DNA of 64,000 nt. It comes from Nitrospira lenta. Its GTDB lineage: Bacteria > Nitrospirota > Nitrospiria > Nitrospirales > Nitrospiraceae. The DNA lies in contig NZ_OUNR01000017.1 of the NCBI RefSeq assembly GCF_900403705.1, positions 248,001 to 312,000 on the forward strand, given 5' to 3'. This document shows positions 1 through 64,000 of this stretch, piece by piece. The notes below the pieces were generated by a model, which searched no databases, was not told the DNA's origin, and was given only the letters and a program-made list of their open reading frames with translations. The translations under genes and the position numbers were made by a program. Position 1 is the stretch's first letter, and each line of letters begins with the position of its first letter.

Positions 1-61
1 GAATCCTTTCTCCTATACTGACTACATTACGAAATGCAGCATCCTAAGCGAAGGAGCCACC

Positions 62-259
62 ATGGCAACGCTGACAATCTCTCTCTCAGATGAAGAAATG
101 AAGCGACTCGAAGCTTTGGGCAAGCGGGAAGGCCTAACGGTCGAGCAGATGGTGCGCCTGGGCATCAACGACTTCATCGGCCAGCCTGACGACGCATTCC
201 GTGCCGCTGCCAAGCGGGTGATGGAGAAGAACTCCGAGCTCTATCGTCGACTCGCGTGA
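62..259 (+). CDS. putative antitoxin of a Doc-type toxin-antitoxin pair
   Basis: This is a 65-residue, charged protein whose stop overlaps the start of a Doc-family toxin (GTGA overlap), the usual arrangement of an antitoxin-toxin operon. The N-terminus (MATLTISLSDEEMKRLEAL) reads as a beta strand plus helix of the ribbon-helix-helix or short antitoxin type. The C-terminal helix would bind and neutralise the toxin. A strong GAAGGAG ribosome site lies 6 bases before the ATG. A TATACT -10-like box is visible at 14-19, with its -35 outside the window. The antitoxin role is inferred from position and size; no DNA-binding family was matched. Confidence 0.72.
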   Translation: MATLTISLSDEEMKRLEALGKREGLTVEQMVRLGINDFIGQPDDAFRAAAKRVMEKNSELYRRLA

Positions 260-648
260 CTCGCTATCTTACTGTTGCTGAAGTGCTTGAGCTTCACCAA
301 TCTGTCATAGAACGGTGGGGTGGCTCTGGGGGGATTCGAGACCTCAACGTCCTTGAGTCTGCCCTGGCTCAGCCACGCCAAAGTTTCGGAGGGAATGACC
401 TCTATCCTGACCTCCCATCCAAAGCCGCAGCCCTCTGCTTCTCGCTCGTCCTCAATCACCCTTTTATCGATGGAAATAAACGAGTAGGGCATGCGGCCAT
501 GGAAGTCTTCCTGTCGCTGAATGAATACGAACTCCATGCGTCAGTTGACGAACAAGAATGTCTCATCCTCGACCTCGCAGCAGGACAGCTCTCACGTGAC
601 ATTTTCTCAGACTGGGTATTGAAGCACGCCACCCCCATCAGGCAATAG
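256..648 (+). CDS. doc: Doc-family toxin (Fic fold, death-on-curing)
   Basis: The 130-residue protein carries the Doc version of the Fic motif, HPFIDGNKRVGH, near residue 72. Phage P1 Doc uses this motif to phosphorylate elongation factor Tu and stop translation. Length and layout match Doc: an early LTVAEVLELH helix, a central Fic core and no inhibitory helix of its own. Translation starts at GTG inside the antitoxin stop codon, so the two are translationally coupled and the antitoxin is made first. All motif residues (H, D, G, N, K, R) are present, so the toxin looks intact. Kinase rather than AMPylase activity is assumed from the GNKR form of the motif. Confidence 0.88.
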   Translation: MTRYLTVAEVLELHQSVIERWGGSGGIRDLNVLESALAQPRQSFGGNDLYPDLPSKAAALCFSLVLNHPFIDGNKRVGHAAMEVFLSLNEYELHASVDEQECLILDLAAGQLSRDIFSDWVLKHATPIRQ

Positions 649-660
649 CGCGACTACTCA

Positions 661-2226
661 TCACGCCTCGCTCAGCCGCACCGGTCCGAAGGCTTGGCGG
701 GCCTGCTGAAGCTCCTTGAGATGGCGCCGGAGGGCGGGGCCGAAGGTGGAGCGGAGGACGGCTTCGCGGTGGCGGACGATACGCGCTTCGGCGCTCCCGA
801 TCTGTTCTTCCAGCTGCCTCACTAAACGTGCACCGGAGCCGGTCAACCACTTCAGATGACCGCCGGCATATTCCAAATCTTGAATCGAGTAGCGGACGGA
901 TTCAATCTCTTCAAGACAACGAAAACGCGCCCGCATGAGATCACGTTGCGTTAATCCAGCTGCTTTCCACTGCTTCATTCCCCGCTTCGTCTCGGCCCAT
1001 GACGAGAGCCGCTCGAACAGCAGCGCTCCCATCGTGAAGGTAAAGGTCGCATGCAGAATCCCGCGCAATGGACGCAGGCTCCGACGCCAGGGCGAGTAAA
1101 AGATCTGCTGATTGTGATCGCCGTGATACATGACATGCTTGCGCAGCAACAAATTCAAATGATGGTGACTGTTCTCGTGAATCAGATCGTCGATAAGATC
1201 GAGATTGTCCCGGTCGAAACAATTGATGAAGGAGAGGCCAGGACGATGGCGGTAACTGAAACTGACGACGCCCTTGGCGTTAAGCGGAATAAGTCGAGAG
1301 GTCAGTAGGGCCAAGACCTCATGCCCTTCGGGCCATGCCGCATGAATCGTTTCCCAGGCCCGCCGGATACGGGCTGCCTGCTTCGGATCTGTCGGAACCA
1401 CCTTCTTCGGCTGACGGTCTTTGCCATACGCGAGAGTGGATCCAACGGTCACGGCGCCATACGAAGTACACCAGACGTCGGCGGTCGGACGCACCGCCCA
1501 ATGCCATTGAGCCTGCCCGTTGACAACCGTCCAAATCGGCGCGAGCGTTCGTCCGGTTTTCAACGCAATCCCTGCCTCATCGACACGAAAGGCCGTACGG
1601 CCCTTTGCGCGTGTCAGTACACGCTTCAAAGCAAGCGGCGCTTCGCATTGATCCCCCGCGACTCCGAGCGGCACAGCACCGGCCTCTTCCGCTTTTTCAA
1701 AATTCTGTGCCAGACTACCCGGCACGTTCCACGGCGCCATCTTGCGGGTACGACACCAGGCCGCCGCAGCGGCAGGATCGAGCCACAGGGCCTCTTGCGC
1801 AATGTCCTGAGCCACACGCTTACAAAGACGCGCGAGCCGACCATCCAAGCCAGTGACTTGCGGCTTACCTTTGGGGAACAGCTCGTCGAGATAACTGTTC
1901 TCAAAAAACTTTTCCTGACACTCGGCAAACAATTGCTCGGCAAACTCCCGACGATCAGACTCCGTCCGCCACTGCTGCCAAATGTCGAGAAAGTACACGA
2001 AGTCGTTCAACGACTCGATCCATCCGACGACTTTCCAATTGGATAGATCCTCAGCTTTCACGCTGCGACTGAGGAACTGCACAAAGTCGGTCGGAAACGC
2101 GAGCTGTGAGGTCAGCTCAGCGTACTCATTCTGCAACTCCCGGCAAAGCTCCTGGAGCAGCTTTCGCATGGACAATCGAAGCTCAAGATTCAGTGCGATC
2201 AACGATGGAGAATCGAATAGAAGCAC
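661..2226 (-). CDS. HExxH-type putative peptide beta-hydroxylase (mod_HExxH family)
   Basis: The 521-residue protein has HENSH at 350-354, then YSPW at 377-380, RPLRG at 385-389 and HA at 392-393. The combination HExxH, SPxR, RPxxG, HA is the signature of the alpha-ketoglutarate-HExxH peptide hydroxylase family, best known from ribosomal peptide (RiPP) clusters, where it is often fused to or near radical SAM enzymes. The two His of HExxH and the later His are plausible iron ligands. There is no signal peptide and the C-terminus is helical. The GTG start is supported by a GGGAGG ribosome site 6 bases upstream. No radical SAM gene or obvious precursor peptide is adjacent. Its convergent neighbour is a toxin gene. 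Function is inferred from the motif alone. Confidence 0.62.
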   Translation of the reverse strand: MLLFDSPSLIALNLELRLSMRKLLQELCRELQNEYAELTSQLAFPTDFVQFLSRSVKAEDLSNWKVVGWIESLNDFVYFLDIWQQWRTESDRREFAEQLFAECQEKFFENSYLDELFPKGKPQVTGLDGRLARLCKRVAQDIAQEALWLDPAAAAAWCRTRKMAPWNVPGSLAQNFEKAEEAGAVPLGVAGDQCEAPLALKRVLTRAKGRTAFRVDEAGIALKTGRTLAPIWTVVNGQAQWHWAVRPTADVWCTSYGAVTVGSTLAYGKDRQPKKVVPTDPKQAARIRRAWETIHAAWPEGHEVLALLTSRLIPLNAKGVVSFSYRHRPGLSFINCFDRDNLDLIDDLIHENSHHHLNLLLRKHVMYHGDHNQQIFYSPWRRSLRPLRGILHATFTFTMGALLFERLSSWAETKRGMKQWKAAGLTQRDLMRARFRCLEEIESVRYSIQDLEYAGGHLKWLTGSGARLVRQLEEQIGSAEARIVRHREAVLRSTFGPALRRHLKELQQARQAFGPVRLSEA

Positions 2227-2401
2227 CTGCGCCTCCCTTACCAGCTATTGTAAAATGAGAGAGACTGTAACGTAGGAAGGACAGGCCTGCAAGGAGGAAC
2301 CGAGGCAAGACACGTCAGGAACGGCAGGGAGAAAATTCCACGAGCGCGTTCGGACAGCGATTAATACAACCAGACTGCAGTGAAAACCCTACGCCACCCG
2401 A

Positions 2402-2629
2402 TCAGGCCGTGGCTTTCAGTTGTCCTGCAAACTCCGGCAGCAGGACGCCCGGCTTCAGGAGCTTCATCGCTCCGGATTTCTGAATCATGCGATGACGCAG
2501 AATCACGGGGTCCACAATATTGCCGCACGACACACAGCGCATGCCGCGCATCCACATGGGCACGCAGCTTTCCTCTAAATCGACCAGATTGTCGACGACC
2601 ATGAGACCTTCGCATCTTGTGCACTTCAT
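2402..2629 (-). CDS. small zinc-ribbon protein
   Basis: A 75-residue cytosolic protein with CxxC at residues 3-6 and a second CxxC (CVSC) about 26 residues later, the spacing of a zinc ribbon. The remainder is basic and has no recognised catalytic motif. A GAGGAGG ribosome site lies 5-6 bases before the ATG. It sits alone between the HExxH gene (same strand, about 175 bases downstream) and rqcH (opposite strand). It might bind nucleic acid or a protein partner; nothing in the sequence says which. A role as a modified precursor for the HExxH enzyme is unlikely because it has no leader/core look. Confidence 0.6.
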   Translation of the reverse strand: MKCTRCEGLMVVDNLVDLEESCVPMWMRGMRCVSCGNIVDPVILRHRMIQKSGAMKLLKPGVLLPEFAGQLKATA

Positions 2630-2914
2630 AGCACCTCCTCATCACAGATGACGCCTGCGGTTTCGCAGTTCCCGCGCAGCCGCTATACAGAGCCTAGCAG
2701 CTCGCTGAAACTCTGCTTGCCAGCGAATAAAGCAAGCAAGATGCCAGCTGGTACAGCTCCCTCCCCTTGCGGGTTTTTGCGTCGAATCGTAGAGTGTGTG
2801 CAGCCGAAAAACGGCTGCGGTAGAGAGAATGTGACCGAATTGGCCCCATGCGACATAAATGGAGAAAGACCGATGCCGGCCCTCAACTCGACGGCGGAGT
2901 GACCCAGACAAACA

Positions 2915-4363
2915 ATGGCACTGACGGCGACAGAAATTTCCCAGGTAGTGGCAGAAGTGGCTCCGGCGCTGATCGGGGGATGGATCCAAAAAGCCTATCA
3001 ACCGACAGCTCGAACGGTCGTGCTGGAAATCCGAACGCCCGGACACACGCATCGACTGTTGCTCTCAGCCCATCCCGCATCGACGCGTCTTCATCTTGTC
3101 ACTCACGCACTACAGAATCCGCCGGCTCCGCCGGCTTTTTGCCAATACCTCCGGGCGCATCTCCACGGCGCACGGGTTGACGACCTTCGCCAAGAAGGTC
3201 GAGACCGTGTCGTGGCCCTGTCGCTCACGACCAAAACCGGCTCCCAACGCCTCATTGCAGAGCTGACCGGCCACAACGCCAACTTTCTCGTGCTTGATGC
3301 GGAACAACGGCTATTGAGGGATCTGAATCGTTCGGCTGACATGTATGGCAAACCATACCAACCGCCGGTTCTTTCAGCCGGCGCCGGACCACGGGAACGG
3401 GACGCCCGCTTCGCAGCCGATGCACGCGGGCGGTTCGGCTTGTCCGCCGCAATTGAGTCCTACTATGACGAGAAAGAATCGACGGACAACACGGCCGCTG
3501 TCCGGGACGCCCGTGCAAGCCAGATCAGGAAAACGATTAAAAAACAGGGGCGGCGCGTGGAGGCCTGGCGGAGCGATCTCGCTAAAGCAGAAAAGTATCG
3601 CAACTATGCCCGCTATGGAGAGTTATTGAAGTCCAACCTGGGCACGATCAAGAAAGGGCTGGAGTCGATCGTGGTCGTCGACTATTTTGACGAGCTCTTG
3701 CCTGAAATCACAATCCCGCTCGATCCCACAAAGTCTGCTCAGGGGAATATGGACGACTACTTTCGCAAACAACGGAAACACGCGACGGCTGAGCGAGAAC
3801 TGCTCCCTCGAATCGCGCAGGGAGAAGCCGAGATCGATGGGCTTCGCCGGGAACTGCAATCCATCGAACAAGGAACCTGGCAACCGGCACCGCCCCAGGC
3901 GTCAGTCAACGCGCCCACCAGGCGACGGGATCGATCGCCATCATCAAAGGAGCGGCCTGACGAACGGCGTGGCCCGTTCCGCCGCTTCACATCCTCGGAC
4001 GGACTTCCGATCTTTGTGGGACGGAATGCGCGGGAGAATGACGAACTGACCTTTGGGCTCGCCAAGAGCGACGACCTCTGGCTTCATGCCCGCGGCACAC
4101 CCGGCTCACACGTCGTGGTCCGCCTGGAAAAAGGCAGCGACCCGCCACCGGAAACCATCCGAGACGCCGCTACACTGGCGTTGCTCTATAGCGACCTCAA
4201 GAAAAGCGGCAAAGGCGAGGTGATCTATGCGCGGCGCAAGTGGGTCAAGAAAGCGAAGGGGCAGGCGCCCGGCGCCGTGACGGTGACCCAAGATAAGTCT
4301 CTTCACGTCAGTCTCGATAAGAAACGACTGGATGCCCTCAAGGCCCGCTCAGCCCAGGAATAA
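2915..4363 (+). CDS. rqcH: RqcH / NFACT-family ribosome quality control protein
   Basis: This 482-residue homologue of Rqc2/NEMF and bacterial RqcH adds C-terminal alanine tails to chains stalled on obstructed 50S subunits. NFACT-N covers about residues 5-180. The RDR at 96-98 puts Asp and Arg at 97/98, the pair needed for Ala-tRNA recruitment in Bacillus RqcH. A coiled-coil middle region spans about 200-320. NFACT-R follows, with the hallmark DLWLHARGTPGSHVV near residue 390. It is shorter than the roughly 570-residue Bacillus protein, mainly in the middle domain. The ribosome site is weak. It is monocistronic, ending about 60 bases before the sigma-54 activator. Confidence 0.9.
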   Translation: MALTATEISQVVAEVAPALIGGWIQKAYQPTARTVVLEIRTPGHTHRLLLSAHPASTRLHLVTHALQNPPAPPAFCQYLRAHLHGARVDDLRQEGRDRVVALSLTTKTGSQRLIAELTGHNANFLVLDAEQRLLRDLNRSADMYGKPYQPPVLSAGAGPRERDARFAADARGRFGLSAAIESYYDEKESTDNTAAVRDARASQIRKTIKKQGRRVEAWRSDLAKAEKYRNYARYGELLKSNLGTIKKGLESIVVVDYFDELLPEITIPLDPTKSAQGNMDDYFRKQRKHATAERELLPRIAQGEAEIDGLRRELQSIEQGTWQPAPPQASVNAPTRRRDRSPSSKERPDERRGPFRRFTSSDGLPIFVGRNARENDELTFGLAKSDDLWLHARGTPGSHVVVRLEKGSDPPPETIRDAATLALLYSDLKKSGKGEVIYARRKWVKKAKGQAPGAVTVTQDKSLHVSLDKKRLDALKARSAQE

Positions 4364-4412
4364 GCAACCAAATCATCAGCGGCTTTCCTAATTTTCTCGC
4401 GCCATGCTACAG

Positions 4413-4428
4413 TGCCCACATATGGGCA
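4413..4428. promoter_or_regulatory. putative operator of the sigma-54 activator (autoregulatory site)
   Basis: TGCCCACATATGGGCA is a near-perfect palindrome and the core of an 18-base one (4412-4429). It overlaps the likely ATG (4422) of the sigma-54 activator. The same TGCC-N8-GGCA pattern with a central TAT occurs twice more at 6446-6461 and 6476-6491, just downstream of that gene. A weak -10-like TACAGT at 4408-4413 would start transcription at about the ATG, so bound regulator would cover its own start site and repress it. The element is seen directly; its role is inferred. Confidence 0.6.
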
Positions 4429-6443
4429 CTACGATCCACACTGCATTTCTCCTCCATGCCGTCACCGAGCTCTTGCGATCGAACGGATCGCAGGACTTCG
4501 GCATCCGGCTGGTCACGCTCCTCAAGCAACAGATCCCACTCGACGCGGCCGGCCTCTACCTCTACAACCAGTCCGTCCATACATTCACGCTCCTTCACAC
4601 GATTCCATCCCCAAACGACACCTGCGAGGTTTCACATCTCCCCGCCACCGGCACCGCAAAAGAAGCGGCACTTCTCGCGGGACACGCCTTGCGCTGCGAC
4701 GATCTCCTGGCCGCGGGATGGACTGAAGGATCTGTGTTGCGACAAATATCGAGCACCATTTCCGGCATCGTCGCGCCGCTGATGCTGACCACCCCGGAAG
4801 CCCCGCCTCGTCCGATTGCCGTCATGTTCATCGGAGCCCTCTCGAACGCCGCCTTTACCGAAGAAGACCGGGCATTGCTCGACGACTTGAGCACTACCAT
4901 CGCCCCAGTGCTGAAAAATGTACTGGCGGTCGAGGAACGCGACGCGTTGCGCGCGATCAACAACCGCCTCGTCGTCGGGAGCTTCACCATCGAGACCTTG
5001 CTGCCCGCCACACTCGACCTGTTGCAACGGTCTATTTCACACGACATGCGCGGACTGGTCCGATTCGTCCATTCGTCTGAAGGTCCCTGGTTCGACATCG
5101 TCTGCATCGACGGCGTAGCCATCGATCTTGCTCAGCTCAAACAATTTCCATTCAACCGCATGGCACCCGCCGAAATGTTGGCGACCGGAAAACCGTTGCT
5201 CCTGACCGGCCAGAACCGCGAGCGATTTCCCGAGCGGTCCTATATCGAATCGGTCGGCATCATGTCCTGCATGCTCTGCCCGCTGATTGTCCGCGGGACT
5301 CCATACGGCTTCCTGGCCATCGGCAGCAAACGAACCAACGCCTTTTCCGAGGAAAATCTCGCCGTCGCGGAGCAATTCGGTTACCACCTGTCGCAAGCCA
5401 TCGCCAACCTCACCGCCTATGAAGAGATTCGCACGCTGAAGGAGCAACTCGAGCAGGAAAACGTCTACCTGCGCGATGAGATGACCGCGTCGGTCGATTT
5501 CAATCAGCTGGTCGGAGAAAGTCCGGCACTGCAAAAAACGCTGAAGGCCATCGAGCAAGTCGCGCCGACCGATTCCACCGTTCTTATCACAGGGGAAACC
5601 GGAACAGGCAAGGAACTGGTCGCTCAGGCCATCCATCGCCTCTCGCCACGAAAAGACAAGCCGTTGATCACGGTGAACTGCGCCGCGCTGCCGCCGACCT
5701 TGATCGAGTCGGAACTCTTCGGCCATGAAAAGGGCGCGTTTACGAATGCGACGGCCCGCAAGATCGGCCGATTCGAACTCGCGAATGGAGGCACGATCTT
5801 CCTAGACGAAATCGGCGAGCTCCCGATCGATCTCCAGGCAAAATTCCTGCGGGTGCTCGAAGCCCAGGAATTGGAACGAGTCGGCGGCACACACCCCATC
5901 AAGCTGAATGTCCGCGTGCTCGCCGCCACCAACGTAGACATGGGACAGGCGGTAAAGAAGGGGGGGTTTCGCTCCGACCTCTTCTATCGGCTCAATGTAT
6001 TTCCGATTTGCATCCCCCCGCTTCGGAACCGCCGCGAAGATATCCCGATGCTCGCACGGCACTTCGTGAAAAAATATTGCGAGCGGCACCGGAAGACCAT
6101 CACCCGCATCGGCAGCAATACGCTGAAAGCCCTCGGATCGTACGAGTGGCCCGGGAACGTGCGCGAACTCGAGCACATGGTCGAACGGGCCGTGATCGTC
6201 AACCCCGGACCCATCCTGGTCATCGATGAGCTGGATCCACCGATGAAGAACGCCGACGGAAAAGATTCTCCGCGCACACTAGCGGACGCCGAGCGCACAC
6301 ATATCATTCAGACGCTCGGCCAAACCAACTGGGTGCTGGCCGGAAAGCAAGGCGCAGCGGTGCGCCTGGGGATGAAACGCTCAACCCTCCAACATCGGAT
6401 AAAGAAACTCGGGATTATTCGTCCCCCACGCCATCACAAATAA
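4422..6443 (+). CDS. sigma-54-dependent activator with two GAF domains (FhlA/NorR-like)
   Basis: A 673-residue enhancer-binding protein. Two GAF sensor domains (about 5-165 and 180-335) and a linker coiled coil precede an AAA+ domain. That domain has Walker A GETGTGKE at 391-398, the sigma-54 contact loop as GAFTNA (438-443, where GAFTGA is usual) and Walker B FLDEIGE. A Fis-type helix-turn-helix closes the protein. I chose the ATG at 4422 because a palindromic operator and a -10-like box sit immediately before it; an in-frame ATG at 4404 would add six residues. It very likely activates the efflux operon that follows, which has two matching operators and a -24/-12 promoter. The GAF ligand is unknown. 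Confidence 0.9.
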   Translation: MGTTIHTAFLLHAVTELLRSNGSQDFGIRLVTLLKQQIPLDAAGLYLYNQSVHTFTLLHTIPSPNDTCEVSHLPATGTAKEAALLAGHALRCDDLLAAGWTEGSVLRQISSTISGIVAPLMLTTPEAPPRPIAVMFIGALSNAAFTEEDRALLDDLSTTIAPVLKNVLAVEERDALRAINNRLVVGSFTIETLLPATLDLLQRSISHDMRGLVRFVHSSEGPWFDIVCIDGVAIDLAQLKQFPFNRMAPAEMLATGKPLLLTGQNRERFPERSYIESVGIMSCMLCPLIVRGTPYGFLAIGSKRTNAFSEENLAVAEQFGYHLSQAIANLTAYEEIRTLKEQLEQENVYLRDEMTASVDFNQLVGESPALQKTLKAIEQVAPTDSTVLITGETGTGKELVAQAIHRLSPRKDKPLITVNCAALPPTLIESELFGHEKGAFTNATARKIGRFELANGGTIFLDEIGELPIDLQAKFLRVLEAQELERVGGTHPIKLNVRVLAATNVDMGQAVKKGGFRSDLFYRLNVFPICIPPLRNRREDIPMLARHFVKKYCERHRKTITRIGSNTLKALGSYEWPGNVRELEHMVERAVIVNPGPILVIDELDPPMKNADGKDSPRTLADAERTHIIQTLGQTNWVLAGKQGAAVRLGMKRSTLQHRIKKLGIIRPPRHHK

Positions 6444-6445
6444 TC

Positions 6446-6461
6446 TGCCTACATATCGGCA
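6446..6461. promoter_or_regulatory. upstream activator site 1 for the efflux operon
   Basis: TGCCTACATATCGGCA shares 14 of 16 bases with the site overlapping the start of the sigma-54 activator gene. It begins three bases after that gene's stop codon. Its centre is about 150 bases before the -24 element at 6602, a normal distance for an enhancer-type site. Confidence 0.6.
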
Positions 6462-6475
6462 GTCTCACCCAGCCC

Positions 6476-6491
6476 TGCCAATCTATCGGCA
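6476..6491. promoter_or_regulatory. upstream activator site 2 for the efflux operon
   Basis: TGCCAATCTATCGGCA lies exactly 30 bases after site 1, about three helical turns, so two activator dimers would sit on the same DNA face. The TGCC and GGCA half-sites are intact; the centre is more diverged than in the other two copies. Confidence 0.58.
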
Positions 6492-6601
6492 CCGTTCAGA
6501 GCTCGTCAGTATTCGCTCGACTCTCTCTTTCTCATGCCTCTTCCTATTCCATCAAAGACTTGCAAGGACTTGCGCGGCCATCACTCACAGCGCCAGCGGC
6601 C

Positions 6602-6617
6602 TGGCACTATCCCTGCT
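6602..6617 (+). promoter_or_regulatory. sigma-54 (-24/-12) promoter of the efflux operon
   Basis: TGGCACTATCCCTGCT fits the sigma-54 consensus TGGCAC-N5-TTGC: GG and GC are separated by exactly ten bases and only one core base differs (CTGC for TTGC). Transcription would start near 6628, just ahead of the first gene. A sigma-54 activator gene and two likely activator sites lie directly upstream, which makes a chance match less likely. Confidence 0.65.
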
Positions 6618-6630
6618 CTCTTCCGTCTGC

Positions 6631-7050
6631 ATGCAGCAACCCCACCCCATGACTCCCGAGCATCTCAGCCGAACCATCGAAGCCTACATGGCAGAGCGGC
6701 AGGCCGAGATCCTTCCCTCCGGCGAACAAACGACAGACGGGAAGCAGCTCTCCTGGTGCGGCGAAGTATTGGAATATCTCACGGAAGGCCTGGCTGAACG
6801 GCTGGCCGCGCGCGGCATCACCTTCAGCAAGACCTTTCCAGGCCCGTTCCGGTTGATGGACGAAGATCAACTGAACGACGGCCGGCATGTGCGCCGATTC
6901 TGGACGACGGCGCTCGACCATGGCTGTCCCATCGCGCGTCTCTGCACCAAGTTCTTTCATCGCCACGACAACGTGACGTTGCCACAACCACCCCAAGTGA
7001 TCGCCTATCCCCCCGATCATCCGGAACCCGATATGGAGAAACCGGCGTGA
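6631..7050 (+). CDS. hypothetical protein, first gene of the efflux operon
   Basis: A 139-residue soluble protein with no signal peptide and no recognised domain. It is acidic in the N-terminal half, has one pair of cysteines in the second half and a proline-rich tail. Its stop codon overlaps the GTG of the ABC permease (GTGA), so it is co-translated with the exporter. The predicted start of transcription (about 6628) leaves almost no leader for the ATG at 6631. An in-frame ATG at 6649 would have about 20 bases of leader but no clear ribosome site. It may be an accessory or regulatory subunit of the exporter; that is inference from position. Confidence 0.6.
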   Translation: MQQPHPMTPEHLSRTIEAYMAERQAEILPSGEQTTDGKQLSWCGEVLEYLTEGLAERLAARGITFSKTFPGPFRLMDEDQLNDGRHVRRFWTTALDHGCPIARLCTKFFHRHDNVTLPQPPQVIAYPPDHPEPDMEKPA

Positions 7051-8177
7051 ATTACGTGGCGCTCAAAATGCTGTTCGGCGATCGCGCCAAATACCTCATG
7101 CTGCTCTGCGGATTGACCTTCGCCGTGATGCTGATCGTCCAGCAGGGTTCGATCTTCTGGGGTCTCATGATCTGGTCTCAATCCAGCGTCAGCAATCTCA
7201 ACGTGCCGATCTGGGTCACGGATCCCGGCATTGCACAGGTCGACGAAGTGAAACCGATCGCCGACACCGCCGTCGACCGCGTGCGCAGCGTCCCCGGCGT
7301 GGAATGGGCCGTCCCGCTTTACAAAGGATTGTTACGCGCGCGACTCTCCAACGGGGACTATCATCAGATCACCCTCACCGGGCTGGAGTCTTCGACGCTG
7401 ATCGGACGTCCGTCCGAAGTCCTGGAAGGCCGGTTCGAAGATGTGTTGCAACCCGATGCCGTGGTGCTGGATCAATGGGCGGTCGAACGCATGGGCGGCC
7501 CTTCCGTCATCAAGATCGGCACCATTTTCGAACTGAACGACAAACTGGCCCGTGTGGTCGCGATCGCCAAAACTCAAAAGAGCTTCACCAATATCCCGGT
7601 CGTCTACACCACCTACGAACGTGCTATCCGCTATGTGCCCCGCGAGCGCCGGACCCTGTCGTACGTACTGGCCAAGGCAAAAGACGGCGTTCCCGTCGAA
7701 GAAGTCACCACACGCATCCGTGAGCAGACCGGGCTGGGCGCATTCACCGCCGAAGACTTCGGCTGGAAGACCATCGGTTGGGTCCTCAAAAATACCGGGA
7801 TCGGCATCAACTTCGGCACAACGATTCTGCTGGGATTCATCGTCGGCATGGCGATCGCAGGGCAAACGTTCTACCTGTTCACCGTAGAAAACCTCCGGCA
7901 ATTCGGCGCGCTCAAAGCCATGGGCGCCTCAACCTTTACCCTGGCACGAATGATTCTGCTGCAAGCGTTCACCGTAGGGCTCACCGGCTATGGAGTCGGT
8001 ATCGGCCTCGCCACGGGCTTCGGATTCTTGACGGCACGAAGCGGCGGATTGCCTTTCATCGAAACCTGGCAACTGCTGCTCCTGGTGCTGGTAGCGCTCT
8101 TGGCGATCTGCGCCTTCTCGGCCTTGATCAGCATCATCAAGCTCGCCCGGCTCGAGCCGGCTGTGGTCTTTCGGTGA
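7047..8177 (+). CDS. ABC exporter permease (FtsX/MacB/DevC-like)
   Basis: A 376-residue inner-membrane protein. One N-terminal transmembrane helix (about 18-40) is followed by a large periplasmic domain (about 45-250) and three C-terminal helices containing the FtsX-type segment LRQFGALKAMGAS. This topology is that of MacB-like and DevC-like permeases, which drive a periplasmic adaptor rather than moving substrate through the membrane. It begins with GTG overlapping the previous stop and ends two bases before the ATPase. With the ATPase, fusion protein and outer-membrane factor it forms a complete tripartite exporter. Substrate unknown. Confidence 0.87.
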   Translation: MNYVALKMLFGDRAKYLMLLCGLTFAVMLIVQQGSIFWGLMIWSQSSVSNLNVPIWVTDPGIAQVDEVKPIADTAVDRVRSVPGVEWAVPLYKGLLRARLSNGDYHQITLTGLESSTLIGRPSEVLEGRFEDVLQPDAVVLDQWAVERMGGPSVIKIGTIFELNDKLARVVAIAKTQKSFTNIPVVYTTYERAIRYVPRERRTLSYVLAKAKDGVPVEEVTTRIREQTGLGAFTAEDFGWKTIGWVLKNTGIGINFGTTILLGFIVGMAIAGQTFYLFTVENLRQFGALKAMGASTFTLARMILLQAFTVGLTGYGVGIGLATGFGFLTARSGGLPFIETWQLLLLVLVALLAICAFSALISIIKLARLEPAVVFR

Positions 8178-8179
8178 AC

Positions 8180-8902
8180 ATGACGGATCATCACACACCA
8201 TCGGCAGCCGTCAGCCTCCGCGGCATCGTGAAATCCTTCGGCACCGGCGACACAAAAGTGACCGTGCTCAGAGGCATCGACCTCGATATTTATCTGGGCG
8301 AGATGCTGTTGCTCGTCGGCGAATCCGGCGGCGGGAAAACCACGCTGCTGTCAGCCATTGCTGGGATTCTCGATATTGATGAAGGCAACATTGATGTGCT
8401 GGGCGTGCCGCTGAGCGCGCTACCGGCCGGCAAGCGCACGACGTTTCGCGGTCAAACCATGGGATTCATCTATCAGCAATTCAACCTGTTGCCTGCATTG
8501 ACGGCGGCTGAGAATGTCGCCGTGCCCCTCCTGATCCAGAGGATCAACCGCTCCGAAGCCCTGCGGCGAGCACGAGTCATGCTCGACCGTGTCGGCCTGG
8601 GCGACCGTGCGGAGTTCCTACCGAAGAGTCTTTCCGGCGGGCAGCAGCAACGCGTGGCCATCGCCAGGGCCCTGGTCAATGAGCCGCGCCTGCTCATCTG
8701 CGATGAACCGACTGCAGCGCTGGATGGCCCAAACGGGCAGAAGATCATGGAGCTGTTACGCGAAGTGGGCCGCGCGCCGGACCGCTGCGTGGTCATCGTC
8801 ACTCACGACAGCCGCATTTTTCACTTCGGCGACCGTATGGCCAACCTTACTGACGGACGCATTGTCGGTATCGAAACGATCACCAGAGAGGGCACGGCAT
8901 GA
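8180..8902 (+). CDS. ABC exporter ATPase (MacB/LolD/DevA-type)
   Basis: This 240-residue nucleotide-binding subunit has Walker A GESGGGKTT, a Q-loop in FIYQQFNLLPALTA, the signature LSGGQQQRVAIARAL, Walker B LLICDEPTAALD and an H-loop in VIVTHD. The ATG at 8180 lies two bases after the permease stop and gives a standard N-terminus for this family; the open frame continues further upstream, but only inside the permease gene. Its stop overlaps the ATG of the membrane-fusion gene (ATGA). It powers the DevC/MacB-like permease. Confidence 0.92.
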   Translation: MTDHHTPSAAVSLRGIVKSFGTGDTKVTVLRGIDLDIYLGEMLLLVGESGGGKTTLLSAIAGILDIDEGNIDVLGVPLSALPAGKRTTFRGQTMGFIYQQFNLLPALTAAENVAVPLLIQRINRSEALRRARVMLDRVGLGDRAEFLPKSLSGGQQQRVAIARALVNEPRLLICDEPTAALDGPNGQKIMELLREVGRAPDRCVVIVTHDSRIFHFGDRMANLTDGRIVGIETITREGTA

Positions 8903-9882
8903 TTATCTTCAAACGTTTCAGTGTCTGGGCCGCGCTGGCCGGAGTGGCCTTCGCTGCCTGGGCATTGATGGGCGCTAATAAGATTGAGCCGATGCCGACG
9001 CCCATCACAGAGCCCCCGCGTTCCCCCTATGAGCAAACCGTCGCGGCATCGGGCATCATCGAAGCCGTCAACGAGAACGTCCGCATCGCGCCACCGGTCG
9101 CCGGCTTGATCACCAAAATGTTCGTGGCCGTCGGCGATCAGGTGACCGCCCACGCGCCGCTCTTCCAACTCGACGACCGGGAGTTGCGCGCCCAGCTGCT
9201 GATCCGGGATGCGGCCATTCCCCCGCTACAAGCCCAGATCGACGAGCAAAAATACCGCATCGGCGATCTCGACACCCAGCTGCGCCGCCTGAAGTCAGTG
9301 CGCGACGAACGGGCCGTGAGTGAAGACGATCTCAAACGAACGTGGTACGCCCTCGAAGTAGCGAAGCGCACGCAACAACGTCTCGAAGCGAATCTGAGTC
9401 AGGCGATCGCCCAGCGAGACGAAGCCACAATCCTCCTTGAACGGCTCACGGTCCGGGCTCCACGCGAAGGGACAATCTTGCAGGTCAATGTGCGGGCGGG
9501 CGAGTACGCCACTCCGGGAGCGAGCGAGCCGCTCCTGCTGCTCGGCGATACCCAACGGCTCCAAGTGCGCGCCGACGTCGATGAGGTCAATGCTCCGCTG
9601 GTCGCTCCACAGGCGCCTGGAGTGGCCTCCCTGAAATCCATGGCAGACATCAAAATCCCGCTGACGTTCGTCCGGATCGAGCCCTATGTGGTGCCCAAGA
9701 AATCGCTGACCGGAGACAACAGCGAACGGGTCGATACCAGGGTGCTTCAGATCATCTACCGATTCGATCGGCCGCCGTTTCCCGTCTATGCCGGCCAGCA
9801 GGTCGATGTATTTATCCAGCGCCAACCGGCAGCACCCACGCCTCATCCCGCCGCCACTCACCCGCAGGAGCCGGCGCCATGA
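8899..9882 (+). CDS. periplasmic membrane-fusion (HlyD/DevB-like) adaptor
   Basis: A 327-residue adaptor anchored by one N-terminal helix (about 8-26). A biotinyl-lipoyl-like segment contains the VNENVRIAPPVAGLITKMFV motif. A long alpha-helical hairpin follows (about 110-185, rich in Gln, Glu and Arg), then the second lipoyl half and a beta-barrel domain. The C-terminus is a proline- and histidine-rich tail. It bridges the ABC permease and the outer-membrane factor. Both gene junctions are 4-base ATGA overlaps, so expression is tightly coupled. Confidence 0.9.
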   Translation: MIIFKRFSVWAALAGVAFAAWALMGANKIEPMPTPITEPPRSPYEQTVAASGIIEAVNENVRIAPPVAGLITKMFVAVGDQVTAHAPLFQLDDRELRAQLLIRDAAIPPLQAQIDEQKYRIGDLDTQLRRLKSVRDERAVSEDDLKRTWYALEVAKRTQQRLEANLSQAIAQRDEATILLERLTVRAPREGTILQVNVRAGEYATPGASEPLLLLGDTQRLQVRADVDEVNAPLVAPQAPGVASLKSMADIKIPLTFVRIEPYVVPKKSLTGDNSERVDTRVLQIIYRFDRPPFPVYAGQQVDVFIQRQPAAPTPHPAATHPQEPAP

Positions 9883-11360
9883 CGCGACGTATAGCTGCAC
9901 TCAGCCTCGCGCTCGCCACACTGAGCGTGACGGCCTGCGTGCAGGGGCAAAACTACGAGCGCCCGTCGATCGAGGTGCCAACCACTTGGTCGCAGATGGC
10001 CCACGCGGATCAGGAAACATTTCCTCTCGATCAACAGCCCGATGCCGAATGGTGGCGCGCGTTCGGGAATGACGAACTCACCGGCCTCATCGAGCGTGCC
10101 CTGGAACACAATCACGATGTGAAACGCGCCGTGGCTCGTGTCCTGGAAAGCCGGGCCGCCGTCATGTCCGCCTCTGCGGGGCTCTATCCCCAAGTCAATC
10201 TACAGGGCAGTTACAGCAGCCTGGCCGTCTCAAAAAACACCTTCGCGGGCCTGGGTCTCGCGCAGGGAGGGCAGCCGGGCCCACAAGTATTCGCCACTCC
10301 CGGCAGCACGTTCAACCTCTGGAACGGATCGTTGGATCTGCGCTGGGAATTGGACTTCTGGGGCCGCATCCGCCGCGGCGAAGAAGCGGCCATCGCCGAA
10401 GTGGGCGCGAATGAACAGGATGCCCGGGCGGTCGCCCTCTCGCTGATCAGCGATCTCGGCCAGTCCTACTTCCGCATTCGGGAGCTCGATGAGCAGATTG
10501 AAATCGCCACCAGGACGGTCGCGGTTCGGCAGGAATTTTTGGACATTATTAAGAAACGAGCAGCGGTTGGCCTGGCCTCCGATCTGGATGTGGCGCGAAC
10601 CGACGTCCTACTGGCAGAAGCCGCCGGGTTGATCCCCGACCTAACTCGAAGCCGGGCGCTCGAACGGCATCGGCTGGAAGTCCTCACCGGTTCCACACCG
10701 GGCTCCATAGACCTCCCCCGCATGCCGCTCAGGTCGACCGTGACCCAACCGGACATTCCTGTCGGCTTGCCCTCACAATTGCTGGAGCGGCGACCGGATA
10801 TTCTCCAGTCCGAGTCCATACTGATCGCCGCCAATGCCCGTATCGGACAAGCGCGCGCCTACTTCTTCCCCACCCTGTCCATCACCGGGCAGGGCGGCCT
10901 CCAAAGCGCCGAATTTGCCAATTGGTTTTCAGGGAACAGCTGGAACTATAGTATCGGCCCCTCGATCACGCTACCGATTTTCCTTGGGGGGACCAACGTG
11001 GCCCGGCTCGATCAGGCGGAATCCCGCTACCAGCAAATGCTGGAGAGCTATCGGCAAACCATCCTCCAAGCCTTTCGAGAGGTTGCCGATCTGCTGGTGT
11101 CACTCCAGAGCAGAGCCGAGCAACTGGCTCGCCAACGGGAGCAACTCACCGCGGCTCAGACTGCGGTGACGCTGGCCACGGTCCGGTATCGCAAAGGCCT
11201 GGTCAACTATCTGGATGTGCTTGATGCCCAACGAAGCGCGCTCACGGCGGAAACCCAAGTGGTCATGACAGAGCGGGCACGATTGACGGACATGGTCAGC
11301 CTCTTCAAAGCGCTGGGGGGAGGATGGAAGCCGCCCGCCGCTGCCGCATCACCCTCCTAG
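9879..11360 (+). CDS. outer-membrane efflux lipoprotein (NodT/OprM/TolC family)
   Basis: A 493-residue outer-membrane factor. The signal peptide ends in a lipobox (LSVTAC, Cys about 20), so it should be lipidated. Two repeated outer-membrane-efflux domains (about 55-255 and 275-475) contain the usual periplasmic helices, including GLASDLDVARTD and GLVNYLDVLDAQRSA, the matching position in each half. It forms the trimeric exit duct of the exporter. It is the last gene of the operon; no clear terminator hairpin was found in the 159 bases that follow. Confidence 0.93.
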   Translation: MTRRIAALSLALATLSVTACVQGQNYERPSIEVPTTWSQMAHADQETFPLDQQPDAEWWRAFGNDELTGLIERALEHNHDVKRAVARVLESRAAVMSASAGLYPQVNLQGSYSSLAVSKNTFAGLGLAQGGQPGPQVFATPGSTFNLWNGSLDLRWELDFWGRIRRGEEAAIAEVGANEQDARAVALSLISDLGQSYFRIRELDEQIEIATRTVAVRQEFLDIIKKRAAVGLASDLDVARTDVLLAEAAGLIPDLTRSRALERHRLEVLTGSTPGSIDLPRMPLRSTVTQPDIPVGLPSQLLERRPDILQSESILIAANARIGQARAYFFPTLSITGQGGLQSAEFANWFSGNSWNYSIGPSITLPIFLGGTNVARLDQAESRYQQMLESYRQTILQAFREVADLLVSLQSRAEQLARQREQLTAAQTAVTLATVRYRKGLVNYLDVLDAQRSALTAETQVVMTERARLTDMVSLFKALGGGWKPPAAAASPS

Positions 11361-11519
11361 TCAGGATTGCCCAGTCTATCCACCGCCACACGCGTGATCG
11401 TCCTTGAACGCTGCCACGAGCGTAGCGCAGAATACGTATTTTCTGGCGCTGACAAACCCTCAAGAATAGGCTGGATCTATCCGATCAAGCAGCAAACCTA
11501 TTAGGAGACCTATACTGCT

Positions 11520-12026
11520 ATGGACCGCCCAGTCTCCAATCAGCCATCCCCCCCAACCGCCACGACGATCCTCGTCGTGGACGACGAACCGTCGATCGTT
11601 AAGCTGTGCCGAGCGCTGCTCCAACCGGAAGGATTCACGATCCTTGAGGCTGACGGGAGTTCAGAGGCGCTGAAGATCTGCGCAAAACACGAAGGATCCA
11701 TCGATGTCCTCTTGACCGATTTAGTCCTGCCTCCCCCAGGATTTCAACTCGCATCAGGTTCGAATGAGTTTCCTCATGTGCATGGGCATGAGCTGGCCAT
11801 GCGTGCTGCCACGCTTCGGACTGGATTGAGAATCATCTTGATGTCTGGAAACCCGGACAAGGAACTCGCCAGCCACGGCATCAAGCGAGGTACACTGCCG
11901 TTCGTGCAAAAGCCATTTGAAAAATCCGCCTTGACTCAGCTGATTCGCGATGTCCTCCAGAGCCCTCCTCCAACGCTCAAGGTGCGCCAGGGAAACGCGG
12001 CGAACGACATCGACTGGTTCGGGTAA
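11520..12026 (+). CDS. single-domain response regulator with a loop insertion
   Basis: This 168-residue receiver domain begins ILVVDDEPSIVKL. The phospho-acceptor Asp is in DVLLTDLVLP, the conserved Ser is in IILMSG and the Lys is in FVQKPF. There is no output domain. Between the Asp loop and the next helix the protein carries an extra stretch of about 15 residues (PPPGF... to ...HGHE) that ordinary CheY-like proteins lack. A TAGGAGA ribosome site lies about 12 bases before the ATG. No histidine kinase is adjacent. Confidence 0.85.
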   Translation: MDRPVSNQPSPPTATTILVVDDEPSIVKLCRALLQPEGFTILEADGSSEALKICAKHEGSIDVLLTDLVLPPPGFQLASGSNEFPHVHGHELAMRAATLRTGLRIILMSGNPDKELASHGIKRGTLPFVQKPFEKSALTQLIRDVLQSPPPTLKVRQGNAANDIDWFG

Positions 12027-12091
12027 CCCCTTCCCCAGACGTCACCGTCATGCACAAGAACGGTTGTGTGGCTGGAAACCAGACGAGATCG

Positions 12092-12766
12092 CTACGCATG
12101 CTCCGTCATGAACCAGCCGGCGATGGAGAGTCGCCGGTGCTGACCGGCCGTTTGATCGACTCGGCACACGCGGTGAAACCGCGGCACGGTGAACATGACA
12201 AGGGACCCCGGACGTGGCTCGATACAATGCGTGACGGACAACGCCGGCTTCTCCGCCGTGTGAGCTGACCGGGTGGCATACACGATCAATTCCCCACCCC
12301 AATCCGATTGCCACTCCTCATGAAAATACGCCACGACGGCAATGCGACGACGTGGCGCCAGTCGTCCTCCGACCGGCTCGCCTTGGGAGGTATCGTCATG
12401 CGTCAACAGGCAGTCGCCGGCCGAATAGGAATAGTAGCTGAAGCCCATGTGGCGACCGGTGATATTCGGAAACGACTCCATGTATTCCTGAATACAGGGC
12501 AGCTGCAGCCGGGACAGGAATCGATTGCCCTGCGCCGGTCCGATCTCCGCTTTCGCCCAATTGCCTGAATCCGGAAAATCTTCCCGCACCTTGGGAAGGT
12601 CTGACAAACTCTTCCATGCCGCCTGATTCATTGCATCACGGAAATACTGCCGCTCATCGGCCGACCAAAAATTTTCCACGATCAGGACCGGGCTCTGACG
12701 GAATGAAAATGACTGCAGATCCGAGAGCGCCACAGTCGACGAACGCCCCTCTCGCTGACTCTCCAC
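12092..12766 (-). CDS. 2OG-Fe(II) oxygenase (prolyl-hydroxylase-like)
   Basis: A 224-residue protein of the double-stranded beta-helix dioxygenase type. The iron triad is visible as HDD in LLTHDDTS (His and Asp) and a later His in PRFHRV. A basic residue in HRRLSIAGW would bind 2-oxoglutarate. Cytosolic; substrate unknown. I chose the GTG at 12766 because AAGGAGG lies 6 bases upstream. Longer in-frame starts would run into the terminator hairpin of the neighbouring RRM gene and into that gene itself. Confidence 0.8.
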   Translation of the reverse strand: MESQREGRSSTVALSDLQSFSFRQSPVLIVENFWSADERQYFRDAMNQAAWKSLSDLPKVREDFPDSGNWAKAEIGPAQGNRFLSRLQLPCIQEYMESFPNITGRHMGFSYYSYSAGDCLLTHDDTSQGEPVGGRLAPRRRIAVVAYFHEEWQSDWGGELIVYATRSAHTAEKPALSVTHCIEPRPGSLVMFTVPRFHRVCRVDQTAGQHRRLSIAGWFMTEHA

Positions 12767-12861
12767 GGGCTTCCTCCTTGGAACAACGGACCGGCCGTCC
12801 AACCAGGCTGTCTTATCATCCTCATCTTGAGAATGACAAGACCGCCAGCCGCGGAAACGCC

Positions 12862-12895
12862 GAAGGGGCTGCCACCTTGCGGTGGCAGCCCCTTC
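12862..12895 (-). terminator. hairpin terminator after the RRM gene
   Basis: A perfect 15-base stem around a TTGC loop (GAAGGGGCTGCCACC paired with its complement) lies 25 bases past the RRM protein stop. The following U-tract on the minus strand is short. It separates the RRM gene from the oxygenase gene. Confidence 0.75.
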
Positions 12896-12920
12896 ATGAC
12901 GACTCATGGCACAAAATGTA

Positions 12921-13274
12921 TTACCAGCGGTCGCGCTTACCGCCGCCGCCGCCACCGTTACCACCACGGCCACCACCGCCGCCGCCAAATCCACCGCGTC
13001 CGCCACCACCGCCACCCGTGCGGGGCTCCTGCGGGCGCGCTTCATTGACGGTCAAGGTACGGCCGCCGAAATCGGCGCCGTTCAAGGCCGTAATAGCTGC
13101 TTGAGCTTCAGAATCAGACGCCATCTCCACGAAGCCGAAGCCCCGTGACTGGCCGGTGAACTTGTCCGTGATCACGCGCGCAGACTCGACGGCTCCATGC
13201 GCGGCAAACAGTTCACTGAGTTGTTGTTCGGTCGCCGCATAGGGCAACCCGCCGACGTAGATCTTCGAACCCAT
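12921..13274 (-). CDS. RRM-type glycine-rich RNA-binding protein
   Basis: A 117-residue RNA-binding protein with one RNA recognition motif: RNP2 is IYVGGLPY at residues 5-12 and RNP1 is RGFGFVEM at about 44-51. The tail is a glycine-arginine-rich run ending KRDRW. Such proteins bind single-stranded RNA and are often cold-induced chaperones in cyanobacteria and other bacteria. AAGGAGG lies 6 bases before the ATG. A promoter-like pair at 13464-13492 would give a long leader of roughly 180 bases, as in cold-shock mRNAs. A strong hairpin follows the gene. Confidence 0.93.
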   Translation of the reverse strand: MGSKIYVGGLPYAATEQQLSELFAAHGAVESARVITDKFTGQSRGFGFVEMASDSEAQAAITALNGADFGGRTLTVNEARPQEPRTGGGGGGRGGFGGGGGGRGGNGGGGGGKRDRW

Positions 13275-13463
13275 GTGGGTTCCTCCTTTGAAAATGATGA
13301 TATTGTCTTGGACTCGAGTGACGGAGGAAGGAGCGGGCCGAAGACGCGATCAATGCGGCGACTCAGGTCTGACTTCCGACGAAATTCCCGGGCAAGGCAA
13401 CATCGTTGCGGGCCTGCTTTATTTTGACGATTCATCGCGAGGCCCTGGCGATGAGGTAATCGT

Positions 13464-13492
13464 AGCCTAACACAGGGGTCTGTTGAATTCAA
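13464..13492 (-). promoter_or_regulatory. putative sigma-70 promoter of the RRM gene
   Basis: TTGAAT and TAGGCT are separated by 17 bases, reading toward the RRM gene and starting just past the end of the ABC-2 permease gene. The implied leader is about 180 bases. No other good promoter was seen closer to the gene. Confidence 0.4.
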
Positions 13493-13494
13493 TG

Positions 13495-14286
13495 TTACTC
13501 CCCGACCCGAACCAGCAGACCTTGGTTCCGGCAATAGGCAAATGTCCGGTGAAACCAGGCGATCATGGCCGCCAAAAATAGGAGGTTCAGCCCGATTGCC
13601 CAGCCAAGATGCTCAACCGGCTGGCCGGACTGGCTGAGCACGCCGCGCATCCCTTCAAACACATGCGCGGCTGGATTGGCCCAAGCGATCGGCTTCAGCC
13701 AGACCGGGAGAACATCCATTGGATAGAACACGCAGGAGATCGGCTGGAAGAGGAACACCATACTCCAAGCCAGCACCTCGGCCTCCTGCCCGAACCGCAT
13801 AATCAGCGACGTGGTAAACACGCCGATGACCCACCCGGTTACCACCAAATTTAAGACGAAGGGGAGTAACCAGAGTCCGATAATCAATATGCTGTAATCG
13901 TAAAACAACCAGGCACAGAGCCCCATCACTAGCGACACACACACGACCTTGAAAATACTCATGACCATCGTCGCAGCAAGAAACTCGCTCGGCTTCAGCG
14001 GGCTCGCAAACAGATTCATCAAGTTGCGCGACCAGAGCTCTTCAAGAAACGAAATGGTAATCCCCTGCTGAGACCGAAACAGGACGTCCCAGAGAATCAG
14101 CGCCCCGAGAAAAAATGTGACAAATCCGGGAACCTGCGTCTGATACCGTGCGAGGTAGAGGGTAATGAAGCCCCAAATCACCAGATCTAAAAACGGCCAG
14201 TAGAAGATCTCCATAATCCGGGGCAAACTCCGGCGATAGAGATAGAGATGACGGAACACGATGGCGGTAATCCGATGGAGCTTCAT
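13495..14286 (-). CDS. ABC-2 type transporter permease
   Basis: A 263-residue membrane protein with about six hydrophobic segments and the ABC-2 layout: an amphipathic start, helices at about 25-65, 100-170 and 185-255, and the conserved stretch PISCVFYPMDVLPVWL. It pairs with the ATPase two genes upstream. It ends the minus-strand run that starts at the HtrA/TatC genes; spacing to the preceding small membrane protein is 6 bases. Export substrate unknown. Position next to a multiheme cytochrome suggests envelope or cofactor export, but this is inference. Confidence 0.87.
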   Translation of the reverse strand: MKLHRITAIVFRHLYLYRRSLPRIMEIFYWPFLDLVIWGFITLYLARYQTQVPGFVTFFLGALILWDVLFRSQQGITISFLEELWSRNLMNLFASPLKPSEFLAATMVMSIFKVVCVSLVMGLCAWLFYDYSILIIGLWLLPFVLNLVVTGWVIGVFTTSLIMRFGQEAEVLAWSMVFLFQPISCVFYPMDVLPVWLKPIAWANPAAHVFEGMRGVLSQSGQPVEHLGWAIGLNLLFLAAMIAWFHRTFAYCRNQGLLVRVGE

Positions 14287-14292
14287 GCAATC

Positions 14293-14700
14293 CTAGTGAT
14301 GATGTTCTTCGCCGCAGCCGCCGCAGTCCCCGCAACCGCTATGCCGCCCCATCATGGTATCCATCATCGTCCGGGCTCCACCCACAAGCCGCTCGCCGAC
14401 ACGCGTGCCATCCGGTAATTTCCTCAGGCCCAATCCGAGCAGCGCCACCGGGACTCCCGCCAGGCCCAGCAGAAATGGCCAGGTGCCCGCGCGCGCGCCA
14501 TCCATCATCCACACCACCGCCACCACCATCAACAGCGGAACTAATCCCGCCGTGAGGCTGGCCCGCACCACCTGCCACTTACTGGTGCCTCGGAGGGCCC
14601 CCACAAGAGCAAACCCCGACCAGAAGAGTCCCCAGCAAGCACTCACGCCAAATCCCCCCAGCACTAGCCCCAGCGCAAATGAGATGGCTGTCTCGATCAT
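14293..14700 (-). CDS. small membrane protein with Cys/His-rich metal-binding tail
   Basis: The 135-residue protein has three to four hydrophobic helices (about 5-35, 48-66, 73-90). Its hydrophilic C-terminal end is CGDCGGCGEEHHH, a cluster of three Cys and three His that looks made for binding metal. No family recognised. It sits between an ABC ATPase and its probable permease, so it may be an accessory subunit of that transporter. The tail suggests a link to metal handling, in line with neighbouring cytochrome and molybdenum genes; that link is inference. Confidence 0.7.
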   Translation of the reverse strand: MIETAISFALGLVLGGFGVSACWGLFWSGFALVGALRGTSKWQVVRASLTAGLVPLLMVVAVVWMMDGARAGTWPFLLGLAGVPVALLGLGLRKLPDGTRVGERLVGGARTMMDTMMGRHSGCGDCGGCGEEHHH

Positions 14701-14739
14701 GATAGACGCACTCCATTCCTTCCCCGCCTTACGGGGCCG

Positions 14740-15468
14740 CTATGATTCTCTGGCCAACTTCAAGAACACATCTTCCAAATCCGCCTGCCCAAAGCGGGAC
14801 ACAATTTGAGCCGCCGTTCCCTCGGCCACGAGATTTCCCTTCTGGAGAAAGATAATGCGGTCGGACATTTCTTCCATCTCCCGCATGTTATGGGAGGTAT
14901 AGAGGACGCTCAAGCCGGTGGTCCGCTGCTCATCCTTTAGCAACGCCCGAATTTTATGCGCGATATCAGGATCCAGGCTGGCCGTCGGTTCGTCCAGGAA
15001 CAGAATTTTCGGTTCAGTCAAAAAGGCCTTCGCCAGGGTCAATCGCGTCATCTGCCCGGACGAAAGCTTGCGCGTGACCTTGTGCCGAAACTCCCCCATC
15101 TCTAACTTCTTCACGATGTCATCGATCTTTCGCTGCACATCGGGCAGGCCATAGAGCCTGGCGACAACCCACAGATTTTCCTCGACCGTCAGCGATTGCG
15201 GCATCGACATATAGGTAGATGAAAAGTTGACCTGCTGCAGGATGGCCTCTCGATGGGTCTCCAGATCCATCCCGAACATCGAGATCGTCCCGGAGGTGGG
15301 TGTAATGAGGCCGAGCAGCATGTGCATCGTCGTCGTCTTGCCCGCGCCGTTCGGCCCCAAGACACCGAGGATTTCTCCGGGCTGCAGGGCAAACGAAATA
15401 CCGTTGACGGCCGTAAAGTCGCCGAACGTTTTGGTCAGACTGCGGGCTTCAAGAACGGGTGACGCCAT
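14740..15468 (-). CDS. ABC transporter ATPase (ABC-2 exporter type)
   Basis: This 242-residue subunit has Walker A GPNGAGKTTT, signature LSSGQMTRLTLAKA, Walker B ILFLDEPTASLD and an H-loop in LYTSHNM. The sequence is of the CcmA/NodI/DrrA exporter group. It is the likely motor for the ABC-2 permease downstream; the Cys/His-tailed membrane protein lies between them. It follows the hexaheme cytochrome by 17 bases on the same strand. Confidence 0.92.
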   Translation of the reverse strand: MASPVLEARSLTKTFGDFTAVNGISFALQPGEILGVLGPNGAGKTTTMHMLLGLITPTSGTISMFGMDLETHREAILQQVNFSSTYMSMPQSLTVEENLWVVARLYGLPDVQRKIDDIVKKLEMGEFRHKVTRKLSSGQMTRLTLAKAFLTEPKILFLDEPTASLDPDIAHKIRALLKDEQRTTGLSVLYTSHNMREMEEMSDRIIFLQKGNLVAEGTAAQIVSRFGQADLEDVFLKLARES

Positions 15469-15485
15469 CGAACGAATCCTGGATA

Positions 15486-16196
15486 TTAGTTGAATAGTAA
15501 CGCCGCGCCGATTTTTTCAGGGAGATGGCAGGTCTCGCACTTCCGGCTGATTGGCTTTCCCTTATACTCCTGCTTGCCGTCATGGCAACGGAAACAGTCG
15601 GACAACGCCCGGGTGCGGAGATACGACCCTTCAGGATGATCGGGATACCAGGGCTGGCTATCGGCCGCCACATGGCCGCGTGGAATCACAATCGGATAGC
15701 CCTTGATCGGTTGTTCGTGCACGACACCCGAATGGCATGTCGTGCACCCCTCATCCTGTCCCCTCACACCAAAGGCCTCCATATGGGCACGGTGGCTCAT
15801 GACCAACCCCACATCTTTCACCGGTGCAGGCAGATCTCGCGTGGCGATCTCAGAGATCCGTAGGATGTTCCGGTGACAGCCCAGACAAACCTCCGACCCC
15901 ACCTTCGCCTGAAGGTTGTGAGAATCGGTCGGCGTGCCGAATAGATGAATCATCGAATCCTTTGTGCCGTTCCACGCCTTGTCATGGAGCCACCCTTCGA
16001 GGCCGGGACGGACATGGCAGGCCACACAGGTCACGTCTTTGTGAGACGATGTGACCCAGCTGTCATACGAAGGCGTAATGGTATGGCAACTGGCACAAAA
16101 CTTCGGGTGATTCGTCAGGGGAATTGCGATCCCGCCGAAGGCAAAGGCTCCGGCGATCAAGGCTAGAATCAGCGTCGCTTTACGGTTCCAATTCAT
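15486..16196 (-). CDS. membrane-anchored hexaheme cytochrome c (NapC/NirT-like N-terminus)
   Basis: A 236-residue periplasmic cytochrome with one N-terminal anchor helix (about 7-26) and six CxxCH heme sites, at residues 34, 57, 104, 151, 201 and 220. The first part (CASCH, then CVACH after SSHKDVT) resembles NapC/NirT quinol dehydrogenases, which have four hemes. Two additional sites make this a different, longer electron carrier. The ATG at 16196 overlaps the end of mobB by 17 bases; a longer start would overlap by 68 and add a non-signal N-terminus. Likely role: electron transfer between the quinone pool and a periplasmic partner. Confidence 0.87.
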   Translation of the reverse strand: MNWNRKATLILALIAGAFAFGGIAIPLTNHPKFCASCHTITPSYDSWVTSSHKDVTCVACHVRPGLEGWLHDKAWNGTKDSMIHLFGTPTDSHNLQAKVGSEVCLGCHRNILRISEIATRDLPAPVKDVGLVMSHRAHMEAFGVRGQDEGCTTCHSGVVHEQPIKGYPIVIPRGHVAADSQPWYPDHPEGSYLRTRALSDCFRCHDGKQEYKGKPISRKCETCHLPEKIGAALLFN

Positions 16197-16692
16197 GTGT
16201 GACGCGCGGGAAGTGCTTGATGATGAGGGCCGCAACACCCGTAACATCGTTCAAGTCCAGGACCGGCACCGGAAGATCGATCGGCTTGTCGGAGACGACC
16301 GCCAGCAACCCGTCGGGAGAAACCGGCACTTCGCCGACCTGCTCGCGAATCACGACAATCTTCAGATACCCTTCGCTCTTCCAGCCTTCCGCAATAATGA
16401 GATCGTAGGAGCCATCGAGAAACTGGTCCCGAATTTCCTCAACCTTCATTTCCTCGGGCACATCGGCAAACATCGCCAGGCTGCCGCGAGACATCACGAT
16501 GACACTGCTGGCCCCCGCACGTTTATGGCGCCAGCTGTCTTTCCCTTCGGTATCAAGATCGAAGCCGTGGCCGGCATGCTTCACCGTCGCGACACGATAC
16601 CCCGCCCGCACCAGCTCGGGAATCACGCGCTCGATCAACGTGGTCTTGCCGCTGTTCGACCGGCCGACAAATGACACGATAGGCACGGCCAT
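16180..16692 (-). CDS. mobB: molybdopterin-guanine dinucleotide biosynthesis adaptor MobB
   Basis: A 170-residue GTP-binding protein with P-loop GRSNSGKTT and the MobB-typical segment VATVKHAGHGFDLD followed by DSWRHKRAG. MobB assists MobA in attaching GMP to molybdopterin, making the bis-MGD cofactor of the DMSO-reductase family. That family includes nitrite oxidoreductase and nitrate reductases. It follows moeA by 21 bases and overlaps the hexaheme cytochrome start. Full length for the family. Confidence 0.92.
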   Translation of the reverse strand: MAVPIVSFVGRSNSGKTTLIERVIPELVRAGYRVATVKHAGHGFDLDTEGKDSWRHKRAGASSVIVMSRGSLAMFADVPEEMKVEEIRDQFLDGSYDLIIAEGWKSEGYLKIVVIREQVGEVPVSPDGLLAVVSDKPIDLPVPVLDLNDVTGVAALIIKHFPRVTHELEP

Positions 16693-16713
16693 GGGCTCAG
16701 TCCCTTTCCAGGA

Positions 16714-18039
16714 TCAACAACAGGACGTCTTATGCCCGGTGCTGTGGGTATGCTCCGCCTGCGTTTTCCAGGCTTCCCCGCTCAACAATTGCACGGTCAC
16801 CAGATCGCCAGGATTCACCCGTTCCACTTCAACGGGAATATCGATCAGGCAATTCGCCTTCACCATCGAGGTGAGAATCCCGGACCCCTGTGCGCCGGTT
16901 GTCCGGACCTTGAAGACACCGTCTTCCCGCGTCAGCACGCCGCGGAGAAAATGCCGGCGGTCCGTGCGCTTCGAAAATTTCTCTTGGATGACCGCCTGCA
17001 CAAGCGGCCGTCCGTATGTCCGATGCCCGTTCATCTTCAAGATGGCCGGCCGCACCAGTTGTTCGAAGGTCACCATCGACGAGACCGGATTCCCCGGCAG
17101 GCCGAAGGCCAACTTGCCCTGAATCTTGCCGAAGGCCAGCGGCTGTCCCGGCCGGATCGCGAGCTTCCAGAAATTCATCTCGGCACCCAATTCGCGGAAC
17201 ACGGCCTTCGTAAAATCGTAATCCCCCATCGAGACGCCGCCGGACAGCACGAGAACGTCGGCCGTCAGCCCATGAGACATCTTTTCCTTCAACGCCTCCG
17301 GCGTATCGCGAGCAATCCCGAGCAAAAACGGAATGCCGCCGGCTTCTTGTACCGCCGCCGCAATCCCGTAGCTGTTCGAATTGATGATCTTCTCTTCACT
17401 GAACCGCTCATCCAGATCGGCCAATTCATCGCCCGTGGAAAGAATGGCCACACGCGGGCGCTGATAGACAAAGACGAAGGACTTCGCAAGGATCGCCAAC
17501 ATACCCGCATCACCCGGACGAATCTGCGTCCCCTTGGCGATGATGCATTCACCCTTTTTCACGTCTTCGCCTTGCGGCCGGATGTTGGAACCGCGCGGTT
17601 CCGGCTTGAAAACGCGAACGGAATCCGGCGTATGCTCCGTATCCTCCACTTTCAAGACGGTGTCCGCTCCTTGCGGGATCGGCGCGCCGGTCATGATACG
17701 AATCGCCTGCCCAGGGCCGACGGACTTCGTCGGCATTTTCCCGGCAGGCACATCTTCAATAACCTTGAGCGTGACCGGCTTTTCGATCGCATGCTCCTGC
17801 TTGATATCCTCCCAGCGCACGGCGAATCCGTCCATCGCGCTGTTGTTCCACGGCGGATTATCGCGCTCGGCCACGATATCCTCGCCCAACACACGCCCAA
17901 GCGCGTCGAGGATCGACACTTTCTCCAGGCCTAACGTCGGGGTGGCCTCCAACACAATCCGCTGCGCCTCTTCAAGCCGCGTGAGTCCGTCTGTCGCGTC
18001 GTTCGCCTTCACAATCGCTCCCATCTCAATGTGGTGCAT
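16714..18039 (-). CDS. moeA: molybdopterin molybdenumtransferase MoeA
   Basis: A 441-residue enzyme that inserts molybdate into adenylated molybdopterin. Typical MoeA features are visible: AERDNPPWNNSAMDGFAV near the N-terminus, IMTGAPIPQGADTV, STGDEL, the MPT-binding loop SGGVSMGDYDF and LPGNPVSSMVTFEQ. The C-terminus ends in a Cys pair (TSCC). The start overlaps the end of the Mrp gene by 14 bases; an in-frame ATG five codons later would remove the overlap. Part of the Mo-cofactor group with mobB. Confidence 0.94.
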   Translation of the reverse strand: MHHIEMGAIVKANDATDGLTRLEEAQRIVLEATPTLGLEKVSILDALGRVLGEDIVAERDNPPWNNSAMDGFAVRWEDIKQEHAIEKPVTLKVIEDVPAGKMPTKSVGPGQAIRIMTGAPIPQGADTVLKVEDTEHTPDSVRVFKPEPRGSNIRPQGEDVKKGECIIAKGTQIRPGDAGMLAILAKSFVFVYQRPRVAILSTGDELADLDERFSEEKIINSNSYGIAAAVQEAGGIPFLLGIARDTPEALKEKMSHGLTADVLVLSGGVSMGDYDFTKAVFRELGAEMNFWKLAIRPGQPLAFGKIQGKLAFGLPGNPVSSMVTFEQLVRPAILKMNGHRTYGRPLVQAVIQEKFSKRTDRRHFLRGVLTREDGVFKVRTTGAQGSGILTSMVKANCLIDIPVEVERVNPGDLVTVQLLSGEAWKTQAEHTHSTGHKTSCC

Positions 18040-18982
18040 GCCTCGGCGCCACTTTTATGAGTGATCCACTCTTCTTACAAAAGGCTTCGATCTGATTCGC
18101 AATATTGTGGTAGCACTCGGCCGTCGCCGTATCGGAATTAAACATCGCAAAGGGTTCGCCCGCATCCGATTGCATCACCACATCGGGATCGAGCGGAATC
18201 CGTCCCAGGAACGGCACGCCCATATCGTTCGCGGAGGCTTCCCCCCCGCCCTTGCGGAACACTTCGATATCTTTATGGCAATGCGGGCACTCCAGGCCGC
18301 TCATGTTCTCGACAATGCCGATGATCGGCACTTCACTGTCTTTGCAGAACGTCACTGACTTGCGTGAATCCAACAGCGCCACTTCCTGCGGCGTCGTGAT
18401 GATGACTGCCCCGCTGACATTGCCGAGCAGATCGATCGTCGTCACCGATTCGTTGCCGGTGCCCGGCGGCAAATCGATGAACAGAAAATTCAGATCCTGC
18501 CACTCCACGCCACCCAACAGCTGATTGATGAATTCATACTTGTACGCGTCGCGCCAGATGATGGGATCGTCCGGGTTCTGAAGCAGGAACGACATGGACG
18601 CAATTTTCAGATTGTAGGCCTGGAAGGGAATAATGCCGCCCGAGGTACTGATCTTGAGCTTCTGCCCCTCCGCTCCAACCATCTTCGGAATATTCGGCCC
18701 ATGAATATCCATATCGCAGATGCCTACGTGCCAACCCTTGAGCGCAAGGCTGACCGCCAGATTGGTCGTGCAGGTGCTCTTCCCGACGCCGCCCTTGTTG
18801 CTCATGATCAGCACTTTATATTCGATGCGCTCCATCCGCTTGGCGACGAGCCATCGACTATGGCCTTCTTTATCTTTCTGACACGATTCGTTTTCGTCGC
18901 AGATGGCGCAGGCCCACATGTAGGTGCACGCGTCGCTTCCGCCGGATGAGGACGGTTGAATGACATTGAGTTCACGGGCCAT
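18026..18982 (-). CDS. mrp: Mrp/Nbp35-family iron-sulfur carrier ATPase
   Basis: A 318-residue P-loop ATPase with the deviant Walker A KGGVGKST, DMDIHGPNIP, DLPPGTGNE and a CPHC pair near residue 235 that would hold a bridging 4Fe-4S cluster. Unlike most bacterial Mrp/ApbC proteins it has an N-terminal cysteine set (C19, C25, C28, C34) resembling the ferredoxin-like site of Nbp35. It likely delivers Fe-S clusters to apo-enzymes. Its neighbours point to Fe-S molybdoenzymes exported by Tat. It overlaps moeA, so the two are co-translated. Confidence 0.9.
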   Translation of the reverse strand: MARELNVIQPSSSGGSDACTYMWACAICDENESCQKDKEGHSRWLVAKRMERIEYKVLIMSNKGGVGKSTCTTNLAVSLALKGWHVGICDMDIHGPNIPKMVGAEGQKLKISTSGGIIPFQAYNLKIASMSFLLQNPDDPIIWRDAYKYEFINQLLGGVEWQDLNFLFIDLPPGTGNESVTTIDLLGNVSGAVIITTPQEVALLDSRKSVTFCKDSEVPIIGIVENMSGLECPHCHKDIEVFRKGGGEASANDMGVPFLGRIPLDPDVVMQSDAGEPFAMFNSDTATAECYHNIANQIEAFCKKSGSLIKVAPRHAPH

Positions 18983-19023
18983 AGTGTGTCCTTCTATCTA
19001 TCGTATGAAGCCTGACGCTTCTG

Positions 19024-19962
19024 TTATCGACGAGGGTTTCCGGTCGGCACCCCGACATACTCGCTATCGCCGGACTTCGACATACGCGCGGCACCGGCCG
19101 GCATAGTCGCCGGCGTCAGCGGCGGCGCATCTGCGGCAGCGGATTCTTCCGGCGCCGGTTTCTTCTTATTGAAGAAGCCGGCACTGATGATGCCGACTTC
19201 GTAAAACACATACATGGGCAACGCCATGAGACACTGGTTGAACGGATCGGGCGTCGGCGTGAGAATGGCGGCAATGATAAAGGCGCCCAGCAGCGCCCAC
19301 TTTCGATAGCGCCGCAGAAACGGCGCATCGACCCAGCCCAGCTTGGCCATCAGCGTAATCGCCAGCGGCACTTCGAAAATCAACCCGAAGACGAGCAAAA
19401 ACCATAAGGCAAAACCGACGTATTGCGCGATCGAGAGTTGCGGAATAAAGCCGGCATTCACGCCGTATGAAATGAGAAAATTCAAGGCAAAGGGCAGCAC
19501 AAAGAAAAAGGAAAAGGTCACCCCAGCCAGAAAGGCCAGCGTGCTCAACATGACAAAGGGACCGACAAACCGGCGCTCCTGCACATGCAGACCCGGCACG
19601 ACAAACTGCCAGAACTCCAACAGAATATAGGGCGTCGCCAATACCACGGCGAACAACCCGGCGACTTTGACGTTCTGCCAGAGCGCTTCGCCGGGCGCCA
19701 GAAAGACAAACGGCACCGTCGGGAGATCCGTCGGCTCCCAAGACAGCGTACTGGGCACAAACATATTTTGGAGGGGAATGCGGAGCCACTTCACGAGGGC
19801 GTCGGCGTAGAAAAATGTGACGACAAACACGATCGCGGTCACGATGACGGCGCGCGTCAACCGGACTTGGAGCTCGACGAGATGCTCCATGACCGGCATT
19901 TTTTTGTCTTCCAGCGGCTTGAAGACCGAGTCCTGCAACCACCGGTTGAAATCGTTCAGCAC
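19024..19962 (-). CDS. tatC: Sec-independent protein translocase TatC
   Basis: A 312-residue integral membrane protein with six hydrophobic segments and the TatC signature MEHLVELQVRL at about 25-35. FVFLAPGEAL and the SF-F-lPFALNFL region are also present. TatC recognises twin-arginine signals and exports folded, cofactor-loaded proteins. The C-terminus extends about 45 polar residues beyond the last helix. No tatA or tatB is adjacent. It heads the Mrp, MoeA, MobB run, which fits export of matured metalloenzymes. Confidence 0.95.
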   Translation of the reverse strand: MLNDFNRWLQDSVFKPLEDKKMPVMEHLVELQVRLTRAVIVTAIVFVVTFFYADALVKWLRIPLQNMFVPSTLSWEPTDLPTVPFVFLAPGEALWQNVKVAGLFAVVLATPYILLEFWQFVVPGLHVQERRFVGPFVMLSTLAFLAGVTFSFFFVLPFALNFLISYGVNAGFIPQLSIAQYVGFALWFLLVFGLIFEVPLAITLMAKLGWVDAPFLRRYRKWALLGAFIIAAILTPTPDPFNQCLMALPMYVFYEVGIISAGFFNKKKPAPEESAAADAPPLTPATMPAGAARMSKSGDSEYVGVPTGNPRR

Positions 19963-20029
19963 CGCGCCCTCATCGTACAGAACCCTGCTGCGCCGGATCT
20001 CGCATGATCACCGGCGCAGCCAGCTCGGC

Positions 20030-21553
20030 CTACTTCGGGTTGACTGCGACGAACAGGCTGTTGCCCTGCCGGCTCACCAGCAGCACCGCCAATTCGTCTT
20101 TCTTGATCTTGTTCGCAGCCTTTAGATATTCATCCACTGTTTTGACGGTCTCATGATTCACTTCTTGGATGATATCCCCGCGCTGCAATCCCGCCGCCTC
20201 AGCCTGACCGCCCGGCTCCACGCTGGTCACGACCACGCCGGTGGTCTTGGCGGGAATATTCAGCTGGCTCATCAGCGCATTGTCCAACGCCTGAATCTTG
20301 AGTGAGGCCAGCACATTGTCCGGAGGCTTGATCGTCTCGCCCTGTTCCTTGGGCGGAGCCGCTTCCTTTTTAGCCAGCAACTCATCGGAGGGACGTTCAG
20401 CAACCTTCACGGAAATGGTTTGCTCTTTTCCATCGCGCAACACTTTCACCTGGGCATCTTTGCCCACCATGGTCCGCGCCACCAGATTGCGCAACTGGCT
20501 CACGCTCTGCACTTCCTTGCCGTTGAACGCAACGACCACGTCGCCGCGCTTCATTCCGGCGGCCGCTGACGGTCCATTCTCATTCACATCGCTGATGAGC
20601 ACACCCTTGCGCTGCTCCGGCAGCTTAAACGACTTCGCCAAGGCCGGTGTAATTTCCTGAATCGCCACTCCCATCCAGCCACGCACCACTTTGCCGGTTT
20701 TCTGAAGGCTGTCGACAATGTCCACTGCAATGCTGCTGGGAATGGCAAAACCGATTCCCTCCGAGCCGCCGGTGCGGGAGAAAATGGCGGTATTGATCCC
20801 CATCAATTCACCGTTCATATTCACCAGCGCCCCACCGGAGTTGCCCGGATTGATCGCGGCGTCGGTCTGGATAAAATCTTCATAGTCGGCGATGCCCACA
20901 TTCCCGCGGCCCAATGCGCTGATGATGCCCAGCGTGACCGTGGAACTCAGTCCGAACGGACTGCCGACGGCCAGCACCAGATCTCCCACCGCCAGCTTGT
21001 CGTAATCGGCCCACTTCAAGGCAGGCAAATCCTTCGCCTCAATCTTAATCACCGCCAAATCGGTCTTGGGATCTGTACCTACGGTCTTGGCCGTGAACTC
21101 ACGACGATCGCTGAGCGTTACGGTAATCTGCGTTGCGCCTTCGACCACATGGTTATTCGTCACGATGTAGCCATTGGGATCCAGAATAACTCCCGATCCG
21201 GCACTCTGCTCAGGCCGTCCATGCCCCCCTGGAGGGCCCGGCGGCATCGGAGGCGGCGTCGGAAGATCTCCACCACCCGGCTCTTCCCCACCACCACCAG
21301 GAGGTCCACCGAACGGTCCGGGCGGGAGCCCACCACGGCGACGCCCCCCTTCCCCACTGCCGCCTGTCACGGCGATATTCACCACCGCAGGCGTTACCTT
21401 CTTCACAATCTCAGAAAAACCCTGGGTAAAGGCCGGAGGAACACCTGCCGCCAATACGGCGGGGCTCCCGATCAACCCGCCTGCGACCGTGGCCGCCAGT
21501 ACAAGCCCACAACCAATAACAAACTTGGTCGCCTGCTGACTCCGATAGACCAT
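20030..21553 (-). CDS. degP: DegP/HtrA periplasmic serine protease
   Basis: A 507-residue Do-type protease and chaperone. A signal peptide ends at about residue 35. The trypsin-like domain has the triad His135 (NNHVVEG), Asp165 (KTDLAVIK) and Ser239 (NPGNSGGA). Two PDZ domains follow (about 295-390 and 415-500). A low-complexity Gly/Pro loop of about 45 residues (about 65-110) sits in the position of the LA loop. The ATG at 21553 has GGGAGGA 8 bases upstream, so longer starts were rejected. It lies 67 bases upstream of tatC on the same strand. Confidence 0.94.
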   Translation of the reverse strand: MVYRSQQATKFVIGCGLVLAATVAGGLIGSPAVLAAGVPPAFTQGFSEIVKKVTPAVVNIAVTGGSGEGGRRRGGLPPGPFGGPPGGGGEEPGGGDLPTPPPMPPGPPGGHGRPEQSAGSGVILDPNGYIVTNNHVVEGATQITVTLSDRREFTAKTVGTDPKTDLAVIKIEAKDLPALKWADYDKLAVGDLVLAVGSPFGLSSTVTLGIISALGRGNVGIADYEDFIQTDAAINPGNSGGALVNMNGELMGINTAIFSRTGGSEGIGFAIPSSIAVDIVDSLQKTGKVVRGWMGVAIQEITPALAKSFKLPEQRKGVLISDVNENGPSAAAGMKRGDVVVAFNGKEVQSVSQLRNLVARTMVGKDAQVKVLRDGKEQTISVKVAERPSDELLAKKEAAPPKEQGETIKPPDNVLASLKIQALDNALMSQLNIPAKTTGVVVTSVEPGGQAEAAGLQRGDIIQEVNHETVKTVDEYLKAANKIKKDELAVLLVSRQGNSLFVAVNPK

Positions 21554-21673
21554 GCTCAGTTCCTCCCGACGGTTGAACTCACAAGACTCCCTACACTGAT
21601 CGGCAACCAGCTGGTAACGACCGACCGAACGGTGCATCTTACACTAATCATTCCTTGGGCTTCAAAGAGGAAA

Positions 21674-21714
21674 AGTCCCCTTCTGGCGGCCTCTTTCTGT
21701 GGCCTGAAGGGACT
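21674..21714 (-). terminator. hairpin terminator after the nhaA fusion gene
   Basis: Read on the minus strand, AGTCCCTTC pairs with GAAGGGGACT around an inner GGCC pair and is followed by TTTTCCTCTTT. It lies about 90 bases past the NhaA stop. The rest of the gap 21554-21802 shows nothing further. Confidence 0.65.
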
Positions 21715-21802
21715 GGTCGAATGAGATGACACGGAAATTCCCGCTGCAGGAAGCACATAGGCTCGCCCAGCACCGCGCCGACTGACGAGGCCGCACGTGG
21801 TT

Positions 21803-23626
21803 CTATCGCTCTTTCTGTTCTGCCGCACCCCACAACAGCGCGACGCCGATGACCGCGGCCAGCACCGAGGCGGCCAGCACGGCAAGCTTGGCGGCTGCAA
21901 AGTCGGCATCGATGGGGAAGGCTTGTCCCGCGATGAAAAGCGACATGGTGAATCCGATCCCGGCCAATCCCCCTGCGCCGGCCAATTGCAACCACGAGTA
22001 GCTGTCCGGTTTCTCCGCCAGATTGGTCCACACCGCAATCCTCGAGGCCAAGATCAGCCCAATGGGCTTGCCGATCACCAGCCCGGTCATGATGGCGAAC
22101 AGCAACCCATTGTGTCCGCTCAAGGCATCGGTCGAGATCACCACACCCGCGTTCGCCAGGGCAAACAGGGGGAGCACCAGATACGTGGAACGGCCTCCGG
22201 CAAGGCGCAACACGCGGCTGGCCGGAGACTCCAACCGTTCATGGATGGCATCGAGTGCACGCAGGGCAGGCAGCGACGGTCCGTGCCGGAGCACGTCTTT
22301 GCCGTTGGCTTCGTCAGCCGAGACAATCAAATTGGCTTGCGTCAACAATGCTTGAAAATTAGGCGGCGGCCGGGTCGGAATAAAGAGCGCCAAGAGAACC
22401 CCCGCCAGTGTGGCATGCAATCCGCTGGCATGCACGCAGGCCCAGAGCAGGATGCCGAGCGCCATGTAGGGCAGCACCCGATACACCCTCGATTGATTGA
22501 GCAGTCCAAGCGCTCCCACGATCACGGCGCCGACGGCGAGGTAGCCGAGCTGAAGAGGGCCGGAGTACACCGCCGCGACCACAAGGATCGAGCCGATGTC
22601 GTCGACAATGGCGGCCGCCGTTAGGAAGACACGCAATTCGACTGGAACACGGCGGCCCAGCACCGCCATCAGCGCGATCGCGAAGGCGGTATCGGTAGCC
22701 ATGGGAACGCCCCAGCCATACGTCCATGGACCAGCGGGAATGATCAGGAGATACAGGAGAGCGGGCACCACCATGCCGCCGATGGCGGCGGCGATCGGGA
22801 GAGCGGCCGAGCGGCGGCTCGCCAAATGGCCGACCGTGATTTCGCGCTTAATTTCCAGCCCGACCACTAGGAAAAAGATCGTGAGCAGGCCATCGTTGAT
22901 CCAGTGCCGGAGTGACATTCGAAAACCGAGGTCTCCAAAAACCATCCCGACATCTTGATGCCACAACGCCTCGAAGGCAGCCCCGAGCGGCGAATTGGTG
23001 AGCACGAGCGCCAGCAGGGTGGTGAGGAGGAGCAGCACGCCAGCCGATGGGCCCCAGCCGACGAAATCGAGCGTCACCGAACGGAGGCGATGCTCCAGGG
23101 TTCCGCGCATGGCGTCGCACAGAGACTGCTCATCCCAGGGACCGTCATATCGGCGGTTATTGATGAAAAATGAGGGCGTCATCAACACACCGCTCGCCTT
23201 GGCGCTCGCGACGTCGGACTCCACTCGCTCCTTGGCACGCTCGGCCGTCGCACTGGTCTGTGAGTCATCTGGATCGATGTCCAGTTCCGCAGCAACGGCA
23301 ACCAGATCCTCTTCCGTCAATTCGGAGGACCTGGTCATGAGCGCCATGTGGACCTTCCAGAATTGCTCCCCCTCCGCTCGTTCCACGAGTTCTGCGGCCC
23401 GCCGCGCGAGCTCGTGATGGGGAATCGGACGCTGGCGGAAGACATAGCGCACCCGGTCACCGAAGTAGTCGCGCACGGTCGCGATGCTCTCGTTGGCTTC
23501 ACGGCAATACCCGCACGCATAACTGCCATACTCGACAAGGGTAATGCTTGCATGAGAAGGCCCCAGCGTATGGTCGCGCTCGTCTACCGGCCGATCCAGC
23601 CAGCCTTTCTGTACGTCATGAGACAT
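21803..23626 (-). CDS. nhaA: NhaA Na+/H+ antiporter with N-terminal DsbA/thioredoxin domain
   Basis: The 607-residue protein is a fusion. Residues about 15-180 form a DsbA-like thioredoxin domain (VEYGSYACGYC, redox Cys38 and Cys41, and the cis-Pro segment VLMTPSFFIN). Residues about 190-605 are a full NhaA with MATDTAFAIALM and the ion-binding pair in VDDIG. NhaA exports Na+ in exchange for H+. No signal peptide precedes the thioredoxin domain, so its side of the membrane is unclear; it may be cytoplasmic. Such fusions are known in the NhaA family. The gene is monocistronic with a terminator downstream. Confidence 0.93.
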   Translation of the reverse strand: MSHDVQKGWLDRPVDERDHTLGPSHASITLVEYGSYACGYCREANESIATVRDYFGDRVRYVFRQRPIPHHELARRAAELVERAEGEQFWKVHMALMTRSSELTEEDLVAVAAELDIDPDDSQTSATAERAKERVESDVASAKASGVLMTPSFFINNRRYDGPWDEQSLCDAMRGTLEHRLRSVTLDFVGWGPSAGVLLLLTTLLALVLTNSPLGAAFEALWHQDVGMVFGDLGFRMSLRHWINDGLLTIFFLVVGLEIKREITVGHLASRRSAALPIAAAIGGMVVPALLYLLIIPAGPWTYGWGVPMATDTAFAIALMAVLGRRVPVELRVFLTAAAIVDDIGSILVVAAVYSGPLQLGYLAVGAVIVGALGLLNQSRVYRVLPYMALGILLWACVHASGLHATLAGVLLALFIPTRPPPNFQALLTQANLIVSADEANGKDVLRHGPSLPALRALDAIHERLESPASRVLRLAGGRSTYLVLPLFALANAGVVISTDALSGHNGLLFAIMTGLVIGKPIGLILASRIAVWTNLAEKPDSYSWLQLAGAGGLAGIGFTMSLFIAGQAFPIDADFAAAKLAVLAASVLAAVIGVALLWGAAEQKER

Positions 23627-23817
23627 GGGTGTTGGTTTCCGTGTTGCTCAATAATTCAGTACACGCACTCTACATCGCTGCCATGGTCATGGTCCAGACC
23701 GGCTAGGTGAGAGAACACAAGACGTTGGGTGTTGTTGTTTCAAAACTTTTTCGCCCAACGCGATCTGAAGAATACGGCGCTGTGGGTGGGGAGGAAGAGA
23801 ATCATCCGTTGAAGCAC

Positions 23818-23847
23818 TGGCCTGACAGCTCAGTTGCTGCCAGGCCA
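23818..23847 (-). terminator. hairpin in the 304-base gap 23627-23930
   Basis: TGGCCTGACAG and CTGCCAGGCCA pair around an 8-base loop, 83 bases past the stop of the lipoprotein gene (minus strand). A second, longer-looped inverted repeat (CGTTGGG / CCCAACG, 23723-23760) follows. I see no gene in this gap. Confidence 0.4.
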
Positions 23848-23930
23848 GCGATGACACGACACGTTCAATGATCAGACAGGCCATGGCCCCAAAATATTTA
23901 CCTCATACCGGCCAGAGAGATCCCTGCGGC

Positions 23931-24713
23931 TCAGCTGCTTCGGCGGGCCGCCGCATCGGCTTCGAGCTGACCCAGCCAGGAATTCTGGAGCTTCAACGCG
24001 AGCCGTTTCTCGGCTTGCTCGAACGACACCACCCGCAAGGTATTGGGAGCCCCCTCATAGGTCGGCGGCCAGATACGCCGCTCCGGCTCCTGCGGCCTGA
24101 GGTAGACAACCGGATACCATTGATTCATCCCCGGGGCTGTCGGGCGATCCAACGTGGCCGATCCTCGGCCTTCGGCCTGCATCACCACGCGGCCGGACGT
24201 GACCTCAATCAACGCAAACTCCAAGAGCGACCAATTGTCCCGCCGATAGCCTGGCTGGGCATGAGTCGTCCATCCCAAAAACAGGGTGACGGGATATTCC
24301 TGCTCCGCGCTCGACACCACCACCACCGCCAGATACTCCAACCCTGTGCTCTTCGCCAGCTCGACAAGGCGGGTGAGATCTCCGCCTCGATCCTGAGGAC
24401 GCACGCCTTCCGCCGAAAGCACCGCGGTCACAGTCAGGGGCAACACCCGCGCTACATCCTGCTTGAGCGTCTCGCCCAATCGCACCAGCGCCTCTTCCGG
24501 CAACACCGCTTCAGTTGTCTGATCCGGCTGATCCCGCACGAGCACCAAGCCGGCGGTGAGCGGACGCGGCTCTGTTTTGAGGAGCGCCTCGGGAGCTGAG
24601 GGTTGATCAAGCTTGAGATACTGACCCATGCGACTCGGGGGAACCGCGCTGGCACAGGCGACAACGAGCACATACACCGTCAGGAGAGACGCACCGCGAA
24701 CCAGATTGTGCAT
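23931..24713 (-). CDS. hypothetical outer-envelope lipoprotein
   Basis: A 260-residue protein with a lipoprotein signal (lipobox VVAC, Cys20). The body is mixed alpha/beta with no known motif. It contains a beta-rich middle (YLAVVVVSSAEQEY) and a Trp/Tyr-rich C-terminal third, and resembles ligand- or partner-binding envelope lipoproteins in composition only. GGAGGTG lies 4 bases before the ATG. Divergent from the glycosyltransferase gene at 24900; a shared control region is possible. Confidence 0.72.
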   Translation of the reverse strand: MHNLVRGASLLTVYVLVVACASAVPPSRMGQYLKLDQPSAPEALLKTEPRPLTAGLVLVRDQPDQTTEAVLPEEALVRLGETLKQDVARVLPLTVTAVLSAEGVRPQDRGGDLTRLVELAKSTGLEYLAVVVVSSAEQEYPVTLFLGWTTHAQPGYRRDNWSLLEFALIEVTSGRVVMQAEGRGSATLDRPTAPGMNQWYPVVYLRPQEPERRIWPPTYEGAPNTLRVVSFEQAEKRLALKLQNSWLGQLEADAAARRSS

Positions 24714-24821
24714 GACGCACCTCCAGGCTCAAGTGGATGGCGAGGGATCGACCGTCACATAAACATACGTTCGCTCCCCCTCGGCAGATCTGTCAAGTCC
24801 ACTAGAGTCGATCGGCCCCAC

Positions 24822-24850
24822 TTGAAATCAGGCACAAAGTCATTTACCGT
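24822..24850 (+). promoter_or_regulatory. putative promoter of the GT2 gene
   Basis: TTGAAA and TACCGT are spaced by 17 bases, about 50 bases before the chosen GTG start. The -10 is weak. Confidence 0.3.
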
Positions 24851-24899
24851 ACCGCCATTCCGAGAGTACTTCCACGCAGGACGCGAGGTGAAGAATCCG

Positions 24900-25709
24900 G
24901 TGACGCAGGAAGAATTCTACAGGGTACTGGATCTCTCCATCGTCATCCCCGCGCACAACGAAGCCACGCGCATTCTTCCCCATCTCCGCTCGATTCGCGA
25001 CAATCTTTCCAGACAAGACCGCTCCTACGAAATCATCGTCGTCGATGACGGCAGCCAAGATGACACGGTCAAAGTGGTCCGCACCTTTGCCAAAACCGAA
25101 CCGGCATTGCGAGTCATTCCGCTCCCGACCTGCATGGGAAAAGGCGGCGCGGTGAGGCAAGGCATGCTCGCGGCACGCGGCCGGCTGCAGCTCTTCACCG
25201 ATGCCGACGGGGCCACCGCCATTACGGAACTGGACCGGCTCGAACAGGCCATCCGGAACGGCGCCGACATGGCCATCGGGTCGCGGAGCCTGGCCTCCCA
25301 ACAACCCGACTTCGAAGTGAACGCCCGCTGGCACCGAAGCCTGCTGGGCGGCTGCTTCAATGCGCTTGTCCGCCTGGGGGGAATCCAAGGGGTCGGCGAT
25401 ACCCAATGCGGGTTCAAATTATTCGAACGATCCGTCGCGCGCGATCTCTTCTCCGTGTCGACCATCAATGGCTACGGCTTTGACCTCGAACTATTGTTCG
25501 TGGCTCAGCGGCGCGGCTATCGGATCGCCGAAGTTCCCGTGAATTGGACCGATCAACCGGGGTCGAAAGTGCGGCTGGTTCGAGATAGCATCGCCATGCT
25601 CCGCGAATTCACCATCATTCACCGGAATGCGGCCAGAGGATACTACTCCCCGCTTGCGGCACCTGATCCCGTTACTTCACTCAGCGCGACGGCTCCAATC
25701 CCGGAATAA
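24900..25709 (+). CDS. GT2 glycosyltransferase (polyprenyl/dolichyl-phosphate glucosyltransferase-like)
   Basis: A 269-residue GT-A enzyme: LSIVIPAHNEATRI at the N-terminus, VVDDGSQDDT, the metal-binding DADGAT, and TQCGFKLF in the acceptor part. These are the marks of the Alg5/DPM1-like branch, which puts a sugar on a polyprenyl phosphate carrier. There is no membrane helix. I chose the GTG at 24900 because GAGGTG lies about 8 bases upstream; the first in-frame ATG is far inside the fold, and longer starts overlap the divergent lipoprotein. Its 3' end overlaps the convergent GT-C-like gene by 29 bases. Confidence 0.85.
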   Translation: MTQEEFYRVLDLSIVIPAHNEATRILPHLRSIRDNLSRQDRSYEIIVVDDGSQDDTVKVVRTFAKTEPALRVIPLPTCMGKGGAVRQGMLAARGRLQLFTDADGATAITELDRLEQAIRNGADMAIGSRSLASQQPDFEVNARWHRSLLGGCFNALVRLGGIQGVGDTQCGFKLFERSVARDLFSVSTINGYGFDLELLFVAQRRGYRIAEVPVNWTDQPGSKVRLVRDSIAMLREFTIIHRNAARGYYSPLAAPDPVTSLSATAPIPE

Positions 25710-27276
25710 CGTTCTCTACCGGGGAATTCCTCTTCACGTAGACCACGACCTTCCTATCTTCGTATTCTTTCTCCCACCCCGGCGTGGAGGCCAATACCGT
25801 TGCAAGCGCCGTCTCTCTTTTCAGCAACGCCCAATCCACCGCGTATTTGTCGAGGAGATCTGTCCGAGGAACCGAAGCCGAGACAAGATCGACATAATTT
25901 TTGAAGATCCATCGATCTCCAATCTGCCAGGCCGGCATCCGCCCATCAATAAACGTCTTGATCCCCGGAACCTGCCACAACAGAAAACCGCCATATTGAT
26001 AGTCATGGACCGGCCTTGAACCCAAGCGATCGCGATGGGCGCGAATCCACTCAACCGCTTCGATGGGATAGGACGTCTGGCGAAATGCGACATCCGGAGT
26101 CACCCCGAATCGCCAGACATCCCGCAGATGATCAGGACCAAGCACAACCAGCAAGAGAGCGAGTGCCGCCGTCACACCCAGGCCTCCCCATGCTGCTCCA
26201 CGCTGCCGCAGCTTCAGTGCCGACGCCATCCGGCCATACCCGATTTGTAACAATTCAACGGCGAGCGGGAGACTCACGATTAAAAAAATCGGAATGTTCC
26301 GCAGATGCCGGCAAGCCACGAAAAGAAATGCTACGAACACGCCGATGCGTACCGGCTCAAGACGCCGATACCAAAGCACCGCCGCAACCGTCAGTCCCCC
26401 CAGATAGATCACGAATAGTCGGCCCGCCAAGGTTTCCAATGAAGGCGGTTGCCACTCCTGCAGCATCGACACCATAAATTGATTCGCCAGCGAATCCAGG
26501 ATTTCCTGGTGCAGCCGCCAGCCATAGGGATTCAGCAGCGTCGCCAGGCCGGCAAGGCCGGTCGCCAGGGTCAGAGGCCACAGATCGGGTGAGGGCAGAT
26601 CCCGCTCATCCAATCTGCGCTGCGCATCTGGCCACACACGGAAAACCATGGCCACGCACCAATTCAATCCAATCACGACTGCCAACAGAAAGAGCCCCGC
26701 GGTGAATCCGCCGTGCAGATTGGCCCACAGAAGGAAAATCGGCGGGAGCAGCCAGATGATCCACCGGGTTCCTTGCCGCAGCCGATCCAGTACCACCAGC
26801 ACCACTGCCATACCGAGCAAGGTTACTACCTGTGTGCGTGCTCCCAGGAACGGGAGCGCCACCCACAAGGATAAAACACAGACGACCAGACGAACCGGCC
26901 AGATCGCCTGCCCGGTCCGTGCGGCGATGATCCAGGCCGCAGCTGTGACCAGACCGAAGAACGCAATGACGAGCAGCCCACCGGCAGAACCGCCGATGCG
27001 ATACAGCCACCCAAGTACGAGATCGGTCAGCCACGCATGCTCCACCCATGGCCAATCCGGCATTGTATGTGAGTAGGGATCGAGCGCCGGGAGCTGCCCT
27101 CCGGACACGAGTAAATCCAATCCGGTCCGCAGATGCCAACCAAAGTCGGGCTCGGTCAACGGCTGTAGCGCAAAATTCACGATGATCAGAAGCAGGAGGG
27201 CATTCAATGCGGAAGTGTGAATGGCGGGCATCTGACCTGAATCTACCGACGACCCATTCCGACGCGGACGTTTCAT
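25681..27276 (-). CDS. multi-pass membrane protein, GT-C glycosyltransferase-like
   Basis: A 531-residue integral membrane protein with about ten hydrophobic helices and a soluble C-terminal domain (about 420-531). After the first helix it has LDPYSHTMPDWPWVEHAWL, the type of acidic/His loop found in GT-C enzymes that use polyprenyl-linked sugars. Assignment is by topology and this loop only. The ATG at 27276 overlaps the carbamoyltransferase stop (ATGA), so the two are co-translated. With the adjacent GT2 enzyme it could form a donor and transfer pair for a surface glycan. Confidence 0.68.
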   Translation of the reverse strand: MKRPRRNGSSVDSGQMPAIHTSALNALLLLIIVNFALQPLTEPDFGWHLRTGLDLLVSGGQLPALDPYSHTMPDWPWVEHAWLTDLVLGWLYRIGGSAGGLLVIAFFGLVTAAAWIIAARTGQAIWPVRLVVCVLSLWVALPFLGARTQVVTLLGMAVVLVVLDRLRQGTRWIIWLLPPIFLLWANLHGGFTAGLFLLAVVIGLNWCVAMVFRVWPDAQRRLDERDLPSPDLWPLTLATGLAGLATLLNPYGWRLHQEILDSLANQFMVSMLQEWQPPSLETLAGRLFVIYLGGLTVAAVLWYRRLEPVRIGVFVAFLFVACRHLRNIPIFLIVSLPLAVELLQIGYGRMASALKLRQRGAAWGGLGVTAALALLLVVLGPDHLRDVWRFGVTPDVAFRQTSYPIEAVEWIRAHRDRLGSRPVHDYQYGGFLLWQVPGIKTFIDGRMPAWQIGDRWIFKNYVDLVSASVPRTDLLDKYAVDWALLKRETALATVLASTPGWEKEYEDRKVVVYVKRNSPVENVIPGLEPSR

Positions 27277-28997
27277 CGCAGACGAGAGGCAGCCGGGTTC
27301 GCCACGAGCAGGTTTCCCAATACCAGCCAATCGACCTCGGTGCGCTGGAAGCAGCGAACCGCGTCATCCGGCGAACAGACGATCGGCTCCTGCACATTGA
27401 AGGACGTATTGAGCAAGACCGGCACGCCGGTGCGCCGGGCGAAGGCCTGCAGCAATTGATGAAAGAGCGGATTGGCGTGCCGATCGACCGTTTGAACTCG
27501 CGCCGACCCATCCACATGCACCACGGCCGGGATAATGCCTTTCGCGCTGGGTTTCGCAGCGACCGTCACCATCATGAAGGGAGAAGAGGCCGGCGCATCG
27601 AAGTACGCACCCGCTTCTTCTGCCAGCACGGAAGGCGCGAAGGGGCGGAATAATTCACGTTGTTTGACCTTGGCATTGATGAGCGCACGACTATCATCCC
27701 GGCGCGGATCGGCCAGCAGGCTGCGGTTGCCTAACGCACGCGGCCCCCACTCCATGCGTCCCTGGAACCAGAACACGAGTTTACCGTTCGCGAGTTCCCG
27801 GGCCACCTGGCCGCACAATTCTGCATCGGCGAACCGCTGAGATTGTAAGCCCGCTCGCTGCAATGCCGTCAGACAATCCGCTTCACTAAACTGCGGCCCC
27901 CAATAGGCCGCCGTCATGACCGGACGCTGGGTCATGGCTCCGCGCCGAAACGTGTGCCACAAGGCGGCCCCCATCGCGGCCCCGGAGTCACCGGCGGCGG
28001 GGGGAATATAGACCTCGCGAAAACCTGCCTCGCGCCACAATCGACTATTGGCGACGCAATTATAGGCCACTCCGCCCGCCAGGCAGAGGTGATCCGCCTT
28101 GGTTTTCATCCGCAGCGCGCGAGCCAAGGCCAGCAAGACTTCCTCTAACACCAGTTGCACGCTCGCGGCCAGATCGCGATGGCGCGGTCCCACCTCTTCA
28201 TCCGGCAGCCGCGGCGTGCCCAGCAAGGAGACTAACCCGGGAACAAAGATTCCGGCCCGCGCCAGATGAAAATCCAACAACGTGGTATTCAGCGTAAAGG
28301 TTCCGTCGGGAACAAGCCGAAGAATATACCGGCGAATCGTTTCGGCATAGCGCGGCTCACCATACGCCGCCAACCCCATCACGATGTACTCGTCGTGGTC
28401 CGGCTTGAGCCCCAGAAATGCCGTCATGGCAGCATAGAACTGGCCGAGCGAATGCGGAAGCGGCGTACGTCCGATCGCGTGGATCTGCTGCCGGTCGGCG
28501 ATCGCCATCATCGTCGAATGCGACTCGGATGCACCATCCACAACGAGGACTGCCGCTCGTTCAAATGGGGAGACCAGAAACGCGCTGGCGGCATGGCACA
28601 TGTGATGATCGAGAAACGTGACGGGTGGGCACGGCGTGCCGTCGATCTGCCCGCTTAGCTTTCGCCGCAAGCAGGCCAGCTCCCACCATTCCTGACGCAG
28701 ACGTTCAACCGACCGCCGACCCTTCTCTCGAAACAGCTGGGGCGAACGAACCATCGCGCTCACGGCCAACCGCGCGCGCGTCCCGATCTCCCAATATTTC
28801 CACGGCACCGCCACCGCATCGAGCTCACAAAGACGAAGCCCGGCTTCGTTTAAGCAATATCGAATGGCATGGATCGGCAGCGCGGACACATGCTTGATGC
28901 GAACGAATCGTTCTTCTTCCGCAGCCGCCACAATCCGCCCGTCTTGAACGAGTGCGGCGGCCGCATCCCGCATATTGGAAAGCCCCAGAGTCAACAT
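27273..28997 (-). CDS. NodU/CmcH/TobZ-family O-carbamoyltransferase
   Basis: A 574-residue enzyme that transfers a carbamoyl group from carbamoyl phosphate through an adenylate. The N-terminal ASKHA-like part shows GLSNMRDAAAAL and AAEEERFVRIKH, then the metal site HHMCHAASAF and VVDGASE. The C-terminal domain has WFQGRMEWGPRALGNRS. I chose the ATG at 28997 because it starts the family's usual MLTLGLSN; the upstream open frame is unrelated in sequence. Substrates in the family are sugars, Nod factors or antibiotics. Coupled to the GT-C-like gene. Confidence 0.92.
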   Translation of the reverse strand: MLTLGLSNMRDAAAALVQDGRIVAAAEEERFVRIKHVSALPIHAIRYCLNEAGLRLCELDAVAVPWKYWEIGTRARLAVSAMVRSPQLFREKGRRSVERLRQEWWELACLRRKLSGQIDGTPCPPVTFLDHHMCHAASAFLVSPFERAAVLVVDGASESHSTMMAIADRQQIHAIGRTPLPHSLGQFYAAMTAFLGLKPDHDEYIVMGLAAYGEPRYAETIRRYILRLVPDGTFTLNTTLLDFHLARAGIFVPGLVSLLGTPRLPDEEVGPRHRDLAASVQLVLEEVLLALARALRMKTKADHLCLAGGVAYNCVANSRLWREAGFREVYIPPAAGDSGAAMGAALWHTFRRGAMTQRPVMTAAYWGPQFSEADCLTALQRAGLQSQRFADAELCGQVARELANGKLVFWFQGRMEWGPRALGNRSLLADPRRDDSRALINAKVKQRELFRPFAPSVLAEEAGAYFDAPASSPFMMVTVAAKPSAKGIIPAVVHVDGSARVQTVDRHANPLFHQLLQAFARRTGVPVLLNTSFNVQEPIVCSPDDAVRCFQRTEVDWLVLGNLLVANPAASRLR

Positions 28998-29123
28998 GGG
29001 AACCGAGCATAGATCGAGTGGCCGCAACGCCGCAAGGGATGGGCGGATCCGTGTTGCTTTCACCTTTTGAATCCGGTACGGTGGCGCGTCGAAATTAACC
29101 CCAGCCCTCGGAGCCTGAACCCA

Positions 29124-31004
29124 ATGAACGGTTCCTTTTCCATGCCAGCCAGACCGCTCAGGACACCGCTTCCAGCCATTCTGACGATGCTCTTCCTGAT
29201 CATTGGAGTCGGCTGTGCGAGCCACTTGGAGTTTCCTCCGATGGGTGAGCCGCTGCACGTCTCGGTCAAGCTGGAAATTCCTGCTTCGATCAAAACGCTG
29301 CGGGCGGAATACACCGACGGATGCGGACACCTCATGCAAGTCCCGCTCGGAGCTCGCCTGGAAGAAGCCCTTGTGGAAGGCGCCTATCGAACATTCAAAT
29401 CCGTTTCCTACGAAGGGGGCGGGAGCAAAGATGCGGTGCCGGAGGCCGTCGTCCGCGTGGATCTGGTGAATTGGTCATTCAAGCTTCAGCAGGACAACCT
29501 CTACGACCGCGTCCCGGCGAATATTCAATTGAATGCTATCGCACGGGTGTACGATCTCACCGGGAAGGTTCTGCGCGAATCCGAAGTGAAGGTCGTGCGC
29601 CAAGAGCGATTACGTCTAGAGGCCGCCCAACGCAACTGCGATTACATCATCGACCCGTTTATCCAGGACACCTCCGTCGATTTTGCCTCCAAAGTTTCGA
29701 TGGATGTCCGAGAAGCCTTTGGGGGAAAAACGCAGGCGGCTGTGACGGCGGCGACCCCAGCCCCGCTGGCAACGCCTCAACCAGCAGCAGGACTCCCGAC
29801 AAGCAGGCCGCAGCTTCCGGCGACAACGGCATCCGCCTCGTCTTCACTCCGCTTTAAAGCGATGATCCTTGATGAGAATGGGAACCTCGTCTTGGAAGGC
29901 GGTGAACGTGTCCGGGTCCGCGTTGATATTGTGAACGTCGGCATGACGGCGATTCAGCAGGCCATCGTCTCTCTTTCCGGCAGTCAGGCGCTCATTACGC
30001 ATTTCCCGTCGTCCGTGCTGCCTGTCCCGGCGTTACAGCCGGGAGAGACTAAATCCATTGAGTTTGTCGCGACGCTACCGCCTTCAATCCAGCCGCAGAA
30101 AGCCGAGCTCCACGTCACCGTCGAAGAACCGGCCTCACACCAGGCAGCTCCGGCACAAACACTGACGGTCGTGATGCAGGCAACCGGCATTAAAACCGAT
30201 GACGTAGACCAAATCCCCGTCGCCACCACAACGTTCCACCAACCCAACACCTATCTGCTCTCGATCGGAATCGGATCATACCGGGACCCGCAGGTTCTCC
30301 CACGAAAGTTTGCGTCACTCGATGCGGAGATGGTGGCCAGCTACTTCCAGGCACTGGGAGGAGTTCCTTCAACCAATGTCCGCCTGCTGCAAGACTGGAA
30401 AGCCTTGCGCCCGGATATCGATGAAGCCCTCCTGGACTGGCTCCCGCCGCACATGACCAAAGAGGCTGTGGTTATTGTGTACTTCGCCGGCCAAGCGATG
30501 GTAACCCATACGGGAGAAGTGCTCTTGGTTCCCTACGAAGGCAGCCCGACCGCCACATCGCGCCTCTATCCCCTGAAAGACCTTGAAGCGGCGCTGACGC
30601 GACTCAAAGCGAAACAAGTGATCCTGTTATTCGATGGAATGGTGTCGAGGCTTCATAGCGACCCCAAGGTAAAAAATCTCCCCCCTCGTTGGGACTCAGC
30701 GGGATCCTCGATCATCCGCATCGTCAGCAGCGACAACCTCGGCAAGGGTCTGGAAGACGATACCCACCGCCATGGACTGATGACGTACTACCTACTCCGC
30801 GCGCTGCGAGGGGAGAGCGATTCAAACCGCGACGGGTCGGTGACCCTCGCGGAAACGGCCGCATACGTGAGCCAAAAAGTCACCTGGGCGGCGAAGACCC
30901 AATTTAATAGTGATCAACGTCCGCTCATCGTTCCGCCACTCAAACAAACGGATCCGTCGTCTGCGCTCGTGCTGAGCAAGCTCGCTGCGATTCGAGGCGA
31001 ATAA
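29124..31004 (+). CDS. caspase-fold lipoprotein lacking both catalytic residues
   Basis: A 626-residue lipoprotein (lipobox GVGC, Cys31). Residues about 40-210 are an unknown N-terminal domain; about 220-240 is an Ala/Pro linker; about 245-340 is an Ig/CARDB-like domain. About 370-625 is a caspase (peptidase C14) fold. The usual YFAGHG is YFAGQA, with Gln457 in place of the catalytic His. The usual LLDACFSG is LLFDGMVSR, with Met506 in place of the catalytic Cys. An EF-hand-like loop DSNRDGSVTLAE lies at 566-577. It is therefore probably a binding or scaffold protein, not a protease. Divergent from the carbamoyltransferase. Confidence 0.8.
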   Translation: MNGSFSMPARPLRTPLPAILTMLFLIIGVGCASHLEFPPMGEPLHVSVKLEIPASIKTLRAEYTDGCGHLMQVPLGARLEEALVEGAYRTFKSVSYEGGGSKDAVPEAVVRVDLVNWSFKLQQDNLYDRVPANIQLNAIARVYDLTGKVLRESEVKVVRQERLRLEAAQRNCDYIIDPFIQDTSVDFASKVSMDVREAFGGKTQAAVTAATPAPLATPQPAAGLPTSRPQLPATTASASSSLRFKAMILDENGNLVLEGGERVRVRVDIVNVGMTAIQQAIVSLSGSQALITHFPSSVLPVPALQPGETKSIEFVATLPPSIQPQKAELHVTVEEPASHQAAPAQTLTVVMQATGIKTDDVDQIPVATTTFHQPNTYLLSIGIGSYRDPQVLPRKFASLDAEMVASYFQALGGVPSTNVRLLQDWKALRPDIDEALLDWLPPHMTKEAVVIVYFAGQAMVTHTGEVLLVPYEGSPTATSRLYPLKDLEAALTRLKAKQVILLFDGMVSRLHSDPKVKNLPPRWDSAGSSIIRIVSSDNLGKGLEDDTHRHGLMTYYLLRALRGESDSNRDGSVTLAETAAYVSQKVTWAAKTQFNSDQRPLIVPPLKQTDPSSALVLSKLAAIRGE

Positions 31005-31210
31005 CTGTTTTCACTCTTCACAGACTGCACACCGAATACACTCATTCGCCGCCAGTCCGGCATGCATCGTAGCCGCTGACGCGCCTCGCTCCGAAGCGGT
31101 GGCCTCCCCTGTCAGTCCATGAACCGATGACGATCACGGCGACGCGGCCGGACGGAAAGTGGCAGGTCTCGCGTACGTACTCAACTCGGGAAAGATTCTC
31201 ACCAAAACGC

Positions 31211-31244
31211 GAGAGGGGCGGGGGATTGCTCCCCCGCCCCTCTC
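31211..31244 (-). terminator. strong hairpin terminator after the cytochrome gene
   Basis: A perfect 15-base stem, GAGAGGGGCGGGGGA with its complement, around a TTGC loop. It lies 25 bases past the cytochrome stop and is followed on the minus strand by GCGTTTTGGT. The rest of 31005-31268 shows no gene. Confidence 0.82.
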
Positions 31245-31268
31245 TCAACACTGCGAACTCTACAGGAA

Positions 31269-31715
31269 CTACTCGCCCTTGCAGAAGCTCCGCTCGTAGT
31301 TGATGATGTTCCACGCTTCTTCTTCGTTGATCGCGGCAGGAATCAACGAGACCATGCCGGTGCCCTGGCTGCCGTTCTTGATGACCCAGAACAGCTCGCC
31401 ATCTTTCCGCTTCTTGTGGAACTTGCAATTGGTGAAGTCCCGGGGGCTCGGATCCAGAATCGCGCCGGCCGGTCCATCGCCCTTGCCTTCTTTTCCATGA
31501 CAGTTGAAGCAAGTGCCCTTGCCCTCGAATAACGCCTTGCCCTTGGCAATGCTCTCAGGACTCGAGGCAATCGGATTCTTCATGGCCTTTGCATCGCTCA
31601 TCTGATCGGCTGGGACGCGGGGCTTCAGCGGATCTTTTTCCGCGGCTCCCGCCACCGTCACAGACATGAGCATCAGGGCTGCAGTGATTCCCAAGAACTT
31701 CGAGAAGTAACCCAT
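31269..31715 (-). CDS. periplasmic mono-heme cytochrome c
   Basis: A 148-residue secreted cytochrome. The signal peptide ends near AGAA (about residue 25). One heme site is CFNCH, preceded by KGKALFEGKGT; a Met for the sixth ligand is available in GTGMVSLIP. Two more Cys occur later (FTNCKF, SFCKGE). It resembles class I cytochromes of nitrifiers that shuttle electrons in the periplasm. AAGGAGG lies 7 bases before the ATG. It has its own consensus promoter and a very strong terminator, so it is likely a highly expressed single-gene unit. Confidence 0.9.
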   Translation of the reverse strand: MGYFSKFLGITAALMLMSVTVAGAAEKDPLKPRVPADQMSDAKAMKNPIASSPESIAKGKALFEGKGTCFNCHGKEGKGDGPAGAILDPSPRDFTNCKFHKKRKDGELFWVIKNGSQGTGMVSLIPAAINEEEAWNIINYERSFCKGE

Positions 31716-31811
31716 CGCACGTCCTCCTTTGTGTTGAACCCACCACACGTGAACTCGGCCTTAGGCCGCTGGCATTATGATACCGATACAAAAATTCACT
31801 GAAACGGGCGG

Positions 31812-31841
31812 ACTATAGCAACCACGCTCGATTCTTGTCAA
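31812..31841 (-). promoter_or_regulatory. sigma-70 promoter of the mono-heme cytochrome gene
   Basis: TTGACA and TATAGT are spaced by 18 bases and read toward the cytochrome. Transcription would begin near 31805, giving a leader of about 90 bases. This is among the best housekeeping-type promoters in the window. Confidence 0.65.
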
Positions 31842-32197
31842 GAAATCCGTCCTCTCACTGCCGCATCTTGCTAGTGTCCCAATCGCCAACCCTCTTATCT
31901 CCGCCCGCTACACTCGTCTCATGTATCAAGGTGCGTGCCAGATGAATCATCTCATGAACGGCCTTATTTGAGCCACTTAGAGCGATCAATCCTGACCAGA
32001 TCCTCAACTAGCCTCCGTCGTGACACCTTTGCGCCACAAACTTTCATTGTTGCCCCAGCAAGGGCTGACGCGAATCGAAACGGATCAACCTGCCGTGGCT
32101 ATCACGACCGACGATAGCAGACCCATGCGTTGAGATGCGGAGAGACCTGATACACCGGCCCCGTTTGAGGAGAGCCAGAAGAAATGAGGTGCCCGTC
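31842..32197. other. intergenic stretch without a recognisable gene
   Basis: These 356 bases lie between the cytochrome promoter and the end of the RodZ-like gene. Short open frames here lack ribosome sites and protein-like composition. No clear hairpin or repeat was seen. Confidence 0.5.
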
Positions 32198-33124
32198 TTA
32201 CCGCTTGATCACCACATCACGGGCGACTTTCCCACTCGGACCAAATGGCTTCAGTGGCTTTCCATTGAGTTCAGCTTTCACACCGCCAGCATTCCCCAGC
32301 GTCAGAATGAACTGGTCCTGTCCTTTCCAATGAGCCTTTTCACCCGGACGAAGTAACGCCTCCTGTGGACTGCCGTTGTCGATCTGAACCACCACCCAAC
32401 TCAATTCGTTGGCCTCAAGATCCAGCGCTAATTGTCCATCCGAAGCCGGCCCGGCCCCTTCGATTGCGAGGCTACCAAGCGGACCATCCGTGCCAGGCGA
32501 CGCCGTCGACACAGGGTCAGCCTCTGGTTTTGCGACAACCACCGGAGCATGGCTCCCGGCCGGCTCAGTGGCACGGCTCTCCGCCACAGGCTTCACAGGG
32601 GCGGGAGGCACGACGTCGCTGGACTTCGCTGGGATAGGAATCGGCTCCGGATCCTGATGGGTGCTGGGATCACCGGCTTCTTTCGTCGCCGGAACGCCGC
32701 GCTTATTCGACATCAACTCAGATGTACCGCGCCGCAAAACCGACGACTGCTCTCGGCTCAAAAGAAAAATGAGCGTCAACACCGCAATCCCGATCGCCAC
32801 CGCGACCGCTTTCCGGTTGGCTTGGCGCTTACGCTCTTCCTCAACCTGCCGAACCTTCAGTCGTTCCCGTTCATCCTGTTTTTCATAAAAAGCCCCGGCT
32901 GACTGGACAAACCGGTGAATGGCGTCCTCTTCGTCGAGCCCAAGCGAACGCGCGTAGGATCGAACAAACCCTCTCGCAAAGACCTGATCCGGCAACTTGG
33001 CGAAATTTCCATCCTCCAACGCCTTGACAAAATCCGACCGGATGCGTGTCTTCGCCGCCACTTCGTCGACGGTCAATCCCTTGGTCTCACGAACCTGCCG
33101 AAAAAATTCGCCAACCGATTCCAT
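32198..33124 (-). CDS. rodZ: RodZ-like helix-turn-helix membrane protein
   Basis: A 308-residue bitopic protein. The N-terminal cytoplasmic HTH (GEFFRQVRETKGLTVDEVAAKTRIR, in two halves over about 5-30) is followed by a basic juxtamembrane stretch and one helix at about 107-123. A Pro/Ala-rich periplasmic linker leads to a beta-rich C-terminal domain of the DUF4115 type (about 225-305). RodZ links MreB to the cell-wall elongation machinery. In this run it follows a TPR lipoprotein gene by about 10 bases. Confidence 0.86.
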   Translation of the reverse strand: MESVGEFFRQVRETKGLTVDEVAAKTRIRSDFVKALEDGNFAKLPDQVFARGFVRSYARSLGLDEEDAIHRFVQSAGAFYEKQDERERLKVRQVEEERKRQANRKAVAVAIGIAVLTLIFLLSREQSSVLRRGTSELMSNKRGVPATKEAGDPSTHQDPEPIPIPAKSSDVVPPAPVKPVAESRATEPAGSHAPVVVAKPEADPVSTASPGTDGPLGSLAIEGAGPASDGQLALDLEANELSWVVVQIDNGSPQEALLRPGEKAHWKGQDQFILTLGNAGGVKAELNGKPLKPFGPSGKVARDVVIKR

Positions 33125-33134
33125 ACGCCCTCAA

Positions 33135-33827
33135 CTACTTTAACCGAGCCAAAAGTTCTGTTGCTGCCGCGGCGTACTCGCCGCCCTTATCCATCGTCTT
33201 CACCTTGCCAAGAGCCTCTCGCGCCTTGGCGGTATATCCCAACTTGGTATATACCCGCCCCAACTCGAGCAGGGTCAACGCCGGAGGCACACTGGCGGGA
33301 TTTGCAGTCGCGGCGTCCTCCAACGACTCCATCGCCTCCTGGAAATCTCCCTGTTGAATCAAGGCCCGGCCTAAATGAAACCGCGCCAAGTCCGGAGTAG
33401 CGTAGAGGGGATTAGCCAGTGCGGCCCGGTAAGACCGGATCGCCTCTTCCCACTTCCCCTGGCTGGCCAATACTTGCCCCAGATAGGTATGCGCTTCTGA
33501 ATAGGCGTCGTCAATCTGGATAGCAGCCAGAAACTGTTCTTCTGCGAGGGTGAATTTCCCCTGGATGGCATAAACATGACCCAGGCCATAGTGCGCCTCT
33601 TTGTTCTTCGGGTTCAGCTGGACCGCTTTTTGAAACGACACAAACGCTTTCTGCCGGTCCCCGCTGAGCGTCGCGATGCCTTCCTGGTAATGGCCTTGCG
33701 ATTTTTGAATCGCCTCATCCGTGGCCGCACAGGCGCTGATGAATAGACAGCCTCCCACAAGCAAGCTGCGCCCGCACTGCAGCACGCGCCTCCCCCCTTG
33801 CCCGCGGCCCTGTTCCCCATCAAGCAT
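33135..33827 (-). CDS. TPR-repeat lipoprotein (PilF/PilW-like)
   Basis: A 230-residue lipoprotein with lipobox ISAC (Cys33) and about five tetratricopeptide repeats, for example KAFVSFQKAVQLNPKNKEAHY and the units that follow. PilF/PilW lipoproteins assemble type IV pilus secretin rings. No pilus gene is nearby, so the role here could equally be general envelope scaffolding. The ATG overlaps the stop of the PfkB kinase by one base (TAATG), so translation is coupled. Confidence 0.82.
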   Translation of the reverse strand: MLDGEQGRGQGGRRVLQCGRSLLVGGCLFISACAATDEAIQKSQGHYQEGIATLSGDRQKAFVSFQKAVQLNPKNKEAHYGLGHVYAIQGKFTLAEEQFLAAIQIDDAYSEAHTYLGQVLASQGKWEEAIRSYRAALANPLYATPDLARFHLGRALIQQGDFQEAMESLEDAATANPASVPPALTLLELGRVYTKLGYTAKAREALGKVKTMDKGGEYAAAATELLARLK

Positions 33828-34741
33828 TACGACACATCCTCAAAATGGGTCAATCGCTTGAATTCCCGGAACCGCGCCTGAATCTCTTTGTAATCCAGGA
33901 TACGTAACCGGTCAAGACTAAAGGATTCTACCGTAAAAGACGCCATCACACTTCCGAAAATGATGGCTTGCTTCATGGTCTCAGCAGAACGATTTCCCGT
34001 CGCAGCGAGATAGCCCAAAAACCCGCCGGCAAACGTGTCCCCGGCGCCGGTGGGATCCCGCACATCCTCTAGGGGGAACGCCGGCGCGCCGAACACCTGG
34101 GTTCCGTTGAACATCAATACACCGTACTCTCCCCGCTTGATGATGAGATACTTGGGCCCCCGCGCCAGGATTTGCTTGGCCACTTTCACCAGATTGGAAT
34201 CTTGTCCCAATGCGCGGGCCTCACCATCATTGATGATCAGGATATCGATTTTCTCTAAGACCTTCCACAACGCATCGCGCTTCCCGTTGATCCAGAAATT
34301 CATCGTGTCGCAGGCCACCAGGCCGGGACGCTCAACCTTCTGCAACACGTCAAGTTGCAGCTCGGGATCGATGTTGCCAAGGAACAGCACATCAGGGGAA
34401 CGGTACGCCTCGGGAATCTTGGGACGGAAGGTTTCAAACACGTTCAGCTTCGTGTCGAGCGTCTTCGCCTCATTCAGCTGATACGAGTATTCCCCCTTCC
34501 ACCGAAACGTCGCCCCAGGCCGCTGCTCCAGCCCCGTCAGATCAATTCCGCGGCTCTTGAGAAACGCAATGTGCTGGGCGGGGAAATCCTCTCCCACGAC
34601 AGCAATCAGCGCGACCGACGTAAAAAAACTGGCCGACGTCGAGAAATACGTTGCGGACCCGCCGAGAATATCGGCCCCCTCTCCAAACGGTGTCTTTACC
34701 GTGTCGAGCGCAACTGACCCTACCACCAGCAGCTTCCCCAT
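33827..34741 (-). CDS. PfkB-family sugar/nucleoside kinase
   Basis: A 304-residue ribokinase-fold enzyme. The N-terminus MGKLLVVGSVALDTVKTP and GGSATYFS are substrate-side motifs. The C-terminal DPTGAGDTFAGGFLG has the catalytic Asp and anion hole. Just downstream of mtnP (3 bases), it may phosphorylate a product of methylthioadenosine breakdown such as methylthioribose or a nucleoside. That substrate is inferred from the neighbour only. Confidence 0.88.
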   Translation of the reverse strand: MGKLLVVGSVALDTVKTPFGEGADILGGSATYFSTSASFFTSVALIAVVGEDFPAQHIAFLKSRGIDLTGLEQRPGATFRWKGEYSYQLNEAKTLDTKLNVFETFRPKIPEAYRSPDVLFLGNIDPELQLDVLQKVERPGLVACDTMNFWINGKRDALWKVLEKIDILIINDGEARALGQDSNLVKVAKQILARGPKYLIIKRGEYGVLMFNGTQVFGAPAFPLEDVRDPTGAGDTFAGGFLGYLAATGNRSAETMKQAIIFGSVMASFTVESFSLDRLRILDYKEIQARFREFKRLTHFEDVS

Positions 34742-34744
34742 GGT

Positions 34745-35644
34745 TTACCGCGCTCCTTTCTTTGTCCCAAAGACACGCCGCGTGAGAATCCCAAACTTCT
34801 TCCGGACAGCCGCGGTGATACTCGCTGGAGCGGTCACGATCGCATTGTCCAATGCCCGATGGCAGAGACACGCCGGAGCATCGGCCACAGCCGGCATCAC
34901 TGCCTTGAGCATCTGCTTTGCCAGAGCCACATTCTTGTGAAGCGTGGCCAGGATCGCCTCCACCGTCACGGCTTCCTCCGTCTCATGCCAGCAATCATAG
35001 TCCGTGGCCAGCGCCATGGTCGCGTAACAGAGCTCTGCTTCACGCGCCAGCTTGGCCTCCGGCATATTGGTCATCCCGATCACATCCACACCCCATTGCC
35101 GATACAGCCGCGACTCCGCTTTGGTCGAAAACTGCGGCCCCTCCATGCACAGATACGTGCCGCCGCGATGGAGCGTTGCCCCAACCCCTTCGCCTGCGAC
35201 CGCCAGGACTTGGGCCATCCAGGAACAAATCGGCTCGCCAAAGGCGACATGCGCCACAATGCCCCCCTCAAAAAACGTGGAGGCGCGACGCTTTGTGAGA
35301 TCAATGAACTGATCGGGAATCACGACGTGGCCCGGCTCGATCCGCTCCTTCATACTCCCGACCGCGCTGACCGAGATGACTCGCTGCACACCCAACGATT
35401 TCAGGGCGTAGATATTTGCGCGATAGTTGATTTCGCCGGGATTCAATCGATGTCCTCGACCATGCCGGGAGAGAAACGCGATGGACACCCCATCCAGCCG
35501 TCCCACGCGAATCGCATCCGACGGCGCACCAAACGGCGTACGGATCCGTACGTCGCGCACACCTTTCAGTCCCTCAATGTCGTACAACCCACTCCCGCCG
35601 ATAACCCCTATTGAGGCCTGTGACCCGTTGCTCTTACGTGCCAT
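34745..35644 (-). CDS. mtnP: S-methyl-5'-thioadenosine phosphorylase
   Basis: A 299-residue purine phosphorylase that splits methylthioadenosine to adenine and methylthioribose-1-phosphate in methionine salvage. Signature segments: GVIGGSGLYDIEGL, SRHGRGHRLNPGEINYRANI, EGPQFSTKAESRLYRQWG and DVIGMTNMPEAKLAREAE. Full length for the MTAP family. Followed closely by the PfkB kinase, with miaA 25 bases upstream. Confidence 0.94.
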   Translation of the reverse strand: MARKSNGSQASIGVIGGSGLYDIEGLKGVRDVRIRTPFGAPSDAIRVGRLDGVSIAFLSRHGRGHRLNPGEINYRANIYALKSLGVQRVISVSAVGSMKERIEPGHVVIPDQFIDLTKRRASTFFEGGIVAHVAFGEPICSWMAQVLAVAGEGVGATLHRGGTYLCMEGPQFSTKAESRLYRQWGVDVIGMTNMPEAKLAREAELCYATMALATDYDCWHETEEAVTVEAILATLHKNVALAKQMLKAVMPAVADAPACLCHRALDNAIVTAPASITAAVRKKFGILTRRVFGTKKGAR

Positions 35645-35669
35645 GAACTCATACTCCCGGTTACGTCAC

Positions 35670-36677
35670 TCACGAGGCAGGCTGAGCACGCCGTGTGCCT
35701 AGCGATGCCATGAATTGCTCAATCAGCTCAACGACCCGATCGGCGGTTTGACTGGTAGACTCCTGCGCATCGATCATCAACCACGTAATGCCCGGCTCCT
35801 TTCGAAACCAGGTCATCTGGCGCTTCGCATACTGCCTGGTGTCCTGTTTGAATTGTCGCACCATCTCGATCGCGTCATACTCGCCGGCGAATTGCGCGGC
35901 AAGGTGCCGATACCCCAGCCCCTTCATCGATCCCAGCGCACGGCTATACCCGCGCGCCAGAAGAGCCCGCGTCTCTTCTACCATGCCATGCGCCAGCTGC
36001 CAATCGATACGGGCTTCGATCCGGCGATGGAGATGCTCTTTAGGACGCTGTAGCCCGATCAGCAAGGTGGGAAACGCCGCCGCTTGCAATTGATGACGGG
36101 CGTGCAACGAAGCGAGTGAACAACCGGCCAAGCGATAGACCTCCAGAGCCCGGATCACTTTTGACTCATCGTTGGGATGAAGCCGTGAAGCGGTGACCGG
36201 ATCCACTCGTACAAGCTCGGCGTAGAGGCCTTCGCGCCCCTGCGTGGCCACCAACGCCATGAGTTCCAGCCGGATGTCCGCATCGGCCGCCGGCGCCTCG
36301 CAGATTCCCCGAATCAACGTGCGGATATAGAGTCCGGTACCACCGACAACCAGAGGAAGCCGGCCGGCCCGAATCACTCGATCGATTTCATCCAAGGCAT
36401 CCCGCTGATAGCGCCCGGCGTTATAGGGCTCATCGGGATCCACAAGATCGATGAGCCGGTGCACAATACCTTGCCGCTCTTGCACTGACGGCTTATCCGT
36501 CCCGATGTCCATCCCGCGATAGACCTGGCGGGAATCGGCCGTCAAAATCTCCGTGTTGTAGCGCTGGGCTACCTGGACCCCGACCGCGCTCTTCCCCGTG
36601 GCCGTAGGCCCCAGCAAGACGATGAGGGGGCGATGCCGGCGAATCGTGTCGGCCATCATATCGGATTGAGTGAGCAT
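35670..36677 (-). CDS. miaA: tRNA dimethylallyltransferase MiaA
   Basis: A 335-residue enzyme that prenylates A37 of tRNAs reading UNN codons. P-loop GPTATGKSAV, TADSRQVYRGMDIGT, GGTGLYI and KQDTRQYAKRQMTWFRKE are all present. The ATG at 36677 gives a slightly long N-terminus; an ATG six codons later is also possible. It sits downstream of mutL (24 bases), the common mutL-miaA order. Confidence 0.95.
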   Translation of the reverse strand: MLTQSDMMADTIRRHRPLIVLLGPTATGKSAVGVQVAQRYNTEILTADSRQVYRGMDIGTDKPSVQERQGIVHRLIDLVDPDEPYNAGRYQRDALDEIDRVIRAGRLPLVVGGTGLYIRTLIRGICEAPAADADIRLELMALVATQGREGLYAELVRVDPVTASRLHPNDESKVIRALEVYRLAGCSLASLHARHQLQAAAFPTLLIGLQRPKEHLHRRIEARIDWQLAHGMVEETRALLARGYSRALGSMKGLGYRHLAAQFAGEYDAIEMVRQFKQDTRQYAKRQMTWFRKEPGITWLMIDAQESTSQTADRVVELIEQFMASLGTRRAQPAS

Positions 36678-36701
36678 GGTGAGGATCTCAATTCTGCTCG
36701 A

Positions 36702-38501
36702 CTACCACCCGACCCGGCCAAACAGCTTCTCAAGCTCGTCCCCGGTCAGTTGAAAGACTGTCCGCCGGCCATGCGGGCACGTTTGGATCTTCCCTTCAAC
36801 AAGCCAATCCTCGGTGAGTTGCCGGATCTCCGGAAGGCCCATCGACCGACCGGCTCGCACCGCACTGTGGCAGGCCAACGAGGCTAGAACAGGACGCACG
36901 CGCGCTTCGAGACTCGACGCTTGCCCCCAAAGACTCAGATCCTCCAGCAAATCTTGCAGGAAGGCCGAGGCGTTGATCGGACCGATCCCGAGCGGCACGC
37001 TCCGCACAAGGACGGCCGACTTGCCGAACGGCTCAAGCTCGAGACCTAGTTTCTCCAGTTCACCTTGGTAGCGCTGCAGAAGGGCCGCATGAGGAGCGGA
37101 TAGTTCCACCGACTCCGGGATCAACAACGGTTGCGAGACCATTCCACGAGCCGCCCACGCCCTGTATAATCGCTCAAACAAGACGCGCTCATGGGCCGTA
37201 TGCTGATCGAGGATAGTCAACGCACCACCCACCTGTACAACCAGATACGTGTGGTGCAGCTGTCCGAACACCACCACATCCGACGAAGGAACCCGCACAT
37301 ACGGTTCAGCCGCTTCATTTACAAATGCGAGCTGATCGGTTGCTGTCGGAAGGCGGCCGATTGCCTGAGGGTCTGCCTGACCTGTTCCATCCGAAGGCGT
37401 CGCCGCTTGAGCAGGAAACCAGGTCCGCGATAATCCCCTGCCGATGACCGGCTCTTCAGGTTCTCGCGGAACAAAGGACTCGCCGGCGGCCGGCTCGCTT
37501 CGGCTGAGCGCCTGTCGCACAGCGCGGCGGACCAACTGATGGATCGCTTCCTGCTCCGCAAAGCGAACTTCACGCTTTGAGGGATGTACATTCACATCCA
37601 CACGATCCGGGTCGATCTCTAAAAATATGACGAACTGAGGCTGCTGCCCCTTAGGAAGAAATGATCCATAGCCCTCGACCATCGCATGGGCAACGGCCGC
37701 ATTCCGGACCGGCCGGCGATTGACGAAGAGTTCTTGGGGTGTTCGCGAGGCCTTCGCGTGATTCGGATCGACGATCACTCCGGTAATCCTTGCTCCCGGC
37801 TGTCCGGCTTCTACCAATACCGTCTGATCGAGCAGGAACCGTGGATAGACCTGGCCGATACGGTCCCGGTCCATAGCCACAGCGGGATAGTTCAACGTCT
37901 CCTGCCCGTTGCAGATCAATTTGAAATGCACCCCAGGCCAGGCCAGCGCCGCCTGCTGTACGACGCGCGTGATGTGGGACGATTCCGTCGGAACAGATTT
38001 GAGAAACTTTTTGCGGGCAGGCTGATTGTGGAAAAGATCCGTGACCTCAATGCGTGTCCCGACGATCGGAGACGCATCAAGAATCTGCGGGGCCGCTCCG
38101 CCACGCATCTGCAACTCGGTTCCCACAGAATCCGACTGCATGGCCGTGACGAGCCGCACATTCGAGACCGAGGCAATACTGGGAAGGGCCTCCCCACGAA
38201 ATCCCATCGAGCGGATGGACCATAAATCCTGATCGGATCTCAGTTTGCTGGTGGCATGACGTTCGAAGGCATGCGGCGCGTCGGCCCGGCTCATACCCTC
38301 GCCGTCGTCCGTCACGCGAATGCTCGCGAGGCCCCCGTCCTTGATCTCGACGGAAATGGTCTTGCTCTGCGCATCCAGACTGTTCTCGATAAGCTCTTTG
38401 ACCACGGCGGCAGGGCGTTCGATCACTTCGCCGGCGGCGATTCGGCTGACGACGTCGCCCGGCAAGATGCGAATTTTTCGGCTCGAACTGGTGGTCAGCA
38501 C
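36702..38501 (-). CDS. mutL: DNA mismatch repair protein MutL (endonuclease type)
   Basis: A 599-residue protein. The GHKL ATPase domain shows VVKELIENSLDAQ, DDGEGM and RGEALPSIASV. The C-terminal dimer domain has DQHTAHERVLFE, close to the DQHA-x2-E-x4-E metal site of nicking MutL proteins (Thr for Ala), and CPHGRRTVF near the end. It should therefore nick DNA itself, fitting the absence of mutH in sight. The GTG at 38501 has TGGAG 9 bases upstream; a longer frame overlaps cpoB. Confidence 0.94.
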   Translation of the reverse strand: MLTTSSSRKIRILPGDVVSRIAAGEVIERPAAVVKELIENSLDAQSKTISVEIKDGGLASIRVTDDGEGMSRADAPHAFERHATSKLRSDQDLWSIRSMGFRGEALPSIASVSNVRLVTAMQSDSVGTELQMRGGAAPQILDASPIVGTRIEVTDLFHNQPARKKFLKSVPTESSHITRVVQQAALAWPGVHFKLICNGQETLNYPAVAMDRDRIGQVYPRFLLDQTVLVEAGQPGARITGVIVDPNHAKASRTPQELFVNRRPVRNAAVAHAMVEGYGSFLPKGQQPQFVIFLEIDPDRVDVNVHPSKREVRFAEQEAIHQLVRRAVRQALSRSEPAAGESFVPREPEEPVIGRGLSRTWFPAQAATPSDGTGQADPQAIGRLPTATDQLAFVNEAAEPYVRVPSSDVVVFGQLHHTYLVVQVGGALTILDQHTAHERVLFERLYRAWAARGMVSQPLLIPESVELSAPHAALLQRYQGELEKLGLELEPFGKSAVLVRSVPLGIGPINASAFLQDLLEDLSLWGQASSLEARVRPVLASLACHSAVRAGRSMGLPEIRQLTEDWLVEGKIQTCPHGRRTVFQLTGDELEKLFGRVGW

Positions 38502-38568
38502 AACACGACACTCCACAGCATCTCGACGAAGGCCGACTGCGTGAGGCAGGAATCGCGCGCCGGGACCG

Positions 38569-39342
38569 TCACCGAATATCGGCGAGTTTATTCTTCGCGA
38601 GCTTGGCTTCGTCCGAGGTAGGAAACTCTTCAATCACCCGCTTGAGATATCTTCTGGACTTCACCAAATCCCCGGTTTCCGCCGTCGCCAAACCCAGCTT
38701 GTAGAGGGCGGCAGAAACTTTTTCGTTCCCGGGGTACTCCGCCACGAGATACTCGAACGTCGTCGTAGCCCGCGCGTAGTCCTTCTGATTATAGAGCGAT
38801 TCTCCCAACCAGTAATGCGCATTCGGCGTCAATGAAGTCCCGGCGAAGTCTTTGGTGAACCGCTGAAATCCTGATACCGCCAGGTCATACTTTCCGTTCA
38901 GAAAATCGTTGTAGGCGAGATTGAAGGCGGATGTCGGCGTGATGCCGGGCATGCCAGACACAATCGGGGCACTCTCGACGGGCCCCGTCGACTTGCCCGG
39001 CTTCGCCGTTTTAGGTGCCTCGGGCACGCTTACGTCGGTTCGGGCTGATGCAAGACCGACACTGTCTTCGAGCTTAGCCAGCTTCGACTCCAGCTTTTGA
39101 AGGCGCGCCGCCAGCTCATCAACTCGCGGCTTTCCCGACTCAACATCCTTGACGCGTTCGACCGATTCGAGACGCCTCAAAACCGCATCGACCCGCTGAT
39201 GGTCCTGTTCTTGGGAACGCGACACCGTCGACAGGTGGTCGCGCAATTCAACAAAGTCCGCATGCTTAGCGCAGCCCGGCAAGATCAGTAACGAGCCCAC
39301 GATGCCGATCGCCGTCATGTGAGGAAGAATGTACGCGTGCAT
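38569..39342 (-). CDS. cpoB: CpoB/YbgF-like Tol-Pal coordinator, lipoprotein form
   Basis: A 257-residue protein. A short coiled coil (about 35-100) with heptad Leu is followed by TPR repeats (about 130-255) of the YbgF type, including AFNLAYNDFLNGKYDLAVSG and HYWLGESLYNQKDYARA. CpoB couples Tol energy to peptidoglycan synthesis. Unlike the Escherichia coli protein it has a lipobox (LPGC, about residue 24), so it should be lipidated. It is the second of two YbgF-like genes in tandem. Confidence 0.88.
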   Translation of the reverse strand: MHAYILPHMTAIGIVGSLLILPGCAKHADFVELRDHLSTVSRSQEQDHQRVDAVLRRLESVERVKDVESGKPRVDELAARLQKLESKLAKLEDSVGLASARTDVSVPEAPKTAKPGKSTGPVESAPIVSGMPGITPTSAFNLAYNDFLNGKYDLAVSGFQRFTKDFAGTSLTPNAHYWLGESLYNQKDYARATTTFEYLVAEYPGNEKVSAALYKLGLATAETGDLVKSRRYLKRVIEEFPTSDEAKLAKNKLADIR

Positions 39343-39347
39343 GAAAT

Positions 39348-40907
39348 CTATCGACCCTCCTTCAACTGAACCAGCTTGTCAGATGCTTTTCCAGCTTCCG
39401 GACTCCTTGGATACAGCGTGACCACTTGTTTAAATGCCGACGAGGCCCGCTTCTTATCCTTCAACGCCAGATAGGCGTACCCCTTCTTCAAAATAGCGGC
39501 AGGCACTTTCTCGCTTCGCGGATAGTCCGATTCGACCTTGTCATACGCATCGATCGCCCGCTTGAAGTCCTTAGCTCCGTAATAGGCTTCCCCGAGCCAA
39601 TAGCGGGCATTCGGCGCAAGATCCGAGTTCGGGTAGTTGGCAATGAACGCCGAAAATCCCCGGCGCGCTCCCTCTAAGTCACCGTCGCGAAAGAGAGCCA
39701 GCACCCGTTCATATTGTCCGCGGTCTGCCGCGATATCGCCCGCTGGAGCAGGGGCAGCAACAACCGGAGCGTCCACGGGAGCGGGAATCGACGCCACCGG
39801 AGCAGCGGAACTCTCCGCCTCATCCGATGAAACCGGCTGTGACTGCGTCAGGGATGAGGACGGAGCAGGCTCAGCCTCGTGTACGTGCCGTTCAGGCGCG
39901 GGAGCTTCCGGCGCAGGAGAGAGAGTCGACCGCTGTGCCTGTTTGAGACTCTGCGTCCGTCCTCCGTTTTTTTGGCCCACTTGTTCCAATGACCGGCCTA
40001 ATGAATCGATCCGGCGATCCTGCTCATCGAACCGCGCCGTGAATTTCTGGCTGACAGACTCCAGCGTCTTCACGACGGATGCGACGCTTTTGTTGACCCC
40101 ATCAAGATGGCCGCTCATGGACCGATTGGACTCGTTGATATGGGACACCGCCGCTTTATTCTCGGCATCGACCTTCCCCGAGATCGCCCGAGTTTCCTGC
40201 TCATCCTGAATAACGCGATCATTCAAGCTGGTAAATGCCGTTTTGAATCCTGTAAGCGACTGATTGAACTGGGTCAGATTCTGAGACACTTTCTGATCCA
40301 AACTCTGCTGACTCGCCTCCAAGTCCCTCCGCTGCCCATCCAGCCGCTCAGCCACTTTCCGATCCAGCACCTCGTTGCTCTGCTTCACGGCCGTCAGGAC
40401 ATCGCGCTTGAGATCGTCCGTCGCCTTGCTGACCATTTTGGACAACTCGTCGAGGCGCGCATTCACCTTGGCATCTTGCGTTTCGAGACTTTTCTGGAGC
40501 CATACGTACCGAGTATTGGTATCCGCCTCGAGCTTGGCCGCCAGCTGCTCCAGCTTCTTCGTTTGCTGTTCCAACTGTGCCGAGCGGTGCTTGAGATCTT
40601 CCTGCTTGGACTGGAGATCCTCCGCTTGATGACGGGCCTTTTCAAGTTCCCCGCGGAGTTGCGGAAGATCTTGCTCCCGCAGAGTGGAAATCTCCTGGCT
40701 CTGCCGCGCGCGCGTCTGAGAGAACTGATCGTCCTGCTGCTTCAGTTTCTGCTGCAGGGTGCGCTCAGTTTGTTTGAGATCGGCTTGTTGCGCCACACAT
40801 CCGGACAACAATGTGAAGAGCATGACGAGAACAACAGCCACCGCACACCTCACTTGCTGGAGATGATCCTGATCCATTCTCACCATCCGCGCAGCACCCC
40901 ACCGCAT
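39348..40907 (-). CDS. long coiled-coil lipoprotein with YbgF/CpoB-type TPR end
   Basis: A 519-residue lipoprotein (lipobox LLSGC, about residue 37). Residues about 40-300 are almost pure coiled coil, rich in Gln, Lys and Leu. A Pro/Ala-rich linker (about 320-385) leads to a C-terminal TPR domain (about 390-515) closely like that of the neighbouring cpoB, including RYWLGEAYYGAKDFKRAIDAY. It lies 6 bases after pal and 5 before cpoB. It may span from outer membrane to peptidoglycan as a second coordinator. The start is uncertain: ATGs at codons 8 and 11 are possible. Confidence 0.82.
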   Translation of the reverse strand: MRWGAARMVRMDQDHLQQVRCAVAVVLVMLFTLLSGCVAQQADLKQTERTLQQKLKQQDDQFSQTRARQSQEISTLREQDLPQLRGELEKARHQAEDLQSKQEDLKHRSAQLEQQTKKLEQLAAKLEADTNTRYVWLQKSLETQDAKVNARLDELSKMVSKATDDLKRDVLTAVKQSNEVLDRKVAERLDGQRRDLEASQQSLDQKVSQNLTQFNQSLTGFKTAFTSLNDRVIQDEQETRAISGKVDAENKAAVSHINESNRSMSGHLDGVNKSVASVVKTLESVSQKFTARFDEQDRRIDSLGRSLEQVGQKNGGRTQSLKQAQRSTLSPAPEAPAPERHVHEAEPAPSSSLTQSQPVSSDEAESSAAPVASIPAPVDAPVVAAPAPAGDIAADRGQYERVLALFRDGDLEGARRGFSAFIANYPNSDLAPNARYWLGEAYYGAKDFKRAIDAYDKVESDYPRSEKVPAAILKKGYAYLALKDKKRASSAFKQVVTLYPRSPEAGKASDKLVQLKEGR

Positions 40908-40913
40908 AGGATC

Positions 40914-41612
40914 TTACTTCCCCGACTTCACGACCACATGGCCGCGGCGATTCTGGGCATAGCAGGCTTCGCTATGGTCTTTGCAAAACGGGCGCTCTTT
41001 CCCGTACGACACCACGCCCAAGCGATTGGCGCTCACACCAAGTTCAACCAAGTAGTTCCGGGCCGCCTTCGCGCGCTTCTCGCCCAGCACGAGGTTATAG
41101 GCCGATGTTCCACGCTCATCGCAATGTCCTTCAATCTTCAATTGGGCCCCAGGATTTCCCTTGATCCACTCGGCGTCGCGGGAGAGCGCCTGGCGGCCTT
41201 CCTCTGAAACCGCAAAGCTATCGTACCCGAAGAACACATCTCGCAAACCGGCCGCATCAGCCGCGGCTTGCTCGGACAGAATTTCATCCATCTGACGTCC
41301 GCTCTGGGAGGGGTCCAGCTTCGCCATCATCGTCCCGCCGTTCACGCGCTCCTCGCCGGGATTCTTATCAAGTCCGCGTAACCCGCCCGATCCGTCCCGA
41401 CCGGCCAGCGACGTGTCGGGGAAATTGGAGCTGACTCCGCCACTGGTTGGTCCGCCGATTCCACCGGCACCGGGAGTTCCTTTGGCCATGCCAGCCTGTG
41501 AAGACTGGGTATCTCCGCCGGCCTGCACAGACTTCTTCGAACAGCCCGGCACCGTGACCAGCAACAGACCGGCCAGCATTGGAATAGACCACTGTGATAA
41601 CGTCGCGCTCAT
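40914..41612 (-). CDS. pal: peptidoglycan-associated lipoprotein Pal
   Basis: A 232-residue outer-membrane lipoprotein. The lipobox is VPGC (about residue 21), followed by a Gly/Ser-rich linker. The OmpA-like domain (about 115-230) has VFFGYDSFAVSEEG, IEGHCDERGTSAYNLVLGEKRA and SYGKERPFC; its Asp and Arg bind diaminopimelate of peptidoglycan. The ATG at 41612 has AAGGAG 7 bases upstream. It forms the outer end of the Tol-Pal link. Confidence 0.95.
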   Translation of the reverse strand: MSATLSQWSIPMLAGLLLVTVPGCSKKSVQAGGDTQSSQAGMAKGTPGAGGIGGPTSGGVSSNFPDTSLAGRDGSGGLRGLDKNPGEERVNGGTMMAKLDPSQSGRQMDEILSEQAAADAAGLRDVFFGYDSFAVSEEGRQALSRDAEWIKGNPGAQLKIEGHCDERGTSAYNLVLGEKRAKAARNYLVELGVSANRLGVVSYGKERPFCKDHSEACYAQNRRGHVVVKSGK

Positions 41613-41697
41613 AGATTCACTCCTTCTTCTAGAGATATCTCCCGGCCTATCCGGCGAGACCTCTTCCATGTGTGATCGTGTGTATCGACCAGGTGAA

Positions 41698-43020
41698 TTA
41701 CGACGCCGGCGACCAGGCCGGCGCACTGTTGTGCGTGCCAGTAAATGTGACCCGCTCCAAATCTTTTCCGTCTGCGTTAATCATATAAATCTGGCTCTTC
41801 CCATCCACGGTCGAGCTAAACACCAGATGCCTTCCGTCCGGAGACCAGGACGGCGAATCCTCAACCCCCGGCCCCGCCGTGAGCTGCACGCGCTTCTGCC
41901 CGTCCGGCGTAATGAGGCACAGCTTATACTCTTTCTTGGGTGTCCGGCACACATACGCAATCCAGTTTCCCCGTGGCGACCACGCCGGGGCCGCATTGTA
42001 GTCCCCCTCAAACGTCAGGCGGCGAACATTCGTGCCGTCGGCGCTCATGAGAAATACCTGAGGGCCGCCGCTTCGATCCGACGCAAACGCCAGTTCTCGT
42101 CCTGAGGGAGCCCAGGACGGCGAGAGATCTCCGGACGCGTGCGTCGTCATGCGTTGCATGGCCTTGGTTCTGGTATCGAGTTTATAGAGCTCTGAATTGC
42201 CCTCATGACTCGATGCGAAGGCCAGAAAGTTACCATCGGGCGACAGCGCCGGCGTGATATTCAATCCGGCCAGCGACACAATCGTCCACCGCTTGCCGGT
42301 AGCCAATTCGATCATATCGATATCCTGCGTGTTGCGATTGCGATAGGCCGTAAATACCAGAAAGCGGCGGTCCGGCGACCAGCGCGGCATCAGGTTCAAA
42401 AATCCATCCGAGGTCAGCTGGCGCGGCTCATACCCATCATAGTCCATCACGAACAACTCCCGCGCCGTTCCCTGCTCAGACACGTAAGCAATTTTGGTGC
42501 GGGCAATGCCTGGTTCGCCGGTATACCGAAACACTAACTCATCTGCAAAACGATGGGCCATCAGCCGCACGACTGAAGAAGATCCGACATAGCGCTTCCC
42601 GCCGACAATTTCATCCGATTCGCCATCATAGACGAATCCGTCCATGCTGACATCGGCGTCCTTGTCCCCGGCCTTCGCACCGGCCTTTCCCCAAACCAAG
42701 ACCGAGACGCCGTTTTCCTTTGCCTGCTTGAACGCGGGATGTGGGCCCGTGCCGATATCCCGCACTTTGATGCCGAGACTCGGAAGATCCACGAGCGAAA
42801 ATACGAGCGAGCGCCGGATATCGGCTTTCAGCACCTCTTCCAGCCGTCCGCCCAACCACTCCGGGCCGCCCACGTTCTGGATCCCGATCACGCCCAGAGG
42901 AATCTTTTGAAAATCTGGCCGGGTTGCTTCAAGAAACACATCGGTCGCGCCGGATTCGATGATCCCGATGAGCCCACCCAAGACCAGACAACCCGTTATG
43001 CACCACGTTCTGAATGTCAT
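41698..43020 (-). CDS. tolB: Tol-Pal periplasmic protein TolB
   Basis: A 440-residue exported protein. An N-terminal signal precedes an alpha/beta domain (about 30-160). A six-bladed WD40-like propeller (about 165-440) shows repeated PxWSPDGR-type motifs, for example LMPRWSPDRRFLVF and SPSWSPDGRHLVFSS. TolB binds Pal and is released by TolA at the division site. It starts 3 bases after the tolA stop. Confidence 0.94.
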   Translation of the reverse strand: MTFRTWCITGCLVLGGLIGIIESGATDVFLEATRPDFQKIPLGVIGIQNVGGPEWLGGRLEEVLKADIRRSLVFSLVDLPSLGIKVRDIGTGPHPAFKQAKENGVSVLVWGKAGAKAGDKDADVSMDGFVYDGESDEIVGGKRYVGSSSVVRLMAHRFADELVFRYTGEPGIARTKIAYVSEQGTARELFVMDYDGYEPRQLTSDGFLNLMPRWSPDRRFLVFTAYRNRNTQDIDMIELATGKRWTIVSLAGLNITPALSPDGNFLAFASSHEGNSELYKLDTRTKAMQRMTTHASGDLSPSWAPSGRELAFASDRSGGPQVFLMSADGTNVRRLTFEGDYNAAPAWSPRGNWIAYVCRTPKKEYKLCLITPDGQKRVQLTAGPGVEDSPSWSPDGRHLVFSSTVDGKSQIYMINADGKDLERVTFTGTHNSAPAWSPAS

Positions 43021-43023
43021 GGC

Positions 43024-44067
43024 TTATCCGTTTTGCTCTCCAACTGAAAACGTGAAATGGGCATCGAAATAGGACTCGGTGAGATCCGCGGGAAACATCG
43101 GCAACGGATTGGCCGTCACCACCGCTCGCTTCCCCGCCAAATCGAAATACTCGTTTCCAGACGACTGCTCGACCGCCACGCCGCTCACACTCCCATCACG
43201 ATGCAATCGAAACTTCACCACCACGCTGTAGACCTGCGCCGTCACATCAACGGGAGGTGCGGACCACATGCTGCTGATCTTGCGGCGCACCTGCGCCAAG
43301 TAGACATTGGATCCCGGGGCCATCCCCGGAACCTTCAAGGTCGTGTCCACGGCTTTCACGCTCGGCGCCTTCGTCTCCAACTGCGGAACCGGCGTCGGTT
43401 GAGATTCCGCATGGGCCGCCTTGGACTCTTTCGGCAACTCCGGCTTTTTAATCTTGTTGAGCTCTTCGTCCAACTCTCGATTGAGCTCGTCGGTCAACGA
43501 CGTTCGGGACTTCGTTTCCGCCGGTTTTTTTGTCGCGGTCTTCGCCTCGGACACCACCGGAACATCCGGCAACTTCAGCTTCGAGATATTCGCAACCGCC
43601 GGCTCCTGCACTTTTTTCGGCTTGTCGGCCGGACTGTAATCGCCAAACTTCGGAGCGTCCGGAGGCAGCTCAATGCCCTTCAACAGATCACGCATCGGAT
43701 TTTGCGCGGCCTTGGAGGGAGCAGCCACCTCTCGCGGCACTACAGGCGGCAATACTGGAGCAGCTTTCACCGGAGGCGTCGGGACCGGAGTCTCGACCTG
43801 CTTGACCGGCGCTTTCACCGGCTCAACTGCTTTCACGGGCTCGACCGCCTTGACCGGAGGGGTCGGCAGACTGGCCAGAGATATTTCGATAGATGCCAAC
43901 GGCCGCTCGCCATGTTGCGGGAATCGCACCCAGGTGACGAGAATAAAGGCACCCAGATGAAGCGCGACGGACCATATCACCGCCTGCTTCAAGCGGCGGG
44001 TCACCTGGTCCTGCAGTCCCTCATCCAGCCAAGCCCGGGAGTGCGCTGCAACCTGTACCATGGCCAA
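43024..44067 (-). CDS. tolA: TolA/TonB-type energy transducer
   Basis: A 347-residue bitopic protein. One membrane helix (about 28-46) follows a short cytoplasmic start. A long Pro/Lys/Val spacer (about 65-250) includes repeated PVKAVE units (about 72-90). The C-terminal domain (about 255-345) is of the TonB/TolA type, with VYLAQVRRKISSMWSAPP and VVKFRLHRDGSVSGVAVEQSSG. It transmits proton-motive force from TolQR to TolB/Pal. The C-terminal domain looks TonB-like, so TonB is an alternative name; gene order argues for TolA. Confidence 0.88.
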   Translation of the reverse strand: MAMVQVAAHSRAWLDEGLQDQVTRRLKQAVIWSVALHLGAFILVTWVRFPQHGERPLASIEISLASLPTPPVKAVEPVKAVEPVKAPVKQVETPVPTPPVKAAPVLPPVVPREVAAPSKAAQNPMRDLLKGIELPPDAPKFGDYSPADKPKKVQEPAVANISKLKLPDVPVVSEAKTATKKPAETKSRTSLTDELNRELDEELNKIKKPELPKESKAAHAESQPTPVPQLETKAPSVKAVDTTLKVPGMAPGSNVYLAQVRRKISSMWSAPPVDVTAQVYSVVVKFRLHRDGSVSGVAVEQSSGNEYFDLAGKRAVVTANPLPMFPADLTESYFDAHFTFSVGEQNG

Positions 44068-44075
44068 CCGATGTC

Positions 44076-44519
44076 CTATTTATTGCGACGCGGGATCGCC
44101 ACGTCTGTCACCCGCTCAGGTCCGGCAGGATCGGTCACCATCCCCAGCTTCTCGATCCCGGCCTTCTTCACCCCGTCCATCACTTGCACCACCACGCCAT
44201 AGGGCACGTCGCGATCGGCCCGAAGATAGACCGACACATCGGCATGTTCTTCCTTGAGGAGTTTCAACTTGCGTTCCAATTGGACGGCACTCACCTGATC
44301 CTTGTCGAGATACAAGCGTTGATCCTTCTCGATCGTCAGCACCGCCCGAATTTCCGGCTTGATCGTGTTCGATGCAGACACCGGCAACTTGATATCCATG
44401 CCTCGATAGAGCATCGGTGCCGTCACCATGAAAATGACCAGCAACACCAGCACGACATCGACCAGAGGAATAATATTGATCTCCGCCATGAAGCGGCGCT
44501 GGCGCGTTTCGAGGATCAT
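44076..44519 (-). CDS. tolR: TolR/ExbD proton-channel subunit
   Basis: A 147-residue protein with one N-terminal helix, INIIPLVDVVLVLLVIFMV, containing the essential Asp (VDV) that takes part in proton flow. A periplasmic dimer domain follows, with VYLRADRDVPYGVVVQVMD. It overlaps tolQ by 4 bases (ATGA). Confidence 0.94.
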   Translation of the reverse strand: MILETRQRRFMAEINIIPLVDVVLVLLVIFMVTAPMLYRGMDIKLPVSASNTIKPEIRAVLTIEKDQRLYLDKDQVSAVQLERKLKLLKEEHADVSVYLRADRDVPYGVVVQVMDGVKKAGIEKLGMVTDPAGPERVTDVAIPRRNK

Positions 44520-45217
44520 CCCTTCGTCCCTATAGAATCCGGAGAAGCCGGTTTTACCTTCGGTGCCATCAACGTCAATAGCTCGACCGTCACGGTATCC
44601 ATGCGGAACGCCGTGCCGCGAATACGGGATAAGAAGTAGTTGTAGGCAATCACCGCGGGAATCGCCGTAAAGAGTCCAGCCGCCGTTGCCACCAGCGCTT
44701 CGGACACGCCGGGCGCCACCGCGGCGATACTGGCCGTTCCCTGTGAGCCGATTTCTCTAAACGAATCGATGATTCCCATCACCGTCCCCAGCAATCCGAC
44801 GAACGGGCTGATGTTTCCCGTTGTGGCAAGAAAGGGAAGATACGATTCGAGGTGAGAGAGTTGTCCCTGCGCGATATGCTGAGCGGTGCGCTCCATCACG
44901 TGGCGGTCTACGGGGAGAGCGACGCCACCATCCTGAAACTCGCGCCCCGTCCCAAGCCGATCAACCACGCCATGGAAAATTTTAGCGCAAGGACTGCCGG
45001 TTGAACGCTGGGCATGACGCACCACTTCATCGACATCTTTAGCCTTCAACAGCACGGTCATAAACCGTCGGTCTTCCGCGTCAGCGGACTTGAAGACTCT
45101 TAACTTGAGGAGAATCACGGCCCAGGATACGACTGACAGTAGGAGGAGAAGAAAGAGGACGACTTTCGACACCACGCCCAGTGATCCAATGAGAGCCATG
45201 GGACCTGACTGGAACAT
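44516..45217 (-). CDS. tolQ: TolQ/ExbB proton-channel subunit
   Basis: A 233-residue protein with three membrane helices (about 14-36, 130-155, 168-195) and the MotA/TolQ/ExbB signature, including LGTVMGIIDSFREIG and ALVATAAGLFTAIPAVIAYNYF. It forms the stator with TolR. It is the first gene of the tol run and lies just downstream of the tRNA-Asp gene. Confidence 0.94.
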   Translation of the reverse strand: MFQSGPMALIGSLGVVSKVVLFLLLLLSVVSWAVILLKLRVFKSADAEDRRFMTVLLKAKDVDEVVRHAQRSTGSPCAKIFHGVVDRLGTGREFQDGGVALPVDRHVMERTAQHIAQGQLSHLESYLPFLATTGNISPFVGLLGTVMGIIDSFREIGSQGTASIAAVAPGVSEALVATAAGLFTAIPAVIAYNYFLSRIRGTAFRMDTVTVELLTLMAPKVKPASPDSIGTKG

Positions 45218-45294
45218 AGGACGCTAGCGTCTCCCTCCTCTATTATTCATGACACACCGTAGTGTGATGGAGTGTGCTCAACCCTGAAGAAAAA

Positions 45295-45371
45295 TGGCGG
45301 GGCCGACGGGATTTGAACCCGCGACCTCCAGATTGACAATCTGGCGTCCTAACCAGCTGAACGACGGCCCC
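45295..45371 (-). tRNA. tRNA-Asp (GUC)
   Basis: A complete cloverleaf reads on the minus strand. The acceptor GGGGCCG pairs with CGGCCCC, the anticodon stem-loop is CCAGATTGTCAATCTGG with GTC, and the T-arm is GCGGGTTCAAATCCCGT. Discriminator G and an encoded CCA end the gene. Confidence 0.97.
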
Positions 45372-45381
45372 TCGCGATTCT

Positions 45382-45409
45382 TCTATACGGCGGATGGTCG
45401 GAACGACAA
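45382..45409 (-). promoter_or_regulatory. putative promoter of tRNA-Asp
   Basis: TTGTCG and TATAGA are spaced by 16 bases, immediately upstream of the tRNA 5' end, so the transcript would have almost no leader. Confidence 0.45.
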
Positions 45410-45500
45410 GACGATTGACTGAGCAGCCGTTCAAGTCCCGAAATAAGAAATGATACGATCTTCCTCTTTCGATCTGTCCCCTACACAACCAGCATACATC

Positions 45501-45576
45501 TGGTAGGCGGAACAGGGATCGAACCTGCGACATCCACCGTGTAAAGGTGGCGCTCTACCAACTGAGCTATCCGCCC
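45501..45576 (-). tRNA. tRNA-Val (UAC)
   Basis: A complete cloverleaf on the minus strand. The acceptor GGGCGGA pairs with TCCGCCT (one G-T pair), the anticodon arm is CCACCTTTACACGGTGG with TAC, and the T-arm is GCAGGTTCGATCCCTGT. Discriminator A and encoded CCA follow. Confidence 0.97.
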
Positions 45577-45599
45577 GTTTTTCTTAGCAACGTTGGCGG

Positions 45600-45628
45600 A
45601 TGCTACCAAGTCCATCCGGCCTTGTCAA
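45600..45628 (-). promoter_or_regulatory. sigma-70 promoter of tRNA-Val
   Basis: TTGACA and TAGCAT are spaced by 17 bases, about 24 bases before the tRNA 5' end. This is a near-consensus housekeeping promoter in the expected position. Confidence 0.62.
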
Positions 45629-45704
45629 CCGATTCTCGCACTCTTCTTGCAGTTTTCTTGAGCTCCTGCGTCTTTTCCTTCGTCACGAGAGCGCGGCAAG
45701 ATTT

Positions 45705-46634
45705 TTATTTCTTGAGACTCCGGGCCTGCCGAGGGAAAAACCGTCGATGAACCTGCTTCAGCCGGCCCCGTTCAACATGAGTGTAGATTTGCGTCGTTGC
45801 AATATCCGCATGGCCTAGCATCGCCTGCACCGCACGCAGATCGGCACCCCCTTCGAGTAAATGCGTGGCAAATGAATGTCGCAGCATATGCGGCGAGATC
45901 GGCTTGGCAATCCCCGCGCGCTGAGCACGCCGGCTCACGATCTTCCAAAAGGCCTGCCTGGTCAACGGCCCCCCGCGGCGAGAAACAAAGAGCGCCCGCG
46001 ATGTCCGCCGATTCAAAATGGCGGAACGAACATGATCGACATAGTGCGCCAACGCCTCCCGCGCCGCTTCGCCGATCGGCACCAGACGCTCCTTTGCCCC
46101 CTTCCCGAGAATCCGCAGACAACCCACGCCCAGATCAAGACGTACTAACTCCACCGAGACTAACTCCGAAACGCGCAATCCCGACGCATACATCAACTCC
46201 AGCATCGTGCGATCACGCTGATCTTCCAATGCGGGCAACGGCGGCAAATCTAATAGCGCGGTGACCTCCGCCATCGTCAGCGTTTTGGGTAACCGCACGG
46301 CCCGCCGGGCCACCGACAGATCCTGCATCGGACTGACCGGCAATAACCCTTCACGTACGAGAAATCGAAACCAACCGCGCAACGTCGACATCGTGCGCGC
46401 CATCGACGCCGAGGACAGGCGATGCTCTTTCAGGGACGCGAGAAACCCAGTGAGCTGTTGCGGCGCGACCGCCCCTCCCATTCCGATCCGGTGCTGAGCA
46501 AGAAAGGACTGCAACTTGACCAAATCACGCCGATAGGCTTCCAGCGTATTCGTCGCCAACCCGCCTTCAACTCGAAGTTGCCCAAGATACCGTTCAACCA
46601 GCGAATCGAGGATCTGATCGGTGGATGTAGCCAT
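45705..46634 (-). CDS. xerD: XerC/XerD tyrosine recombinase
   Basis: A 309-residue site-specific recombinase that resolves chromosome dimers. The N-terminal SAM-like core-binding domain spans about 5-95. Catalytic residues are visible: Arg in YASGLRVSEL, the Lys region GKGAKERLVPIG, HMLRHSFATHLLEGGA (His and Arg), GHADIATTQIYTHV (His and Tyr). XerD is slightly favoured over XerC, but the two are hard to separate from one gene. The ATG at 46634 begins a normal-length protein; the ribosome site is poor. Confidence 0.92.
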   Translation of the reverse strand: MATSTDQILDSLVERYLGQLRVEGGLATNTLEAYRRDLVKLQSFLAQHRIGMGGAVAPQQLTGFLASLKEHRLSSASMARTMSTLRGWFRFLVREGLLPVSPMQDLSVARRAVRLPKTLTMAEVTALLDLPPLPALEDQRDRTMLELMYASGLRVSELVSVELVRLDLGVGCLRILGKGAKERLVPIGEAAREALAHYVDHVRSAILNRRTSRALFVSRRGGPLTRQAFWKIVSRRAQRAGIAKPISPHMLRHSFATHLLEGGADLRAVQAMLGHADIATTQIYTHVERGRLKQVHRRFFPRQARSLKK

Positions 46635-46749
46635 AAGAAGAAAGGCACGAGGAGTGGGCGAATCAGAAACACTGCGGCGTCGCCGCCTGCCGATCAAAAG
46701 ACTATAGCCAACTCGTCAGATGAACTCAACGAACCAACCGCGGTTCTCC

Positions 46750-46779
46750 TTGACACTTCCGCACCCTTTCCGATACTAG
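46750..46779 (+). promoter_or_regulatory. putative promoter of the LpoA-like / M50 / trpS run
   Basis: TTGACA at 46750 is followed by GATACT (16-base spacer) or TACTAG (18-base spacer). The start would be near 46786, about 43 bases before the first ATG. Confidence 0.5.
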
Positions 46780-46828
46780 TCACAGCGTGTCATCTAACAA
46801 CCATCCGCATGCTCTTTGCTGCCTCTAA

Positions 46829-48787
46829 ATGGGTTCTCAGCGCACATACTCACGACTGCTTGCCTGCCGCCGCCTGATCGTCGCCCTTGCCTTGAGTCTG
46901 GCAGGGGTCTCGGTCCAGCCTCAACCGGCTCCGGCTGTGGAACTCAAAGCGCCGCTGCCCGATCCCCCGGTGCTATCTCAAGCCAAACGATTGATCGACA
47001 AGGGCGAGGCAGAGTCCGCCGCGACCGTCCTCCGGAGGTTTCTCGCAACCTCCCCGCGTCCGGAACATTTGGACGACACCTACCTGCTGCTCGGAGCCGC
47101 CCTGTACAGCATGAAGGAATACTCCGAGGCCATCAAATACTTAAACCAACTGCAAACCGAATTTCCGGCATCCGACGTGGGCGAACGGGGCAAGATCATG
47201 CTGGCCCGCACCCACGCAGCCATGGGCAATATCGACCTGGCGCTTCCCCTGCTCACCCAACTGCGCACGGGTACGACCGATGATGATACAAAGCACGAAG
47301 CGCTCCGCCTCACCGCCGAATTTCTAGTGCAGAAGAAAGAATATGTCCGCGCCATCGAAGCCTTGCTCCAAGAAAGCGCCGCCGGCACCGAAGAACACGT
47401 GGCGGAAACGCGTGCGCAGATTCGCGAGTTCATCAACGAGAAACTGGACAAGAAAGCGCTCACGCGCCTGCACGATCTCTATCCGAAATCGTTCCCCGGC
47501 GATCTGGCCGCCATCCGTCTGATCGAGTTCTATACGGGCCGTGGAGAAGACCATCTGGCTGAACGCCAGATTCAACAATTTCTCGCGCACTTCCCCGAAC
47601 ACCCCTACGGACCAAAGGCAACCGAGACCCTGGCGCTGCTCAAGACCAGACTGAAGGCGAATCAATTCTTCATCGCCACGGTCCTACCGCTGTCCGGACG
47701 TCTCGCGCCGTTCGCCAACGAGGTCCTTGAAGGCATTCAGCTGGCGGTCGAACGCGCCCACGAACAACCGGGAATGCCACAGGTCGGACTGATCGTGAAA
47801 GATAATGAATCGGACAAACCCTCGTTTCTCGAAGACCACGCCGCTCTCCTGAACCAAGAGCGGCCATTGGCTGTCATCGGGCCGATGCTCTCGAAGAATC
47901 TCCCCGTCATGGCCGAAATGGCCGAAGGCGCAAAAGTCCCGCTGATTACTCCAGGAGCCACGTTCCCCAACGTCCGACGACTCGGGAGCTTCGTCTTCAG
48001 CACCACCCTGACCCATGCCCTGCAAGCCAAGCGAATCGCAAGCTATGCCACCGGCGAGCAGGGTTACCGCCGATTTTGCATTCTCTATCCCGATACCACG
48101 TATGGCCGTGAACAGGCGCGGCTCTTTGCACAAGAAGTCCGGCAGCATGAGGGCGAAATCATCGCCATGGAGTCGTTCAAAGAAGGCGATTCAGACTTCT
48201 CGCCACAGATCAAGAAGCTCAAGGCCGAAGACCTCAAGAAATACGGGCTCGCGGTTCCCTACGATCCTTCGCGCCCGGCGGGAAAGCCGATCAGCAAAAC
48301 CGATAAGCGGATCCTCTACACGCCGGGATTCGACGCGATCTTCATCCCCAGCCGCGCCAGTGAAATCGGCCTGCTCGCAGCACAACTCGCCTTTCACGAC
48401 ATCAAAGTCCCGCTGTTGGGCACAAACGGATGGAACTCGCCGGACTTCCTGCGCACGGCGGACCGCACGGTAGACGGCGCCGTATTTGTGGATGGATTCT
48501 TTGCGGAGAGCGCCAATGTCGCGGTGCAGGATTTCGTTCAACGCTATCAGAAACGATTTCAGGGCACTCCGACCTTGTTCACCATGCAAGGCTACGATGC
48601 GGCCAGATTGGTCCTGGAAGCGATCCGCCGAGGAGCAACCTCGGGCGACGCCGTTCGAGAGCTCCTGACCACGCAGCACGATCTTCCCACACTGATGGGG
48701 CCGGCCGGCTTCGGCGCTGAAGGCACGCTCCAACGCCCCCTCGCACTGCTCCAAGTCAAACACGGGAAATTTGTCCAACTCGACTAG
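46829..48787 (+). CDS. LpoA-like periplasmic protein: TPR domain plus type I substrate-binding fold
   Basis: A 652-residue exported protein. After a signal peptide (about 1-35), TPR-like helices cover about 45-275 (YLLLGAALYSMKEYSEAIKYL and following units). A periplasmic-binding-protein fold follows (about 280-650), beginning FIATVLPLSGRLAPFANEVLEGIQLAVERA. This two-part build is that of LpoA, which activates penicillin-binding protein 1A. Alternatively it is a branched-chain amino-acid-type binding protein. No ABC transporter genes are adjacent, which favours LpoA-like function. No lipobox is clear. Confidence 0.82.
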   Translation: MGSQRTYSRLLACRRLIVALALSLAGVSVQPQPAPAVELKAPLPDPPVLSQAKRLIDKGEAESAATVLRRFLATSPRPEHLDDTYLLLGAALYSMKEYSEAIKYLNQLQTEFPASDVGERGKIMLARTHAAMGNIDLALPLLTQLRTGTTDDDTKHEALRLTAEFLVQKKEYVRAIEALLQESAAGTEEHVAETRAQIREFINEKLDKKALTRLHDLYPKSFPGDLAAIRLIEFYTGRGEDHLAERQIQQFLAHFPEHPYGPKATETLALLKTRLKANQFFIATVLPLSGRLAPFANEVLEGIQLAVERAHEQPGMPQVGLIVKDNESDKPSFLEDHAALLNQERPLAVIGPMLSKNLPVMAEMAEGAKVPLITPGATFPNVRRLGSFVFSTTLTHALQAKRIASYATGEQGYRRFCILYPDTTYGREQARLFAQEVRQHEGEIIAMESFKEGDSDFSPQIKKLKAEDLKKYGLAVPYDPSRPAGKPISKTDKRILYTPGFDAIFIPSRASEIGLLAAQLAFHDIKVPLLGTNGWNSPDFLRTADRTVDGAVFVDGFFAESANVAVQDFVQRYQKRFQGTPTLFTMQGYDAARLVLEAIRRGATSGDAVRELLTTQHDLPTLMGPAGFGAEGTLQRPLALLQVKHGKFVQLD

Positions 48788-48799
48788 CCTGACCACCCT

Positions 48800-49540
48800 A
48801 TGGACACACTCGCTCCCATTCTCCATAAGATTTCATACATGGGCCTTCCGCTCCTCTTCGCCATGGTCCTGCATGAATATGCGCACGGATGGGTCGCCGA
48901 TAAATGCGGCGATCCGACGGCGAAGCTGCAAGGCCGCCTGACGCTGAATCCACTGGCGCATATCGACCCGCTCGGCACCATCATTCTGCCGTTGCTCTGC
49001 CTCGCCTTGCCGGGTAGCTTTCTCCTCGGCTGGGCCAAGCCGGTGCCGGTCGATCCGGCCAACATGCGCCAACCCAGGCGCGACATGGCGCTCGTCGCCG
49101 CCGCCGGCCCCGGGATGAATCTCGTCCTGGCGGTCATCGGTGCGCTGGTCGTCGCGGCGCTCTTTGCCTTTGATCCATCCCTACTGGCCAAACGTCCTGG
49201 CAACGCCGATACAGACCCATCGAGCCTGGCCACAATGATCCTGCTGCCCATCAGCGTCATGGCCCTCTACTCGGTGATGATCAACGTCTTTCTGGCGCTC
49301 TTCAATTTGATTCCGATCCCGCCGCTCGACGGCGGGCGCATCCTGACCTGTCTTCTGCCGCCGGCCCCGGCGCTCGCGCTCGCGCGATTGGAGCCCTACG
49401 GCATGATGATCCTCATGGGATTGATCGTCTTCGATAAGGAGCTCCGCGTCATCCACACCATCACCAGCACATTCGCCTCGACACTGTCCGGCACGATCTT
49501 GTCTACAGCGCTAGGCCTCGGCGCGGGAGCCCCACAGTGA
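48800..49540 (+). CDS. site-2-protease-family (M50) membrane metalloprotease
   Basis: A 246-residue integral membrane protease. The zinc site is HEYAH at about residues 25-29, with the distal Asp in NLIPIPPLDGGRI (about 172-184). Helices surround both. This is the short, PDZ-less group of M50 proteins found widely in bacteria. Its last 33 residues, from LRV to the stop, are duplicated in degenerate form in the next small ORF. Its stop codon overlaps that ORF's GTG. Confidence 0.9.
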   Translation: MDTLAPILHKISYMGLPLLFAMVLHEYAHGWVADKCGDPTAKLQGRLTLNPLAHIDPLGTIILPLLCLALPGSFLLGWAKPVPVDPANMRQPRRDMALVAAAGPGMNLVLAVIGALVVAALFAFDPSLLAKRPGNADTDPSSLATMILLPISVMALYSVMINVFLALFNLIPIPPLDGGRILTCLLPPAPALALARLEPYGMMILMGLIVFDKELRVIHTITSTFASTLSGTILSTALGLGAGAPQ

Positions 49541-49710
49541 CCACAACACAGGTGAGCCCGATCCATCGTGACAGGCCAATCTCGGCCCAGATCAGAGTCA
49601 TCGACACCGCACTCCGCGTCCTCCACACTATCACCAGCACAATCGCCACGGCCCTGTCCGGAGCCACCCTCTCGAACACCCTGGGCCTCGGCGCGGGAGC
49701 CTCATCATGA
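49442..49710 (+). repeat. partial tandem duplication of the M50 protease 3' end
   Basis: The 99 bases at 49442-49540 recur at 49612-49710 (offset 170). Long identical runs remain, for example CTCCGCGTC at the start and GGCCTCGGCGCGGGAGCC near the end. The copies are diverged but alignable without gaps. The offset is not a multiple of three, so the second copy stays open in a new frame set by its own GTG. Confidence 0.85.
49537..49710 (+). CDS. small ORF made from the duplicated M50 tail
   Basis: An open frame of 57 residues begins at a GTG overlapping the protease stop (GTGA) and ends overlapping the trpS start (ATGA). Residues 1-23 are new sequence; residues 26-57 repeat the protease tail, with LRVLHTITST, ALSG and LGLGAGA conserved. 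Most changes keep residue type, and no stop has arisen, which hints that it is translated, at least to keep trpS coupled to the protease. It has no known domain. A non-functional leftover used only for translational coupling is the main alternative. Confidence 0.5.
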   Translation: MTTTQVSPIHRDRPISAQIRVIDTALRVLHTITSTIATALSGATLSNTLGLGAGASS

Positions 49711-50702
49711 CCACTGCCCCTCGTAAGCGCGTTCTCAGCGGCATGCAACCCAGCGGCTTGATGCATTTGGGCAACTATCTCGGCGCCCTGGAAAACTGGA
49801 AGGCCCTACAGGAAGACTATGAGTGCTTCTTCTTTGTCGCCGACTGGCACGCTCTCTCGACCAACTACGCCGATACCAGCCGCATCCGCGAATTCGTGCG
49901 CGAGCTCTTGATCGATTGGCTGGCTGCCGGCATCGACCCCAAGCGCTCGACCGTCTTCATCCAATCGCATATCCCCGAGCATGCCGTGCTGCACCTCCTG
50001 CTCTCGATGATGGTGCCCGTCTCGTGGCTGGAGCGGAACCCGACCTACAAAGAAAAGCAGGACGAGATCAAAGAGAAAGATCTCAGCACCTACGGCTTTC
50101 TCGGTTATCCCGTGCTCCAAGCCGCCGATATCTTGCTCTACAAACCGGACTTCGTTCCGGTAGGCAAAGACCAGCTGCCGCACCTTGAATTGACGAGAGA
50201 ACTCGCCCGGCGCTTCAACGACATCTATAAGAAGCCCGTATTCCCGGAACCCAAAGAACACCTCACGAAATTTCCCAAGGTCCTGGGCACCGACGGGCGC
50301 AAGATGAGCAAGAGCTACGGCAACACCATCAACCTGTCGGATACGGAACCGGTGGTCCGGCAAAAACTGAAAACGATGGTCACCGATCCGGCACGCGTGC
50401 GGCGCACCGATCCGGGCAACCCCGACGTCTGCCCCGTCTATGAGTTCCACAAGATCTACTCACCGCCAGCCGTGCAGGCGCAGATCAACACCGACTGCCG
50501 CACCGCTGCGATCGGATGCATTGATTGTAAAAAACTGGTGGCAGATGAGATAGTCGCGCGCATGGCGCCCATGTGGGAAGCCCGCGCATCCCTCATCAGC
50601 CATCCCTCGCGCATCGACGAGATCGCGCAGGAGGGCAGCCAGCGCGCCGCGATCATCGCGAAAGCAACGCTCGCCGAAGTGAACGAGGCGATGAAGATCT
50701 GA
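49707..50702 (+). CDS. trpS: tryptophanyl-tRNA synthetase
   Basis: A 331-residue class I synthetase. The HIGH-type motif is PSGLMHLGNYLG near the N-terminus and the KMSKS loop is DGRKMSKSYGN at about 192-202. Length is typical. A three-codon ATGA-style overlap joins it to the duplicated small ORF, so its translation depends on the genes before it. The ATG at 49707 yields MTTAPRKRVLSGMQPSG, normal for the family. Confidence 0.95.
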   Translation: MTTAPRKRVLSGMQPSGLMHLGNYLGALENWKALQEDYECFFFVADWHALSTNYADTSRIREFVRELLIDWLAAGIDPKRSTVFIQSHIPEHAVLHLLLSMMVPVSWLERNPTYKEKQDEIKEKDLSTYGFLGYPVLQAADILLYKPDFVPVGKDQLPHLELTRELARRFNDIYKKPVFPEPKEHLTKFPKVLGTDGRKMSKSYGNTINLSDTEPVVRQKLKTMVTDPARVRRTDPGNPDVCPVYEFHKIYSPPAVQAQINTDCRTAAIGCIDCKKLVADEIVARMAPMWEARASLISHPSRIDEIAQEGSQRAAIIAKATLAEVNEAMKI

Positions 50703-50853
50703 GTCCCGTCGCGATCATTCCACGCAGGGGGCCCTGATCCTCAACTGCGCTCGCTACGCTACAGGTCGATGGATCGGCGCACGACGCAACCGCTCCTGCT
50801 TTCTTACCGCAGACCTACCGACCGTTATCAATAACCAGCCGATCGGATGATCA

Positions 50854-51537
50854 ATGGGAATGGCGCTGGACACAATCGTACCCTGGGGGCGCTCCTTCGA
50901 GGAGTACGTCGCCATGTTTGGCCTGACCAATACGGACCTGACCAAAAGGATTCTCGGCTGTGGCGATGGCCCTGCCGGCTTCAACGCAGCACTGACCGCA
51001 CGTGGTGGAACCGTCGTCTCGCTCGATCCTCTCTACGCCTTCAACAAAGAGCAGATCAGGGGACGCATTGCGGGCACCTACCAAACAGTCCTCGATCAAG
51101 TGCGGGCGAATTCTCACGACTATGTCTGGGATGTCATTCCCTCCATCGACGCGCTCGGACACGTTCGCATGTCCGCCATGGAAACCTTTCTCGCCGACTT
51201 TGAAGCCGGGCGACGCGCCGACCGGTACATTGCGGGAGAATTACCCTCGCTTCCCTTTGAGCGCGGAACGTTCGACATCGCCCTGTCGTCTCATTTCTTA
51301 TTCCTCTACAGCGCGCACTTATCCTTAGAATTTCATCTGCAGGCGCTGAACGACATGTTGCGTGTGGCGCACGAAGTCCGCCTGTTCCCCTTGCTCACCC
51401 TGGACGGCTTCCCCTCGCCTCATGTACCGATGGTCATCGAGCGCCTTTCGCGCCAGGGCCATCGCGCTGAAATCGCACGCGTCCCCTACGAATTTCAGCG
51501 AGGCGGCAACGCCATGCTGGTTGTCGCGCCGGCCTGA
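50854..51537 (+). CDS. SAM-dependent methyltransferase-like protein
   Basis: A 227-residue protein with a Rossmann-type start KRILGCGDGPAGFNAAL followed by VVSLDPLYAF, the glycine loop and acidic residue that bind S-adenosylmethionine. FDIALSSHFLFLYS fits the post-loop motif IV region. Substrate unknown. A second ATG at codon 3 is possible. The gene is free-standing; the 151-base gap from trpS holds no clear hairpin. Confidence 0.75.
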   Translation: MGMALDTIVPWGRSFEEYVAMFGLTNTDLTKRILGCGDGPAGFNAALTARGGTVVSLDPLYAFNKEQIRGRIAGTYQTVLDQVRANSHDYVWDVIPSIDALGHVRMSAMETFLADFEAGRRADRYIAGELPSLPFERGTFDIALSSHFLFLYSAHLSLEFHLQALNDMLRVAHEVRLFPLLTLDGFPSPHVPMVIERLSRQGHRAEIARVPYEFQRGGNAMLVVAPA

Positions 51538-51757
51538 TATCGCGGCCGTGATGCATCCACCGACAACCGGCGTTCCTCGCCCGCATGCGCTCGCCGAAGG
51601 ACGCGAAGCGGCGCAGATCGAGCGACCGGCCCACGCTCTGTAGAATTACTGAAAATGCTAGAAGAACGGCTGCCTGCATGGAAAGATGCCGACAGTTGTT
51701 CACCATCAGGCCGCGCTGGATGAAGCTTCTCGCCCCAGCGAATGAGAGGTTCCTATA

Positions 51758-52174
51758 ATGCAGAAGACACGACGCTGGTTCGGTGCGGCAGTTATTCTTC
51801 TATGGGCCGGGGCTCTCACCGGCTGCGGCACCTGGATGCACGGAGACCATCAATCCGTTACGCTCTTTACCACTCCGGCAGAGACCAACGTCGTCGTCGA
51901 TGACGTCGTGCACCTGCTCGCACCGGGCACCGTCAACCTCAGCCGCAAGGCGGACCATCGCGCCACCCTTGCCAAAGATGGTTACGACTCCGCGACCTAT
52001 ACGATTACACGAACCTGGTCCTGGTGGGTGGTCGCCGATGTGCTCGGCTGCGCGATTATCTTCTCGCCGTTCTGCATCATGCACGATATCGACGAAGGCG
52101 GCTATTACACCTTCGACGACAAAATCTACTTCACCCTCGACCGGAAGACGTCCGAGTCAGTCACGACCAAGTAG
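51758..52174 (+). CDS. PEGA-like small lipoprotein
   Basis: A 138-residue lipoprotein (lipobox LTGC, about residue 23). A beta-rich domain (SVTLFTTPAETNVVVDD ... HRATLAKDGYDSA) resembles PEGA-type folds. A hydrophobic segment follows (WWVVADVLGCAIIFSPFCIM). No known partner. It begins a run of four small exported proteins. An AGAGG ribosome site lies 9 bases upstream of the ATG. Confidence 0.75.
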   Translation: MQKTRRWFGAAVILLWAGALTGCGTWMHGDHQSVTLFTTPAETNVVVDDVVHLLAPGTVNLSRKADHRATLAKDGYDSATYTITRTWSWWVVADVLGCAIIFSPFCIMHDIDEGGYYTFDDKIYFTLDRKTSESVTTK

Positions 52175-52492
52175 CTTACCGGCCTTCGCCCCCTCATCCC
52201 GTGCCCCATATTTTCGGTGAGTTTCAAGCCCTAGCCTTGACGATCCAGACTCGCCACCTCTGGAAAGACCCTGTGTTCTGGACTGCCGCGTCGCCCTACC
52301 GTACGGATCACGGCAAGCATCCAGACTCACTCTTCTTTCGTAGGCACCTCTGCCGGCGCAGCTCCATCCAAGCACGTTCGTAGGTTGACTTTCCTAGTAA
52401 ATCACGCACACACTTCTATTACATTTTCAATTCGGCACACTCGCAACAGGCGTGTGTTCTTATCTCCCCCTCGCTCACCAAGGAGGCCTCGC
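52175..52492. other. intergenic stretch without a recognisable gene
   Basis: These 318 bases hold no protein-like open frame, strong hairpin or well-spaced promoter. A TTGACT at about 52385 lacks a well-placed -10. Confidence 0.5.
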
Positions 52493-52762
52493 ATGGACGG
52501 TTTAGCCGGCATAGTCGCAGAGTTGATCAGCGGCGGCATCGGAGGGAATGTGGCGAGCGCGCTGCTGAAAAATTTTAGCCTGGGGCTGCTCGGCAATACG
52601 CTGGCAGGAGTCCTCGACGGCGGTCTCGGGGGCAGATCTTAGGGCACCTCTTCGGAAGCGGAGCCGGCGGCAGGCTTGGAGGCGACATTGCCGGGTCGGG
52701 CATCGGAGGGCGGTTCTCTGGTGATCGTCGGTCTCATCAAGAATGCCCTTACGACAAAATAG
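52493..52762 (+). pseudogene. glycine-rich small protein gene with two compensating frameshifts
   Basis: AAGGAGG precedes the ATG. The frame reads MDGLAGIVAELISGG... for 49 codons and then hits TAG at 52640. If one G were added to the G5 run at 52628-52632, the protein would continue GGQILGHLFGSGAGG. If one G were removed at 52708-52710, it would end SLVIVGLIKNALTTK at 52762. The net length is 270 bases, 89 residues, and the whole reads as one glycine-rich protein with two hydrophobic ends. Either the gene is broken, or the two G runs contain sequencing errors. Function unknown. Confidence 0.62.
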
Positions 52763-52869
52763 ACCAGCAGTGGAGTGCATTTTACGGCATCACATCAGAT
52801 GATAGGCATCCAAGCAGGTATTGAAGCGTACCCATCGGTCAATCGTGTCCTAACTCACAGGAGGGTTTC

Positions 52870-53178
52870 ATGAATCGAATCTCACTGACCCGCGTATCTC
52901 TGAGTATTGCAGCCCTTAGCTGCACAGCAGTCCTGTCCGGATGCGCCACTGCCCCACAGCCGGTGTCGACCACCACTACACAAGGGGTCAACGCCGTACA
53001 CCAAACCCGCGAAGCCATGAAGGAAGATGCCAAGGTCCTCACGCAGAGCGCCAAGGATCGCGTCGCTGCTGAGAAGGAGGGCGTTAAGCAGGGCGTCGAA
53101 CAAATGAAAACCGAGGGAGCGGCGATTAAGAAAGACATGCAGGAGATCAAACAGATTCTGCAGGAAACAGGAAAGTAG
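52870..53178 (+). CDS. small coiled-coil lipoprotein
   Basis: A 102-residue lipoprotein (lipobox LSGC, about residue 25) with a short Thr-rich linker and a single long charged helix (about 42-102) rich in Lys, Glu and Ala. Lpp-like in build, though the terminal Lys is preceded by Gly rather than the Tyr-Arg-Lys of Lpp. CAGGAGG lies 6 bases before the ATG. Its first five residues (MNRIS) match those of the next gene. Confidence 0.72.
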   Translation: MNRISLTRVSLSIAALSCTAVLSGCATAPQPVSTTTTQGVNAVHQTREAMKEDAKVLTQSAKDRVAAEKEGVKQGVEQMKTEGAAIKKDMQEIKQILQETGK

Positions 53179-53298
53179 CCGTTCTGGAGATCGCAGATCT
53201 GCGGTGCATTCCGATCCAGAATTGTTCATGCGATATTCCGTGGATCGAAAACGACACCTAGACAAACGCGCTCTTCACCCATTCAACAGGAGGACTCT

Positions 53299-53574
53299 AT
53301 GAACCGCATATCTCTACTCGCCGCCCTAGCCGCCGTCGCCGTGTCCGGACACCTGTCCATCGTGCAGGCCGGTGAAGTTGCCGCGAAGGCGGAGTCGATG
53401 AAAGGCGAAGCCAAGGCCATGGCAGAAGAGACGAAGGGCGAAGTGAAGGCCACAATTGAAGAAGCGAAAGGGAATAAAGTCAACGCCGCCGTCGAACGAG
53501 CCAAGGGAAAAACAAAAGGGGCCGTGGAGCGCGCGAAGGGGAAGGTCAATGAAATAAAAGCCAAAACCGAATAA
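53299..53574 (+). CDS. exported amphipathic-helix (LEA/CsbD-like) protein
   Basis: A 91-residue protein. The signal peptide ends at VQA-G (about residue 24). The mature part is a nearly continuous charged helix with repeated AKG and EAKGE/ERAKGK units of about 11 residues, the pattern of LEA or apolipoprotein-like helices used in stress protection or surface coating. AGGAGG lies 6 bases before the ATG. Function inferred only from composition. Confidence 0.7.
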   Translation: MNRISLLAALAAVAVSGHLSIVQAGEVAAKAESMKGEAKAMAEETKGEVKATIEEAKGNKVNAAVERAKGKTKGAVERAKGKVNEIKAKTE

Positions 53575-53848
53575 CGTACGCTCGCATCTGACCGGGTGAC
53601 TCGGGATCGAGTGCCCGGTCCCTTGCCCTTCAAAAGAATTACCCAGCAGTCCTACTCGCAATTAGATTGCTCCGCAACCCAAGCCAGCTCATCTTTCCGC
53701 CCAAGGTCGCTTGCGACAGCACCCCAGCGCTTCAGAAACGTTACCGCCCCTTGCTCATAGATCCGGATGGTCGGCGCAACAATCTGACTTGTGGTATGGT
53801 GCCGCTCACGATGCGTAGTCAGGGATTAATAAGAAGGACCGGCTGGAT

Positions 53849-54151
53849 ATGAAGCTTTTGACGATTGCGCTCACGGTACTGATGTCAGCGTCGGCCATCG
53901 CTCACGCCGCGACAGTCGATCCCCCTTGCGATGCCTACCCGCCGGCGAAACAAGCACGTTGTCTCACCATCTGGAAAGAACTCAACAAGGAAGACGGCGC
54001 AGCGATCTCCCAGTTTGGACTCGATCAATTGAAGCGTCGCGAGGAAGGGAAGATTAACGCGCAGCAGCATCTATCCGAGAACATGGCCTTCATCAAGCAA
54101 TCAACCGAGAAGCGCCTTGCCCGCCTGAAAGAACGGATGGCCAAAGAATAG
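53849..54151 (+). CDS. small exported hypothetical protein
   Basis: A 100-residue protein with a signal peptide ending AHA-A (about residue 20). A short loop with two Cys (PPCDAYPPAKQARC, possibly a disulfide) is followed by helices rich in Lys and Glu. It is convergent with the MBL hydrolase, 7 bases apart. A 274-base gap before it holds no other gene. No family recognised. Confidence 0.65.
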   Translation: MKLLTIALTVLMSASAIAHAATVDPPCDAYPPAKQARCLTIWKELNKEDGAAISQFGLDQLKRREEGKINAQQHLSENMAFIKQSTEKRLARLKERMAKE

Positions 54152-54158
54152 CCGCCGG

Positions 54159-54800
54159 TTATTCCACACGAAAAAACTGGTTCGATTCCTTCTCCACCCC
54201 GATCTCCGTTTCCGGCCCATGTCCCGTCACCACCGTCGTCTCGTCGGCGAGCGTATAGAGCCGTTCGCGGATCGACCGCTCAATCGTATCGAAATCTCCG
54301 CCCCAGAGATCAGTCCGGCCGATACTGCCCCGGAACAACGTATCTCCGGCCAACACCAGACTCTCGTCGGGAACATGAAAGCTCATCGAACCGGGCGTGT
54401 GCCCCGGTGTATGGAGGCCCACGACGGTCACGCCGCCGACCATGATGCGCTCTTCATCTTGAATCCAATACTCCGGAAGCGGCACGGCCACATAGGGCAC
54501 ACCGAACATCCGGCACTGCACTTCCAGATTCGTCCAGAGATCGAGATCATCCTGGTGCAGACACAGCATGGCGCCGGTCAACCGCTGCATTTCGCCGGAC
54601 GCAAGAAAGTGATCGAAGTGGGCGTGCGTGTGAAGAATATGGCGAACGGTCAACCCCAACTGTTCCACTTCGCGCAGAATCCGTTCGGGCGCGCCGCCGG
54701 GATCGACGACGATAGCCTGTTTTGTCACCGGATCGCCGAGGATGGAGCAATTGCACCCGAGCGGGGGCACTGAAAAAGTTTTGCGGATGAGATTCGACAT
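54159..54800 (-). CDS. MBL-fold metallo-hydrolase (glyoxalase II-like)
   Basis: A 213-residue cytosolic hydrolase. Zinc ligands are in HTHAHFDHF (about 58-66), PGHTPGS (about 128), the bridging Asp in LVLAGDTLF and the final His in VVTGHGPETEIG. These fit the glyoxalase II / persulfide dioxygenase branch. No rhodanese domain is attached. Probably hydrolyses a thioester such as S-lactoylglutathione or a related thiol conjugate. Confidence 0.88.
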   Translation of the reverse strand: MSNLIRKTFSVPPLGCNCSILGDPVTKQAIVVDPGGAPERILREVEQLGLTVRHILHTHAHFDHFLASGEMQRLTGAMLCLHQDDLDLWTNLEVQCRMFGVPYVAVPLPEYWIQDEERIMVGGVTVVGLHTPGHTPGSMSFHVPDESLVLAGDTLFRGSIGRTDLWGGDFDTIERSIRERLYTLADETTVVTGHGPETEIGVEKESNQFFRVE

Positions 54801-54828
54801 GGCGCACGCATGCTACCGCTGAGACGGC

Positions 54829-55488
54829 TCACGGTGCAAGCAACGGCCCGCCGTCAGACTCCGGTTCGATACGAACCGTCCACAGCACTTCCGTATCCCA
54901 AATCGACCAGGCGCTTCCTTGCCGGCGTAACCAAACAAGAAAGCCGGCCCCCGAGCCATCGGGACGCGGATTGCCGACATAGACCAAGGCGTCAGTCTGG
55001 CGAAGGTTGTACCCGATGCGCGAAAACACCAGCCGGTCCAGCACCGGCATCGCCTGCACGGATCGGAGCCAGCCGGCCAAGACCGGCCGTGCCAGCGACA
55101 CTTCCGGCTCTTCGACGGCATTGCCGGAGACAAAGCGATATCTGGTTCCGAATTGAAACCGGCCTTCTACTCGCGCCGGCGCTTGATTCACCGCGACGAA
55201 ACCACGGGCCAGCTCGACGGGAAGCGTTCCATCGAAATACGCTTGTTTGAGAAACCACACGCTCGTCAGCAGCCCGTCCTGCTCCGGCGAGATCTGCGTC
55301 GTGGTCTTCCGTTCGAGCAACACGAGTTGGGTTTCTGAGTGGAGAAACTTACTGGTGATGATCTGATCGTAGCGGGCGTAGTCTTCGACGGGAATCGAGA
55401 CGACCGTCTCCTCCCCGGCCAGACCAACGACCGGCAGCGTCATCACGAGGCTCAACAGAATCAGGAAGAGATAAATCCTAGTGCGCAT
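54829..55488 (-). CDS. exported hypothetical protein
   Basis: A 219-residue protein with a signal peptide (about 1-25, ending VGLAGE when started at the ATG at 55488). The mature part is beta-rich with one Cys-free domain and no known motif. Longer in-frame starts would put the signal peptide inside the protein and overlap the divergent gene at 55599. It lies 28 bases upstream of the MBL gene on the same strand, so they may be co-transcribed. Confidence 0.66.
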   Translation of the reverse strand: MRTRIYLFLILLSLVMTLPVVGLAGEETVVSIPVEDYARYDQIITSKFLHSETQLVLLERKTTTQISPEQDGLLTSVWFLKQAYFDGTLPVELARGFVAVNQAPARVEGRFQFGTRYRFVSGNAVEEPEVSLARPVLAGWLRSVQAMPVLDRLVFSRIGYNLRQTDALVYVGNPRPDGSGAGFLVWLRRQGSAWSIWDTEVLWTVRIEPESDGGPLLAP

Positions 55489-55598
55489 CACTTCAGCATA
55501 GCCGCCAGGCCGGAGACCGGTCAATTCTAGAAATACGGCGTGGACAAGCTTGGGTGAACCGTAGATAATCGGCCGATCAACTTTTTCAGGAGCCCAGC

Positions 55599-56324
55599 GT
55601 GACAAGACTGTGTTTCCATATAGCGGGCGTCGGACTGCTCGCCTGCTGCCTGCTGACCGCCGGGTGCAAGCCTGATGAGTCGCCGTTCAAGGCCGAGAAC
55701 GAAACCTTAAAAAAGCAGGTGACGAAGCAGGAATCCTTGCTCTCATCCTTGCAAGACGGCAACAAGGTTATGCAGCAGCAGATTGATCTGCTGAATCAGG
55801 AACTACGTGATGCGAAGAAGGCCACGGAATCAGCCAAGGCCGAGATGGGCCAGCTGACCGATCAATTGAATACGCAGCTCGCCCAGGCGAAACGCGCGAG
55901 TGCCGAAGCCGTCAAAACCGCCTCAGCTCAGGCGGCTCAACAGCTGCGCATCGAGGAGAAAGGCACGCAGATCGAGACGCTGCCGCGGCCACTGGCGGCC
56001 GTCGCCAAAGTCGTAGAAGAATCGTTGGCCAAGAACGGCTATCCCATCAAAGTCAGCTTCAAAAGCGACCAGAAGGCGGTCTATGTGACGGAACGAAAGA
56101 TGTCGAACCCCGCCTCACTGGAAGTCGCCGGCTTTCGCAATCAATATCTGATCACCCTGCAGGCCCTTCCTGCGAATATCACGAGACTCGGAGTCCGCGC
56201 CGAATTTGAAAAAGTCGCGCAAGGCGGCCGGATCTTGAGTGTGAGCCAGGAAGAGACGGCAGAGATCGAGCGGCGCTTGATCGGTGAAATCCACAAGGCG
56301 CTGGAATCTCCGAGCAAGACCTGA
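55599..56324 (+). CDS. coiled-coil lipoprotein
   Basis: A 241-residue lipoprotein (lipobox LTAGC, Cys23) with a coiled coil at about 32-115 (heptads rich in Gln, Leu, Lys) and a mixed C-terminal domain (about 135-235). GTG start with CAGGAG 6 bases upstream. Its stop overlaps the ATG of the FGE-like gene by one base, so the two envelope proteins are probably co-translated. Function unknown. Confidence 0.74.
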   Translation: MTRLCFHIAGVGLLACCLLTAGCKPDESPFKAENETLKKQVTKQESLLSSLQDGNKVMQQQIDLLNQELRDAKKATESAKAEMGQLTDQLNTQLAQAKRASAEAVKTASAQAAQQLRIEEKGTQIETLPRPLAAVAKVVEESLAKNGYPIKVSFKSDQKAVYVTERKMSNPASLEVAGFRNQYLITLQALPANITRLGVRAEFEKVAQGGRILSVSQEETAEIERRLIGEIHKALESPSKT

Positions 56325-57229
56325 TGCCACCCCTCCGTTGGCTCCCCTCGCTATGCGTTCTGCTGGTTCTCTCGACACCGGCATCGGGATCCACCCCCGC
56401 GCCCAAACCGTCGCAAGAATTAGCGCGTCACCTCGCCGCCATCGCGGCGTTAGCGAAACCGGCGCCGACGATCACCATACCCGCCGGCACCTTCCTCCTC
56501 GGGAGCAAGCGCATCGACGACGATCCGTACGGCATCGGCACGCAATTCGACGATACGGAACTCCCACAGAATCGCGTCTGGCTCGATGCCTTTGAGATGG
56601 ATCGCGACGAAGTGAGCCTGGGCGAATATCTCGCCTTTCTGCAGCAGCGGAAGACGCCGCCCTCCGACGAGCTCCAAAAATTGATCTGGCATGTCATCAC
56701 GGTCCACTCCGTCACCGACGAGACCCTGTCACGCTGGCCGGCGCTCTATGTCACCTGGAAAGAAGCCCGCGATCTCTGCTTGTCCGCGCAAAAGCGGCTC
56801 CCCACCGAAGCCGAGTGGGAGAAAGCCGCGCGGGGAACGGAGGGAGGTCTGTTTCCCTGGGGCGATGCGCCCCCCGACCCGAAACGGGCGATGTTCGGGC
56901 AGTATCATGTGCATGAGATTCCGATTCTCGCTCCGGTCGAGTCGCTTGAGGATGGCCGCAGTCCCTACGGGCTGCACCACATGGCGGGGAACGTCGCCGA
57001 GTGGGTCCAGGACTGGTTCGGGTTCGACTACTACGCCTACATGACGGAAAAGAATCCGCCGGGACCGCGGAGCGGTCGCTACCGAAGCGTGCGCGGCGGA
57101 TCGTGGAAGAGCAAAATCATCATGCTGCGAACCGCCACCCGTAGCGGTTCGCCGCCGGCGCAACGCTCGGCCACCATCGGCTTTCGCTGTGCGAAATCCG
57201 TATCGAGCACGGCGCCGGAGTCCAAGTAA
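56324..57229 (+). CDS. SUMF1/FGE-fold protein, non-catalytic
   Basis: A 301-residue exported protein (signal at about 1-22). The formylglycine-generating-enzyme fold is clear: IPAGTFLLGS, LPTEAEWEKAARG, NVAEWVQDWFG, VRGGSWKSK and terminal GFRCA. The second active-site Cys survives in GFRC, but the first, normally in an R-C-A-A-R context, is replaced (MLRTATRSG), so formylglycine formation is unlikely. Many bacterial members of this fold act as binding or accessory proteins. Confidence 0.84.
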   Translation: MPPLRWLPSLCVLLVLSTPASGSTPAPKPSQELARHLAAIAALAKPAPTITIPAGTFLLGSKRIDDDPYGIGTQFDDTELPQNRVWLDAFEMDRDEVSLGEYLAFLQQRKTPPSDELQKLIWHVITVHSVTDETLSRWPALYVTWKEARDLCLSAQKRLPTEAEWEKAARGTEGGLFPWGDAPPDPKRAMFGQYHVHEIPILAPVESLEDGRSPYGLHHMAGNVAEWVQDWFGFDYYAYMTEKNPPGPRSGRYRSVRGGSWKSKIIMLRTATRSGSPPAQRSATIGFRCAKSVSSTAPESK

Positions 57230-57244
57230 CAAATATCCGTTCGC

Positions 57245-57273
57245 TTGGTGACGCGCACCTCACATGCTAGCAT
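57245..57273 (+). promoter_or_regulatory. putative promoter abutting the AAA ATPase start
   Basis: TTGGTG and TAGCAT are spaced by 17 bases. The ATG at 57283 lies 9 bases past the -10, so the mRNA would be leaderless or nearly so. There is no ribosome site before the ATG, in keeping with this. Confidence 0.45.
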
Positions 57274-57282
57274 GGCACTCGT

Positions 57283-58845
57283 ATGGCCTTGGCAACCAGC
57301 GTCCATGACCTCCGCACCCTGATCCGCTCCTGTCACCCACTGATCGTCATTGAGACGGTGGAGGAAGAGCGCGTGCTGGCCTTGCTGCAATCCGTGGCCG
57401 CCCAAGAGCGGATGCCGCTGTTCGAATGGTCCATCACAAAGGGCCTCACCCGCGCCGACGACGGCCCCACACTCAGCAAGATGACGGCGACTCCCCTCGC
57501 GCTGCTTCAACACTTGAATGGGCTGACGGTCGAAGCCGTCTTTTGGCTGAAAGATCTTGTCCCCCACCTACAGGACGCGGCCGTCACCCGACAGCTGCGC
57601 GAAGTATCGGCGGTCTATGGCCGATCCAGATCCACCTGCATCCTCACCGGCCATCCGATTGTCTTACCGCCGGACCTTGAAGCCATGGCCGTCCGCCTTG
57701 ACCTCCAATTGCCGGATCGCACCGAACTGCAATCCATGCTCCACAGCGTCCTCTCCTCGCTCGGAACCAGAACCACGCCCCGTCGTCCCCGATCAACGAC
57801 TATCGCCCAGAGCATTCTTGGATCCCTCACCGACACCAAGCCGGCCGATGCCGGCCTCTCGGCTCAGGAGCGCGAGGCCATCCTTCGCGCACTGCGTGGA
57901 CTGACGCTGCATCAAGCCAGACAGGTCATTACGCAATGCGTCGTCGAAGACGGCACGCTGTCCGCCGATGATGTGCAGAAGATTTTGAAACGCAAAGTCC
58001 AGGCGATCAAAGACGGCGGGCTGCTGGAATACTATCCGCTTGAAGACAACCGCTTTGAGCTGGGCGGATTTATGAATTTGAAGTCCTGGCTGGAGCGCGC
58101 GAAGGTCGGATTCACGGCCGAGGCCAAAGCGCTCAACCTGACACCGCCACGGGGCATCATGCTGGTCGGCGTGCCGGGCTGCGGCAAATCGCTCGCGGCC
58201 AAAGCCATCGCGCGAGAATGGCAACTCCCGCTGCTCAAACTCGACGCGGGCCGCCTGTTCGACAAGTTCGTCGGGGAATCGGAAAAGAATTTCCGCAAAG
58301 CGATCGAGACCGCCGAATCCCTCTCGCCCATTGTGCTCTGGATCGATGAAATCGAAAAGGCCATGGCGGCAGGCGGCGGGAGCGGCGATGCCGACGCGGG
58401 CTTGAGCCGCCGGCTCTTCGGCGCGTTTCTCACCTGGCTGCAGGAAAAAAAGCAGGAAGTGTTCGTCATCGCGACCGCGAATAATCTCACGCTGCTGCCG
58501 CCGGAACTTCTCCGCAAAGGCCGGTTCGATGAAATCTTCTTCGTCGATCTGCCGGATGACGGCGAACGAGAAGCCATCTGGAACATTCACCTGGGACTCC
58601 GCAAGCAAGACCGCACGCAATTCGATCTGGGCAAAATCGTCAGCGCCAGCGACGGCTTCAGCGGCTCGGAGATCGAACAAGCCGTCGTCGCGGCACTCTA
58701 TCGCGCGCTGCACCAAAAGACGCCGCTCACGACCGATTTACTGATCGAAGAATTGACGCACACTATCCCGCTGTCGGTGACACGCCGGGAAGATATCGAT
58801 CGACTCAGGGAGACGGCGCAGGGCCGTTTCGTGAATGTCCGCTAA
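57283..58845 (+). CDS. AAA+ ATPase of the Ycf46 family
   Basis: A 520-residue protein. The N-terminal third (about 1-200) is the Ycf46-type domain (DLRTLIRSCHPLIVIETVEEERV). The AAA+ domain (about 265-505) has Walker A GVPGCGKSLAAKA, Walker B IVLWIDEIEKA, and arginine fingers in the RKGRFDEIFF region. Ycf46 proteins occur in plastids and cyanobacteria, where they have been linked to photosynthetic or CO2 control, and in many other bacteria with unknown function. The 3' end overlaps the next gene by 11 bases. Confidence 0.88.
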   Translation: MALATSVHDLRTLIRSCHPLIVIETVEEERVLALLQSVAAQERMPLFEWSITKGLTRADDGPTLSKMTATPLALLQHLNGLTVEAVFWLKDLVPHLQDAAVTRQLREVSAVYGRSRSTCILTGHPIVLPPDLEAMAVRLDLQLPDRTELQSMLHSVLSSLGTRTTPRRPRSTTIAQSILGSLTDTKPADAGLSAQEREAILRALRGLTLHQARQVITQCVVEDGTLSADDVQKILKRKVQAIKDGGLLEYYPLEDNRFELGGFMNLKSWLERAKVGFTAEAKALNLTPPRGIMLVGVPGCGKSLAAKAIAREWQLPLLKLDAGRLFDKFVGESEKNFRKAIETAESLSPIVLWIDEIEKAMAAGGGSGDADAGLSRRLFGAFLTWLQEKKQEVFVIATANNLTLLPPELLRKGRFDEIFFVDLPDDGEREAIWNIHLGLRKQDRTQFDLGKIVSASDGFSGSEIEQAVVAALYRALHQKTPLTTDLLIEELTHTIPLSVTRREDIDRLRETAQGRFVNVR

Positions 58846-59518
58846 CCCGCGACGTCTCACGCTGATTGGCGCCACGGTGGCCATCCTGACACTCGTCGGC
58901 TGTGCCAACACACCCGTCGCGCGCGTGCCCGCCTCCCGCTTCGAAATCACGCCGGTCCAGAAGTCGCCTTCCGCCACTGTCACACGAACGGGAATCGTCC
59001 ACACCGCCACCAAGCTCCTCGGCGCCAGACTGATCGAGAGCAACGGGAGACGCGTGGCCTATGACTGCGCCGGTGTCACCCGCGCCATCTACCTCGAACA
59101 CGGCATCGATCTGTACACCAGCAACACCACGGATCGACGGGCAAACGGAGTTCGGTTGATCTACAACCACATGCGTCAGCATGGACGACTCCACCAGGGA
59201 CCGACCGTGCAACCCGGTGATCTCGTCTTCTTCGACAACACCTGGGACTTCAACGGCGACGGCAGATTGAATGATCCGTTGACCCATGTCGGCGTGGTGG
59301 AGCGAATCGAATCAGACGGCACCGTGGTCTTTATCAGCCGCGTCGCCGGAGCCGTCGAACGCTACCGCATGAATCTGGCCCTCCCCCACGTGCATAAAAC
59401 GGCCGACGGACGCATCCTCAACGACTACATCCGCCGAAAACGGCCGACTGATTCAGAAGAGATGGGGCATCTGGCCGGAGAATTGTTTACGTTTTATGGG
59501 ACGCGCATTACCGATTAA
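58835..59518 (+). CDS. NlpC/P60-like cysteine peptidase lipoprotein
   Basis: A 227-residue lipoprotein (lipobox LVGC, about residue 23). The catalytic Cys is in YDCAGVTRAIY and the His in LTHVGVVE, the order of NlpC/P60 or CHAP amidases that cut peptidoglycan peptides. The loop PGDLVFFDNTWDFNGDGRLND inserts a calcium-type DFNGDGRLND motif between them. Overlaps the AAA gene, so the two are co-translated. Confidence 0.78.
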   Translation: MSANPRRLTLIGATVAILTLVGCANTPVARVPASRFEITPVQKSPSATVTRTGIVHTATKLLGARLIESNGRRVAYDCAGVTRAIYLEHGIDLYTSNTTDRRANGVRLIYNHMRQHGRLHQGPTVQPGDLVFFDNTWDFNGDGRLNDPLTHVGVVERIESDGTVVFISRVAGAVERYRMNLALPHVHKTADGRILNDYIRRKRPTDSEEMGHLAGELFTFYGTRITD

Positions 59519-59602
59519 CGTACCCGCGCTGCTCCGGTACGTACCAGGAAGAACGCTCGACCGGAAAGTACCGTGCGTCCTAGCGAGGACTGCGCGAAGG
59601 GA

Positions 59603-59986
59603 ATGAAACAGATACTCACATCGTGCGCACTCGCCATGACAGGCCTGGCGCTGTCTGCCGTGATCGGCTTGGCCGAGAGTCGCACGGTTCAGAATCATGA
59701 CGGCACCAGCGGGCGCCTCTCCCATCTCGGCGACGACATCGGCCTCTCTTCCGATCCGCATGGCAATCGGAACATCGTCACCAAGCCAGGGACTGAGAGC
59801 CCCGTGAGATTACAACCACACAGCGAGACTGAGATCCAGAACCGCTCCGCGTTCGGCACGCCCCTGCCACCGAACAACCTGACACCGGCTCCGATGCTCC
59901 CATTCAATCCGAATCGCGCCGTATTTTCTGCCGCTCCGCCAAACCGCCAGACCCCTTCCAGCGGAAGCGGTCGATTCGGCCGATAA
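59603..59986 (+). CDS. exported hypothetical protein
   Basis: A 127-residue protein with a signal peptide (ending about residue 25, GLAES). The mature chain is Pro, Asn and Ser-rich and lacks long hydrophobic stretches, suggesting a disordered periplasmic or surface protein. The ATG at 59603 gives a proper signal peptide; an in-frame GTG 30 bases earlier adds a non-signal end. No family recognised. Confidence 0.6.
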   Translation: MKQILTSCALAMTGLALSAVIGLAESRTVQNHDGTSGRLSHLGDDIGLSSDPHGNRNIVTKPGTESPVRLQPHSETEIQNRSAFGTPLPPNNLTPAPMLPFNPNRAVFSAAPPNRQTPSSGSGRFGR

Positions 59987-60070
59987 CACCATCACCGGAC
60001 TCTACAGTGTAGAAAGCGACCTACCGATAATGTAGCCAGACCCCGACATGCATTGCCGGGAATGGACGGC

Positions 60071-60098
60071 CTGCAAAATTTAAAAACCCTGGTAGAAT
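60071..60098 (+). promoter_or_regulatory. promoter-like -10 abutting a start codon
   Basis: TAGAAT at 60093-60098 is six bases from the ATG at 60105, with CTGCAA at 60071-60076 as a weak -35. The implied transcript begins at the ATG. Confidence 0.4.
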
Positions 60099-60104
60099 TC
60101 TCCC

Positions 60105-60536
60105 ATGGCTACTACATCGCAACAGACCTCGATACAGAAAACCAACCCGCTTCGCCAAACCCTGACCGATGTGCGGCAGGGGCTGCTGGGGCTTCACAAG
60201 GCCTTGATCGTGGCGGAGCAGCTCACGTTCGAACGGATCTATGGCCGCGTCGATTCGACCGGCCAGTTGCTGCAACTGGTGATGAATGATCCCTGGTTCA
60301 CCTGGCTGCATCCGCTGTCCAATGTGGTGGTTCGCATCGATGAGATGCTGGATGAAGAGTGTACCCTGACCCTGGAGGATGTTGCGCAAATCCTCACGGA
60401 AGTCCGAGGCATGATTCGCCCCTCTGAGCTGGGCGATGGATTTGAGCGCAGCTACTACGAAGCTTTACAGCGCGCCCCTGACGTCGTCATGGCGCACTGC
60501 GAGATGAAAAAGCTTCTGACGCTTCCCGCGGCGTAA
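60105..60536 (+). CDS. conserved-looking hypothetical protein
   Basis: A 143-residue, all-helical soluble protein. The middle reads ERIYGRVDSTGQLLQLVMND, then WFTWLHPLSNVVVRIDEML. There is no signal peptide and no catalytic motif. There is no ribosome site; a -10-like box sits six bases before the ATG, so the mRNA may be leaderless. It ends at a bidirectional terminator shared with the convergent gene. Confidence 0.7.
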   Translation: MATTSQQTSIQKTNPLRQTLTDVRQGLLGLHKALIVAEQLTFERIYGRVDSTGQLLQLVMNDPWFTWLHPLSNVVVRIDEMLDEECTLTLEDVAQILTEVRGMIRPSELGDGFERSYYEALQRAPDVVMAHCEMKKLLTLPAA

Positions 60537-60588
60537 CTCTTCCGCATTCGCATCAGTCTGCTTTTCTTAACATCGGCACAAACAACAA

Positions 60589-60614
60589 GCGGCCGGCTCT
60601 TTCGAGCCGGCCGC
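60589..60614. terminator. bidirectional hairpin terminator
   Basis: GCGGCCGGCTC pairs perfectly with GAGCCGGCCGC around TTTC. It lies between convergent genes ending at 60536 and 60653. On the minus strand it is followed by TTGTTGTTTG. Confidence 0.78.
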
Positions 60615-60652
60615 CGTTTCACCCTGCACTCCTGCCGATGCAGGAACGTCGC

Positions 60653-61069
60653 TTAATTCTTTTCCGCCTTGTCGCCCTCTTCGTGCTTGTCCTTATCCGC
60701 GTGCTTTTCGCGATCGCCGTGCTTTCCTCGTCCCCGAGCATTGTCACGGCCATGCTTGCCGTTCTCACCAGCCGCTTCATCGGCCCGATCCAATCCATGC
60801 TTCTTGCCGTGACCGTGGCCCTTGCCCTTGCCTTTCCCCTTCCCTTTTCGCTTGCCCTCATGATCATCGCCCATCTCATGCTTCTCGCTCTTCTTTTCCC
60901 CCTCCACCGTCGGAGCGGAAGCAGGTGCCGGGGCAGGAGCTGGAGTGGTTGCCTGCGGTGCCGGAGCGGGTGTAGTGGCTTCCGGAGCTGGCGCGGGAAC
61001 TTGAGCAAGCGCCTGGGTAAAGGCAAACAATACGGCCGCAGCAGTCACCGTCGAGATGGTTCGAATCAT
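60653..61069 (-). CDS. exported low-complexity Lys/His-rich protein
   Basis: A 138-residue protein. The signal peptide ends near ALAQ (about residue 23). A Pro/Ala-rich linker with repeated TTPAPAP units precedes a highly charged tail: KG repeats (KRKGKGKGKGKGHGHGKKHG) and many His, Asp and Glu. It may bind metal ions or polyanions. The ATG at 61069 has GGAGG 5 bases upstream. No fold is expected. Confidence 0.72.
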   Translation of the reverse strand: MIRTISTVTAAAVLFAFTQALAQVPAPAPEATTPAPAPQATTPAPAPAPASAPTVEGEKKSEKHEMGDDHEGKRKGKGKGKGKGHGHGKKHGLDRADEAAGENGKHGRDNARGRGKHGDREKHADKDKHEEGDKAEKN

Positions 61070-61396
61070 TCTATCCTCCATGCATGAACACCAGATTTTC
61101 GCGAGAGCCTATCCCTCACGGAATGCCTACCTAACCATACAGCACCCTTGATGCCAACAAGAAACATGGTTTCCTCAAGCCTCTTTCACACCCATGTGAG
61201 CTGGTCAGAAATCGAGCTCCCCAGAAAGGCTACAACGCTTCAGCAAAATGGGTACACCTTATCCAGATCGCCTCACACCAAGCTTTAAACTTCGTTGGGA
61301 GTAGGCGCCTTGCGTTCAGGCTATTGAGAGGGAGGGCTCACAGAAGGAGAAAGTCGTGACTCCAAACGGACCGCAGCAAGTCTCTATCGAAAGGCT
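61070..61396. other. intergenic stretch
   Basis: These 327 bases hold no convincing gene. A short frame at about 61353 with an AGGAG site and GTG start ends after 14 codons. No repeat or strong hairpin was seen. Confidence 0.45.
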
Positions 61397-61701
61397 CTAG
61401 ACAATCTGTGTACAGGGCCAAGCAAAGACGCGAATGGAAGGTTTCTGCCAACCGGGATGTTTCGCCGTCTCCTCATACCAGCCTGTCACCGCCGACGCCA
61501 CACGGGCCTGATGGTCGTCATCGAGAGAAGCCAGAATACCGAATTCATGCCGGGGTAGAAGGCCAGTCCTTCAGCAAGACCGGTCTGGCCATAGCCCACT
61601 GACTCATTCACTTCCGTGAACGCCTTCACCTCACAGCGGTGCAGCAACGCATGGACCTGCTCCTTCAGCGACGAGCGGAAGACCAGCCTCACCATCTGCA
61701 T
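61397..61701 (-). pseudogene. frameshifted PII-like (PG0541-type) small protein gene
   Basis: AGGAG precedes an ATG that opens MQMVRLVFRSSLKEQVHALL and continues to FYPGMNSVFWLLSM, then falls into an unrelated tail and stops. Adding one base near 61515-61522 restores a protein-like continuation (DDHQARVASAVTGWYEETA, then ending SIRVFAWPCTQIV at 61397), giving 101 residues in all. The first half resembles the PII-like proteins found beside RND transporters; no transporter is adjacent here. It follows the DUF5069 gene by 9 bases. A sequencing error is the alternative. Confidence 0.6.
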
Positions 61702-61710
61702 AGGAATCTC

Positions 61711-62166
61711 CTACATACGGCCTTCGTCAAGTTCGATCGCATCAACCCACGTGGAGGCCGGCGGGAGCGAGCTGACCGGCACGCCGCGTTTCTTCGCAAT
61801 CTCATCAAGACGGCCCTGAAAACGTTGGCGCGTGGCGTCTTCTTTGGGTCCTGAAGAAAGCAGCCCCTGCGACCATTGGGCAATCTCCTCGTGCGAATGC
61901 GGCTTGCCGTTCGCCACGACCCAGGCGAGCAATTGCTCATCCGTTCCACTGGCTAATACTTTTTGTTCAAACGCCTTCGGATCGATCCCCAGGAAATCGA
62001 CCAGGTACTTGTCGAACCCGACCGTGATGTAGTTGTAGTCCTGAATCTGACCGGCATGGCGGAGTTTAATCTTGTCGATAAACCGCCCCAAGTGAGCAAT
62101 GCCACCGAGCAAGGCTTTGGGACTGCGGGGACATTGTCCAGACACGTTGAAACTTCCTTCTCCCAT
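61711..62166 (-). CDS. DUF5069 family protein
   Basis: A 151-residue soluble protein. The start CPRSPKALLGGIAHLGRFIDKIKL and the middle YNYITVGFDKYLVDFLGI are typical of DUF5069, a widespread small family of unknown function. It lies 9 bases upstream of the PII-like frameshifted gene, probably one transcript. Full length. Confidence 0.85.
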   Translation of the reverse strand: MGEGSFNVSGQCPRSPKALLGGIAHLGRFIDKIKLRHAGQIQDYNYITVGFDKYLVDFLGIDPKAFEQKVLASGTDEQLLAWVVANGKPHSHEEIAQWSQGLLSSGPKEDATRQRFQGRLDEIAKKRGVPVSSLPPASTWVDAIELDEGRM

Positions 62167-62195
62167 TTACAAATTCCTTTCTTCGAGATCATGAA

Positions 62196-63623
62196 TCAGT
62201 AACCGTGTCGCTTAAGCTCTGATTCAGCCTGTGCTTTCAGTTGACACAGGATCTCTCCCAGAACACGGTTAGAAAAAATTGCCACTCTCAAATCAGTGAC
62301 CATCCTTTCTTTGCCTAGAACACTAGAGATTGGCACTCGCAAGAGATCATTGGTCTCCCTGCATAGAATCATAATGTCATCATCCCTACCGCAATTTCTC
62401 GGCACAAAGATTACTAGATTCCTGTTCACTTTTGTCGCAGCAGGCGGCAGCGACTCCGCCTGTAATACAATCGACTCTTTGGGGATACTTACCAAAGTGC
62501 GATACCCATCAGGAGTGGGTGGCATCTGGATGTCTCCACCAGACCTAGTAACATCAAAACGTAACTCTCCAGCCCTCGGAACTTCGGTGACTTGCTTTTG
62601 TATTTGCGTTTGCACCGCATGCAACAAGGTCTGTCCCGCTAAATCGACCTGATTGTGCTTATATCCCCCCCTGGTTAGATAGAGATCTCCTATAGCCCTT
62701 GATGTCTTAACTGGATCATCGACTTCAGCCGTCCTAAGGCTTTCCGCAACCAAAACAAATGCATCTCGGCTTCTTGAAGTTACAAAGTTTACAAATGTTT
62801 GGCACTCCCCAGAATCGGCTGCCTCTAATGCGTCAATATAGGCATTACGATGGTCAACCAAAACGAGGAGCGGAATTGATGCAGCGCGATATAGGAATAT
62901 TGAAGCCAACGCTCGTGCAACTCTGCCATTCCCATCCTGAAATGGGTGGATTCGTGTGAAGGCATGGTGTACATAAGCAGCCTGTAACACAGGATGTGCA
63001 GATTCAAAGTCTTGTCTCCGCATGATCTCGCACAGACGCCCCATCTCCATAGGCGTCTGCTGGACAGGTGCATACGCATGGAGAGTGCCATCTTCTTTCT
63101 GAACATGATTGGGAAACTTCTTATACTCTCCGTGATTTAATTGTTGCTCCTGAATCCCTGCAGAAGTCAGAGCTTTAAATGTATTTTGAGCCGAGCAAAT
63201 CTTCCTATGAAGCTCTCGAATATAAGCCTCTGCAATGGGAACGGACTTCGTCGCTAAATCTAGGACATAGTCATAGGCATCTAATTGAGACTCGATCAAC
63301 AAGCGAACCTTTTCCTGTTCCTTTTCAAATGCAACCTGCCACATCGCAGTTTGAGCAGCGATTGTGATTGTGATACCTCTGTCAAGCTGGTAAAGCCCTT
63401 CAATCGCTCCGGTATCAATTGCTGCAGCACGCTTGGCAACCTCTCGCGCTCGATCAAGCTTTACTGAATTGGCGCTACCAAGTTCCTGCACAATAGAAAG
63501 ATGGGTATTCCAAGCCTGCACGTCTAGTGCGAGCGATGACCAATCTATGAAGTCAACTATAGGCTTGTAAGATTTGTCAGCACGACCGATAAGATCAATG
63601 GCTACTGGAGCTTGTTCATCCAT
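62196..63623 (-). CDS. Fic-domain protein with N-terminal inhibitory motif (class II)
   Basis: A 475-residue protein. An N-terminal inhibitory helix matches (S/T)xxxE(G/N) as TGAIEG (about residue 76). The complete Fic motif HPFQDGNGRVAR is at about 225-236, so it should transfer AMP from ATP to a target hydroxyl. The C-terminal third (about 320-475) is an unknown domain. The ATG at 63623 has no ribosome site; an in-frame ATG 18 codons earlier is possible. The gene is visibly AT-richer than its neighbours, a sign of recent transfer. Confidence 0.82.
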   Translation of the reverse strand: MDEQAPVAIDLIGRADKSYKPIVDFIDWSSLALDVQAWNTHLSIVQELGSANSVKLDRAREVAKRAAAIDTGAIEGLYQLDRGITITIAAQTAMWQVAFEKEQEKVRLLIESQLDAYDYVLDLATKSVPIAEAYIRELHRKICSAQNTFKALTSAGIQEQQLNHGEYKKFPNHVQKEDGTLHAYAPVQQTPMEMGRLCEIMRRQDFESAHPVLQAAYVHHAFTRIHPFQDGNGRVARALASIFLYRAASIPLLVLVDHRNAYIDALEAADSGECQTFVNFVTSRSRDAFVLVAESLRTAEVDDPVKTSRAIGDLYLTRGGYKHNQVDLAGQTLLHAVQTQIQKQVTEVPRAGELRFDVTRSGGDIQMPPTPDGYRTLVSIPKESIVLQAESLPPAATKVNRNLVIFVPRNCGRDDDIMILCRETNDLLRVPISSVLGKERMVTDLRVAIFSNRVLGEILCQLKAQAESELKRHGY

Positions 63624-64000
63624 AAAAATACAATCGGGTGAAAACCTTTCACATAAGCTACGGTCATAACACGCCATCCGTCAAGGAACCTAGCTGACTT
63701 CTTAATCAAACGACCACCCCCCAAAGATCTTCCAACGAAGCTGAAGCGAGCAAGAGCCTGAGGCGTAACGGTCTAAGCACATGTGGGCTTATGTGAAACG
63801 AGAACGAAGGCTAGAAATAGGGACAGGCTACTTTTTGTGGGGAAGCGTGTCAACCAAAGGAGATAGACAAATGCCCACACACGGACAAGAGGCAGTAACT
63901 ACGGATTTGGCGGGTGGCACGTCGAACTGAGCGCCCCGCCGCGCACAACGAAAGGGCCCCACTGGGGGATGGGTGGAGTGAGCACGGCGGGGCTGTTCGC
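63624..64000. other. window end; no convincing gene
   Basis: Nothing gene-sized is visible. A 19-codon frame at 63871-63930 has an AAGGAG site. The phrase AATAGGGACAGGCTACTTTT at about 63816-63835 resembles sequence often found beside REP-type transposase genes, but no transposase is present in the window. Confidence 0.35.

Follow-up and report, generated by a model that had tools for sequence, protein, structure and literature searches.

A predicted outer-membrane lipoprotein of Nitrospira lenta carrying a caspase-fold domain without the catalytic His-Cys pair

The window analysed here is a stretch of 64,000 nucleotides of Nitrospira lenta DNA, and one of its genes encodes a predicted lipoprotein whose C-terminal domain is a true caspase homologue with the caspase-haemoglobinase fold, far beyond chance. 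The residues opposite the catalytic His and Cys are Gln457 and Met506, the domain contains no Cys, and the loop that follows the Cys in intact relatives is missing. Because of these three features the protein cannot be a caspase-type protease, and we infer from the missing residues that proteolytic activity is absent. We further infer, with fair but not strong confidence, that this pseudo-caspase, anchored in the outer membrane, acts by binding partners as a calcium-binding scaffold or adaptor. The features of the gene are as follows.

29124..31004, + strand: coding sequence of 626 aa, predicted outer-membrane lipoprotein (ORF with ATG at 29124 and stop at 31004)
29124..29216, + strand: putative signal peptide and lipobox ending in Cys31 (residues 1-31; LFLIIGVGC), with Cys31 invariant in 27 family members
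29253..29723, + strand: N-terminal alpha/beta domain, residues 44-200, LptE/CsgG/GNA1162-like fold with C67 and C172 (AlphaFold2, Foldseek)
29724..29837, + strand: Ala/Pro/Thr low-complexity linker, residues 201-238 (pLDDT <50)
29844..30179, + strand: CARDB domain, an Ig-like beta-sandwich, residues 241-352 (Pfam; beta strands in the model)
30246..30935, + strand: caspase-fold domain, catalytically dead, residues 375-604 (intact-only profile, Foldseek)
30492..30494, + strand: Gln457 at the catalytic His position (alignment with intact relatives)
30639..30641, + strand: Met506 at the catalytic Cys position (alignment with intact relatives)
30648..30656, + strand: site of the missing loop of about 14 residues, near residues 509-511 (alignment with intact relatives)
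30771..30791, + strand: HGLMTYY motif, residues 550-556, common to intact caspases and kept (alignment)
30819..30854, + strand: EF-hand loop of 12 residues, DSNRDGSVTLAE, residues 566-577 (orthologue conservation)
30912..30923, + strand: DQRP tail motif, residues 597-600, DQTP/EQTP in intact relatives (alignment)

The caspase identity was settled by family profiles and folds, which succeeded where searches with the single protein failed. Neither Pfam Peptidase_C14 run on the single protein nor a phmmer search of the single protein against the PDB gave a caspase match. By contrast, a profile made exclusively of intact caspase domains, 18 in number, recognised the C-terminal domain at E=1.4e-45, the match spanning 3-242 of its 243 positions, and Peptidase_C14 matched 16 of the 27 family members (best 3.9e-9). 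The NCBIfam model caspase_w_EACC1 matched residues 381-586 of the protein itself with E=4.4e-8, which is under the model's curated cut-off, and the family profile searched against the PDB sequences gave no caspase match and found mainly EF-hand proteins. In the AlphaFold2 model of the full protein (mean pLDDT 79.6) the blocks of the caspase domain lay mostly at 86-95, and the top Foldseek matches of this domain were MALT1, Yca1, a Candida metacaspase and human caspases, with probability 1.00. MALT1 (3v4o) was the best match of the caspase core, with E 1.2e-9, a TM score of 0.71 by target length and 16% identity; unlike the Nitrospira protein, the MALT1 paracaspase is an active cytoplasmic protease with another set of domains. 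The caspase fold claimed by the earlier note was thus borne out by the intact-only profile, the NCBIfam model and Foldseek.

An alignment with 18 caspase domains of other Nitrospirota placed the motifs YFAGQA (residues 453-458) and LLFDGMVSR (501-509) at the two catalytic sites; Q457 aligns with the His of Y[YF][SA]GHG, and M506 with the Cys of LDSCFSG. The earlier note had read Gln and Met as the replacements of the catalytic pair, which is correct for these sites, and the pair does not lie elsewhere, as the caspase domain is free of Cys: the only cysteines of the whole protein are C31, the predicted lipid anchor, and C67 and C172 of the N-terminal domain. Gln-Met is not a fixed pair, however. 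In the 78 Nitrospira orthologues, the residue at the His position is Q (49), L (17), H (8), V (2) or T (2), and that at the Cys position is M (22), I (15), K (13), T (11), L (4), N (3) or another, such as V or S, but never Cys. As both positions drift, the exact residues carry little meaning, and we dropped the idea that Gln and Met are significant in themselves.

Comparing the two sets of close relatives gives the same picture on a wider scale. The His and Cys columns are invariant in 33 close intact relatives, whereas in 63 dead relatives they hold Q, R, L, H and others at His and S, T, P, M and others at Cys; the Cys column is among the most variable of the domain in the dead clade (96th percentile of entropy). 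The Gly, Pro, Phe and Ser columns beside the dyad, invariant or nearly so in the 33 intact relatives, drift in the 63 dead ones as well, and the loop GGRSV...G.RP, which comes right after the Cys in intact relatives, is absent from the Nitrospira protein. The dead relatives keep the structural columns G382, W439, G456, D504 and L558. H550 and G551 of HGLMTYY are invariant in intact relatives and retained in all 53 ungapped dead rows, and Q598 and P600 of the tail motif are likewise invariant in intact relatives.

To place this loss, we used a phylogeny of 110 Nitrospirota caspase domains, made by a quick search with SH-aLRT support. All 63 members of the lipoprotein family without the Cys form one clade (SH-aLRT 99), which adjoins the intact CARDB-caspases of the phylum (SH-aLRT 94). 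On the whole tree the His changes seven times, and the Cys changes only twice, in the lipoprotein family and in a separate TPR-type lineage. Judged from this tree, the real event is the loss of the Cys, once and long ago, in an ancestor of the order Nitrospirales. The family was matched in 94 of the 99 genomes searched from the genus and the order, with an orthologue in nearly all genomes of the same genus, L076 of N. moscoviensis being one of them. Against the four closest orthologues, leaving out comparisons with saturated synonymous sites, dN/dS in the dead caspase domain was about 0.09-0.10, a value by which the domain is under strong and long purifying selection.

The C-terminal domain also carries a canonical EF-hand loop, D566-x-N568-x-D570-G571-x-V573-x-x-x-E577, which probably binds Ca2+. 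Its residues D566, N568, G571 and E577 are found in 78/78 orthologues. Of the dead sequences, 63 out of 66 have a canonical loop, and two of the three that deviate come from broken or truncated copies; among intact relatives the count is 21 of 44. The loop noted earlier as kept is therefore indeed canonical and conserved throughout the orthologues, but it is not unique to the dead form, as about half of the intact relatives have one. Because the nearest intact relatives differ in this respect, with a canonical loop in L201 but not in L202, its presence is best read from the sequences as retention of an inherited feature and not as a new gain.

The remaining parts of the protein point to the envelope. 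Judging from the lipobox pattern, the pseudo-caspase lipoprotein is most likely located in the outer membrane: C31 is present, and the residue at +2 is Ala, not Asp (pattern judged by eye). Other possible starts of the ORF are TTG at 29067 and ATG at 29142, and a start near 29142 would give the signal peptide a better n-region. The N-terminal domain was modelled with a pLDDT of 90.7, and its Foldseek matches in the PDB were LptE, CsgG and the minor lipoprotein 5tse, with E 3.5e-6 to 1e-3 and moderate TM scores of about 0.4-0.55. It thus resembles outer-membrane lipoproteins of the LptE, CsgG and GNA1162 type in N-domain fold and lipoprotein anchoring, but the likeness is at the level of the fold, with no significant sequence similarity and moderate TM. 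A search of the domain against the PDB sequences gave no match, sequence homology to the LptE/CsgG-type families was not found, and matches to ABC_trans_aux were weak (E 0.075). C67 and C172 are invariant in 78/78 orthologues, which suggests a disulfide between them. The Pfam CARDB match is weak for the protein itself (E=0.008) and is seen in 20 of the 27 family members, with a best E of 3.2e-4. Two more proposals of the earlier note, a lipidated protein and an Ig-like domain, hold in this form: a predicted lipoprotein with Cys31 invariant in the 27 family members, and a CARDB domain.

Taken as a whole, the domain order is consistent with a protein that binds and does not cut. The lipoprotein would be exported and lipid-anchored, most likely at the inner leaflet of the outer membrane and facing the periplasm; the LptE/CsgG-like domain would sit either at the membrane itself or on a partner there, and the flexible linker and CARDB domain would act as a spacer. 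The dead caspase domain, which has one EF-hand loop, could then serve as a protein-interaction module, probably Ca2+-binding, in which Ca2+ bound by the loop would play a structural or a regulatory part. The earlier suggestion of binding or assembly at the envelope is plausible and agrees with the LptE/CsgG-like N-terminal domain.

The genomic neighbourhood offers two candidates for a binding partner, both of which are listed here for context only.

20030..21637, - strand: DegP/HtrA-like periplasmic serine protease (Trypsin_2 and 2 PDZ)
31269..31748, - strand: periplasmic c-type cytochrome, convergent downstream neighbour (Cytochrome_CBB3)

In 66 of the 80 Nitrospira loci a DegP-like gene is found upstream in divergent orientation, in 39 of them at a distance of less than 420 bp, and both proteins are predicted to act in the periplasm. 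The lipoprotein could thus be an accessory or regulator of a DegP/HtrA-type protease, acting as a pseudo-protease adaptor to present misfolded envelope proteins or to gate DegP. We nevertheless regard this as improbable. Gene order conserved within one genus is weak functional evidence, and the pairing was not seen beside the relatives of families f2 and f3, except that a DegP-like gene occurs several kb away at one f3 locus. In this window, moreover, DegP and the pseudo-caspase gene are separated by several genes, including those for an antiporter, a glycosyltransferase and a carbamoyltransferase. As a separate observation in this part of the window, a single ORF at 21803-23626 (- strand) fuses an N-terminal DsbA-like thioredoxin domain with an NhaA-type Na+/H+ antiporter.

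About as improbable is a role as accessory factor for the assembly or anchoring of periplasmic cytochrome or respiratory modules. The c-type cytochrome is a conserved convergent downstream neighbour in 64 of 80 Nitrospira loci. The paralogue of this genome (G000:C1:533277-535064; L032, L167), whose dyad positions hold Arg and Ser, and the f2 copies adjoin a cluster with a cytochrome bd-like subunit I, c-type cytochromes and an ethylbenzene-dehydrogenase-like haem protein, in an order common to family f2. Yet these neighbours stand on the opposite strand or behind an opposite-strand gene, so a shared operon is not supported, and the abundance of cytochrome c genes in Nitrospira genomes would make chance neighbours likelier. 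The f3 copies (L157-L165) lack such a context and adjoin one or two lipoproteins without a Pfam match, the carbon-starvation protein CstA and a YajQ-like protein (YajQ judged by eye). We found no operon partner in the window, where the gene is flanked by a divergent carbamoyltransferase and the convergent cytochrome c. Across the Nitrospira loci, the paralogue with f2, and f3, no single pathway common to the neighbours stands out; as the conserved neighbours differ between lineages, the scaffold or adaptor reading does not come with one shared pathway.

Dead caspases in animals commonly become decoys or allosteric partners of active ones, as cFLIP does for caspase-8. A dead domain that pairs with an intact caspase and tunes it could be imagined here as well, since intact H-C caspases exist in some Nitrospira genomes (G037, G001, G029, G025). 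For this genome, which is 99.98% complete, the intact-caspase profile found three convincing genes, none of which has the catalytic Cys; the dyad positions read Q/M in the gene described here, R/S in the paralogue and H/A in a TPR protein. A fourth match (E=0.57) carries no weight, and no intact caspase partner was detected with this profile. Because all three detected genes lack the Cys, a decoy role is disfavoured, and we consider it somewhat less probable than the roles beside DegP or the cytochrome. The TPR protein (G000:C18; L001:835-2226, - strand) matches Pfam C14 at 1.5e-13, keeps GHS, and has DTAVRG in place of DSCFSG, with Ala at the Cys; by its sequence it is the third dead caspase of the genome, from a separate loss.

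That the protein is still an enzyme, working through residues other than His-Cys, is very improbable: the dominance of Gln at the His position could hint at a new role, but with the Cys position this variable, the post-Cys loop lost and the domain devoid of Cys, we rejected activity through another dyad. Least probable of all, and already refuted for the main copy, is a decaying gene without function, as the low dN/dS of the dead domain, the presence of the family in nearly all genomes searched and the strictly conserved non-catalytic motifs stand against the few broken orthologues and truncated extra copies. These broken orthologues carry in-frame stops (L041, L051 and G009:C193; stops in G039, G009 and G007), which may reflect either faults of assembly or genuine decay. 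The extra copies (L012:3335-4105, L067, L068, L071) are short, with CARDB and a partial caspase domain, and one of them directly follows the main gene; perhaps they are partial duplicates in decay. The calcium-binding scaffold or adaptor remains our preferred reading.

Dead bacterial caspases are known mostly from cyanobacteria. There, pseudo-orthocaspases (p20 proteins with Y-S, Y-N or Y-G, e.g. SyOC of Synechocystis) have been described (PMC6426788, PMC7889975). Like them, the Nitrospira protein has a bacterial caspase fold minus the His-Cys pair and is presumed inactive; with a caspase p20 fold in which both dyad residues are replaced, it falls into the same class. It differs from them in several respects. 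The dyad is Q/M and not Y/S or Y/N; SyOC is described without a p10 domain, whereas the Nitrospira protein keeps a p10-like part with the EF loop; it combines LptE/CsgG-like and CARDB domains in a predicted envelope lipoprotein; and on this tree it derives from intact Nitrospirota CARDB-caspases. The nearest intact relatives on the tree are the CARDB metacaspases/orthocaspases of the L201/L202 type, which share the CARDB and caspase architecture, HGLFTY, the DQ.P tail and, in some, an EF-like loop, but retain GHG and DSCFSG and, by eye, differ in their N-terminal parts. The Nitrospirales protein is thus a distinct, order-wide variant of the known dead bacterial caspases, and our literature search found no Nitrospira-specific paper on a pseudo-caspase lipoprotein.

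The clade is of use in that a single loss of the catalytic Cys can be traced and compared with intact sister proteins, and its members have a predicted envelope location and still carry the EF-hand loop. A 2012 census put the share of Nitrospirae caspase homologues that retain the dyad at only 57% (PMC3501461), and the dead clade, present across nitrite-oxidising Nitrospira, adds detail behind this figure. An annotation of such genes as caspase or peptidase C14 would mislead. A much bolder proposal, which we hold to be doubtful, is that Nitrospirales turned a caspase into a Ca2+-responsive outer-membrane scaffold, kept by all or nearly all Nitrospira for envelope quality control or for periplasmic respiratory modules; the caspase fold would then have a non-proteolytic use across a whole order, for which no counterpart is known. 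Among the intact caspases of the phylum, several (L202, L206, L207, L209) stand in tandem within some Nitrospirota genomes, which suggests repeated local duplication.
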